A DNA stretch of 33,336 bases. Source: Myxococcaceae bacterium (GTDB taxonomy: Bacteria > Myxococcota > Myxococcia > Myxococcales > Myxococcaceae). The DNA lies in contig JALHOS010000033.1 of NCBI GenBank assembly GCA_022842905.1, forward strand, positions 1 to 33,336. The letters run 5' to 3'. Of this stretch, positions 1 through 33,336 are shown piece after piece. The number at the start of each line of letters is the position of its first letter. Within the stretch, counting starts at the first letter, position 1. The position numbers and the translations under genes were made by a program. The notes under the pieces were generated by a model, which was not told where the DNA came from, made no database searches, and was given only the letters and a program-made list of their open reading frames with translations.

Positions 1-486
1 GGGGCTGCTCGACGTCACCGCTGGCCCGCCGAAGTGCGCCGTCACGCGAGCTGCCGCCGCGCGGGCGAGCCCGTCGACCGCGTCGAGCAGCGCCGCCGCA
101 TCGGTCCGCCGCTCCATGCTCGAGAAGAGGACGCTCCCGTCCTGTGCATTCAGCACCCGCACGCTCAGCTGGAACGTGGTGCCGATGCGGGCGACCTCTC
201 CAGTGACGATGCCCTTGACGCCAAGGGCCCCCGCGAGCTCCGCCGTGCATGAGCTGGCGCCTTCGCTGCACCCCAGCAGCTGGCGCTGGCGCTCGAGTCC
301 GAGCACCGCGCTCACGTCTTCCGGCGTCGTCACCTTGAGCGAGGGCGCTTCGCGAAGCCGGGTCGCGAGCGTGTTGCTCAGCGCTTCGGCCAGCGTGGGC
401 TCGACGCCGCTGGCCTTGAGGCCGACGGCGGCGAGGGGAACGGGCTGAGCGGCGAGCAGGGTCAACGTCAGAAGAAGGGTGCCCAT
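1..486 (-). CDS. Secreted CsgG/FlgO-like protein, C-terminus beyond window
   Basis: The reverse strand is open from an ATG at 484-486 down to base 1 (162 codons, no stop), so the 3' end lies outside the window. The product begins with a short hydrophobic signal-like stretch ([14 protein letters not shown]). It continues with an alpha/beta region in which a multi-copy 'adenosine-like' set of features recurs: a helix ending [10 protein letters not shown], then [14 protein letters not shown], a CSEGASSC segment, and then [20 protein letters not shown]. This pattern of a periplasmic domain that looks for 'which parameter, which value' is typical of the FlgO/CsgG-like secreted proteins common in myxobacteria. 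The function is unknown. It is divergent from the propeller protein at 713, with a shared 226-base spacer. The reading frame is convincing; the family assignment is inference. Confidence 0.7.
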
Positions 487-712
487 CAGCTGGCGGACTC
501 TAGCCGCAGCGCCCGCGGGCGCCGCGGTCCGGTTTTGGGTCGCGGCTGACTCGACCCGGTCCGGCGCCGATGGAGCTGGGCCCGCGCACGGTGACGCCGA
601 CGACCAACGTCGTGCCCGTCTCGAACAGGTCGAAGCACGGGGGCCTTCGACCGTCCGCCGCGCTTGCCTTCCCCGCCCCGGCGCGCTGGTCTTCCATGGT
701 TCGCCACCTGCC

Positions 713-2398
713 ATGCGTCTTCGTTCCCTTCGCTCCTCGCCTTCGGTCTTCGTGCTGCTCACCCTCGCCGCGCTCTCGTCGTCCTGCCGGGACGCCACCG
801 GGAAGCCCGACGCCGGCGATTGCCCCGACGCTCACCTGTGTCGGTGCGGTGACGGCGTGGTGGAGCCAGGTGAGGCCTGCGACGATGGGAACGTCATCAG
901 CGGCGACGGCTGCCGCGCCGACTGCCGAGGCACCGAGCTCTGCGGCGACGGTCTGCTCGACCCGCGCACCGAGGCCTGCGACGACGCCAACCGCGACGCA
1001 GGCGACGGCTGCCGCGCCGACTGCCGAGGCACCGAGCTCTGCGGCGACGGTCTGCTCGATCCGCGCACCGAGGCCTGCGACGACGCCAACCGCGACGCGG
1101 GGGACGGCTGCCGGGCGGACTGCCGAGGCATCGAACTCTGCGGCGACGGTCTGCTCGACCCGCGCACCGAGGTCTGCGACGACGCCAACCGTGACGCGGG
1201 GGACGGCTGCCGCGCCGACTGCCGAGGCACCGAACTCTGTGGCGACGGTCTGCTCGACCCGGTTCGCGAGCAGTGTGACGACGACAACCAAGTCGACGCG
1301 GACGGGTGCGAGGCGAACTGCACGCTCCCCGCCTGCGGGAACGGCATCGTCGACCCCGGCGAGACGTGCCTGGGCAGCGCGCCGTTGCTGGTGTCGCTCC
1401 GTGGCGTGCCAGCGGACGTGAAGCTCGCCGACGTGAACGGCGACGCGCGTCTGGACGCGGTGGTGGCCAACTCGACGGGGAACAGCGTCGACATCTACCT
1501 GGGGCTGGACGGCGGCGGCTTCCGCGCGACGCCCCTCGTGCTGGATGCGGGCGTGAGCCCCGCGAAGCTGGCGGTGGCCAGGCTCGGGCGCGACGGAGGA
1601 CCGGACGTGGTCGTGACGAATCGGATTGGCGACTCCGTCGGACTGTTCCGTGGCGACGGCGCAGGCGCCTTCTCTGCGCAGGTGACGTACGCCGCGGGGA
1701 ATCAGCCCGAAGGAGTGACTGCCGGAGACGTGGACGGCGACGGCGCCCTGGACCTGGTGTGCGCAAGCACCGCGACCGCCACCGTGCTGGTGTTCCGCAA
1801 TGGCGGCGACGCCACCTTCGCTCCCAGCACGAGCCACGACCCGCGCGGGGCGCCCACCGGCGTCGCGGTCGCCGACCTCGACGACGACGGCGATCTCGAC
1901 GTCGTCACCGCGAACGACTCCAACGCGACCGTCAGCGTGCTGCTCAGCACCGACGGAGGGGCCTTCGCCACCTCAACCCTGTACGACGCTGGCGCGGGTA
2001 CGAACTCGGTGACGATCGCCGACTTCGACGCAGACACCCGGCTGGACTTGGCGGTGGGCAACCGCCTCGCGAGCTCCGTCAGCGTCTTCCTTGGGCAGGG
2101 CGACGGCGGCTTCGCGGACGGACGGACCTTCAGCGCTGGGAACGGGCCAGTCAGCATCACCCACGCGGACATGAACCGCGACGGGCGCGTGGACCTGGTC
2201 GTCGCGGCCGCGTTTCAAAACGCCGTCGGCGTCCTGTTGAACAACGGGAACCGGACGTTCGCCGCGGCCGCGCTGACCCCCAGCTGCGGGCGCCCGGTCG
2301 CCCTCGCGGTCGCCGACCTCAACCGCGACACTGTCCCCGACGTGGTGAGCGTCTGTAGCTTGAGCGGCCAGCTGGCCGTGCACCTGTCGGCGCCCTGA
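713..2398 (+). CDS. Secreted DUF4215 cysteine-repeat / FG-GAP (VCBS) beta-propeller protein
   Basis: A 561-residue exported protein. Residues 1-25 form a signal peptide ending SSSC, a weak lipobox, so it may be a lipoprotein anchored at Cys25. Residues 45-220 hold five DUF4215-type cysteine repeats of 32-33 residues (CGDGLLDP...CDD.N...GDGCRADC) and a sixth truncated one. Residues from about 225 to the end contain seven FG-GAP/VCBS-like repeats with Ca-binding style loops such as [27 protein letters not shown] and DMNRDGRVD. Seven repeats fit a seven-bladed beta-propeller. The ATG at 713 was chosen because it directly starts the signal peptide; the frame is open upstream to 479 but that extension lacks signal-like sequence. 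Such proteins are surface or secreted in myxobacteria. The ligand is unknown. Confidence 0.88.
845..1372 (+). repeat. In-gene tandem repeat encoding DUF4215 units
   Basis: Units begin at 845, 941, 1040, 1139, 1238 and 1334. The three units starting at 941, 1040 and 1139 are each 99 bases and nearly identical at DNA level. The first and fifth are 96 bases and diverged. The near identity of the central units suggests recent duplication or gene conversion and a potential for copy-number variation. Confidence 0.9.
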
Positions 2399-2479
2399 CC
2401 CTCGCCGCGCGTCGTCGTCGAGGGCGTCGGCTGTTCCGGCCGACCTGGGCCGTTCATCGCTCTGCGCCTGTGGGGGGCC

Positions 2480-2509
2480 GGAACTTCCCCTGCCTGCTGG
2501 GTGTACACT
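2480..2509 (+). promoter_or_regulatory. Candidate promoter, possibly for a leaderless transcript
   Basis: GGAACTT at 2480-2486 resembles an ECF-sigma -35 element. TACACT at 2504-2509 lies 17 bases later and resembles a -10 hexamer. Transcription would begin at about 2515, exactly at an in-frame GTG of the next gene. No Shine-Dalgarno sequence is seen near any candidate start there. This is pattern matching only. Confidence 0.3.
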
Positions 2510-2514
2510 CCCGC

Positions 2515-3561
2515 GTGGGTCCCCACCCCGTGCAGCAACGCTTCTTAGCGACGGCCCAGGCGGCGCTCGAGCGTGCCCTGGACGACCCGAACGACACCGG
2601 GGCGCTGGCGGTGTTGGCCGACGAGCTGGCGACGGCCGGCGACGACTACGGCGAGCTCATCGCCCTCATGCTGCGGCTCCCTCGCGGAGAGGTCGAAGAC
2701 GAGCAAGTCCGAGTGGTGTTGGACCCAGACCGCCAGCTCGTCTCCGGCGAGCAGTACGCGTGGGCGGTGTTCCAGCGCGACCGCTTCCTCGCCCGCGCCC
2801 GCGCGGCGGCCCAGCAGGACCCCGTGCTCGGTCGGCTGGAGGAGCTGACCAGCCAGCTCGACGGCTGGGCGCGGCGCTGGGTGCCGGCGCCGTCCGTCAT
2901 CACGTTTCGCCGCGGCGTCCCCGTCGAAGTGCTCGTCTCGGCGCAGGGCTTGTTGTCGACGCGCGCCGCCCTGGCTGGCCCCATCGGGACGCTCCACGTG
3001 CGCGTGGGGGGCCGCATCGACTGGCCGACCCTCGTGGCGCACCCGTGGCTGGGCGCGGCGCGCGGCCTGGCGCTCAAGGTCACCGCCGATGGGCTGGGCC
3101 CGTTCTGGCGCCGCCCGCAAGACGTCGATGCGCCGGCGCCGTTCCACCCGCCGTTGGCTTCCCCGCAGCGCCGAAGCCGCTGGCCCAAGCGCGTGTCGCT
3201 GTCCTTCGACGGCTGGGCGGCGGTGCACCCGTGGCTGAGCTGGCTGTTGCGCCACGACGTGCTCGAAGGCGTCGCGCACCTCGAGCTGCCGCTGGCCGAG
3301 CTCGAGCCGAAGAGCCTCGAAGCGCTCAGCCGCCTGCCGCTCCAGACGCTCGTGGGGGCGCGGCCGTCCATGGCCCAGCTCGGCTTGTCGGTGCCGCACG
3401 CGCTCCGCGCCTTCTTCGGCAACCCCGGCTTCACCGCGCTCAAGCTCGCCGACGTCGAGCTCCGCAGCGCGCAGGCCTTCGACGACTTCGTGGCGCGGCA
3501 CCCCACCTGGTACGCGGTACGCAAAAGGGTGGATCCGTTCTTGGCGCTCGACGCCGGCTGA
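2515..3561 (+). CDS. TIGR02996-domain protein
   Basis: About 348 residues. The N-terminal part (ALDDPNDTGALAVLADEL, then GDDYGELIALML) matches the TIGR02996 'repeat-companion' domain, which is abundant in myxobacteria and planctomycetes and usually reads like 'P.D...LVYADWLEERGD..GEFI'. The rest is a leucine-rich, repeat-like region with segments such as LEGVAHLELPLAELEPKSL and FTALKLADVEL, consistent with a degenerate LRR-type array. No catalytic motif is visible and the function is unknown. The start is uncertain: the frame is open from GTG 2470, with other GTG codons at 2515 and 2530. 2515 is preferred because a -10-like element sits just upstream. The domain itself begins after 2530 in every case. 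Confidence 0.8.
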   Translation: MGPHPVQQRFLATAQAALERALDDPNDTGALAVLADELATAGDDYGELIALMLRLPRGEVEDEQVRVVLDPDRQLVSGEQYAWAVFQRDRFLARARAAAQQDPVLGRLEELTSQLDGWARRWVPAPSVITFRRGVPVEVLVSAQGLLSTRAALAGPIGTLHVRVGGRIDWPTLVAHPWLGAARGLALKVTADGLGPFWRRPQDVDAPAPFHPPLASPQRRSRWPKRVSLSFDGWAAVHPWLSWLLRHDVLEGVAHLELPLAELEPKSLEALSRLPLQTLVGARPSMAQLGLSVPHALRAFFGNPGFTALKLADVELRSAQAFDDFVARHPTWYAVRKRVDPFLALDAG

Positions 3562-3584
3562 CGGCGTCTGGCACAACGCGGCGC

Positions 3585-4493
3585 ATGCCCACCGTGCTCG
3601 TGTCTGGCTCCTCGCACCCCGCGCTCGCGCAGGACGTCGCGCACGCGCTGGGCTGGCCGCTGGGTGCGTGCGCGGTGGAGCGCTTCCCCGACGGCGAGTG
3701 CTCGGTGCGCCTCGACGCGCCCGTGCGTGGCGCGGACCTGTTCGTGCTCCAGGCGCTCAGCGCGCCGGTCGGAGAGCACCTGCTCGAGCTCGCGCTCATC
3801 GCCGATGCGGGGCACCGCGCCGGCGCCGCGTCGGTCACCGCCGTCGTGCCGTACCTGGGCTACGCCCGGCAGGACCGTCGAGAGCTGGGCAAGGAGCCGT
3901 TGGGCGCTCGCGTCGTGGCCGAGCTGTTGTCTGCCGGTCGGGTCAACCGCATGGTGTGCCTGGACCTCCACAGCCGCGCCGTCGAAGGGTGTTTCCTGCA
4001 GCCGGTCGAGCACACGAGCATGGTGCCGGTGCTCGTCGAGGCCGTGCGCCAAGGCCTTCCGCCGAACTCCGTGGTCGTTTCGCCGGACTTAGGCGCCGTC
4101 AAGCGCGCGGAGATGTTCGCCCGGCCGCTGGGCCTGCCGTCCGCCGTCATTCACAAGCAGCGCATCGGCAGCGACGAAGTGCACACCCAGGGCATCATCG
4201 GTGACGTGAAGGGCCGGCACGTGGTGCTGGTGGACGACATGATCTCCACCGGCGGCACGCTCGCGGCGGCGGTGCACGCGGTGCTGGAAGCCGGAGCTCA
4301 GCCCAGCGTGACCGTCTGCGCCGTGCACGGGCTCTTCGTCGGCGCGGCCAAGGAGCGGCTGGGGGCGCTGCCGCTCGCGCGCGTCGTCGTGTCGGACAGC
4401 GTGCCGCCGGGTCCTCCGCTGGGCTTCCCCGTCGAGCGGGTGCGCTGCGCGCCGACGCTGGCGACGGTGCTGCGGCGGCTCTCGTTCAGCTGA
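3585..4493 (+). CDS. prs: Ribose-phosphate pyrophosphokinase (PRPP synthetase), divergent
   Basis: A 302-residue cytosolic enzyme expected to make PRPP from ribose 5-phosphate and ATP, feeding nucleotide, histidine and tryptophan synthesis. Visible motifs are FPDGECSVRL; PYLGYARQDRR (ATP loop); CLDLHSRAVEGCF (metal/ATP His region); SPDLGAVKRAEMFA; HKQR at residues 190-193, equivalent to the catalytic flexible-loop Lys/Arg; and the PRPP-binding loop VVLVDDMISTGGT with Asp217/Asp218. Length is near the family norm (about 310). Several positions differ from classical Prs: APVGEHLLEL replaces the usual ND.LMELL, and KEPLGARVVAELL replaces the usual SAKLVANLL. It may therefore be a paralogue rather than the housekeeping copy. 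The ATG lies 23 bases after the preceding gene. Confidence 0.88.
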   Translation: MPTVLVSGSSHPALAQDVAHALGWPLGACAVERFPDGECSVRLDAPVRGADLFVLQALSAPVGEHLLELALIADAGHRAGAASVTAVVPYLGYARQDRRELGKEPLGARVVAELLSAGRVNRMVCLDLHSRAVEGCFLQPVEHTSMVPVLVEAVRQGLPPNSVVVSPDLGAVKRAEMFARPLGLPSAVIHKQRIGSDEVHTQGIIGDVKGRHVVLVDDMISTGGTLAAAVHAVLEAGAQPSVTVCAVHGLFVGAAKERLGALPLARVVVSDSVPPGPPLGFPVERVRCAPTLATVLRRLSFS

Positions 4494-4505
4494 GGGGCTG
4501 AGTCG

Positions 4506-4844
4506 TCAGCTCGCCGGAGGCACGCCCGCGGCGGGCGCGCGCAGGCTCTGCAGCACTTCGGTGGTGACGTTCGTGCCACCTTGCAGGTTCTGAATCACGC
4601 TCCACGGCGTGTAGATGAAGCCCCACGGAATGCCCCACCAGCCGACGACGAGCGAGAGCAGGGTGTAGGGCAGGCTCTTGACGAAGGTGCCTTCACCCGC
4701 GCGAATGAAGTGCACGTCGCTCCCTCGCTTGAGCGTCATGATGAGGAAGGACACGGTGTACGAGAAGACGACGAAGCGGGCGCCTCGGCGCAGCTCGTCC
4801 TGAAGGTCCTGCGGTGACAGCCCTTCGAGTCCTTTGATGCTCAC
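4506..4844 (-). CDS. Small conserved membrane protein, unknown function
   Basis: A 112-residue protein from a GTG start with a G-rich Shine-Dalgarno-like GGGGG a few bases upstream. The N-terminal about 20 residues are soluble (SIKGLEGLSPQDLQDELRRG). They are followed by two hydrophobic segments, roughly residues 23-38 and 59-83. The second is rich in Trp/Pro (GWWGIPWGFIYTPW), reminiscent of small bacterial membrane proteins of unknown function. It lies 21 bases downstream of the DUF3467 gene on the same strand and is probably co-transcribed. It converges on prs with only 12 bases between stop codons. The function is not recognised. Confidence 0.75.
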   Translation of the reverse strand: MSIKGLEGLSPQDLQDELRRGARFVVFSYTVSFLIMTLKRGSDVHFIRAGEGTFVKSLPYTLLSLVVGWWGIPWGFIYTPWSVIQNLQGGTNVTTEVLQSLRAPAAGVPPAS

Positions 4845-4865
4845 GCACGCCCCCTGCCAACGAAG

Positions 4866-5156
4866 TCAGTGCACCGGCGTGTTCGGGTCCGTCACGTCGA
4901 TGGGTCCGAACTTGGCTTCATACTTCGCCAGGTTGTCTTGGATCGCCAGCCACAGCCGCTTCATGTGCTTGGGGTTGGTGATGATGCGGGAGGCCACCTT
5001 CGCGCGCGGCTGCTGCGGCTGCACGTAGATGAAGTCCATCGTGAACTCGGTCTCGGTGTGGTTCACCAACGCCATGTTCACGTATTTCCCGCTGGCGACG
5101 TCGTCGTCGAGCTGGATTTGGAGCTGCACTTCGGGCGGCTTTCCGGCGTCGGACAT
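4866..5156 (-). CDS. DUF3467 family protein
   Basis: A 96-residue protein matching DUF3467. It has an all-beta core with GKYVNMALVNHTETEFTMDF and FIYVQPQQPRAKVASRIITNPKHMKRL, then a helical tail (LAIQDNLAKYEAKFG). The family is widespread in bacteria and archaea with no firmly established role. It is the first gene of a two-gene minus-strand unit with the small membrane protein at 4506. The ATG at 5154-5156 is the only good start. Confidence 0.85.
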   Translation of the reverse strand: MSDAGKPPEVQLQIQLDDDVASGKYVNMALVNHTETEFTMDFIYVQPQQPRAKVASRIITNPKHMKRLWLAIQDNLAKYEAKFGPIDVTDPNTPVH

Positions 5157-5214
5157 GCGCGCTGGCTAGCACACCCGAAACTGAGCGAACCACGCTAACT
5201 TCCCGCGCCTGCCC

Positions 5215-5988
5215 GTGAGAGCCGAGAAGACTCGACCGTTCCTGTTGGGGCCCGGGCCCGCCGAGGCGAAGGGCACCGTGCTGCTCCTCCACGGGTTCAC
5301 CGGCTCGCCGTGGGAAGTGCGGCCGTTGGGGGAAGCGCTCGCCGCGCGCGGGTACCACGTCGTCGCGCCGCTGCTGCCGGGCCACGGTCGGGAGCCCGAG
5401 GCGATGTTGTGGGTGACCGCGCGGGAATGGCTCCACGCCGCCGAGGCCGCGCTCGACGAGCTGACGGCCAGCCGGGTGTTCGTCGCCGGCTTGTCCATGG
5501 GGGCGCTGCTGGGCGTCTTGCTGGCTGCGCGGCGGGGCGAGAAGGTCGGCGGGCTGGTGCTCATGGCGCCGGTGGTCGGCCTCAAGGGGCTGGACGCGCG
5601 GCTGCTGCGGTTGCTGCGGCGCTTCTCGCTGGGCGGCATCAAGGAGCGCTGGCTGACGAAGTCGTCGACGGACATCGAAGATGTCGTCGAGCGGGAGCGC
5701 TCGCCGATCCTCCCGAGGTACCCGCTGGCCCGCGTGCTCGACCTGATGACGCTGCAGGACTTGGTGCGCAGCTCGGTGCGGGCGGTGCGCTGCGAGGCGC
5801 TGATCGTCGCGGCGGAGAACGACCACGTCATCGACCCGGCGGGCGTCAGCTGGCTGCACGAGCGGCTGCCGGGGTCGCGGCTGGTGTGGCTCCAGCGCGG
5901 GTTTCACATTCTGCCGAGGGACGTGGACCGCGCGCGGCTGTTCGTGGAGGCGGGGGAGTTCTTGGACGTGTTGTCGGCGCGGGGGTGA
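5215..5988 (+). CDS. Alpha/beta hydrolase, carboxylesterase/lysophospholipase type
   Basis: A 257-residue serine hydrolase with a GTG start. It has the oxyanion segment LLLHGFTGSPWEV, the nucleophile elbow GLSMG with Ser94, a candidate acid Asp203 in AENDHVID, and His231 in RGFHIL. The order and spacing match the small Est30-like carboxylesterases and monoacylglycerol lipases, which hydrolyse short- to medium-chain esters. No signal peptide is visible, so it is likely cytosolic. It is divergent from the DUF3467 gene with a 58-base spacer. The natural substrate cannot be told from sequence. Confidence 0.88.
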   Translation: MRAEKTRPFLLGPGPAEAKGTVLLLHGFTGSPWEVRPLGEALAARGYHVVAPLLPGHGREPEAMLWVTAREWLHAAEAALDELTASRVFVAGLSMGALLGVLLAARRGEKVGGLVLMAPVVGLKGLDARLLRLLRRFSLGGIKERWLTKSSTDIEDVVERERSPILPRYPLARVLDLMTLQDLVRSSVRAVRCEALIVAAENDHVIDPAGVSWLHERLPGSRLVWLQRGFHILPRDVDRARLFVEAGEFLDVLSARG

Positions 5989-6300
5989 AACGCTGCTGAC
6001 GGCTGGCAAGCGCGCAGTGAGGCGTGCAGACGGCGCAATTCACATTTGCGAGCGCACTCCGGCGGTTGCAGTCGGAGAGAACGCGAGGACTGGGGTGAGA
6101 CATTCGGGCCCTCGCCGCTCGGCATCCGGCGTGGCCGCAGGCGAAGGAAGCGGTGCGTTGCGAGAGGCTCATCTGCAGCATGCTGCATGGGCACACGCTG
6201 AGTTCCTGAGGCGCGCTTGGGGGCTCTGCGCGCCAGCCACTCCAAAGACCTGTGGGCACGGAGCTGTACCGCCGAGGTGGGAGGCTATCGGAGCTCAGCG
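5989..6300. other. Gene-free stretch of lower GC
   Basis: About 310 bases between the esterase and the convergent NERD gene. Short open frames exist on both strands but none has a recognisable domain, a ribosome binding site or the local codon bias. Composition is visibly less GC-rich than the esterase. The only structured element seen is a perfect 14-base palindrome at 6174-6187. It may be the edge of an insertion that brought in the NERD gene. Confidence 0.55.
6174..6187. promoter_or_regulatory. Perfect 14-bp palindrome
   Basis: TGCAGCATGCTGCA equals its own reverse complement. It sits in non-coding DNA between two convergent genes, so an operator role is not obvious. It could be a protein binding site, a recombination scar or chance. 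Confidence 0.35.
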
Positions 6301-7617
6301 CTAGTCCGGCTTTTGGTCGACGCTCCTGGCCAACTTGAGTGCCCGGAGCCCGAGTGCGACGACCTCTGGCTGGGCGGCAACAATCTCGTCCACGCCCAAC
6401 GGCTTTCGGTCGGTCCCTTCGGTCGCCCAAACAATGCGCCCGTCCACCAGATAGAAACGCCGCTCGCGCTGCGTGGTCGCGCCCAGCGCTCGTTGCTCGA
6501 AGAGGAACTCAAGGCGGTTCTGGAAGTACGTCATCTCGTGCCTCCACCGCCCGCGGCTACCGTCGCCCACCCACTCTGCCTTGGCGAGCGTCCGCCCGTC
6601 AGCGTAGGTCACGAGCGTTGTCTGTGAGCCATCCGCCGGAACTTCGAGTGTTCGCTTGGTGAGCTTCCACTGGGCTAGCCCTATCTCCTGGTAGCGCTTG
6701 CGTATGGCCTGAACTGCCCGACTCTCCTCGCCCGTGCTCTCAACCGAGTCAACCACCGTCGGCGCGGCGGGCGGTGGACCCGAACTCCGCCGCGAGACGG
6801 ACTCGGTGCGGGGCTTCCGCGACGAGGCGCTCCACAATGCAACCAGCGCGGCGAGCACGGCGAGCACGGCGAGCGCGCCCGAGCCCACGGAGCGCTGCGG
6901 GAGACGGGCAGATGCAGACGCCCGCTTGGCTCCGTGGGTTCTTTCAAATGGCCAAGTGGCCTCGTCCCAGAGAGCGGCACGGAGTCGCTGCAACTCGGCC
7001 TCGTTCAGTTCCCGTGGGAGCCTAACCAAGTACTTGATCAAATCGTTGAGCGAGACGACGTGAAGACCGTCTGGCTGTCGCGCGCCCTTGACCTCGTTGT
7101 CGAACACGACGACTGGTTCCACCCAGCGCGGCAGTCCGAGTTCGCGGAAACGGGCTGAGATCGTACGCGCTTGGTCCTTCGTTCGTTCGACGATGTCGGT
7201 GGCTCGGCCGGCTACACGGATGCCGGATCGGGTTCGCTTCACCGCCGCGCTACGGAACTTCGTATCGACGACAAACAAGCCCGGGGGACCCACGAGCACA
7301 TGGTCTGCGTTCCACTCTTCCCCAATCATGATGTCATGGCGCACGGCCCACTCGGGAGGCAGCGCTCGCAAGGCCTCTCCGACGCGTTCCTCCGATTCGG
7401 CGCCGACGCGCCAAGAGTAGTCAGGGGATCTGTACAGGCCGCAAGTGAGTTTGCCCAGCGCGCATAGGATTGGGTGGTCGCTCGCCAGGGCGTCGGCCAT
7501 TTCTCGAGCGCCCTGTCCGGCTCTGCGCGGCGAACTGCCATCTCGGTGTCTCGCACACGCAGCGTGATCCGGCTGGTCGATCGTCTCGTTGCAACCTGCG
7601 ACGCTGCATTTGCTCAT
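6301..7617 (-). CDS. NERD-domain membrane protein with N-terminal zinc knuckle
   Basis: A 438-residue protein. Residues 4-24 carry Cys4, Cys9, His18, Cys21 and His24, a likely zinc-binding knuckle. Residues 72-195 match the NERD (nuclease-related) domain: GAESEERVGEAL, then NADHVLVGPPGLFVVDTKF with Asp105, Asp118 and Lys120, the PD-(D/E)xK-like set. Residues 245-264 form one transmembrane helix (ALAVLAVLAALVALWSA). A Ser/Pro-rich linker leads to a C-terminal domain of about 150 residues with no recognised fold (TYADGRTLAKAEWVGDGSRG, YFQNRLEFLF). NERD proteins are proposed to process DNA and often occur near defence loci; activity here is inferred. The gene is less GC-rich than its neighbours, suggesting transfer. 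Confidence 0.83.
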   Translation of the reverse strand: MSKCSVAGCNETIDQPDHAACARHRDGSSPRRAGQGAREMADALASDHPILCALGKLTCGLYRSPDYSWRVGAESEERVGEALRALPPEWAVRHDIMIGEEWNADHVLVGPPGLFVVDTKFRSAAVKRTRSGIRVAGRATDIVERTKDQARTISARFRELGLPRWVEPVVVFDNEVKGARQPDGLHVVSLNDLIKYLVRLPRELNEAELQRLRAALWDEATWPFERTHGAKRASASARLPQRSVGSGALAVLAVLAALVALWSASSRKPRTESVSRRSSGPPPAAPTVVDSVESTGEESRAVQAIRKRYQEIGLAQWKLTKRTLEVPADGSQTTLVTYADGRTLAKAEWVGDGSRGRWRHEMTYFQNRLEFLFEQRALGATTQRERRFYLVDGRIVWATEGTDRKPLGVDEIVAAQPEVVALGLRALKLARSVDQKPD

Positions 7618-7951
7618 GGCTCGTAGGGTGGGTGTGAGACGACGCCGCGCGCTGCCCCAATCTCTATTGTGGCCGTAGGCGACTTGACCTGGGCCAGCGT
7701 CTCTCAGCGGCCGTGTAGCGCTGCATTCACTGAGTCTCTACCCCTTCGGGCGCAACTAAGGCCTGAGAAACGTCATGAGCACGCGGCGGGCGAACTTCAT
7801 GACGAAGTCGATCGTCGGCGTCGTCGCGCCCTTCAGCCTCCCCGCCGTACGTCGCCGCCGCAGCGCGAACGCGCTGACGGCATTGACGGATGGGCCGCCG
7901 ACCCTGCGCAGGGTACGGTTCGGTCCCTGGGGTGGCGCGTTGAGCATTTCG
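7618..7951. other. Intergenic region between NERD gene and coiled-coil gene
   Basis: About 330 bases separating divergent genes, presumably with both promoters. The plus-strand frame of the next gene stays open back to 7775, but the extension is Arg-rich with no homology-like features, so it is treated as non-coding. Two TCATGA-containing octamers in inverted orientation (7771-7778 and 7797-7804) are noted without an assigned function. Confidence 0.5.
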
Positions 7952-8203
7952 ATGGCGACTGACGACCTCTGGGCGCTCGCGGAGCGGCTGAAGAACGAGA
8001 ACGCCGAGCTGTCGGCTGAGCGGCGCGCGCTGCTCGAGCGCATCTCAGCGCTGGAGCGCCAGCTCGAAGAGGCGAGGGCGGCAGGGGCGCGGTGGGCAGA
8101 GATGCTCGCCAAACAGGCGCTCAACCCGGCCGGGCAGACGTCGACCTTCGGACCCGCCGAGGCGCGGGCGTTGGCGGCGTACCTGCGGGACGTGAAGCGG
8201 TGA
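7952..8203 (+). CDS. Small coiled-coil protein, unknown function
   Basis: An 83-residue protein if started at ATG 7952. Residues 5-45 are strongly heptad-patterned (DDLWALAERLKNENAELSAE, then RRALLERISALERQLEEAR), predicting a parallel coiled coil. A short C-terminal helix ending EARALAAYLRDVKR follows. No catalytic motif and no membrane segment are present. Similar short coiled-coil proteins are common in myxobacterial genomes. It ends 39 bases before the convergent ABC permease. The start codon is uncertain because no clear Shine-Dalgarno sequence is present; a TTG at 7940 is also in frame. Confidence 0.6.
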   Translation: MATDDLWALAERLKNENAELSAERRALLERISALERQLEEARAAGARWAEMLAKQALNPAGQTSTFGPAEARALAAYLRDVKR

Positions 8204-8242
8204 GCGTTCGGGGTGGCGCCGTCGGCTTGGCCCCCGAGGCCT

Positions 8243-9010
8243 TCAGACCGCGGCGTCGGTGCTGATGAGCTGGGCGCCGATGAGCACCGCCAGCGCCGCC
8301 AGGCCCGCGCTCCCAGCGGCGTAGACGAGCTGCAGCGCCACGTTCGTCGCGGCGGCCTCCAGGAGCAGGCCGATGCCCAGGCCGAAGAGCGCGACGACGA
8401 AGTTCGCGTACTGCATGGACGTGCGCGCGTCGCGGGACAGCGAGGAGATGACCGCGCCGAGGGAGCCCATGAGCAGCGCGGCCGCGGGCGCGCCGAGGAG
8501 GTTGGCGACCCACCACGCGGGGTGACCTCCGAGCCGGTGCGAGTGCTCGGCCAAGGACGGCAGGTGAACGAAGAGCAGGCCGCCGGCGCCGACGAAGGTG
8601 AGGTGGAGCACGAAGGGGATCGCCAGCGCGCCCAACAGCTTGCCGAGGAGCAGCTGCCAGCGCGTGAGCGGGGCCAGCATGAGGAAGGGCAGCGTGCCGC
8701 AGGACCGCTCGTGGAGCACCGCGAGCCCGGAGACGATGCCCACCACGGTCGGCAGGGTGGTGAAGCCCATGGTGCCGAAGAGGGAGGTGAGCATCTTCAG
8801 GAACGCGTCGAGGCTCGCGCCGTTGTCCGCCAGCTGTCGGAGGAGCGGCTGCGCCACCTCCGGCGTCGTCAGCGCCGCGTCGAGGCCGAAGAAGAGCGCG
8901 CCGAAGCCCGTGAGCCACACCGTGTAGGTGAGCGCGAGGATGAAGATCATCCACGGCTGGCGGAGCTGCTCGAGGACCTCCGTGCGGGCGATGCGGAGCG
9001 TGCGCTTCAT
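8243..9010 (-). CDS. ABC-2 type transporter permease
   Basis: A 255-residue integral membrane protein with about six transmembrane helices. It starts with RIARTEVLEQLRQPWMIFIL, the usual N-terminal amphipathic segment of ABC-2 permeases. A large periplasmic loop follows helix 1, then VLHERSCGTLPFLMLAPLTR, the conserved cytoplasmic 'E+..GTL..LL..P.....' coupling-helix motif. The start codon overlaps the stop codon of the ATPase gene by four bases (ATGA), so the two are translationally coupled and form one exporter. The substrate is unknown. There is no CcmC, NosD or similar neighbour to point to a pathway. Confidence 0.88.
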   Translation of the reverse strand: MKRTLRIARTEVLEQLRQPWMIFILALTYTVWLTGFGALFFGLDAALTTPEVAQPLLRQLADNGASLDAFLKMLTSLFGTMGFTTLPTVVGIVSGLAVLHERSCGTLPFLMLAPLTRWQLLLGKLLGALAIPFVLHLTFVGAGGLLFVHLPSLAEHSHRLGGHPAWWVANLLGAPAAALLMGSLGAVISSLSRDARTSMQYANFVVALFGLGIGLLLEAAATNVALQLVYAAGSAGLAALAVLIGAQLISTDAAV

Positions 9011-9732
9011 CGCGGCGCCAGCGCTTCCTGCCAGGCGGTGAGCAGCGGCCCCGGGCGCGGCGGGGGCTGGCGCTCGAAGCGCAGCTCGCGCACGAGGCGA
9101 CCGTCGACCAGGAGCGCGCGGTCGGCGAAGCCCTCGACGGCGCCCAGCTCGTGTGTCGCCAGCACGCAGGCCAGGCCGGCGTCGGCGCGTCGGCGGATCT
9201 CCTCGAAGAGCGCGCGCGCCGCCGGCGGGTCGAGGTTGGCGGTGGGCTCGTCGAAGAGCAGCAGCGCGGGGGCCGGCACCAACGCCCGGACGAGGGAGAT
9301 CTTCTGCTGTGTGCCGGTGGACAGTCGCGCCACGCGCTCGTCGAGGAAAGGCGTGAGCCCCAGCGTGTCGGCCAGCGGCGCCAGGCGTCGCTCGAGCTCG
9401 GACGAGGTGAAGCCGAACAGCTCACCGAAGTGGTGCAGGTTCTCCCTCGCCGTGAGCAGCGGGTAGAGGCCCGGGCGGGCGGTGACGAGGCCGACGCGGC
9501 CGGTCGCCGTCAGCGACAGCTCGTGCGCCGGCGTGCCGAGTACGCGCACGCTGCCGGCCGTGGCGCGCAGCAGCCCGGCGATGAGGAGGAGCAGCGTGGA
9601 CTTGCCGCCGCCGTTCGGGCCGACGAGCGCGACGAACTCGCCGGGGCCAATGGTGAGGGTGAGGTCGCGCAGGGCGTTGCGGGCGCCGAAGGCGCGGCCG
9701 GCCGCTTCGAGCTGGACGAGCGGAGGGCTCAT
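9007..9732 (-). CDS. ABC transporter ATP-binding protein
   Basis: A 241-residue ATPase energising the permease encoded immediately downstream. Walker A is GPNGGGKST (residues 38-46), the signature is LSTGTQQK (137-144), Walker B is ALLLFDEP with Glu162, and the H-loop is ATHE near 192. The LSTGTQQK signature and overall size fit the CcmA/NatA-like group of ABC-2 exporters. One oddity is that the Q-loop position reads GLVTARPGLYP, with no glutamine where most relatives have one. It is first in a two-gene operon; the upstream 97 bases to 9829 should contain the promoter or follow read-through from the kinase pair. Confidence 0.9.
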   Translation of the reverse strand: MSPPLVQLEAAGRAFGARNALRDLTLTIGPGEFVALVGPNGGGKSTLLLLIAGLLRATAGSVRVLGTPAHELSLTATGRVGLVTARPGLYPLLTARENLHHFGELFGFTSSELERRLAPLADTLGLTPFLDERVARLSTGTQQKISLVRALVPAPALLLFDEPTANLDPPAARALFEEIRRRADAGLACVLATHELGAVEGFADRALLVDGRLVRELRFERQPPPRPGPLLTAWQEALAPR

Positions 9733-9829
9733 GGTGGGCTCGGCGGCCGGGCGCGTGTCACGACTGCCACCCGTGTCTCGGGGCTCCGCGTCCCTCGGCG
9801 GCGTTTGCGCTGATTCTTTCCAAGCGAGT

Positions 9830-10372
9830 TCAGGCGACGGCGCCGAGTTCCGGGCCAGTTGGCTGCCAGTACAGCTGCTCCGGCGCAGGGGTCATGAGGC
9901 GCTCGGGTGGCACCCGCGGCGTCCACTGACCGTGACGCGGGAGTGCCGCCCCGAGCTTCTTGAGTGCCGCCTCGAGGGTCGACAGTGAGATCTCGATGAG
10001 CACCTGCGCAAGTCGACGCGGCTCGGCCACGTCGACCTCGTGGACTGCGCCGATCGCCGACACGTGCACGCTCGTCTTCAGGGACTCGTGGAACTCCCGC
10101 AGGACGGCGTCTGGGGTCGCATCGGCGCGGAGCCTCTGCATGGCTCCGTCGACGTGCCGCCGAATCATGTGGGGAACGTCAGCCAGCATCGCCGACGACA
10201 AAGGGTCGATTCCCATGCGCTTCGCGTCGACTCCCACGATGCCCGCGCTCCAGAGGCCCGCATCGTTCGAGGCCTTCCCCACGGCGAGCACTGCGATCGG
10301 TATGGAGACCGCGTTCGGGTCCGTCAGGTCGGGGCAGTAGCTGATTGTCGCCAATTGGTAGGAGAGCTTCAT
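9830..10372 (-). CDS. DUF3037-like partner of the HipA-like kinase
   Basis: A 180-residue protein starting MKLSYQLATISYCPDLTDPN, then AVSIPIAVLAV. This resembles the start of DUF3037 proteins (typically 'Y.VIRYVPD...GEFVNIGVVL'). A long helical portion follows (MLADVPHMIRRHVDGAMQRL) and ends in a Pro-rich tail. Its ATG overlaps the kinase stop codon (ATGA, 10369-10372), so its synthesis is coupled to the kinase. In other genomes DUF3037 genes often sit beside HipA-like kinases of the HipA_2 type, which supports the call, but similarity is weak by eye. It could act as an antitoxin-like or substrate partner; the role is unknown. Confidence 0.68.
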   Translation of the reverse strand: MKLSYQLATISYCPDLTDPNAVSIPIAVLAVGKASNDAGLWSAGIVGVDAKRMGIDPLSSAMLADVPHMIRRHVDGAMQRLRADATPDAVLREFHESLKTSVHVSAIGAVHEVDVAEPRRLAQVLIEISLSTLEAALKKLGAALPRHGQWTPRVPPERLMTPAPEQLYWQPTGPELGAVA

Positions 10373-11208
10373 GGGGCGCTTCTCAGGTAACGGCCCAGCG
10401 CGGGACGGACGAGCTGACGCCGCTCCAGAAGGCCTGTGACGATGACTTGTTTCTCGGCGTCCGGAAGCCACTGCCACGGAATACGGTTCACGACGTCCTC
10501 GATTTGACCCTCCGAGGTTGCTTCGATCCGCTGGACGGTCTCCTCGAGCACAGGTTCACTGAGGGTACTGCACATTCGTGCCGGAAAGGGTGCGGCCTGG
10601 CAGGCTCGGTAGCCCTCGTTGGCCCACCCACCGCTGACTCCGAGCGAGAACGCATAGTCGAGGAAGATGAACTCACCGGTCCGATAGTCGGACCCCTCGT
10701 AGCCGAAGACGATGTTGCTGGGGTGGTCGTGGTGGTCGGTCTGGTCCAACCATGTGTCGAAGGCGAATGCGCGCGCCGCTGGAGCCGACATCAGCGAGGC
10801 AAGTTCGCTGACGATCGGACTCTCGTTCTCGCCCAGGAAGTTCCTGATCTGGCTCCACGAAAACTGGTGCGGGTACAGCAAGAGCGAGACGCACACCCAG
10901 CGCTCGACGTCTGGCGCTTCATTCACCGCCAGGAGGACTGGGGGCACGGTGACGCCCAGATCGCCCGCGAGATCGGAGGCGATCTTCTCGCGCGCTGCGC
11001 GCCGCCAGCCGTGCCGTTTGTGCGGCTTGAGGTACGCCCTGCGGCCAGCGACCGCGTCCAGTTCGACGAAATAGCCTCCAGCTTCGCCTTTCCCCGCGAC
11101 GAGGAGGCCGCCCGCCTGGCTGGACGAACGACGCCAACGGCCGGGTAGTTCGACCCGCCTACGCCACGCCTCGGAGATCTCGCGATTGCGCTCCGCGATG
11201 GTGGTCAC
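10369..11208 (-). CDS. HipA-like (HipA_2-type) kinase-fold protein
   Basis: A 279-residue cytosolic protein. YLKPHKRHGW carries Lys61, a candidate ATP-binding lysine, followed by the helix AAREKIASDLAGDLGV and VPPVLL. A catalytic-loop-like segment reads FDTWLDQTDHHDHPSNI, with Asp158, Asp161-His162 and Asn165. FIFLDYAFSLG has Asp184 in the DFG-equivalent position. This is the layout of the HipA_2 family, shorter than classical HipA (about 440) and lacking its N-subdomain. Classical HipA phosphorylates GltX and causes persistence; whether this does is unknown. It is first of a two-gene unit with the DUF3037-like gene. The gene is somewhat less GC-biased than the adjacent OPT gene. Confidence 0.78.
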   Translation of the reverse strand: MTTIAERNREISEAWRRRVELPGRWRRSSSQAGGLLVAGKGEAGGYFVELDAVAGRRAYLKPHKRHGWRRAAREKIASDLAGDLGVTVPPVLLAVNEAPDVERWVCVSLLLYPHQFSWSQIRNFLGENESPIVSELASLMSAPAARAFAFDTWLDQTDHHDHPSNIVFGYEGSDYRTGEFIFLDYAFSLGVSGGWANEGYRACQAAPFPARMCSTLSEPVLEETVQRIEATSEGQIEDVVNRIPWQWLPDAEKQVIVTGLLERRQLVRPALGRYLRSAP

Positions 11209-11239
11209 GGCGCCGACGGTAGCCTGAGCGTCGTGTCAC

Positions 11240-11275
11240 GCCGAGCCCGAAGAGCTCGGCGAGCCCGGGCCGAGC
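11240..11275 (-). terminator. GC-rich hairpin(s) downstream of OPT gene
   Basis: GCCGAGC (11240-11246), GCTCGGC (11254-11260) and GCCGAGC (11269-11275) let the middle arm pair with either outer arm, giving two mutually exclusive 7-bp stems. It lies between the OPT stop and the kinase start on the same strand. No U-tract follows. It may be a terminator or partial attenuator of OPT transcription. Confidence 0.4.
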
Positions 11276-11278
11276 GCC

Positions 11279-13069
11279 TCACTCCCCGCTCAGAATCTTC
11301 ACGATCGCCCCGCTGGCGATGAGCCCCGACAGCCCCAGGAACAGCGCGAACAGGCTCTCTCCGGCGATGAGGCCTCCGCCCACCAGGCTCGTCGTCGACA
11401 TGTCGTCGGGCAGCACTTCACCTTCGGGGACGTGCCCGGGCTGCGCCGCTTCCTTGGGCTTGGTCAGCGTGTTGAACGCGCTCGAGGCGACGCCGCCCAG
11501 GCCGAACCAGACCGACGCGCTGAAGTCCACGAAGCCGCCGAAGCTCGACGCGTACGGCGAAGCGATGAGCAGGCCGTCGACCACGAAGTCGAGCGCCCGC
11601 GTCGTCGCGTTCTTCACCTTCCACACGACGTACTTCGGGTGCCGCAGCACGACCTTGCGCGCGACCTCGATGAGCAAGCCCAGCACCACGCCCAAGCCCA
11701 TCACGCCCAGCGTCTTGTTCTGGTCCTTGGCCAGCGTGTTGAGCACGCCGACGAACTTGTACGTCATCGCCGACTGCCACCCCTTGGCCGCCGACTCGCG
11801 GAGCTCGGGGTGCGCGAACAGGTTCTCCTTGAGCACGGGGTACGCCGACAGGAACACCCGCGTCATCAACACGGCGATCAGCGCTCCCATCACCACGCCG
11901 ATCATCTGAAAGCGGAACTGGATCGAGCGATCGCTGCCCAGCCGCCAGCCCGTCGAGCGGTCCTGCTGCATGTCCACGCCGACGGTGCAGGACACCAAGA
12001 GAATGGAACCGGCGAACAGACCGATGAGCGGGTCCCGCAAGCCGAGCAGCCCCATGAGCAGCACCGTCACCACGAAGGCCGAGCTGATCGGGTTCTGGTC
12101 GGTGATGCCCTGCGAGATGCCGTTGATCATCTGGAAGACGAACGCGAGGGCGATCGCGAAGAGCACCCAGTACCAGGGCACGTTGAGGATCTGCGTGGCC
12201 ACGATCATCAGCCCCATCGCCCAGAACGCCACCCAGGCCACCAGCCGGCCGACCTTCGTCACGCCGTCGCTCTTCTGGTCCTTGGCGGCCTTGAACTTCG
12301 CCACCGCGTCCTTGGCGAGCAAGCTCAGGTCCACGATCGCCGCGCCGAGGATCGTGCCGAGCGCGAAGATGAAGCCGATCTTCCGGAACGGATCACCCTT
12401 GTTCAGGTAGCCCGACTCCACGAGCCACGGCGTGAGCAGCTCGCCCAACCCTCCGACCAGAATCGCCGACACGGTGATGCGCGCGCCCAAGATGATGCCG
12501 CCGCCGAACGTGGCCGAAGAGAAGCCCGTCGCCGCGATCGCCGCCACCTTGTCCACCAGCACCGACAGGCCAATGCCCGCGCCGATGCCGCCGCCCAGCT
12601 TGCTCACGCTCGTCTTGAGGATTCGCTTGTCGGTCAGCGCCCGCAGAATGTTCGCCACCGCCAGGCCCGACGGGTACGTCAGCTGCAACTTGTCGACGAG
12701 GATCGGCGTGTAGAGCATGCCCACGCCGACGCCGAACATGCCGATGCACAAGAAGTAGAGGACGAGCTGCCAGGCCGGAGGCTGCGGCATGCCCAGCCAC
12801 ACCATGGCTTGAATCAGCACGCCCATGGCCGCCATGGACGCCACCGACGCCGCCATGGTCTGCATGTAGTTCGCGCCGTGTTTGCCTTCGGCGCCGTAAG
12901 GCAGCGTCACCACCGAGCCCAGAATGCCGGCGAGCACCTGCCCGCCGACGAAGAAGCCGAGCGAGAAGTTCATGTACGCCGCGGTGACGCCGCCGAGCGG
13001 CCCGAGGATGAAGATCGCCACGGCCGCCAGCAGCAGGTAGTAGGACCAGGAGCCCAGTGCGGGTTTCAT
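11279..13069 (-). CDS. OPT family oligopeptide/metal-chelate transporter
   Basis: A 596-residue polytopic inner-membrane protein with about 14-16 hydrophobic helices. It fits the OPT superfamily (proton-coupled uptake of oligopeptides or metal-siderophore conjugates). The region GGVTAAYMNFSLGFFVGG, then GKHGANYMQTMAASVASMAA, is typical of prokaryotic OPT proteins. Other recognisable parts are LTYPSGLAVANILRAL, SKLGGGIGAGIG and ITDQNPISSAFV. Start MKPALGSWSYYLLL at 13069 was chosen because the longer open frame (to 13162) would overlap the divergent FmdB gene and adds a non-hydrophobic tail. The substrate is not predictable. No peptidase or siderophore gene is adjacent. Confidence 0.9.
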   Translation of the reverse strand: MKPALGSWSYYLLLAAVAIFILGPLGGVTAAYMNFSLGFFVGGQVLAGILGSVVTLPYGAEGKHGANYMQTMAASVASMAAMGVLIQAMVWLGMPQPPAWQLVLYFLCIGMFGVGVGMLYTPILVDKLQLTYPSGLAVANILRALTDKRILKTSVSKLGGGIGAGIGLSVLVDKVAAIAATGFSSATFGGGIILGARITVSAILVGGLGELLTPWLVESGYLNKGDPFRKIGFIFALGTILGAAIVDLSLLAKDAVAKFKAAKDQKSDGVTKVGRLVAWVAFWAMGLMIVATQILNVPWYWVLFAIALAFVFQMINGISQGITDQNPISSAFVVTVLLMGLLGLRDPLIGLFAGSILLVSCTVGVDMQQDRSTGWRLGSDRSIQFRFQMIGVVMGALIAVLMTRVFLSAYPVLKENLFAHPELRESAAKGWQSAMTYKFVGVLNTLAKDQNKTLGVMGLGVVLGLLIEVARKVVLRHPKYVVWKVKNATTRALDFVVDGLLIASPYASSFGGFVDFSASVWFGLGGVASSAFNTLTKPKEAAQPGHVPEGEVLPDDMSTTSLVGGGLIAGESLFALFLGLSGLIASGAIVKILSGE

Positions 13070-13113
13070 GAGGCGCGGGGGCTTAGCACTGCCCGTCCAT
13101 GCGGCTTCGCTCT

Positions 13114-13141
13114 TTGAATCCTGCCCGTGATTCGGTAGCTC
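13114..13141 (+). promoter_or_regulatory. Candidate promoter for the FmdB-type gene
   Basis: TTGAAT at 13114-13119 and TAGCTC at 13136-13141 are separated by 16 bases in the 85-base spacer between the divergent OPT and FmdB-type genes. The -10 match is weak, so this is only a candidate. Confidence 0.25.
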
Positions 13142-13154
13142 TGAAGCCCTTGCC

Positions 13155-13397
13155 ATGCCCATCTACGAGTACGACTGCCGCCGCTGCGGCACCTTCGAGG
13201 TCCACCAGAAAATGGCGGACGCTCCGCTGACCACCCACGACACCTGCGGTGAGCCCGTCACCAAGCGCATGTCGGTGTCGTCCTTCGCGCTCAAGGGCGG
13301 AGGCTGGGCGGCCGACGGGTACGGCGGCAAGGACGCCGCGGCCTGTGGCAACCCTGCCGGCTGTGGCGGCGGCGGGTGTGCCATGGCTGACGCCTGA
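13155..13397 (+). CDS. FmdB-family zinc-ribbon protein
   Basis: An 80-residue protein starting MPIYEYDCRRCGTFEV, the hallmark of the FmdB/CxxC_CXXC_SSSS family of small zinc ribbons, annotated as putative regulators. The first knuckle is Cys8/Cys11. In the second knuckle the usual CPxCG is THDTCG, so His28 appears to take the place of the first Cys (Cys31 is retained), a CCHC variant. The tail contains the expected serine cluster (MSVSSFALKGGGW) and ends in a Cys/Gly-rich stretch (AACGNPAGCGGGGCAMADA). Related proteins share this tail in part; it may bind metal. It is transcribed divergently from the OPT transporter. Confidence 0.88.
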   Translation: MPIYEYDCRRCGTFEVHQKMADAPLTTHDTCGEPVTKRMSVSSFALKGGGWAADGYGGKDAAACGNPAGCGGGGCAMADA

Positions 13398-13489
13398 CGC
13401 GCGGCGACGTTGTGCCCGCCCGGCGGAGGTGGCACATCGCGCCTGGTACCGTGGTCGGCGCGGAGGGGCATGGCTTGGTCGAAGCGAAC

Positions 13490-14476
13490 GTGAAGCCGAT
13501 CGTCGTCGTGTCGGGCGACGCAACGCGGGGCATCGCCAGGCGTATCGCGGCGCAGCTGCGGGCAAGGCGTCATGAGGTCGTCGTGGCGGCGCTGGACCGC
13601 ACTGGGAAGATCGAGCAGGTCGAACGAGCTGCCGCGCTCGTCTTCCTGTTCGCGAAGGCCGACGCGGCTCGAGCGCCGGCTCCCGTCGACGGCATTCGTT
13701 GCACGCTTCAGCGGGCCAGCGCCATGCGCATTCCGAGCTTGGTGCTCGTAGAGCCCGGCGGCAAGGCGGGCAGGCCCTGGTGGTTGGAGCTCGACGCCGG
13801 CGTCTGGGATGGCACCGTCGCTCGTGCGTGCGCGCACACGCTGAGCTTCCTCGACGCCGCACACCTCGAGGCCCGGCACCGGCTCACGCTCGACGGTCTC
13901 GTCGCGGCGCTCGACGCGGTGAGCGCCTTGCGTGACGTCGTTCAGGTGGCGCAGCTGTTGGCCGTGGAGGTGCGCCGTCGAAAGCGCACGGTAGCTGCGG
14001 CGCTTCAGACCTTGCTCAGCGTCATCGAAGCGCGGCGCTGGGAACTGCTGGGCATCGAGGGCGAGCGTTACACCGTGGTGGTTCACCGACTTCGTGCTGG
14101 GCGGCTGGTCCCCATCGCGCGGGTCGCGCACCCGTCCGTTCCATCCCGCGGACGGACCTGGCCGCTGGGTCAGAGTCATGTCGGCATCGCCGCGCAGCGG
14201 CGGCTCTTCATGGTGAGCCCCGACTTTCGGGACACCCAGGCGTGGGTCGCTGGCTCGCCGACGGATGCAGACGACCGGCGCAACTACGTTTCAGTCATGA
14301 CGATGCCGTTGCTCCTGAACACGCGACGGCGGCAGGCGGAGGTGGTGGGGACCCTGACGGTCAGCAGCGATCGCCGAGACCATTTCTCCGAGACGGACGA
14401 TCTCCAGGCGGTCGCTTTTACAGCCCTGGCGAGCTTGGCTACCATGCTGTTCGTCACTGGAGGACGCCGTGGCTGA
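13490..14476 (+). CDS. TIR-like-fold plus GAF-domain protein, first gene of a three-gene cassette
   Basis: A 328-residue protein if started at GTG 13490; the frame is open from GTG 13412. Residues 1-100 alternate beta strands and helices in TIR-like order: KPIVVVSGDATRGIARRIAA, HEVVVAALD, IEQVERAAALVFLFAKAD, ASAMRIPSLVLVEPG. The conserved TIR catalytic Glu is not evident, so it may be a non-enzymatic sensor or another Rossmann-like domain. Residues 125-180 are helical. The C-terminal region (LLGIEGERYTVVVHRLRAGR, then PLLLN and EVVGTLTVSSDRRDHFSETD) looks like a GAF domain, a small-molecule sensor. Its end overlaps the next gene by 8 bases. The fold call is inference from pattern; the GAF call is stronger than the TIR-like call. 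Confidence 0.68.
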   Translation: MKPIVVVSGDATRGIARRIAAQLRARRHEVVVAALDRTGKIEQVERAAALVFLFAKADAARAPAPVDGIRCTLQRASAMRIPSLVLVEPGGKAGRPWWLELDAGVWDGTVARACAHTLSFLDAAHLEARHRLTLDGLVAALDAVSALRDVVQVAQLLAVEVRRRKRTVAAALQTLLSVIEARRWELLGIEGERYTVVVHRLRAGRLVPIARVAHPSVPSRGRTWPLGQSHVGIAAQRRLFMVSPDFRDTQAWVAGSPTDADDRRNYVSVMTMPLLLNTRRRQAEVVGTLTVSSDRRDHFSETDDLQAVAFTALASLATMLFVTGGRRG

Positions 14477-14846
14477 CCCCCAACACGTTGCAGGTTTCGC
14501 CACCGACGACGACCCGCTCGCGGTCGCCAAGGGCCTCATTCAGTCGGGCAGGAGCCCCAAGGCTCGTGTTGGGCGCCGCTCCCTGAGCGTGGTTGCGCTG
14601 CGGCGTGTCGCGACGACGGCCGAAGAGGCCTCGAACACGCAGCGCGAGGCCGCGTATGCCGCGCTGCGCGTCGCGCTGGAGTCGGGTGATGCCCAGAAGA
14701 TCCACGTGAGACTCGCTGAGCTTCGTGAGCTGCAGTCCGCCGAGGCCGCTGCCTGGGAGCGCCGTGTCCGTCGTGTCGAGCGCTACGACGCCCAGGAGGG
14801 CGCCGCCGCGCGAGCGCGTGCCAAGGCCCTGCTCGAGGCCGACTGA
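14469..14846 (+). CDS. Small helical protein, middle gene of the cassette
   Basis: A 125-residue protein starting at GTG 14469, preceded by GGAGGA at 14459-14464. It overlaps the upstream gene by 8 bases and shares one base with the next start (TGATG), so all three genes are translationally coupled. The N-terminal about 45 residues are basic and flexible (GLIQSGRSPKARVGRRSLSV). The remainder is a long amphipathic, Glu/Arg/Ala-rich helix or coiled coil, for example DAQKIHVRLAELRELQSAEA. No enzymatic motif is present. It could be a linker, adaptor or DNA-binding subunit joining the sensor and the nuclease. I do not recognise a family. Confidence 0.75.
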   Translation: MADPQHVAGFATDDDPLAVAKGLIQSGRSPKARVGRRSLSVVALRRVATTAEEASNTQREAAYAALRVALESGDAQKIHVRLAELRELQSAEAAAWERRVRRVERYDAQEGAAARARAKALLEAD

Positions 14847-15613
14847 TGCGGCTGCTGCCTGCGCTGACGGCGCTCCCGACCGCGCCGTTGGCTCCCCGGC
14901 ACCAGCCCAGAGCCGCGGCCTACGCTCACTACCGGCAGTGCCTCCGCTGGGACTTCGGCTTCCATTGTGTGTTCTGCCTGCTTCACGAGCGGGACTTCAT
15001 GCCCACGGGTGGAGAGGGCTTTGCCGTCTTCTGGATAAAGCACCGAGAGCCTCAATCTCGTCAAGCGGCACTCAAGAACGCATACGACAACTGTTTGTGG
15101 GCGTGTCGACTCTGCAACCACGCCCGGGGCGCGACCGCGGTGAAGGACGGGGCTGGGCGGCGCCTGTTGGACCCGCGCACGGACGCCTGGGCTGCGCGCT
15201 TCGAGATCCAGGGGCACTCGCTGGAGGTGAAGGCCGCTGGCGACGGCGACGCGGAGTACACCCACCTCGCCTACGACCTGGCTGACGCGCGCAAGACGAC
15301 CATGCGACGTCGACGTGCCACCAGAGTGCCGCTCCTGATCCGCGCGGTGAGGCAGCACTTGGCTGACGAAGCGGCGCTGCTCGAGCGCGCGAAGTCCGTT
15401 CGTGGCGTCAAGCAGCGCGCCTGTGTGCTCGAAGCGGAGAACGCCCGGCGCCTGGCTGACTTTGCGCTGAGCGACCTTCAGGACTGCGCCGCCGTGCTCC
15501 CGGCGGACGCTGTCCCGTGCTCCTGCCGGCGGCACGGCGCGCTCCCCGCCTGGTTGGACACACAGCTCCGTGATGACGCCGCCGCGCTTGGTCATACCGG
15601 CCCTTCAGCCTGA
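14846..15613 (+). CDS. HNH endonuclease-like protein, last gene of the cassette
   Basis: A 255-residue protein with an HNH (McrA-like, zinc-supported) core at residues 41-95. It contains Cys41-x2-Cys44; IKHREPQS with His66 as candidate general base; NAYDNCLWACRLCNHARG with Asn82; and Cys87-x2-Cys90 followed by Asn-His. In most HNH enzymes the residue before the catalytic His is Asp or Glu; here it is Lys65. Flanking regions are unassigned. A C-terminal CSC pair may bind metal. The ATG shares one base with the preceding stop. It ends 35 bases before the glycerol kinase gene. DNA cleavage is the family activity; substrate and trigger are unknown. Confidence 0.78.
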   Translation: MRLLPALTALPTAPLAPRHQPRAAAYAHYRQCLRWDFGFHCVFCLLHERDFMPTGGEGFAVFWIKHREPQSRQAALKNAYDNCLWACRLCNHARGATAVKDGAGRRLLDPRTDAWAARFEIQGHSLEVKAAGDGDAEYTHLAYDLADARKTTMRRRRATRVPLLIRAVRQHLADEAALLERAKSVRGVKQRACVLEAENARRLADFALSDLQDCAAVLPADAVPCSCRRHGALPAWLDTQLRDDAAALGHTGPSA

Positions 15614-15648
15614 CGAGTAAGACGCGGGGCTCGAACAGGAGCCGCCGC

Positions 15649-17130
15649 ATGCCCGCGCACCGCTACGTCCTCGCCGTCGACCAAGGCACCACCAGCACCC
15701 GCGCCACCGTCCTCGACTCGAAGCTCAAGGTCGTCGGCGTCGGCCAGCAGGAGCTCCCGCAGCACTTCCCCAAGCCCGGCTGGGTGGAGCACGACCTGAG
15801 CCGCATCTGGGCCGACACCGAGCTCGTCATCGCCAAGGCGCTCAGGGCCGCGCGCATCAAAGGCACGCAGCTGGCCGCCATCGGCATCACCAACCAGCGT
15901 GAGACGAGCGGCCTGTGGACCGAGGCCGGCAAGCCGATTGCCAAGGCGATCGTCTGGCAGGACCGCCGCACCACCGACTTCTGCAACGACCTCAAGGCGA
16001 AGGGTGAAGAAGCGCGAGTGCGTGAGACGACGGGGCTCGTGCTCGACCCGTACTTCTCCGGCACCAAGCTGCGCTGGCTGCTCGACAACGTGAAGGGCGC
16101 CCGCGCGCAGGCCGAAGCCGGGGCGCTGCGCTTCGGCACCATCGACACCTGGCTCGTCTACAAGATGACGGGGCACGTCTCGCACGTCACCGACGTGTCC
16201 AACGCCAGCCGCACGCTGCTGCTCAGCCTCGAGTCGCTCAACTGGGACGACAGTCTGCTGCGGCTGTTCGACGTGCCGCGCCAAGTGCTGCCTCGCGTCG
16301 CCGGCTCGGCGGAGCTGTACGGGCTGACCCGCGGCATGAAGTCGCTGCCCGACGGCATTCCCGTCTCGGGCATGGCCGGCGACCAACAGGCCGCGCTCTT
16401 CGGCCAGGCGTGCTTCAACGTCGGCGAGGCCAAGTGCACGTACGGCACTGGCGCCTTCTTGCTCATGAACGTGGGCACGACGCCGGTCGCGAGCAAGTCG
16501 GGGTTGCTCACCACGGTGGCCTGGAAGGTCGGCGACACGACGACCTACGCCCTCGAAGGCTCGGCCTTCATCGCCGGCGCCGCGGTGCAGTGGCTGCGCG
16601 ACGGGCTGGGCTTCATCAAGAAGGCTTCGGACGTCGAAGCGCTGGCCAAGACGGTGAAGGACTCGGGCCCGGTCGTCTTCGTGCCCGCCCTCGCCGGCTT
16701 GGGCGCGCCGCACTGGCGGCCTGAGGCCCGCGGGCTGTTCGCCGGCATGGACCGCTCGACGACCAAGGGGCACCTGGCCCGCGCGGTGCTCGAGGGCGTC
16801 GCGCTGCAGATTCGGGACCTCGCCGACGCCATGCGGCTCGACTCGGGGAAGGACATTCCCGCGTTCAAGGTCGACGGCGGCGCGGTGCGGAACGATCTGC
16901 TCATGCAGTACCAGGCCGACATCCTCGACACGGTGGTGGTGCGGCCGAAGAACGTCGAGACGACGACGCTGGGCGCGGCGTTCCTCGCGGGGCTGGGCGT
17001 GGGCTTCTGGAAGAGCCCCGACGACATTCGCAAGGCCTGGAAGGCCGACAAGGTCTTCACCCCGAAGATGACGGAGGCCGAGCGCAACCGGCACCTGGCC
17101 AAGTGGCGCGACGCCGTGAGGCGGGCGTAA
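15649..17130 (+). CDS. glpK: Glycerol kinase
   Basis: A 493-residue FGGY-family kinase, ATP + glycerol to glycerol 3-phosphate. The phosphate-binding start VDQGTTSTR (from Asp11), GITNQRETS, IVWQDRRT and catalytic Asp245 in GMAGDQQAALFGQ are all present. So are GTGAFLLMN, LEGSAFIAGAAVQWLRD, FVPALAGLGAPHW and VDGGAVRNDLLMQ. Length matches bacterial GlpK (about 500). A CAGGAG ribosome binding site precedes the ATG. No glpF, glpD or glpR is next to it. A lipoprotein gene starts 2 bases after the stop and may be co-transcribed. Confidence 0.97.
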   Translation: MPAHRYVLAVDQGTTSTRATVLDSKLKVVGVGQQELPQHFPKPGWVEHDLSRIWADTELVIAKALRAARIKGTQLAAIGITNQRETSGLWTEAGKPIAKAIVWQDRRTTDFCNDLKAKGEEARVRETTGLVLDPYFSGTKLRWLLDNVKGARAQAEAGALRFGTIDTWLVYKMTGHVSHVTDVSNASRTLLLSLESLNWDDSLLRLFDVPRQVLPRVAGSAELYGLTRGMKSLPDGIPVSGMAGDQQAALFGQACFNVGEAKCTYGTGAFLLMNVGTTPVASKSGLLTTVAWKVGDTTTYALEGSAFIAGAAVQWLRDGLGFIKKASDVEALAKTVKDSGPVVFVPALAGLGAPHWRPEARGLFAGMDRSTTKGHLARAVLEGVALQIRDLADAMRLDSGKDIPAFKVDGGAVRNDLLMQYQADILDTVVVRPKNVETTTLGAAFLAGLGVGFWKSPDDIRKAWKADKVFTPKMTEAERNRHLAKWRDAVRRA

Positions 17131-17132
17131 GC

Positions 17133-17897
17133 GTGAAGTGCGCGTGGGTGGCAGCGGCGCTGATCGCCTCGAGCGCGTGCAGCCGGTGCGGTGAACGCCG
17201 ACCGGCAGACGCGGGGACCGGCACGCCCGGCATCGGCGCGGTGACCGACGGCGGCCCCGTGACGCACTCCATCGACCTGCGCACGGTGCTGCTGCTGGCG
17301 TTCCCCGAGAACCGCGGCGCCGACATTCAGGTCGGGCGCGCCACGCTCATTCGCCGGGCGCACGGGCTAGCCGACTGGAAGGGCGCGGTGAGCCAGGCCT
17401 TCGGCCGCATGTCCTTCGCGCTCCAAGACGCGGGGACCGACGCGCTGCTGGTCGGCGCCAACGCCGGCCTCAACGTGAGCCTGCAGTCGGTGCAAGGCGA
17501 CGCCGCAGAGCTGCGGTTCTGGCTCGAGCTCGACGACGAAGTGGTGATGAAGCTGTACGGTGCGCCGGTCAGCCTGTCGACGCAGGAGATGGCGCTGTAC
17601 TTCCCGCGGGACAAGCAAGCGGTGGTCGACGACGAGCGCTTCATCGTGGCGCTGGACTACGTGGCCGACGAGCGCCGCGCCGCGTTCCTCACCAAGCAGG
17701 CGCTGCAGCTGCTCGAGCGCTCCGGCATGTTCGTGTTCGAAGGTGCGCGGCCGTGGGCCGACGACGCCGGCGTGCCCGACGAGTTCGTCGCCGTCATGCG
17801 CAACGTCGACGACGGGGCGAAGTACACCGTCAAGCGCCACGGCGCGCTCGTGCACGTGGAGTACGAGCTGGCCACCTTCGAACGGCCGGCCCAGTAG
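17133..17897 (+). CDS. Lipoprotein of unknown function
   Basis: A 254-residue protein with a GTG start 2 bases after glpK, chosen because it begins the signal peptide MKCAWVAAALIASSAC, with Cys16 as lipidation site. The mature part starts with a short Asp/Gly/Pro linker. A mixed alpha/beta domain follows, with segments such as ADIQVGRATLIRRAHGLADW, MSFALQDAGTDALLVGANAG and EMALYFPRDKQAVVDDERF. No catalytic motif or known domain is apparent. Its close linkage to glpK suggests co-transcription but does not explain its job. Such orphan lipoproteins are frequent in myxobacteria. Confidence 0.8.
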   Translation: MKCAWVAAALIASSACSRCGERRPADAGTGTPGIGAVTDGGPVTHSIDLRTVLLLAFPENRGADIQVGRATLIRRAHGLADWKGAVSQAFGRMSFALQDAGTDALLVGANAGLNVSLQSVQGDAAELRFWLELDDEVVMKLYGAPVSLSTQEMALYFPRDKQAVVDDERFIVALDYVADERRAAFLTKQALQLLERSGMFVFEGARPWADDAGVPDEFVAVMRNVDDGAKYTVKRHGALVHVEYELATFERPAQ

Positions 17898-18118
17898 CGA
17901 GGCTTCCCCACGCGCGCGAGGGTCAGCGGTCGTCGTGCGCGTGCAGTCGGTCCTCCTCGTGGGCGGACGTGGCGCGGGACATGGCGAGCTCGAGCGCGGC
18001 GCCCACTGCCTCGAGCGGAAAGCTCGCAGCGGCGCCGCCAGGAACGCCGGAGGTGCGTCGGGTAGACGGTCCACGCTTCGTCGGCTACAGCCCTCAGCCC
18101 GCGAGAGCCCCCCACCTC

Positions 18119-19471
18119 ATGACTTCAACCGCTCAGCCCAGCCCGCTGCGGCAGCTGCTCACCTTGGCGCTGCCCATCGTCATCTCTCGCGCGAGCCAGA
18201 CCGTCATCGGCCTGTCCGACGCGCTGCTCGTGGCGGACCTGGGCAAGACCGCGCTGTCCGCCACCACCACCGGCGCCCTCAACGTCATGGTGCTGCTCAT
18301 TCTGCCCATGGGCGTGACGTTCATCGTCTCGAGCTACGCGGCGCAGCACTTCGGCCGCGGGGAGCTGGGGGCCGCGCGCCGCTACGGCTGGTACGGCCTC
18401 ATCGTCTCGCTCTTCGCTCAGGCCTTGGGGCTCTTGGGGCTGTTGCCGCTGCACTGGGTGCTCGACGTCATGCCCATGGAGGCAGACGTCCGCGGCCTCA
18501 TGGAAGAGTACATGCGCATTCGCCTGCTGACGGGCGGCGCGGCGATCGGCGTCGAGGCGCTCGCCAACTACTACGGCGGGCTGGGCCGCACGCGGCCGGG
18601 CATGGTGGCCAACCTCGTGGCCATGGCGCTCAACGTGGTGCTCGACTGGGCCCTCATCTGGGGAAAGCTCGGCGCGCCGGCGCTCGGCGTGGCGGGAGCG
18701 GCCTGGGCGAGCGCGCTGGCCACGCTGGTCGCGTTCCTCGGCTTCTTCGCGTTCTTCCTGTGGGACGGGCGGGAGCTGGACAGGCCTCGACTCGCGCTGC
18801 ACGAGCTGCTGCGCATGCTGCGCTTCGGGCTGCCCAGCGGCTTCAACTGGCTCTTCGAGTTCCTCGCCTACGTCGTCTTCGTCAACGTGGTGGTCGGCAA
18901 GCTCGGCACGGCGACGCTCGCGGCCCTCAACAGCGTCATGCAGCTCAACAGCGCGTCCTTCATGCCGTCTTTTGGGCTGTCGAGCGCGGGCGCCATTTTG
19001 GTGGGCCAGGCGATCGGCGCGAAGAAGAAGGACGACGTGCCCGCTCTGGTGTGGCTCACCGTGCGCGCCGCGGCGAGCTGGCAGGGGGCGATCGGCCTCT
19101 TCTACTTCTTCATTCCTGCGGTGCTGATGCGGCCCTTCACCGACGGCCCAGGCGGCGCGGAGATGCTCGAGGTCGGCACCCGCGTGCTGATGGTGTCCGC
19201 GGCCTGGCAGCTCTTCGACGCGACGGCCATGGCGTACGCCGAAACCCTGCGCGCCGCCGGCGACACGCTCTTCCCCATGCTGGTCCGCATCGTCATCGCC
19301 TGGTTCGTGTTCCTCCCCGGCGCCGCGTACAGCGTGTACGGCCTGGGCCTGAGCGAAGTCGCAGCGTCCTTCTGGCTCGTCGCGTACCTGGGGCTCCTCG
19401 CCGTGGCCATGGTGCTGCGCTTCCGCAGCGGCAAGTGGCGCTCCATGGAGCTCGTCGAAGGCGCACACTGA
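18119..19471 (+). CDS. MATE-family multidrug/metabolite efflux protein
   Basis: A 450-residue inner-membrane antiporter with about 12 transmembrane helices in two homologous halves. Start MTSTAQPSPLRQLLTLALPI leads directly into helix 1, with the MATE-like LALPIVISRASQTVIGLSDA. Internal signatures include YYGGLGRTRPGMVANLV with an Asp in helix region VVLDWALIWG, and LRFGLPSGFNWLFEF at the start of the second half. MATE proteins export cationic compounds by Na+ or H+ antiport. The substrate is unknown. The 221 bases upstream contain no convincing gene, and the downstream 74 bases carry the hairpin and promoter-like region of the next operon. Confidence 0.92.
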   Translation: MTSTAQPSPLRQLLTLALPIVISRASQTVIGLSDALLVADLGKTALSATTTGALNVMVLLILPMGVTFIVSSYAAQHFGRGELGAARRYGWYGLIVSLFAQALGLLGLLPLHWVLDVMPMEADVRGLMEEYMRIRLLTGGAAIGVEALANYYGGLGRTRPGMVANLVAMALNVVLDWALIWGKLGAPALGVAGAAWASALATLVAFLGFFAFFLWDGRELDRPRLALHELLRMLRFGLPSGFNWLFEFLAYVVFVNVVVGKLGTATLAALNSVMQLNSASFMPSFGLSSAGAILVGQAIGAKKKDDVPALVWLTVRAAASWQGAIGLFYFFIPAVLMRPFTDGPGGAEMLEVGTRVLMVSAAWQLFDATAMAYAETLRAAGDTLFPMLVRIVIAWFVFLPGAAYSVYGLGLSEVAASFWLVAYLGLLAVAMVLRFRSGKWRSMELVEGAH

Positions 19472-19494
19472 GATTTTGCGAGCGGTAAAGCGTT

Positions 19495-19500
19495 GATAAT
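19495..19500 (+). promoter_or_regulatory. Candidate -10 element before the SulP-carbonic anhydrase operon
   Basis: GATAAT in an A/T-rich stretch that stands out from the surrounding GC-rich DNA. No convincing -35 hexamer is seen at the proper spacing. Confidence 0.3.
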
Positions 19501-19516
19501 GAGGAATCGTTAGAGG

Positions 19517-19537
19517 CCGCATGGTGCCTTCATGCGG
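19517..19537 (+). promoter_or_regulatory. Hairpin 8 bases before the SulP-carbonic anhydrase start codon
   Basis: CCGCATG (19517-19523) and CATGCGG (19531-19537) form a perfect 7-bp stem with a 7-base loop. It lies after the candidate -10 and 8 bases before ATG 19546. It could be the terminator of the MATE gene, although no U-tract follows, or a 5' UTR element affecting initiation of the operon. Confidence 0.45.
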
Positions 19538-19545
19538 TTGGGTCT

Positions 19546-21651
19546 ATGGAGCGCGGCTCCGTGGACACCTTCAAACAGTTGGGACCCGCTGCCCGGCAGC
19601 GGCGCCTCGAGGCTGGTGGGGCCAAGCCGTGGAAGGACGACTGGGCGGACATGTTCCGCTCGTGGCTCTCGTCCTGGAAGGTGCTGGGCGAGCCGGGCGT
19701 CGTTCGCGACGATCTGTTGTCCGGCCTGACGGTGGCGGCGGTCGCGCTGCCCCTCAACCTCGCGCTGGCCGTGGCGTCCGGCTTGCCTCCGTCGGCGGGC
19801 ATCGTCGCGGGCGCGCTGGGCGGCGTCGTGGCGGCGCTCTTCGGTGGCTCGACGCTGCAGGTGACGGGGCCGGCGGCGGCGCTGTCTCCGCTGGTGTTGG
19901 TGGTGGCGCACCGCTTCGGCGGCATCGGCGTGGCGGCCATGACGCTCATGGTGGGCGTCATGTTGATCGTCCTGGCGTTCACGCGCGCCGGTCACCTGGC
20001 CAAGCACGTGCCGGAGTCGGTGCTCGCCGGCTTCACCACCGGCGTGGGCCTCAAGCTGCTCGACGGTGAGCTGCCGAAGTTCCTGGGCTTCTCGTACAAG
20101 GTGGCCGAGCTCGCGTCGATGATGCACCGGCCCGAGTGGCTGCACGAGGTGCAGTGGGCGTCGGTGGTGTGCGGGCTCTTCGTGGCGCTGACGGTGGTGG
20201 TGCTGCGGCCGTACAAGCGCGTGCCCGCGGCGCTCATGGCGATCGGCGTGGTGACGTTCGTCGCGCACTACGTCAACTGGGACATTCGCCGCATCGGCGA
20301 GATCCCCACGCAGCTGCCGCAGTGGTCGCTGCCCGTCGTCGCCGACGAAGAGTGGCTCGATCTCTTCTTGGCGATGTTGCCGCTGGGCCTCTTGGCCGGC
20401 GTCGAGTCGCTGCTGTCCGCCGCCGCGGTGGACCGCATGCTGCGCGAGTCGCGCCCGGACAAGACGCACACGCCGCACCAGCCGAGCCTGGAGCTGTTCG
20501 GCCAGGGCCTGGCCAACCTGGTGGTGTCCTTCTTCGGCGGCATGCCGGTGACGGGCGTGGTGGTGCGGTCCGGCCTCAACGTGCAGTCCGGGGGCCGATC
20601 GCGGCTGGCGTCGATTACGCACGGCGTGCTGCTGGGGACGGCGGTGCTCGTCATCGCCCCCATCATCATGGAGACGCCGGTGGCGGCGCTTTCCGGGCTG
20701 CTGCTCGTCATCGGCATGCGCCTCATCGAGGTGAAGACGCTCGTTCACCTCTACAGCGTCTCGAAGCTCGAGGCGCTGGCCTTCATCGTCGCGGGCGCCG
20801 GCACGGTGTCCGGGAAGCTCATGGAGGGCCTGGGGCTCGCCATGGCCATTCACCTCGTCAACCGGTGGATGACGCGGGGCAAGGACGCCGAGCTGCAGCA
20901 GATCGCCCACGAGCTGGAGCCCGGGGTCCGCGCCATGTTGCCGAAGGCGGCGGCGCACGCGCGGGGCCTGCACCCGGAGTCGCCGGTGGGCGCGGGCGGC
21001 TGGCTCGCGCACGTCAAGGGCAAGGCGGTGATGGCGCCGACGTCGTACGTGCACCCGAAGGCGAGCGTCATCGGCCACGTCGTGCTGGGTGACAACGTGC
21101 ACATCGCCGCTGGGGCGTCGGTGCGCGCCGACGAAGGCACGCCCTTCTTCATCGGAGCCAACTCGAACGTGCAGGACGGCGTCGTCATTCACGCGCTGAA
21201 GGAAAAGCGGGTGGTGGTCGCCGGCGAAGAGTGGGCCGTCTACGTGGGGCAGAACGTGTCCATGGCGCACGACGCGCTGGTCCACGGGCCTTGTTACGTC
21301 GGCGACGACACCTTCATCGGCTTCAAGGCGGTGGTGCACGACGCGGTGGTGGGCAAGCACTGCTTCATCGGCATCGGCGCGGTGGTGGTGGGCGTCGAGG
21401 TGCCCGACGGGCGCTTCGTGCCCCACGGCACCATCGTCGACACGCAGGACAAGGTCGACGCGCTGCCCCAGGCCAACCACACCCAGCACCTGTTCAACGA
21501 AGACGTCGTGGACGTGAACAAGGGCCTCGCCGCGGCGTACCGGGCGGCGGCGCTGACCGGAAGGGCGCCGCGCGCCGCAGCCAGCGAAGGCCGCGGCCCG
21601 GGCAACGTGTGGGACGAAGCGTGGGCGCGGTCCGGCGGCGGCAAGTTCTAA
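19546..21651 (+). CDS. SulP anion transporter fused to CcmM-like gamma-carbonic anhydrase
   Basis: A 701-residue fusion. Residues about 55-450 form a SulP transporter of 10-14 helices, with DDLLSGLTVAAVALPLNLAL, GGSTLQVTGPAAAL, and ESLLSAAAVDRMLRESRPDK followed by ELFGQGLANLVVSFFGGMPV. Instead of the usual STAS domain, residues 495-680 are a left-handed beta-helix gamma-carbonic anhydrase of CcmM type: VHPKASVIGHVVLGDNVHIA, RADEGTPFFIGANSNVQDG, and zinc ligands His549, His575 and His580. The tail DTQDKVDALPQANHTQH also matches CcmM. The protein likely moves bicarbonate and interconverts it with CO2 at the inner face. It is first in an operon with two SPFH genes. Fusions of SulP to beta-class carbonic anhydrases are known; the gamma-class version appears unusual. 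Confidence 0.93.
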   Translation: MERGSVDTFKQLGPAARQRRLEAGGAKPWKDDWADMFRSWLSSWKVLGEPGVVRDDLLSGLTVAAVALPLNLALAVASGLPPSAGIVAGALGGVVAALFGGSTLQVTGPAAALSPLVLVVAHRFGGIGVAAMTLMVGVMLIVLAFTRAGHLAKHVPESVLAGFTTGVGLKLLDGELPKFLGFSYKVAELASMMHRPEWLHEVQWASVVCGLFVALTVVVLRPYKRVPAALMAIGVVTFVAHYVNWDIRRIGEIPTQLPQWSLPVVADEEWLDLFLAMLPLGLLAGVESLLSAAAVDRMLRESRPDKTHTPHQPSLELFGQGLANLVVSFFGGMPVTGVVVRSGLNVQSGGRSRLASITHGVLLGTAVLVIAPIIMETPVAALSGLLLVIGMRLIEVKTLVHLYSVSKLEALAFIVAGAGTVSGKLMEGLGLAMAIHLVNRWMTRGKDAELQQIAHELEPGVRAMLPKAAAHARGLHPESPVGAGGWLAHVKGKAVMAPTSYVHPKASVIGHVVLGDNVHIAAGASVRADEGTPFFIGANSNVQDGVVIHALKEKRVVVAGEEWAVYVGQNVSMAHDALVHGPCYVGDDTFIGFKAVVHDAVVGKHCFIGIGAVVVGVEVPDGRFVPHGTIVDTQDKVDALPQANHTQHLFNEDVVDVNKGLAAAYRAAALTGRAPRAAASEGRGPGNVWDEAWARSGGGKF

Positions 21652-21671
21652 GTAGGGCAGGAGGCGACGAG

Positions 21672-22544
21672 ATGATTGGTGTCGGTGTGGCAGTTGGCCT
21701 GGGTGTGTACCTGCTGTGGCTGCTCAAGGACTGCGCGTTCCGCGTGGAAGAAGGCCATGCGGCGGTGCTGGTGCGCTTTGGCCGCGCGCTGCGGGAAGGC
21801 GCGGCGCTCAAGGTGTTCGGGCCGGGCTTGCACGGGAAGTGGCCGTGGGACCACGCCGTGCCCGTGTCGCTGCGCGAACAGGTGCTGGACCTGTCCGGCG
21901 AGCACGGCGGCCAGAAGCTGATGATGGAAGACGGCACCGAGCTGCGGCTGGACGCGCGGCTGCGGTTCTCGGCCGAGCCCAAGTTCCTCGAGGACCTGCT
22001 GTTCGGGCTCAAGGCGCCGCTCGATCACCTGACCGGGCTCTTCACCTGCGTGCTGCGCAACGAAGTGGCCAACGTGGCGTCGCCCAAGCCCGACGCCGTG
22101 GTGGCGCTGCGCAGCCCCGAGGCGGCCTTGGGCGCGTACGGCGTGCTCCGGCGCGAGCGCCGCCTCATCAACGACAACATGGCGCGCTTCGCCGAGCAGC
22201 ACCTCGGAGAGCACTACGGCGTGCGCTTCGGCGCCGTCGACGTCATCGACCTGCTGCCCCCCGAAGAGCTCAGAGACGCGCTCAACGGCGTGACCCAGTC
22301 TCGGGCTGACGCGCAGGCCGCCCGGCTGCACATGGAAGCGGACTGCATGCAGCGCGTGCTCGCGGCGGAGCGGGGCATCGCCATCGCCCAGGCGCGGGCG
22401 CGGGCCGCGGCGAAGGAGCTGAGCACCCTGGGTGGGTTTCTCGGCACGCTGGCCGAGCAAGGTGTGCTCGAGGACTACGTCCAGCGCCGCCGCGACGAAG
22501 TGCTGTCCGACACGCGCACCGTCTACGTGAAGGAGGCCCGCTGA
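21672..22544 (+). CDS. SPFH/band-7 membrane protein (first of pair)
   Basis: A 290-residue protein preceded by a good GGAGG ribosome binding site 20 bases after the transporter stop. Residues 1-20 form one N-terminal membrane anchor (MIGVGVAVGLGVYLLWLL). The SPFH domain follows (FRVEEGHAAVLVRFGRAL, then FGPGLHGKWPWDHAVPVSLR, and MMEDGTELRLDARLRF), as in stomatin/prohibitin proteins. A C-terminal Ala/Glu-rich helical stretch (AQARARAAAKEL) supports oligomerisation. SPFH proteins form large membrane rings and scaffold or stabilise other membrane proteins. Its stop overlaps the next start by one base. The partner is probably the SulP-carbonic anhydrase fusion. Confidence 0.86.
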   Translation: MIGVGVAVGLGVYLLWLLKDCAFRVEEGHAAVLVRFGRALREGAALKVFGPGLHGKWPWDHAVPVSLREQVLDLSGEHGGQKLMMEDGTELRLDARLRFSAEPKFLEDLLFGLKAPLDHLTGLFTCVLRNEVANVASPKPDAVVALRSPEAALGAYGVLRRERRLINDNMARFAEQHLGEHYGVRFGAVDVIDLLPPEELRDALNGVTQSRADAQAARLHMEADCMQRVLAAERGIAIAQARARAAAKELSTLGGFLGTLAEQGVLEDYVQRRRDEVLSDTRTVYVKEAR

Positions 22545-23500
22545 TGCGCTCCGCCTTGGCCGCAGAGCTGAACTCCGCGCTGGCCGCCGAAGGGCTGGGC
22601 AGCGTGCTGCCGTCCGAAGAGCTGGTGCCGCTGGTCGGTGGGCTGGCGCTCGGCGCCGCCGTGCTGCCGCTGCTCGGTCGGCTGTTCAAGCTCTTCTTCG
22701 TCGAGGTCGAAGACGCCCACGCGGTGCTGGTGACGCGCTTCGGCAAGCTCGTCGCGACGCTCAAGGAGCCGGGCCTGGTGTTCTGGCCCAGCAAGCCCAT
22801 GCCGTGGGTCAAGGTGAAGTCGGTGTCGCTGGCCAAGGACTTCCGGCTGCTGTCCGGCGTGCACGTCAACGACGCCCGCGGCACGACGCTGCTGGTGGAC
22901 CTGTGGTTCGAAGTCCGCGTGGTCGACCCGGTGCGCGCGCTCTTCGCGGTCGAAGACTGGGACCGCGCGGTGAAGAGCTTGGTCATGCACGCGGCCACGT
23001 CGATTTTGGGTGCGCGGGAGTTCGGTGAGATTTTGGCCGACCGCGACGTGTTGGCGCGGCTGCTCAAGGACGAAGTGGCGCCGGAGACGGCGCGCTGGGG
23101 CGTGCAGGTGGAGCACACGTTCATTCGCAACGTGACGCTGCTGCCCGAAGTGGCGCGGCACATGTTCAGCACCGTCTCGGCGCGGCTCGACCAAGCCAAG
23201 GCCCTCATCGACGAGCAGGCCCGCCTGGACGTCGCGCAGCTCGAAGCGGACACGCAGGCGAAGGTGGCGGCGCTCGTCGGCGAAGCCAAGGCGCAGTACC
23301 CGCTGGAGATTGGGAAGGCCCTGGCCGAGCTCAAGCGCAAGAAGCCGGTGTACGAGGCGTACGCCGAGCTTTACCGCCTCTCGCAGCTGCGCCCGCAGCG
23401 CACCGTCGCGTTTCGTGGCTTCTCGAGCAGCGACGTCCGCGCCGTCGAGGGCGCCATGCTGGACCTCCAGCCCGGCGGCGAGCCCAAGCCGGTGCTCTAA
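22544..23500 (+). CDS. SPFH/band-7 membrane protein (second of pair)
   Basis: A 318-residue protein starting one base into the previous stop (TGATG), with AGGAGG upstream. A hydrophobic region at residues 28-52 (LVPLVGGLALGAAVLPLLGR) is followed by an SPFH domain with VEVEDAHAVLVTRFGKL, EPGLVFWPSKP and DARGTTLLVDLWFEVRVVDP. A coiled-coil region follows (ARLDVAQLEADTQAKVAALV). It is distinct from the first SPFH protein in sequence, so the two probably form a hetero-oligomer like HflK/HflC or prohibitin 1/2. It is not HflKC by context, since no hflX or purA is present. Confidence 0.86.
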   Translation: MRSALAAELNSALAAEGLGSVLPSEELVPLVGGLALGAAVLPLLGRLFKLFFVEVEDAHAVLVTRFGKLVATLKEPGLVFWPSKPMPWVKVKSVSLAKDFRLLSGVHVNDARGTTLLVDLWFEVRVVDPVRALFAVEDWDRAVKSLVMHAATSILGAREFGEILADRDVLARLLKDEVAPETARWGVQVEHTFIRNVTLLPEVARHMFSTVSARLDQAKALIDEQARLDVAQLEADTQAKVAALVGEAKAQYPLEIGKALAELKRKKPVYEAYAELYRLSQLRPQRTVAFRGFSSSDVRAVEGAMLDLQPGGEPKPVL

Positions 23501-23506
23501 AGACCC

Positions 23507-24229
23507 TCATTCCACCGGCTGGACGAACTGGCTGTGCTGTGAGGGCGGCTGGCGCTTGCGGTCGTAGTGCGTCTTGAGCGTGTAGCCCACGCCGGCCACG
23601 CCGGCCGCCGCCGCCGGGAAGAGCAGGGTGAGGTGTTGGAGGTGCGGGTACACGAGCGCCGCCGCGACGCCGCCCGCGACGAAGCCTGAGAGCAGCGTCA
23701 GGTGCAGGACGAAGCGGTGTTTGTCGAAGCGGTCGAAGTGGCGCAGCGCGTGCCCGAGGTTGATGCCCAGGTCCGTGACGACGCCGGTCATGTGCGAGGT
23801 GCGCACCACCGCGCCGCTGAAGCTGCTGGCCAGCGCGTTCTGCAAGCCCGCCGCGGCCGCCGCCGTCATGTTGGCCCACACGCCGTCGGCGCCGAAGCCC
23901 CAGGCCGCCGCGAAGAGGAGCAGCGATTCCACCACCAGCGCCACGCCGTAACGCCGGCTGTGGTGCAGCGTCGCGTCGCGAATGATGAAGCCGGACAGCA
24001 TGGCCCCCAAGAAGAAGGACGCGACCATGCGCAGCGCGTTCGCCCCCTGCGCGGGCTGGCCGGCGATGAAGTCCGTCGCCACGTGCGACAGCGGGCCGGT
24101 GACGTGGGTCAGGCCTTGGTGGGTGATGTCGAGCAGACCGACGGCGTTCACCGAGCCGGCGAGGCTGGTGAGCAAGAAGCCGCCGACGAGGACCCACAGC
24201 GGGGCCTTCTTGGTGAAGTGGCGCTCCAC
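23507..24229 (-). CDS. DUF1275 (YoaK-like) membrane protein
   Basis: A 240-residue inner-membrane protein with about six helices. Start (GTG) MERHFTKKAPLWVLVGGFLL leads to LAGSVNAVGLLDITHQGLTH and VTGPLSHVATDF. The middle segment is AAAAAGLQNALASSFSGAVV followed by RTSHMTGVVTDLG. These are signatures of the DUF1275/YoaK family, whose function is unknown. The stop lies 6 bases from the stop of the SPFH operon, so the units are convergent. The C-terminal tail is soluble and rich in Gln/Pro. Confidence 0.9.
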   Translation of the reverse strand: MERHFTKKAPLWVLVGGFLLTSLAGSVNAVGLLDITHQGLTHVTGPLSHVATDFIAGQPAQGANALRMVASFFLGAMLSGFIIRDATLHHSRRYGVALVVESLLLFAAAWGFGADGVWANMTAAAAAGLQNALASSFSGAVVRTSHMTGVVTDLGINLGHALRHFDRFDKHRFVLHLTLLSGFVAGGVAAALVYPHLQHLTLLFPAAAAGVAGVGYTLKTHYDRKRQPPSQHSQFVQPVE

Positions 24230-24332
24230 GTGTCCGTGACAGTGTGCGCCGACCGGTGGCCGTGTCCACCTTCAGGCACGCAGGGGCGCAGGCTGCGCGG
24301 CCAGGGCCTTCCGACGTCACGGCCGCTCGACG

Positions 24333-25076
24333 TCACGGCGCCTGTCGCGGCACGCCGAGCCCGCAGCCTGGGTACGCGCGTCGGTTGGCGCCCGGCAGCG
24401 CGTAGCCCTGCAAGAACAGCCTGCGCGGAATGGTGCCCGTGTTGGGGCCGCTGCCGTGCACCACGAAGGGTCCGAAGAGCGCCACGTCCCCTGGCTCGAG
24501 CACGACGTCGACGGCCTTCGCTTCGTCCACCAGCCCCGCGGGGAGCGCGCCGGTCTTCGCGTCGGCCACGAAGCCCAGGCGGTGCGTCCCGGGCAGCATG
24601 CGCAGCCCGCCGTTGTCCGGCCGCATCGGGTCGACCGCCACCGTCAGCTGCACGTAGCTGCCTCGCCCGTCCACGTCGGTCCACAGCTCGCTGCCGTAGC
24701 GGCGGTTCGACGCGTCCTGGTGCCACTGAAAGTCCACGCCGTCGCCGGGCAGCTTGAAGTGCGCCTGCTGCACGAGCTGCACGAGCGCCTTGCTGCCCAG
24801 CACCTCGGCGGCCAGGGAGAGGAAGCGCGGATCGTCCCCGTAGCGCGCCAGCACCGGCTCGGCGCCCCCGCACCACACGACGCGGTGGAGCGCGAACGGC
24901 GACTTCGTCACCACGAAGCGGGAACCGGCCACGTCGGCCGTCCCGTCGAGGGTGCGCGCGGTGCCGACGAGGCGATCGAAGGCGCTCCGCATCGCCCCCA
25001 GCTCGTCGTCCGGAATGACCCCACGCACCACCGCGAAGCCCTGCTCGTCCAGCGCTCGACGCACCTCTGAAGCCAT
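24333..25076 (-). CDS. Phytanoyl-CoA dioxygenase (PhyH) family protein
   Basis: A 247-residue Fe(II)/2-oxoglutarate-dependent oxygenase. The iron-binding facial triad is visible: WHQDASN with His119 and Asp121, and FVVHGSGPN with His207. Arg218/219 in PRRLFLQGY are candidates for binding 2-oxoglutarate. Other typical parts are GFAVVRGVIPDDEL at the start, LPGTHRLG and LEPGDVALFGPFVVHG. The family hydroxylates diverse small molecules; the substrate is unknown. ATG 25076 is preferred because the frame open further upstream (to 25586) lies antisense to the DUF4291 gene. It is divergent from DUF4291 with a 120-base spacer. Confidence 0.9.
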   Translation of the reverse strand: MASEVRRALDEQGFAVVRGVIPDDELGAMRSAFDRLVGTARTLDGTADVAGSRFVVTKSPFALHRVVWCGGAEPVLARYGDDPRFLSLAAEVLGSKALVQLVQQAHFKLPGDGVDFQWHQDASNRRYGSELWTDVDGRGSYVQLTVAVDPMRPDNGGLRMLPGTHRLGFVADAKTGALPAGLVDEAKAVDVVLEPGDVALFGPFVVHGSGPNTGTIPRRLFLQGYALPGANRRAYPGCGLGVPRQAP

Positions 25077-25196
25077 GCGTGGCTGAAGATAAACCCCGCC
25101 CTGTCCGCCCGACAGCACGTGGCTCGGTGGCGGTTGATCGCGTGGCTCCACGGTCAATAGAGTGTCAGAAACTCTTTTCCCCACCGTCGGCCGCGC

Positions 25197-25736
25197 ATGT
25201 CCACACCGCAACAGCAGATCCGCGCCCGCTTCGACGCCCACCACATCGTCGTCTACCAAGCGTACTGCCCGGCCATCGCCGAGGCGGCAGTGCAGGCGCA
25301 GCGCTTCGTGCCGCCGTTCTCCGTCGCGCGCATGACGTGGGTGAAGCCGTCCTTCTTGTGGATGATGGAGCGCTGCGGCTGGGCGACGAAGTCGAACCAG
25401 GAACGCGTGCTCGCGGTGTCCTTGCACCGCTGGGCGTTCGATTGGGCGGTGGCGCAGGCGGTGCCCACCGACGTCGAAGGGGTGAACGCCGCCATTCGCG
25501 TACAGTGGGACCCCGAGCGCAGCGCGCGCGGAAGCAAGCTGCCCTACCGCTCGCTGCAGCTCGGGCTGGGCCGGAGCGTCGCCCACGCGTACGCGACGCA
25601 GTGGATCGCCCGCATCGACGACGTGACGCCGCTCGTCCGTCGACTCGCTGCGCTCCGCAGCGAAGGCCGCTGGTCCGAGCTTGAACGGCTCCTGCCGACC
25701 GAACGCCCGTACGAGCCGCTCACTGCTCCTTCGTGA
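25197..25736 (+). CDS. DUF4291 family protein
   Basis: A 179-residue protein of the DUF4291 family, recognised by IVVYQAYCPAIAEAAV, then ARMTWVKPSFLWMMERCGWA and KSNQERVLAVSLHRWAFDWA. The fourth characteristic part is YRSLQLGLGR. The family is widespread, but no function is established. Length and motifs are intact. The 3' end overlaps the convergent SnoaL-like gene by 17 bases, a compact convergent arrangement that may make antisense RNA. The start ATG is preceded by no clear Shine-Dalgarno sequence. Confidence 0.9.
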   Translation: MSTPQQQIRARFDAHHIVVYQAYCPAIAEAAVQAQRFVPPFSVARMTWVKPSFLWMMERCGWATKSNQERVLAVSLHRWAFDWAVAQAVPTDVEGVNAAIRVQWDPERSARGSKLPYRSLQLGLGRSVAHAYATQWIARIDDVTPLVRRLAALRSEGRWSELERLLPTERPYEPLTAPS

Positions 25737-26220
25737 ACGCGGGCTGCCCGCCGTCTTCCTTCTGTCGGAAGCGCTCGAGCGCGGTGCCCGCCGTCGCCTG
25801 GACCTTCTTCTTGAACGGCCCCGTCCAGCCGAGCAGCTTGCCCGTCACGCCAAACGCCTGCGCCGCCCAGCCGGGGAAGTCGAAGACGTCTTGCTGGCGA
25901 ATGATGTGGCCGTCCTTCACCGTCAGCTCGGAGCGGACGCGGTTGGTGACGGGGCGGCCGGTGCGGCTGAAGGTGTACCGCGCCGTCCACGTCACCAGCG
26001 CCTGCTCACCCTGGGCAGTCAGGCTGTCGACGCTGACTTCCAGGTCCTTCCCCTGCGCCGTCAGCATGCGCCACATGGCGCCGGCGCCCTTGCCGTCGAG
26101 GGCGGGGAAGACGGGGTCCGAGAAGGAGGCCTCCGGCGCGTACAGCGCCGCCATGGCCGCGCCGTCCTTCGCCTTGAACGCCTCGTAGAATGCGCGCGCT
26201 ACGTCTTCAGGTGACTTCAT
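25720..26220 (-). CDS. SnoaL-like / NTF2-fold protein
   Basis: A 166-residue protein beginning MKSPEDVARAFYEAFKAKDG, then AAMAALYAPEASFSDPVF, the helix-strand opening of the SnoaL-like NTF2 superfamily. Later strands include LVTWTARYTFSRTGRPVTN and SELTVKDGHIIRQQDVFDF. The cone-shaped fold can bind or convert small hydrophobic ligands, but specificity cannot be read from sequence and some members are not enzymes. An extra C-terminal tail (FKKKVQATAGTALERFRQKE) is present. It is convergent with DUF4291. It may follow its own promoter in the 45 bases to the hydroxylase stop. Confidence 0.82.
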   Translation of the reverse strand: MKSPEDVARAFYEAFKAKDGAAMAALYAPEASFSDPVFPALDGKGAGAMWRMLTAQGKDLEVSVDSLTAQGEQALVTWTARYTFSRTGRPVTNRVRSELTVKDGHIIRQQDVFDFPGWAAQAFGVTGKLLGWTGPFKKKVQATAGTALERFRQKEDGGQPAFTKEQ

Positions 26221-26265
26221 GAAACAGCAGCGCTTAGCACGACGTTGACGCGCTGCGGCTTCAAC

Positions 26266-26883
26266 TCACGCTGACTGGCGTTGGGGCTTGGGCTCCGCCG
26301 GGGCGTTCGGGAGCTCGGGGACCTTTGGCCGGCGGCAGGCCCAGGACTCCTTGAAGCCCTGCAGCAGCCGCGCGCCGACCCACCGCTTGGGCTGAGGCAC
26401 TTCGTGCACCTGGCCGCCCTCGTACGCGTAGACCACGCGCGTGCCCATGACGTAGTCGAACCAGGGGTGGGTCACGCACCAGTTGGCGTTCTGGTTCTTG
26501 CCCATGTGGTGGTCGTAGTGCCACGGCAGGTTCCCTCGGGCCCACGTCTTGTCGAGGTGGGAGCGGCGGTGCACGACGTAGTAGCGGTACATGCGGTACC
26601 AGACCGTCAGCACGAAGAAGGGCACCAGCGGCATGAGGAGGAGCCCTCCGACGACGCCGCCCACCACGAGCGCCCACACCTCGCGACTCCAGGGGCTCTC
26701 CCCCTTCGCTTCGGCGATGTAGTTGGCGTCGAGCATGGCCTGGCGCCGCACGTCGCGGTGGTGCTGGTGCCAGTGAAACGCCCAGAAGCTCTTCCGCCGT
26801 CGCCCCAACCCGTGCAGCAGGTACCGGTGGATGAACCACTCGCCCACGTTCGCCGCCGCCAAGCCCGCTGGAATGCCCCACAT
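26266..26883 (-). CDS. Fatty-acid hydroxylase/sterol desaturase family membrane protein
   Basis: A 205-residue di-iron membrane protein. Histidine clusters appear in family order: His19-x4-His24; FHWHQHHRD with His37, His39, His41 and His42; HRRSH with His105 and His109; and WHYDHHMGKNQNANW with His122, His125 and His126. Hydrophobic segments lie around residues 70-95. Members hydroxylate or desaturate lipids, sterols or carotenoids. The C-terminal tail is Pro-rich. Two TetR-type palindromes lie 70-109 bases upstream of the start, so repression by the TetR protein encoded at 27986 is a good guess. Confidence 0.9.
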   Translation of the reverse strand: MWGIPAGLAAANVGEWFIHRYLLHGLGRRRKSFWAFHWHQHHRDVRRQAMLDANYIAEAKGESPWSREVWALVVGGVVGGLLLMPLVPFFVLTVWYRMYRYYVVHRRSHLDKTWARGNLPWHYDHHMGKNQNANWCVTHPWFDYVMGTRVVYAYEGGQVHEVPQPKRWVGARLLQGFKESWACRRPKVPELPNAPAEPKPQRQSA

Positions 26884-26952
26884 ACGCCGCCTCGCTCGGA
26901 ACGCGCGCGGGCTCGGCCTTGAGGGGACCCGCGCGGCACTGGTGAGAAATCA

Positions 26953-26966
26953 TGACCACCTGGTCA
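26953..26966. promoter_or_regulatory. TetR-type operator, site 1
   Basis: TGACCACCTGGTCA is a perfect inverted repeat (6-bp arms, 2-bp centre), 70 bases upstream of the fatty-acid hydroxylase start. It shares its outer TGACC/GGTCA arms with site 2. Confidence 0.7.
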
Positions 26967-26978
26967 CGCTTGAAAGTA

Positions 26979-26992
26979 TGACCGAGCGGTCA
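26979..26992. promoter_or_regulatory. TetR-type operator, site 2
   Basis: TGACCGAGCGGTCA is a perfect inverted repeat (6-bp arms, 2-bp centre), 26 bases centre-to-centre from site 1. The TGACCGNNCGGTCA form is typical of TetR-family operators. Confidence 0.75.
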
Positions 26993-27060
26993 CCTTCCGC
27001 GCAACGTGGCCTCCGAGCGACGGCGGGGGCTGATTCGAGCCCGACTGGAACCGTCGGCGC

Positions 27061-27924
27061 TTACGCTTGGCGCAGCGCGGCGATGCGGCGGTCCAGCGGC
27101 GGGTGCGTCGAGAAGAGCGCCCCCATGTTCCCGGAAATACCGAAGGCCTTGAGCGAGCCAGGCAGCGGCGACGGCCGTCCGGACTTCAGCCGCTCCAGGG
27201 CGCTGATCATCGACGGCGCGCCTTCCAACGACGCGGCGCCTCGGTCCGCGCGGAACTCCCGCTGCCGGCTGAACCAGGCGCACAAGAGCGTTCCGAGCAG
27301 CGTCAACGCCACTTGCACGACCCACTCGACCAGCGCCACGAGCGCCGGCGAGGTGCGCCGACCGTTGGACCGGCTCGACAGCGCGAAGCGCACGAGGAAC
27401 GTGAAGAAGATGACGACGGAGTTCACCACGCCCTGCATGAGCGTCATGGTGATCATGTCCCCGTTCGCGACGTGGCTGACTTCGTGGCCGAGCACCGCCT
27501 CGACCTCCTCGCGGCTCATGGCGCCGAGCAAGCCGCGGCTGACGGCCACCAGCGCGCTGTTCCGGAAGGCGCCGGTGGCGAAGGCGTTCACTTCGGGCGA
27601 CTCGTAGATGGCGACGTCGGGCATGCCCAGGCCCACCTTCTCGACCTGGCGGCGCACGGTGTCGACGAGCCAGCGCTCCTGCTCGTTGGCCGGCTGGGTG
27701 ATGACGCGGGCGCCGGTGCTCCACTTCGCCAGCGGCTTGCTGATGAGCAGCGAGAACACGCTGCCCGTGAAGCCCCACACCAACGACAGGCCCGCCAGCC
27801 GGCCGTAGTCGAGGCCACCCTGCGCGCTGAACACCTGGTCCAGCTTGAACACGCGCACGAGCACCGAGATGGTGCCCATGACGACGACGTTGGTGAGCAG
27901 GAACAGGAAGACGCGCTTGAACAT
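27061..27924 (-). CDS. htpX: HtpX-like M48 membrane metalloprotease
   Basis: A 287-residue zinc protease of the inner membrane. Numbering is from MFKRVFLFLLTNVVVMG, which aligns with the start of E. coli HtpX. The frame is open 9 codons further upstream. The zinc site HEVSH has His147, Glu148 and His151, with the third ligand Glu223 in REFRAD. Two N-terminal and two central hydrophobic segments match the family, as do SPEVNAFATG and FSTHPPLDRRI. HtpX degrades damaged membrane proteins under envelope stress. The gene follows the TetR gene by 61 bases on the same strand. Confidence 0.93.
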   Translation of the reverse strand: MFKRVFLFLLTNVVVMGTISVLVRVFKLDQVFSAQGGLDYGRLAGLSLVWGFTGSVFSLLISKPLAKWSTGARVITQPANEQERWLVDTVRRQVEKVGLGMPDVAIYESPEVNAFATGAFRNSALVAVSRGLLGAMSREEVEAVLGHEVSHVANGDMITMTLMQGVVNSVVIFFTFLVRFALSSRSNGRRTSPALVALVEWVVQVALTLLGTLLCAWFSRQREFRADRGAASLEGAPSMISALERLKSGRPSPLPGSLKAFGISGNMGALFSTHPPLDRRIAALRQA

Positions 27925-27985
27925 GAGGCCCCAGCGCATAGCAAAAGCCACGGGCGCTGCACCTGCGCTCGTCCACCGGCACGCG

Positions 27986-28666
27986 TCAGCGCGGCAGGCG
28001 AACGCCTTCGGCCTTGAGCCCGTCGAGGATCAGCCGCGTCAGCTGCTCCGGCACCTCGAGCGGGTTGCCAATGTCCTCTTCCTGCAGCACGGCGTGGAGC
28101 AGCCGCTCGGCGGCGCCGACGACGGTGAGCGCGCTGACAGCCACGGGAATCGGCTTGAGAATGCCGTGGGTCTGCGCGCGCCGGGTGATGTCCAGCGCGT
28201 ACCAGGTGATGCGCTCGGCCAGCGAGACGATGGGGCGCCTCGCGCCGGCGTTGGGGGCTCGGCACTCCTGCAGGTACAGGCGCACCTGGCCGGGGTACTC
28301 CATGAGCAGCGACGCGACCACCGCGCCCACCGTGCGGTACGCGTCGATCTGCGCGTCTTTCGTGGCGGCGCGGGCCAGCGCCTTGCGGCAGACCTCGAGC
28401 GCTCTGAGCACCAACGCCTCGGCCGGCGCCATGATCGCCGCCACCAGCGCTTCGTGGCTTTCGAAGTACCGGTAGAAGCTGCCCTTGGCCATCTGCGCGC
28501 GCTGCATGATGTCGTCGACGCTCACCGCGTCCAGCCCGCGCTCGAGGAACAGCGTCAGCGCCGCGTCGCGAATCGTCAGCTCGCGCTGGGCGCGGTTGGT
28601 GGCGCGCAGGCCTCCCGGCGGCCCCGGGCGTACGGCCTGCCGACGTCGGGTGCGCGCGGCGCTCAC
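27986..28666 (-). CDS. TetR-family transcriptional regulator
   Basis: A 226-residue repressor. The N-terminal Arg-rich extension is followed by the TetR HTH region: IRDAALTLFLERGLDAVSVD, then DIMQRAQMAKGSFYRYFESH, with the recognition helix around residues 58-68. The C-terminal ligand domain is helical (LLMEYPGQVRLYLQECRAPN). The GTG start overlaps the stop of the LEA/WHy gene by four bases (GTGA), so the two are coupled. Its likely targets are the paired palindromes at 26953-26992 ahead of the fatty-acid hydroxylase; the ligand may be a lipid or acyl compound. That link is inference. Confidence 0.9.
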   Translation of the reverse strand: MSAARTRRRQAVRPGPPGGLRATNRAQRELTIRDAALTLFLERGLDAVSVDDIMQRAQMAKGSFYRYFESHEALVAAIMAPAEALVLRALEVCRKALARAATKDAQIDAYRTVGAVVASLLMEYPGQVRLYLQECRAPNAGARRPIVSLAERITWYALDITRRAQTHGILKPIPVAVSALTVVGAAERLLHAVLQEEDIGNPLEVPEQLTRLILDGLKAEGVRLPR

Positions 28667-29505
28667 CGCAGGAAGTTGACGAGCTGGTCGACCTTGAGCG
28701 GCACGGTCGTCGCGCCCGACTGGAGCTGCGCGTTGAACTGCACCGGCGCGTTGCCTCCACGCACCGCGTTCACCACCGCACTCGCCGCCGACAGGAAGGA
28801 CACGTTGACCGGCAGGCTCACCTGCTTGGTGCCCTTCTCGGTCATCAGGCCCAGCTCACCCGTGGAGATGGTGCCCACGTTCGCCCCGGCCACCGACAGC
28901 GCTCCGCTGAGCACGCCGAGCGGCAGCGGGAAGGTGTTCTTGTTCGTCACCGTCAGCGGGAATTCGATGGTCGCGCCCGTCAGCGACAGATTGGACACCT
29001 TGGGGTCGCCGAAGACGACCTGCGGGATCTTCGGGACCTCGAACTCGCCGGTCTTCGACAGCGGCAGCTTGATGATGCCCACCGGCGTCTGAATGCCCAG
29101 CGCGCCCGACGCCTTGTAGGTGGCCGAGTCCTTGGTGAGAAACGTCTCCACCACCTGCACCAGGTCCTGGAACTTGATGCCGGCGGGGAAGTGGACGTCG
29201 GTCGAGCCGTTGGCCGCCATGGAGAAGCCCTGCGGCGGCGCGCCCGCGACCACCTGCTTGTCGTCGACCAGCAGCGCGTACTCGACCGATGCGAGGGACA
29301 GCGCGACGTTGTTCGGGTTGTCGAGCTGCCAGACGGTGTCCAGCGTCAGCCCACCCAAGTTGATGTCGGTGAGCCCCAGCCGCTTGAAGTTGAAGGCCGG
29401 CTCCTTGAACGCCGTCTTCAGGAACTGGCTCAAGTACGCACAGCCCGACAGGGCAGTGCAGGCGAGCGCGGCGACCAGCGCGCGTGACGAAGGCGTGCGA
29501 ATCAT
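28663..29505 (-). CDS. LEA type 2 / WHy-domain lipoprotein
   Basis: A 280-residue lipoprotein with lipobox ALSGC (Cys22). The mature part contains two LEA_2/WHy-like beta domains: LGGLTLDTVWQLDNPNNVAL, then ALLVDDKQVVAG, and LSLTGATIEFPLTVTNKNTF, then LPLGVLSGALSVAG. These domains are linked to desiccation or stress responses and are common in myxobacterial lipoproteins, but a molecular role is not established. It is first of the cluster LEA/WHy-TetR-HtpX, consistent with envelope stress. It is divergent from a small gene at 29521 with only 15 bases between starts. Confidence 0.9.
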   Translation of the reverse strand: MIRTPSSRALVAALACTALSGCAYLSQFLKTAFKEPAFNFKRLGLTDINLGGLTLDTVWQLDNPNNVALSLASVEYALLVDDKQVVAGAPPQGFSMAANGSTDVHFPAGIKFQDLVQVVETFLTKDSATYKASGALGIQTPVGIIKLPLSKTGEFEVPKIPQVVFGDPKVSNLSLTGATIEFPLTVTNKNTFPLPLGVLSGALSVAGANVGTISTGELGLMTEKGTKQVSLPVNVSFLSAASAVVNAVRGGNAPVQFNAQLQSGATTVPLKVDQLVNFLR

Positions 29506-29520
29506 GCTGTCCTGTTTGCC

Positions 29521-29754
29521 ATGTTCTTCTGCCGCAAAAAGGGAAAAGGCGAGTGTCTGGCGTCACTGAAGGCGCTCGTCGGCCGGCGCGAGGCGGTGCA
29601 CGTGCAGGTGCAGGGTGGCCTGTGGTTCATCGACGAAGTCGTGGGCGTCGAGCGGTCGGACGGGCGGGACTACGCGGTCTTCGAACGCGCCGCGCGGGTC
29701 GCGGTGGAGGAAATTCTGACGCTCGAGCCGCCGCCGAAGGAAGCGCTGGCATAG
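29521..29754 (+). CDS. Small hypothetical protein
   Basis: A 77-residue protein starting MFFCRKKGKGECLASLKALV. It then has beta-like segments (EAVHVQVQGGLWFIDEVVGV) and ends in a helix-proline tail (EEILTLEPPPKEALA). No known domain is recognised. The start is only 15 bases from the divergent LEA/WHy start, so promoters would have to overlap coding sequence or be very short. Codon use fits the genome. It converges on the toxin gene at 29759 with 4 bases between. Confidence 0.6.
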   Translation: MFFCRKKGKGECLASLKALVGRREAVHVQVQGGLWFIDEVVGVERSDGRDYAVFERAARVAVEEILTLEPPPKEALA

Positions 29755-29758
29755 GACG

Positions 29759-30058
29759 TCAGCGAGGCAGGTCCGGGGCCCCTTCACGACTCGTGTGCCA
29801 AACGTGGAGGACCGACACCACGTCGTGGTCCTCGTCCACGAGGTAGTAGACCCAGTACCGCGCGCGCTCCAGGTGGCACCGTCGAACGTGGTGGCGGCTC
29901 TTCACGCGGACGCCAATGCCAGGCCCTTCGGCCAAGCGGCGGCACGCGTCGTCGAACTCCTCGACCAGGGTCATTGGACTGCCACGACCCTGCCCTGCCC
30001 ACCAGCGCGCGACAGCTTCCAGTTCCGTGGCGGCCGCCTCGGTGACGACGACGCGCAC
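29759..30058 (-). CDS. RelE/ParE-type toxin
   Basis: A 99-residue protein with the RelE/ParE layout: VVVTEAAATELEAVARWWAG, a helix EEFDDACRRLAEGPGIGVRV, and the strand-rich end VRRCHLERARYWVYYLVDED followed by VSVLHVWHTSRE. RelE-type members cleave mRNA at the ribosome and ParE-type members poison gyrase; the sequence does not separate them. The GTG start shares one base with the upstream antitoxin stop, giving antitoxin-first order as in typical type II modules. Confidence 0.85.
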   Translation of the reverse strand: MRVVVTEAAATELEAVARWWAGQGRGSPMTLVEEFDDACRRLAEGPGIGVRVKSRHHVRRCHLERARYWVYYLVDEDHDVVSVLHVWHTSREGAPDLPR

Positions 30059-30309
30059 TACAGCCCCGCGGCCTTCTTCATTCGCTGAAGGACCTCATCG
30101 ACCGCGAGGACTCGCCCGTCTTGCACTTGTTGGATGCCGGCGGCCAAGCGCCTTTCGGTCGCCTCATCGACCTCGGCCTCGAGCTCCTCTCCGTGCCCCC
30201 GAACGAGCCGAAGCTGGCCTTCGAATTCCGCGCCCTCGGGCAACCCCACAGGATCCTGCAGCACCAGTGTGTTTCCGACGACCTTCACGCGCACGTGCAT
30301 GGCCGTCAT
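30058..30309 (-). CDS. Antitoxin partner of the RelE/ParE-type toxin
   Basis: An 83-residue acidic protein if started at ATG 30309; an in-frame ATG at 30300 is also possible. The N-terminal beta-rich segment (MHVRVKVVGNTLVLQDPVGL, then PEGAEFEGQLRL) recalls a dimerising, DNA-binding antitoxin domain. The helical C-terminus (ERRLAAGIQQVQDGRVLAVD, then EVLQRMKK) has the typical 'G.vv..eevl..l' toxin-wrapping form. It is immediately upstream of and coupled to the toxin gene. The family is not certain. Confidence 0.75.
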   Translation of the reverse strand: MTAMHVRVKVVGNTLVLQDPVGLPEGAEFEGQLRLVRGHGEELEAEVDEATERRLAAGIQQVQDGRVLAVDEVLQRMKKAAGL

Positions 30310-30361
30310 TCTGCGCCAGCCTCCCGCTCGCCGTCGACTCCCACCCAAGCCACCCCCGCGC

Positions 30362-31279
30362 TCAAGGCACCGGCAGGAAGCCGTCCACCGACAGATACCG
30401 CTCACCCGTGTCGTAGCTGAACGTGAGCACCTTCGTACCGGCCGGCGCGTCGACCAGGCGCTGCTTCACCGCCGCCAGGCTGGCCCCTGACGAAATACCG
30501 ACGAGGATCCCTTCTTCCTTCGCCGCGCGGCGCGCCATGTCGAAGGCGTCTTCGTGCTGCACCTGGAGCACGCCGTCGAGCAGCTCCTTCTTCAGGTTCT
30601 TGGGGATGAAGCCGGCGCCGATGCCCTGAATCGGGTGGGGGCTGGGCTGGCCTCCGGAGATGACGGGGGACTTGGCCGGTTCGACCGCGAGCACCTTGAG
30701 GCCGGGGAACTTCGGCTTGAGCAGCTCGGCGATCGCGGTGATGTGGCCGCCGGTGCCCACGCCGGTGATGACGAAGTCGAAGCCGCCGGGAAAGTCTTCG
30801 AGGATCTCCGGCACCGTCGTCTTGCGGTGCGCTTCGACGTTGGCGTCGTTCTCGAACTGCTGCGGAATGAACGCGTTGGGCGTCGTCGCCGCGAGCTCCT
30901 GCGCCCGAGCGATGGCGCCCTTCATGCCCTTCTCACGCGGGGTCAGCTCGAAGGTGGCGCCGTACGCCGCCATGACACGTCGCCGCTCGACCGTCATCGA
31001 CTCCGGCATGACGAGGATGAGCTTGTAGCCCTTCACCGCCGCCACCATGGCCAGGCCAATGCCGGTGTTCCCGCTCGTCGGCTCGATGATGACCGAGTCC
31101 TTCGTGAGCACCCCGCGGCGCTCGGCGTCTTCGATCATCGACAAGGCGATGCGGTCCTTGATCGACGCGCCCGGGTTCGCGCGCTCGAGCTTCATCCACA
31201 CTTCGTGCTGCGGAAACAGGCGGGACAGGCGGACGTGTGGGGTCTTGCCGATGGTGTCGAGGATGGAGTTCGCGCGCAT
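30362..31279 (-). CDS. cysK: Cysteine synthase (O-acetylserine sulfhydrylase)
   Basis: A 305-residue PLP enzyme making cysteine from O-acetylserine and sulfide. The PLP lysine is Lys41 in [11 protein letters not shown]. The substrate loop [12 protein letters not shown] (from residue 66) and the phosphate-binding [10 protein letters not shown] are intact, and the C-terminal SSGASLAA region is present. Length is normal for CysK (about 305-325). It lies downstream of cysE on the same strand with a 97-base gap carrying an inverted repeat, so it can be transcribed with cysE or from its own promoter. Confidence 0.95.
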
Positions 31280-31312
31280 GGTCGTGGGCCTCTTGGTGCG
31301 GGGTGGAGAGTG

Positions 31313-31332
31313 TCATCCGTTATGGCGGATGA
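31313..31332. promoter_or_regulatory. Inverted repeat upstream of cysK
   Basis: TCATCCG (31313-31319) and CGGATGA (31326-31332) form a perfect 7-bp inverted repeat with a 6-base spacer, 34-53 bases upstream of the cysK start. No U-tract follows on the cysE-proximal side, so an operator (for example for a cysteine or iron-sulfur responsive regulator) is more likely than a terminator. Confidence 0.55.
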
Positions 31333-31376
31333 ACTGACTATTTCGCGGACAAGGCCGGGGCGCAACCACGGCCTGC

Positions 31377-32219
31377 TCAAATGACGAAGTCGAGCGCGTC
31401 CGGCGCCGAGCCCTTGGGCCGCACTTCGGACCTGCGGCTGACGATGCTGTGCGGCGGCACGCTGGTGGTGAGCCAGGCGTTGCCCGCGACGATGCTGTGG
31501 TGTCCGACGACGGTCCCGCCGCCCAAGATGGTGGCCCCGGCGTAGATGACGACCTCGTCTTCGATGGTGGGGTGTCGCTTCTTGTCCGCGAGCGCCTTCT
31601 CGACGGTGAGCGCGCCGAGCGTCACGCCTTGGTACAGCTTGACGCCGTTGCCGATGTGCGTCGTCTCGCCGATGACGACGCCGGTCCCGTGGTCGATGCA
31701 GAAGCGCCGGCCGATCGTCGCCCCCGGGTGAATGTCGATGCCCGTGCGCTCGTGCGCGTGCTCCGTCACGAGGCGAGGCAGCAGAGGCACCTTGAGCTCG
31801 AACAGCAGGTGCGCCACCCGGTACGCGGCGATCGCGAAGAACCCAGGGTAGGTGAGGAGCACTTCGTCGAGGCTCCGCGCTGCGGGGTCTCCCTGGAAGA
31901 TGGCGGCGGCGTCTTCTTCGAGCACGGCGTGGACCGCCTCGAGCCTGGACAGGAAGTGCGGGACCGCGGACTGACCGGACTCGTTGAGCACGGTGGACGC
32001 GGCGCGCTCGAGGCGCCCGAGCTGCTCGGCGCAGCGCCAGAGGTCTTCTTCGACGCCGTGGGCGGAGCAGTCGGTGTGCTCGGCGAAGTGCGGAAAGAGG
32101 GTGCCGAGGACCTGCTGCGTGAAGCGCCGCGCTCCCTGGCGCAGGAGCGGAGGCACGGCGTGTCGTGCGCGGGTCGCGACGAGACGTTCGACGAGGGGCT
32201 GCGGCAGAGGCGTCGTCAT
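31377..32219 (-). CDS. cysE: Serine O-acetyltransferase
   Basis: A 280-residue acetyltransferase producing O-acetylserine for CysK. A helical N-terminal domain (residues 1-150) is followed by the left-handed beta-helix. Catalytic-site elements are GIDIHPGATIG with Asp162/His164 and FCIDHGTGVVIGE with His177; then VKLYQGVTLGAL and VVGHHSIVAGNAW. ATG 32219 is preferred over the longer open frame (to 32291) because it begins normal sequence. The C-terminal tail does not end in a clear CysK-binding isoleucine peptide beyond DFVI, though the terminal Ile is present and could bind CysK. Confidence 0.94.
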   Translation of the reverse strand: MTTPLPQPLVERLVATRARHAVPPLLRQGARRFTQQVLGTLFPHFAEHTDCSAHGVEEDLWRCAEQLGRLERAASTVLNESGQSAVPHFLSRLEAVHAVLEEDAAAIFQGDPAARSLDEVLLTYPGFFAIAAYRVAHLLFELKVPLLPRLVTEHAHERTGIDIHPGATIGRRFCIDHGTGVVIGETTHIGNGVKLYQGVTLGALTVEKALADKKRHPTIEDEVVIYAGATILGGGTVVGHHSIVAGNAWLTTSVPPHSIVSRRSEVRPKGSAPDALDFVI

Positions 32220-32395
32220 GGCGCGGGCACCATAGGCCGCGTCGACTGCGCGCGCTTCAGCGCAGGTACACCTGCATGGCGCGGGTGGCACTGTCGGAGC
32301 TGCTCCGCTCCCAGCGGTTGGCGATCCCCCCGAGACCTGTCCCGCGTACCGCGCAGCGTCGACGCTGGCGCACCCTGCACTCGGCCCCTCGTCAC

Positions 32396-33336
32396 CTACT
32401 GGAGGGCGTCGAGCTGCTGCTGTGCGACCGCAGCCTCCGCGGCGCGACCCAAGGTCGTCAGACAGCGAACCTGGGTGCCCAACACGAGCTTGCGAGCAGG
32501 GCCTTCGATCGCGCTGCGTTCCTTCGGGCCGCGCAGGAACTTGGCGGCTTCCTCGAGCGCGGCCTCGCAGCGCCCTTCGTCTGCCAGGCGCGCCACCGTC
32601 CGGGCGTGGCCTTGCCGGAAGGGCCGAGCGTCTCGGACCTCGGCGGCCGCGCGCTCGAGCTGGCCTTCGAGCCCTTCGATTCCGAAGCTCGACGCCCCGG
32701 TCTTCTTCGCAGGTGCACGCCTCTTGAGCGCGTCGGGCACGTCCCAGTCGTCGGGGCTCTGCGGCGCCGCTGGACTGTCGGCGCGCTCAGGGGCATCGGT
32801 CACGTCCCCGTCGTCGGTCAGCTTCGCCGCTGGCGCTTCGCGGCCAGCGTCAGTCACCAGTGCTTCCGCGGCCGAGGGCCCCCCGCGGTCACGACTCGGC
32901 GCGGGGCGTGGGCCGAGCAGCCAGCGGCCTTGGGCGTACGTCGCTTGGTGTCCCGCCTTGAGCACCTGGTGCGCTCCCTTCGCCGAAACGTCGACCTCTC
33001 CTTCGTCGACGCCGACCGTGACGCGACCCACCTCCGCACTCACCGTGAAGCGCGTGCCCAAGTCGGTCACCGTGACGTCTCCGGCTTGCACGGTCAGCAC
33101 GCGATCTTCTCGGTGCGGCACGTTCAGCGACACCGTGCCCGCTTCCAGCGAGAAGCCGAGCCGCGCTGGCGTCAGCTCTGCCACCTTGAGCTGCGTGCGC
33201 GCCCCGAGGCGCAGGTGTGAGCCGTCGGGCAGGGCGAGGTCGACCGACCCACCGGCCCCCGTTTGCACCGCCGCGCCCGCGCTCACCGTGTCGTTCTCCG
33301 CGAGCGGGCTGGCCGCGCCATCGCCCGCCGTCGCGC
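32396..33336 (-). CDS. FecR-domain protein, N-terminus beyond window
   Basis: The minus-strand frame is open through base 33336, so the 5' end is missing; a GTG at 33284-33286 is unlikely to be the true start because FecR-like sequence (GDGAASPLAENDTVSAG) continues upstream of it. The visible FecR region includes VDLALPDGSHLRLGARTQLK, LEAGTVSLNVPHREDRVLTV and VTDLGTRFTVSAEVGRVTVG. An Ala/Pro/Asp-rich linker (about residues 130-190) leads to a helical C-terminal part with repeated Arg/Ala/Glu, TPR-like. In myxobacteria such proteins are often encoded near sigma factors or are envelope sensors. The role here is unknown. Confidence 0.85.
   Translation of the reverse strand, partial: ATAGDGAASPLAENDTVSAGAAVQTGAGGSVDLALPDGSHLRLGARTQLKVAELTPARLGFSLEAGTVSLNVPHREDRVLTVQAGDVTVTDLGTRFTVSAEVGRVTVGVDEGEVDVSAKGAHQVLKAGHQATYAQGRWLLGPRPAPSRDRGGPSAAEALVTDAGREAPAAKLTDDGDVTDAPERADSPAAPQSPDDWDVPDALKRRAPAKKTGASSFGIEGLEGQLERAAAEVRDARPFRQGHARTVARLADEGRCEAALEEAAKFLRGPKERSAIEGPARKLVLGTQVRCLTTLGRAAEAAVAQQQLDALQ

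Follow-up and report, generated by a model that had tools for sequence, protein, structure and literature searches.

The window analysed here, a stretch of 33,336 nucleotides from a Myxococcaceae bacterium (assembly GCA_022842905.1, contig JALHOS010000033.1), carries a cassette of three genes, all on the forward strand, at 13475 or 13490 to 14476, 14469 to 14846 and 14846 to 15613. The features of the cassette are as follows.

13462-13468, + strand: Shine-Dalgarno sequence of gene 1, GGAGGGG, preceding TTG 13475
13475-14476, + strand: gene 1, sensor protein; 333 aa from TTG 13475, 328 aa from GTG 13490
13490-13849, + strand: first ~120 residues of gene 1, with a beta-alpha-beta start and a possible Rossmann- or TIR-like fold; model pLDDT under 50
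13934-14452, + strand: GAF domain of gene 1 with the preceding helix, residues ~149-321; from homology to protein L016 and Foldseek
14459-14463, + strand: Shine-Dalgarno sequence of gene 2, GGAGG; strong, inside gene 1, five bases 5' of the gene 2 start
14469-14846, + strand: gene 2, small helical adaptor, 125 aa; 16.4 bits against a four-adaptor profile, best of 4,995 shuffles 10.1
14846-15613, + strand: gene 3, PtuB-type HNH nuclease, 255 aa; from the PADLOC PtuB profile and predicted fold
15038-15043, + strand: Lys65-His66; catalytic His kept, acidic residue before it replaced by Lys (AAG)
15089-15118, + strand: Asn82 to Asn91 with C87/C90, the remainder of the HNH motif; from alignment

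Genes 1 and 2 overlap by 8 nucleotides (TGA at 14474-14476, GTG start at 14469), and genes 2 and 3 share a single nucleotide (TGA at 14844-14846, ATG at 14846, read as TGATG), which bears out the three coupled, overlapping genes claimed in the original prediction. The reading frame of gene 1 opens at 13412, with better starts at 13475 and 13490; the TTG at 13475, which adds five residues, is more likely to be used than the GTG at 13490, because a Shine-Dalgarno sequence precedes it. Each of the three reading frames is intact and shows coding periodicity (GC2 0.52-0.54, GC3 0.80-0.81). Homologues of genes 2 and 3 stand in matching order at other loci, and one was also found for the C-terminal half of the gene 1 product; these are therefore real genes and not chance open reading frames.

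The PADLOC profile match, the predicted fold and the HNH motif of gene 3 identify it as a PtuB-type HNH nuclease. It matched the PADLOC PtuB models at 5.3e-8 and remained below the cut-off of the Pfam HNH family. The structure model, which was built on 14 sequences (mean pLDDT 87), matched eleven PtuB chains from Septu and retrons with Z scores of 8.3-12.1 over 136-173 aligned residues, while the top unrelated structure, a helical protein, reached Z 8.0. The earlier assignment of the last gene as an HNH nuclease was therefore right and can be narrowed to the PtuB type, and the His66 and Cys pairs (C41/C44 and C87/C90) that it singled out are in place. The catalytic His66 and Asn82 are kept 16 residues apart, the same spacing as that between His75 and Asn91 of the Septu EcB88 PtuB, which are both essential for defence (PMC13096335).

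Gene 1 encodes a GAF domain in its C-terminal half. This half is homologous to a DUF4062-GAF protein, L016, of genome G026 (6.5e-13; 0 of 1000 shuffles as good), and its model matched GAF structures in Foldseek (8e-6, probability 1.0), including free methionine-R-sulfoxide reductases and metabolite sensors; the Pfam GAF_2 match alone fell below the cut-off. Neither Pfam TIR nor any other profile matched the N-terminus, which also did not resemble the DUF4062 (TIR-like) region of L016, the sole relative, to a significant degree. As the analysis yielded no fold assignment for these 120 residues, the label TIR-like, which had been proposed together with GAF, is unproven, and such a fold is possible, while the GAF part of the proposal holds. 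In contrast to gene 1, L016 has a clear DUF4062 N-terminus, and unlike the cassette it has no coupled HNH or adaptor gene downstream. Direct searches with gene 1 among plasmids, phages, viral contigs and genome contigs returned no relatives, and no homologue of it adjoins an HNH gene in any collection searched.

Nucleases of the window type were found in four genomes from one class of Acidobacteriota (loci L104, L119, L121 and L122), and in all four an adaptor-like region lies directly upstream of the nuclease. This region is fused to an HTH protein in L104 and, in L122, to a kinase-like protein whose kinase domain is incomplete, and stands alone in L119 and L121. With a profile built from the four, the window adaptor reached 16.4 bits, above the maximum of 10.1 among 4,995 shuffles; in pairwise comparison it matched the L119 adaptor better than all 1000 shuffles, and its matches to those of L104, L121 and L122 were not significant. 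The HTH-fused adaptor of L104, taken by itself, gave no significant match. The profile comparison supports the placement of gene 2 in a real adaptor family, homologous to the four adaptors as a set, and the helical adaptor first suggested for gene 2 thus gains a family that recurs beside related nucleases, either alone or fused to different sensors. As for the co-occurring homologues whose search had been proposed, the pair of adaptor and nuclease recurs elsewhere, but gene 1 has no counterpart beside an HNH gene in the collections searched.

In the nuclease tree, the window nuclease and the complete ones of L104, L119 and L122 form one clade (support 100/99), and the four have in common a C-terminal CxC...LP..L..Q tail that is absent from the other aligned sequences. 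The L104 nuclease is 41-44% identical to that of the window. Within this clade the partner is different each time, namely the GAF protein in the window, an HTH-adaptor fusion in L104, a kinase-like-adaptor fusion in L122 and the adaptor alone in L119, and this is the strongest evidence of sensor exchange. The Acidobacteriota loci thus resemble the window in nuclease, adaptor homology and C-terminal tail, whereas the sensor is fused to the adaptor in L104 and L122 and is absent in L119. At L121 (also recorded as L125, G513:C12), a window-type adaptor is followed by an HNH frame that breaks after ~44 residues, showing that the module is sometimes lost.

The window nuclease differs from its relatives in the residue before the catalytic histidine, which is Lys65 here, Glu in L104, L119 and L122, and Glu or Asp in all 13 aligned relatives. 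In HNH enzymes, an acidic residue at this position normally helps to bind the metal. Since Lys65 replaces this residue, the window nuclease may be inactive or altered, or the base may have been misread in a fragmented assembly, and a one-base change from GAG to AAG is sufficient for the substitution. An alternative reading, which we consider rather unlikely, is that the cassette has the layout of a defence module and is decayed, its nuclease having been inactivated by this change from Glu to Lys, or that the base is a metagenome assembly error. The agreement of all 13 relatives against Lys65, the closely related L104 nuclease included, and the broken L121 frame, which shows that nuclease breakdown occurs in the group, both fit this reading; the three intact frames, the retained coding composition and the remaining motif residues, all of which are kept, argue against it.

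Related nucleases also occur in a wider family of cassettes. In five of five more distant Myxococcota relatives, the HNH gene is the third in an operon of TIGR04255, a small protein and HNH. A genome scan returned 43 loci, 24 of them with the full operon of TIGR04255, small helical protein and HNH (four of these places are the same as Myxococcota loci already found, and two lie in one Luteimonas genome), distributed over Myxococcota, Pseudomonadota, Spirochaetota and Planctomycetota. This operon with its PtuB-type HNH (L062, L064-L085) is widespread, and no system of that kind is present in PADLOC. No description of it and no mention of TIGR04255 were found in the open-access text and papers searched, TIGR04255 has no solved relative by sequence, and the adaptor profile of this group gave no informative match against PDB sequences. 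Assignment of the window adaptor to the TIGR04255 group was rejected by a leave-one-out profile test, in which it scored below most of its own shuffles, and no sequence homology between the two was detectable.

Around the TIGR04255 operons lie, among others, genes for type I restriction-modification, for a DruE-like helicase, for AbiEii and for integrases. At a cut-off of 1e-15, 154 PADLOC families were matched near these operons (119 proteins) versus 42 in random control regions (117 proteins), a comparison that is semi-quantitative, as the control was drawn from Myxococcota only and helicase-type matches inflate both figures. The matches in the control regions were fewer and also more generic.

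Other layouts of adaptor and HNH were encountered as well, such as an unknown gene of ~240 aa followed by adaptor and HNH in Acidobacteriota, and a caspase-TPR gene in the same position. L094, L114 and L115 (Pedobacter and others) hold one operon of a GHKL ATPase, a receiver-like protein with an adaptor-like C-terminus and an HNH protein. In L120, a CHAT protease (193-2028) that carries the adaptor as a C-terminal fusion precedes the HNH gene, while in L116 (3389-5119) a DAHP synthase reading frame ends in an adaptor domain directly before the HNH gene, as if the domain had been joined in frame to a housekeeping gene. Against the adaptor profile of the wider family, the CHAT fusion, L113, L116 and one receiver-like protein scored above all shuffles.

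Among known systems, Septu (the ABC ATPase PtuA and the HNH protein PtuB) shares the PtuB fold and motif with gene 3; as a further similarity, PtuA genes in Myxococcaceae immediately precede their HNH gene. Neither gene 1 nor gene 2 matched an ATPase in Pfam, NCBIfam or PADLOC, and the cassette is not Septu because it is without PtuA; its sensor is a GAF protein and its adaptor a separate gene. Some PtuA C-termini in Myxococcaceae weakly resemble the adaptor (5 of 13 exceeded all shuffles, with low scores), and an equivalence of the two is at most suggested by this. In the nuclease tree, the PtuA-linked group does not include the window nuclease, though support for this is weak (75/76). The PtuB chains of type I-A retrons (Ec78/Eco7 and Ec83) are the best structural matches of gene 3 (Z up to 12.1), but the cassette has no PtuA ATPase and no reverse transcriptase was found among the neighbouring genes scanned; it is not a type I-A retron. 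Nor is it a TIGR04255 operon, which resembles it in gene order, coupling, sizes and a related HNH, but differs in an unrelated first gene (gene 1 gave no match to TIGR04255) and in an adaptor that is not detectably homologous. The original view that no system could be named is a fair one, since the cassette shares its effector, but not its sensor, with Septu and type I-A retrons. No published description of it was found in the open-access text searched, and the most fitting name is that of a PtuB-type nuclease cassette whose sensor has been exchanged.

According to previous studies, PtuAB of retron-Eco7 and Septu EcB88 depletes or cuts tRNA-Tyr in abortive infection, and DNA cleavage was reported for another Septu (PMC11555353, PMC13096335). 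We think it probable that the cassette is a defence module that puts a PtuB-type nuclease under the control of an exchangeable sensor by way of an adaptor, with an anti-phage and probably abortive action. Gene 1 would use its GAF domain to sense a signal, gene 2 would be a small helical docking protein, and together they would hold the nuclease ready; upon infection, a change in the state of the sensor would, via the adaptor, free or orient the nuclease, which would cut tRNA or DNA as the PtuB proteins of Septu and retrons do and thereby stop phage production. The adaptor and nuclease would then form a reusable output taking different sensors. The docking of gene 3 by gene 2 is suggested by fusion and adjacency, and the putative defence role draws on just the known role of PtuB and the neighbours of the TIGR04255-type relatives. 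The modular reading is favoured by the adaptor-sensor fusions in relatives (HTH, kinase-like and CHAT), while Lys65, the lack of an HNH-adjacent homologue of gene 1, the window and TIGR04255 adaptors not being detectably homologous and the lack of a clear defence island count against the defence reading.

Less probably, with about a one-fifth chance, the cassette might be a signalling or stress operon unrelated to phages, in which the GAF domain responds to a metabolite or to redox state and the nuclease serves as a toxin under regulation, much like that of a toxin-antitoxin module. The methionine-R-sulfoxide reductases and metabolite sensors among the GAF fold matches are consistent with such a role, as are the HTH or kinase-like partners that the relatives carry beside a sigma-factor gene; however, known PtuB proteins act in phage defence, defence and mobile genes lie near the TIGR04255 relatives, and the distribution is sporadic. 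HNH proteins are common in mobile elements, but a homing-type HNH element inserted downstream of an unrelated GAF gene, which would make the apparent operon accidental, is very improbable given the PtuB fold across most of the length of gene 3, the adaptor conserved upstream of the nuclease and the fact that no gene 3 relatives were found in phage or viral collections.

A broader form of the defence-module reading, which we put forward tentatively and at somewhat less than an even chance, is that the PtuB-type HNH is a general-purpose immune effector linked to many sensors by a stand-alone or fused docking module, with Septu and retrons as two versions. The sensors counted in this tentative form are GAF, TIGR04255, HTH, kinase-like, CHAT, caspase-like, GHKL/receiver and ABC ATPase. 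The PtuB proteins of Septu and retrons are under active study, and their known versions are tied to an ATPase. If true, a nuclease and adaptor that are kept while the sensor is swapped would reveal the way in which bacterial immune systems are put together and would provide a natural set of sensor swaps for the study of PtuB activation; the work also points to the widespread TIGR04255-adaptor-HNH operon.

The cassette looks acquired, because its GC3 lies below that of the flanking core genes (OPT transporter 0.93, glycerol kinase 0.95, FmdB 0.89) and a window-type nuclease is present in only 1 of 195 genomes of the phylum. The local gene order is not conserved, since FmdB is not adjacent to OPT in the relatives' loci read. 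No clear defence island surrounds the cassette in the window, where a HipA-like gene is the only such neighbour. This gene (10369-11208; PADLOC PDC-M03A 2.8e-5, weak Pfam HipA_2) is followed by a 215-aa gene of unknown family, both on the reverse strand (9830-11208 for the pair), and with a GC3 of 0.78-0.79, like that of the cassette, the two may together be a further acquired module, which lies 2 kb from the cassette. Finally, the same genome contains a separate ATPase-HNH pair (G000:C150, L060 3460-5360), which looks like an ordinary Septu, its upstream gene carrying the Walker A motif GQNGAGKST.

Follow-up and report, generated by a model that had tools for sequence, protein, structure and literature searches.

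A SulP–gamma-carbonic anhydrase fusion in Myxococcota and its dedicated pair of SPFH genes

The fusion gene and its domains

The window analyzed here, a stretch of 33,336 nucleotides from a Myxococcaceae contig, carries a SulP–gamma-carbonic anhydrase (CA) fusion gene at 19546-21651 of the forward strand, followed on the same strand by two genes for SPFH proteins. The fusion is a single open frame of 701 aa, running from ATG at 19546 to TAA at 21651 with no stop between the SulP and gamma-CA domains. Its SulP/SLC26 membrane domain (residues 54-437; 19705-20856, forward strand) was delimited by PF00916, by alignments with BicA, SLC26Dg and SULTR4;1 and by an SLC26 fold match, with residues 54-415 matching the Sulfate_transp model PF00916 at 209.7 bits (E 7e-62; cut-off, 23.2). 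The gamma-CA domain of the Cam/CcmM class (residues 489-669; 21010-21552, forward strand) was defined by profile and structure-sequence matches. Between the two lies a variable linker (residues 438-488; 20857-21009, forward strand), located from sequence identity, model confidence and a STAS search and occupying the site at which a STAS domain is expected. A variable C-terminal tail (21553-21648, forward strand), delimited in the 17-protein alignment described below, completes the protein.

The sequence-only reading had described a SulP transporter joined to a gamma-CA in one chain, with no STAS domain and distinct from the SulP–beta-CA fusions. Pfam and profile matches along the uninterrupted 701-aa frame confirmed the joining of the two domains, and a Pfam search of the whole protein matched neither STAS nor the beta-CA domain Pro_CA, bearing out the other two points; a known beta-CA-type fusion was rejected as the identity of this protein on the latter ground. 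STAS domains are typical of SulP proteins, not universal, and the nearest other SulP proteins of the phylum have a longer C-terminus that appears, by eye, to be STAS-like.

Across 17 aligned fusion proteins, mean pairwise identity was 77% in the CA domain, 68% in the membrane domain, 38% in the linker and 33% in the tail, so that the CA domain is the best-conserved segment of the fusion, ahead of the transporter domain. An AlphaFold model of the fusion was of low confidence at residues 452-532 and weak in the CA half. Despite its variability, the tail ends in an invariant Phe701: in all orthologues the end of the tail (window positions 21640-21648) retains the final Phe, usually as Arg-Phe or Lys-Phe and often after WDExW. 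This terminal motif is possibly a docking site for the SPFH partners.

Residues 494-669 matched both the CcmM model NF053794 (E 7e-59; 199.7 bits, which does not pass the cut-off of 550) and the Cam model NF040597 (E 2e-54), and the domain aligned with structures of CcmM (3kwc, E 6e-50) and Cam (1thj, E 1e-45). Three motifs quoted earlier as CcmM-like (RADEGTPFFIG, NVQDGVVIHA and DTQDKVDALP) occur as written in the 701-aa translation. The zinc ligands His549, His575 and His580 (codons at 21190, 21268 and 21283, forward strand), previously described as intact, are present and invariant in the 17 aligned proteins, as are Arg527, Asp529, Glu530, Asn541, Gln543 and Asn658. From this invariant active site, the fused CA is predicted to be catalytically competent.

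The label 'CcmM-like' proved too narrow. A phylogeny of the domain against CcmM had been proposed; in a small tree whose references were two CcmM, two Cam-like and seven standalone sequences, the fusion CAs grouped in one separate clade (support 85/96) next to CcmM and Cam, with an unsettled sister group, the tree being weak because of its few references and long branches. Residue 667, which aligns with the C-terminal redox cysteine of 3kwc, is Ala, Arg, Thr, Lys or Val in the 17 proteins, and the protein continues for just 32 residues beyond the CA domain, without the C-terminal SSUL repeats of CcmM. Given the separate clade and the unconserved cysteine, we describe the domain as a gamma-CA of the Cam/CcmM class, not as CcmM; this class assignment stands, whereas the specific tie to CcmM is not supported, considering also the close CcmM and Cam scores and the lack of Rubisco reported below. 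The fusion CA thus shares with Cam and CcmM its class, zinc and active-site residues and C-terminal helix, and differs in being tethered to a membrane transporter and in lacking the SSUL repeats, the CcmM cysteine and a Rubisco.

Gamma-CAs are trimers and SulP proteins are dimers, so the tail could cluster transporters. This mismatch, together with the missing CcmM cysteine, would fit a mainly structural or trimerization module in place of STAS, with little catalysis, like the CcmM gamma-CA domains that are inactive in some cyanobacteria. We consider such a role very unlikely, as none of the 17 proteins departs from the three zinc histidines or from the active-site Arg, Asp, Glu, Gln and Asn.

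Distribution of the fusion and its SPFH partners

We searched 195 genomes of the phylum, counting the source genome, and found the full-length, stop-free fusion in 17. These fusions scored at least 755 bits; among the matches listed across the 195 genomes, the next ones reached at most 262 bits and covered the SulP part only. A further carrier outside this set, the Myxococcales MAG L001 (CAIXGW010000309.1; 57% identity), was the sole match of one exact-peptide-word scan over public genome contigs. The fusion in the 17 genomes and L001 showed 55-67% identity. Because the same full-length protein recurs in 17 of 195 genomes and in L001, a chance or assembly join is excluded, and with it a frameshift origin; the earlier concern that the reading frame might be an assembly join is thereby settled. 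Hosts belong to five genera of the source family, plus one genome (G186) from another family in the phylum. Neither plasmids (at 80% coverage of the protein) nor viral contigs held a copy. In genus g26, the module is present in five genomes and missing from congeners G148 and G152, a patchy pattern that suggests loss or horizontal transfer. As for the CA itself, fused copies scored 284-395 bits in a phylum-wide comparison of Cam/CcmM-type gamma-CAs and the next match only 65 bits; within this phylum, the Cam/CcmM-class CA domain is confined to the fusion.

The two genes downstream encode Band_7 proteins. SPFH1 (21672-22544, forward strand; 290 aa; PF01145, 57.9 bits against a cut-off of 23.6) is HflC-like by sequence (nearest to HflC, E 1.5e-12) and is preceded by a Shine–Dalgarno sequence, AGGAGG, at 21659-21664 (forward strand), 7 nt before its ATG. 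SPFH2 (22544-23500, forward strand; 318 aa; PF01145, 68.7 bits against 23.6) is stomatin/QmcA/HflK-like, nearest to stomatin (E 2e-14) and also matching HflK. The two genes overlap by 1 nt in the window. Using ten window proteins as tblastn queries, we found the SPFH pair directly downstream of the fusion in 16 of 16 flanked loci, and none of the remaining window proteins next to the fusions at these loci. Gaps across loci were 11-100 nt between the fusion and SPFH1 and -4 to +5 nt between SPFH1 and SPFH2.

Profile searches detected SPFH2 orthologues in 16 of the 17 fusion genomes (325-511 bits) and in 0 of the 178 others (best, 124 bits); in the remaining fusion genome (G067), SPFH2 is missing because the contig ends inside SPFH1. 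Fisher's test on this co-occurrence gave 1.5e-22, a value that overstates independence because the genomes are related. An all-against-all comparison of flanking ORFs revealed no other gene common to three or more genera, and the few shared ones lay at differing positions; a larger conserved gene cluster was accordingly rejected, only the SPFH pair being common to the fusion loci. A gene for a DUF1275 membrane protein (23507-24229, reverse strand) lies convergent with the operon in the window and is not conserved at other loci. Overall, the fusion, SPFH1 and SPFH2 form a conserved three-gene operon in which the SPFH pair is dedicated to the fusion. This partner pair, absent from the sequence-only reading, is a more unusual feature than the fusion itself.

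In every SPFH1 and SPFH2 protein, the 15-residue stretch preceding the single TM helix is free of Lys and Arg; the 15-residue stretch that follows the helix carries one to three such residues, with a single protein as the exception. Escherichia coli HflC and HflK, unlike these, have two Lys/Arg before the helix; HflK and HflC are N-in proteins with a single TM helix and a periplasmic SPFH domain. Under the positive-inside rule, the sole basis for this assignment, the Lys/Arg distribution suggests that the SPFH domains are cytosolic, in a topology opposite to that of HflK/C. They would then lie on the same side as the CA, since the C-termini of SulP proteins are cytosolic and the fused CA should be as well. 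The AlphaFold model of SPFH1 was poor (pLDDT 62), and its best PDB fold matches were prohibitin, HflK/C and stomatin.

HflK/C regulates FtsH, and an SPFH ring might influence protein stability rather than enclose cargo. With SPFH1 closest to HflC and SPFH2 also matching HflK, the pair might be a regulator of transporter turnover through HflK/C-like FtsH gating instead of a scaffold for transport. We regard this as improbable: in the 195 genomes the pair occurs only with the fusion and so does not serve FtsH in general, the topology predicted for it is the reverse of that of HflK/C, and the locus has no other conserved neighbor and hence no conserved protease gene.

Ion coupling, substrate and genome context

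By alignment and fold match, the closest solved relatives of the SulP domain are BicA, SLC26Dg and SULTR4;1. Two residues invariant in the 17 proteins are informative about coupling. Glu287 (20404-20406), in TM8, is aligned to a Glu in SLC26Dg and to the Na+-site Asp in BicA. Arg341 (20566-20568), in TM10, aligns with Arg393 of SULTR4;1 at a position where BicA has Gly. H+-driven transport by SULTR4;1 requires Glu347, with Arg393 lending support to the anion site; the BicA Asp serves Na+, and most mammalian SLC26 proteins of the exchange type have no acidic residue at the TM8 position (PMC8298490). Glu287 and Arg341 predict H+ coupling or exchange rather than Na+ symport, without identifying the anion, and their pattern is also that of H+/sulfate symporters. 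The Na+/bicarbonate transporter BicA has the SulP fold in common with the fusion, the membrane domains being roughly 26% identical; the fusion differs from it in its Glu for the Na+-site Asp, the extra TM10 Arg, the CA tail and the lack of STAS, and at 149.9 bits it does not pass the cut-off of 880 for the NCBIfam BicA model NF050096. We infer bicarbonate as the substrate, which the sequence of a SulP protein cannot itself reveal. On thermodynamic grounds, a 1:1 H+/HCO3- symporter with a cytosolic CA would amount to facilitated CO2 movement and could not alone concentrate carbon; either the stoichiometry differs, then, or the role is equilibration or the supply of a counter-ion.

The source genome (98.9% complete) has no match to RuBisCO_large. 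The fusion therefore does not belong to a carboxysome system, and carbon concentration for a carboxysome or Rubisco was rejected for this genome. The genome contains three beta-CA matches elsewhere than in the fusion, by which we also rejected the fused CA as sole CA; beta-CA matches occur in all 17 fusion genomes. With no Rubisco and three beta-CA matches, the role of the fusion is neither Rubisco-based carbon concentration nor that of a sole source of CA.

No other SulP is detectable in the source genome and no sulfate permease CysT scores above its cut-off, which makes sulfate transport or sulfate/bicarbonate exchange the main rival interpretation. Here, SulP would be an anion exchanger importing sulfate or another anion for HCO3-, and the gamma-CA would make the counter-ion HCO3- from respiratory CO2. 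SLC26 proteins commonly exchange HCO3-, and Arg341 corresponds to Arg393, an anion-site residue of SULTR4;1, which is a sulfate/H+ symporter. The fusion nonetheless has the TM8 acidic residue that is mostly missing from mammalian exchange-type SLC26 proteins (PMC8298490), and the search for sulfate permeases covered SulP and CysT among the uptake families. On balance, we think exchange unlikely.

A proposed membrane assembly and its relatives

The reading we prefer, to which we give an even chance, is that the three genes specify one membrane assembly: an inorganic-carbon transport metabolon with a dedicated SPFH scaffold that perhaps encloses it. In this proposal, the SulP domain would carry bicarbonate, alone or together with H+, across the inner membrane, and the gamma-CA on its cytosolic C-terminus would interconvert HCO3- and CO2 at the mouth of the transporter, so that the transported species would be consumed or supplied on the spot. 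Bicarbonate transport would thus be coupled to hydration, as the architecture of the protein suggests. On the cytosolic face, SPFH1 and SPFH2 would assemble into a hetero-oligomeric ring or dome, scaffolding and possibly enclosing the transporter-anhydrase. Without Rubisco, the assembly would probably provide inorganic carbon for anaplerotic or biosynthetic carboxylases, or serve pH/CO2 balance. Like bicarbonate as the substrate, H+ rather than Na+ coupling, the cytosolic position of the SPFH domains and the formation of a physical complex are inferred parts of this proposal.

There are precedents for such an arrangement: in erythrocytes, AQP1 and trimeric UT-B are enclosed by domes of stomatin, FtsH is likewise enclosed by HflK/C (PMC12407830, preprint), and rhodopsin-flotillin operons are known in bacteria (PMC10308929). 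Given these SPFH rings or domes and flotillin operons, a transporter-anhydrase in a dedicated SPFH scaffold is favored. As in those domes, SPFH proteins here would surround a membrane protein, and HflK and HflC are likewise a two-gene pair; the present pair differs in being co-inherited with a transporter-CA fusion and in a predicted topology opposite to that of HflK/C, and its enclosing role is our extrapolation. In the flotillin-associated rhodopsin clusters, too, a membrane protein gene consistently lies beside an SPFH gene (PMC10308929), although the cargo differs and one large flotillin takes the place of the two small SPFH proteins. More tentatively, and with some doubt, an inner-face dome of SPFH1 and SPFH2 enclosing the SulP–gamma-CA could constitute a membrane-attached, protein-walled inorganic-carbon compartment without Rubisco. 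Such an enclosed complex, equally speculative, would differ from both a carboxysome and a free transporter and might be a bacterial counterpart of stomatin-enclosed transporters.

Whether a transporter and a CA work as a physical 'transport metabolon' has long been in dispute, the two being distinct proteins; the fusion unites them in a single chain. With SPFH partners exclusive to it, the fusion also offers a genetically simple setting in which to ask how SPFH scaffolds serve a transporter. Both the SulP–gamma-CA fusion and its SPFH operon are apparently unreported: a search of the open-access literature by title and abstract found no report of a SulP–gamma-CA fusion or an SPFH-CA operon, and the profile search for homologues covered this phylum alone.

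SulP–beta-CA fusions were reportedly described by Felce and Saier in 2004. They are treated as already known in passages of PMC3924187 and PMC11423575 that cite Felce and Saier 2004. These fusions and gene pairs resemble the present system in coupling SulP to a CA in one protein or operon. They differ in the beta fold of their CA, whereas the CA here is of the gamma (Cam/CcmM) class, an unrelated fold, and the fusion gene is always followed by two SPFH genes; SulP-CA coupling would thereby extend to a second, unrelated CA fold. The classical arrangement occurs in the same phylum. For example, one 837-aa frame (G098:C8:188421-190556) combines SulP and Pro_CA, and a SulP gene adjoins a separate beta-CA gene in many relatives (G137:C122, G121:C1, G067:C37 and G068:C178). 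Some genomes carry such an adjacent SulP/beta-CA gene pair as well as the gamma fusion, and G091-G093 have, besides the gamma fusion, another SulP ORF some 840 aa long.
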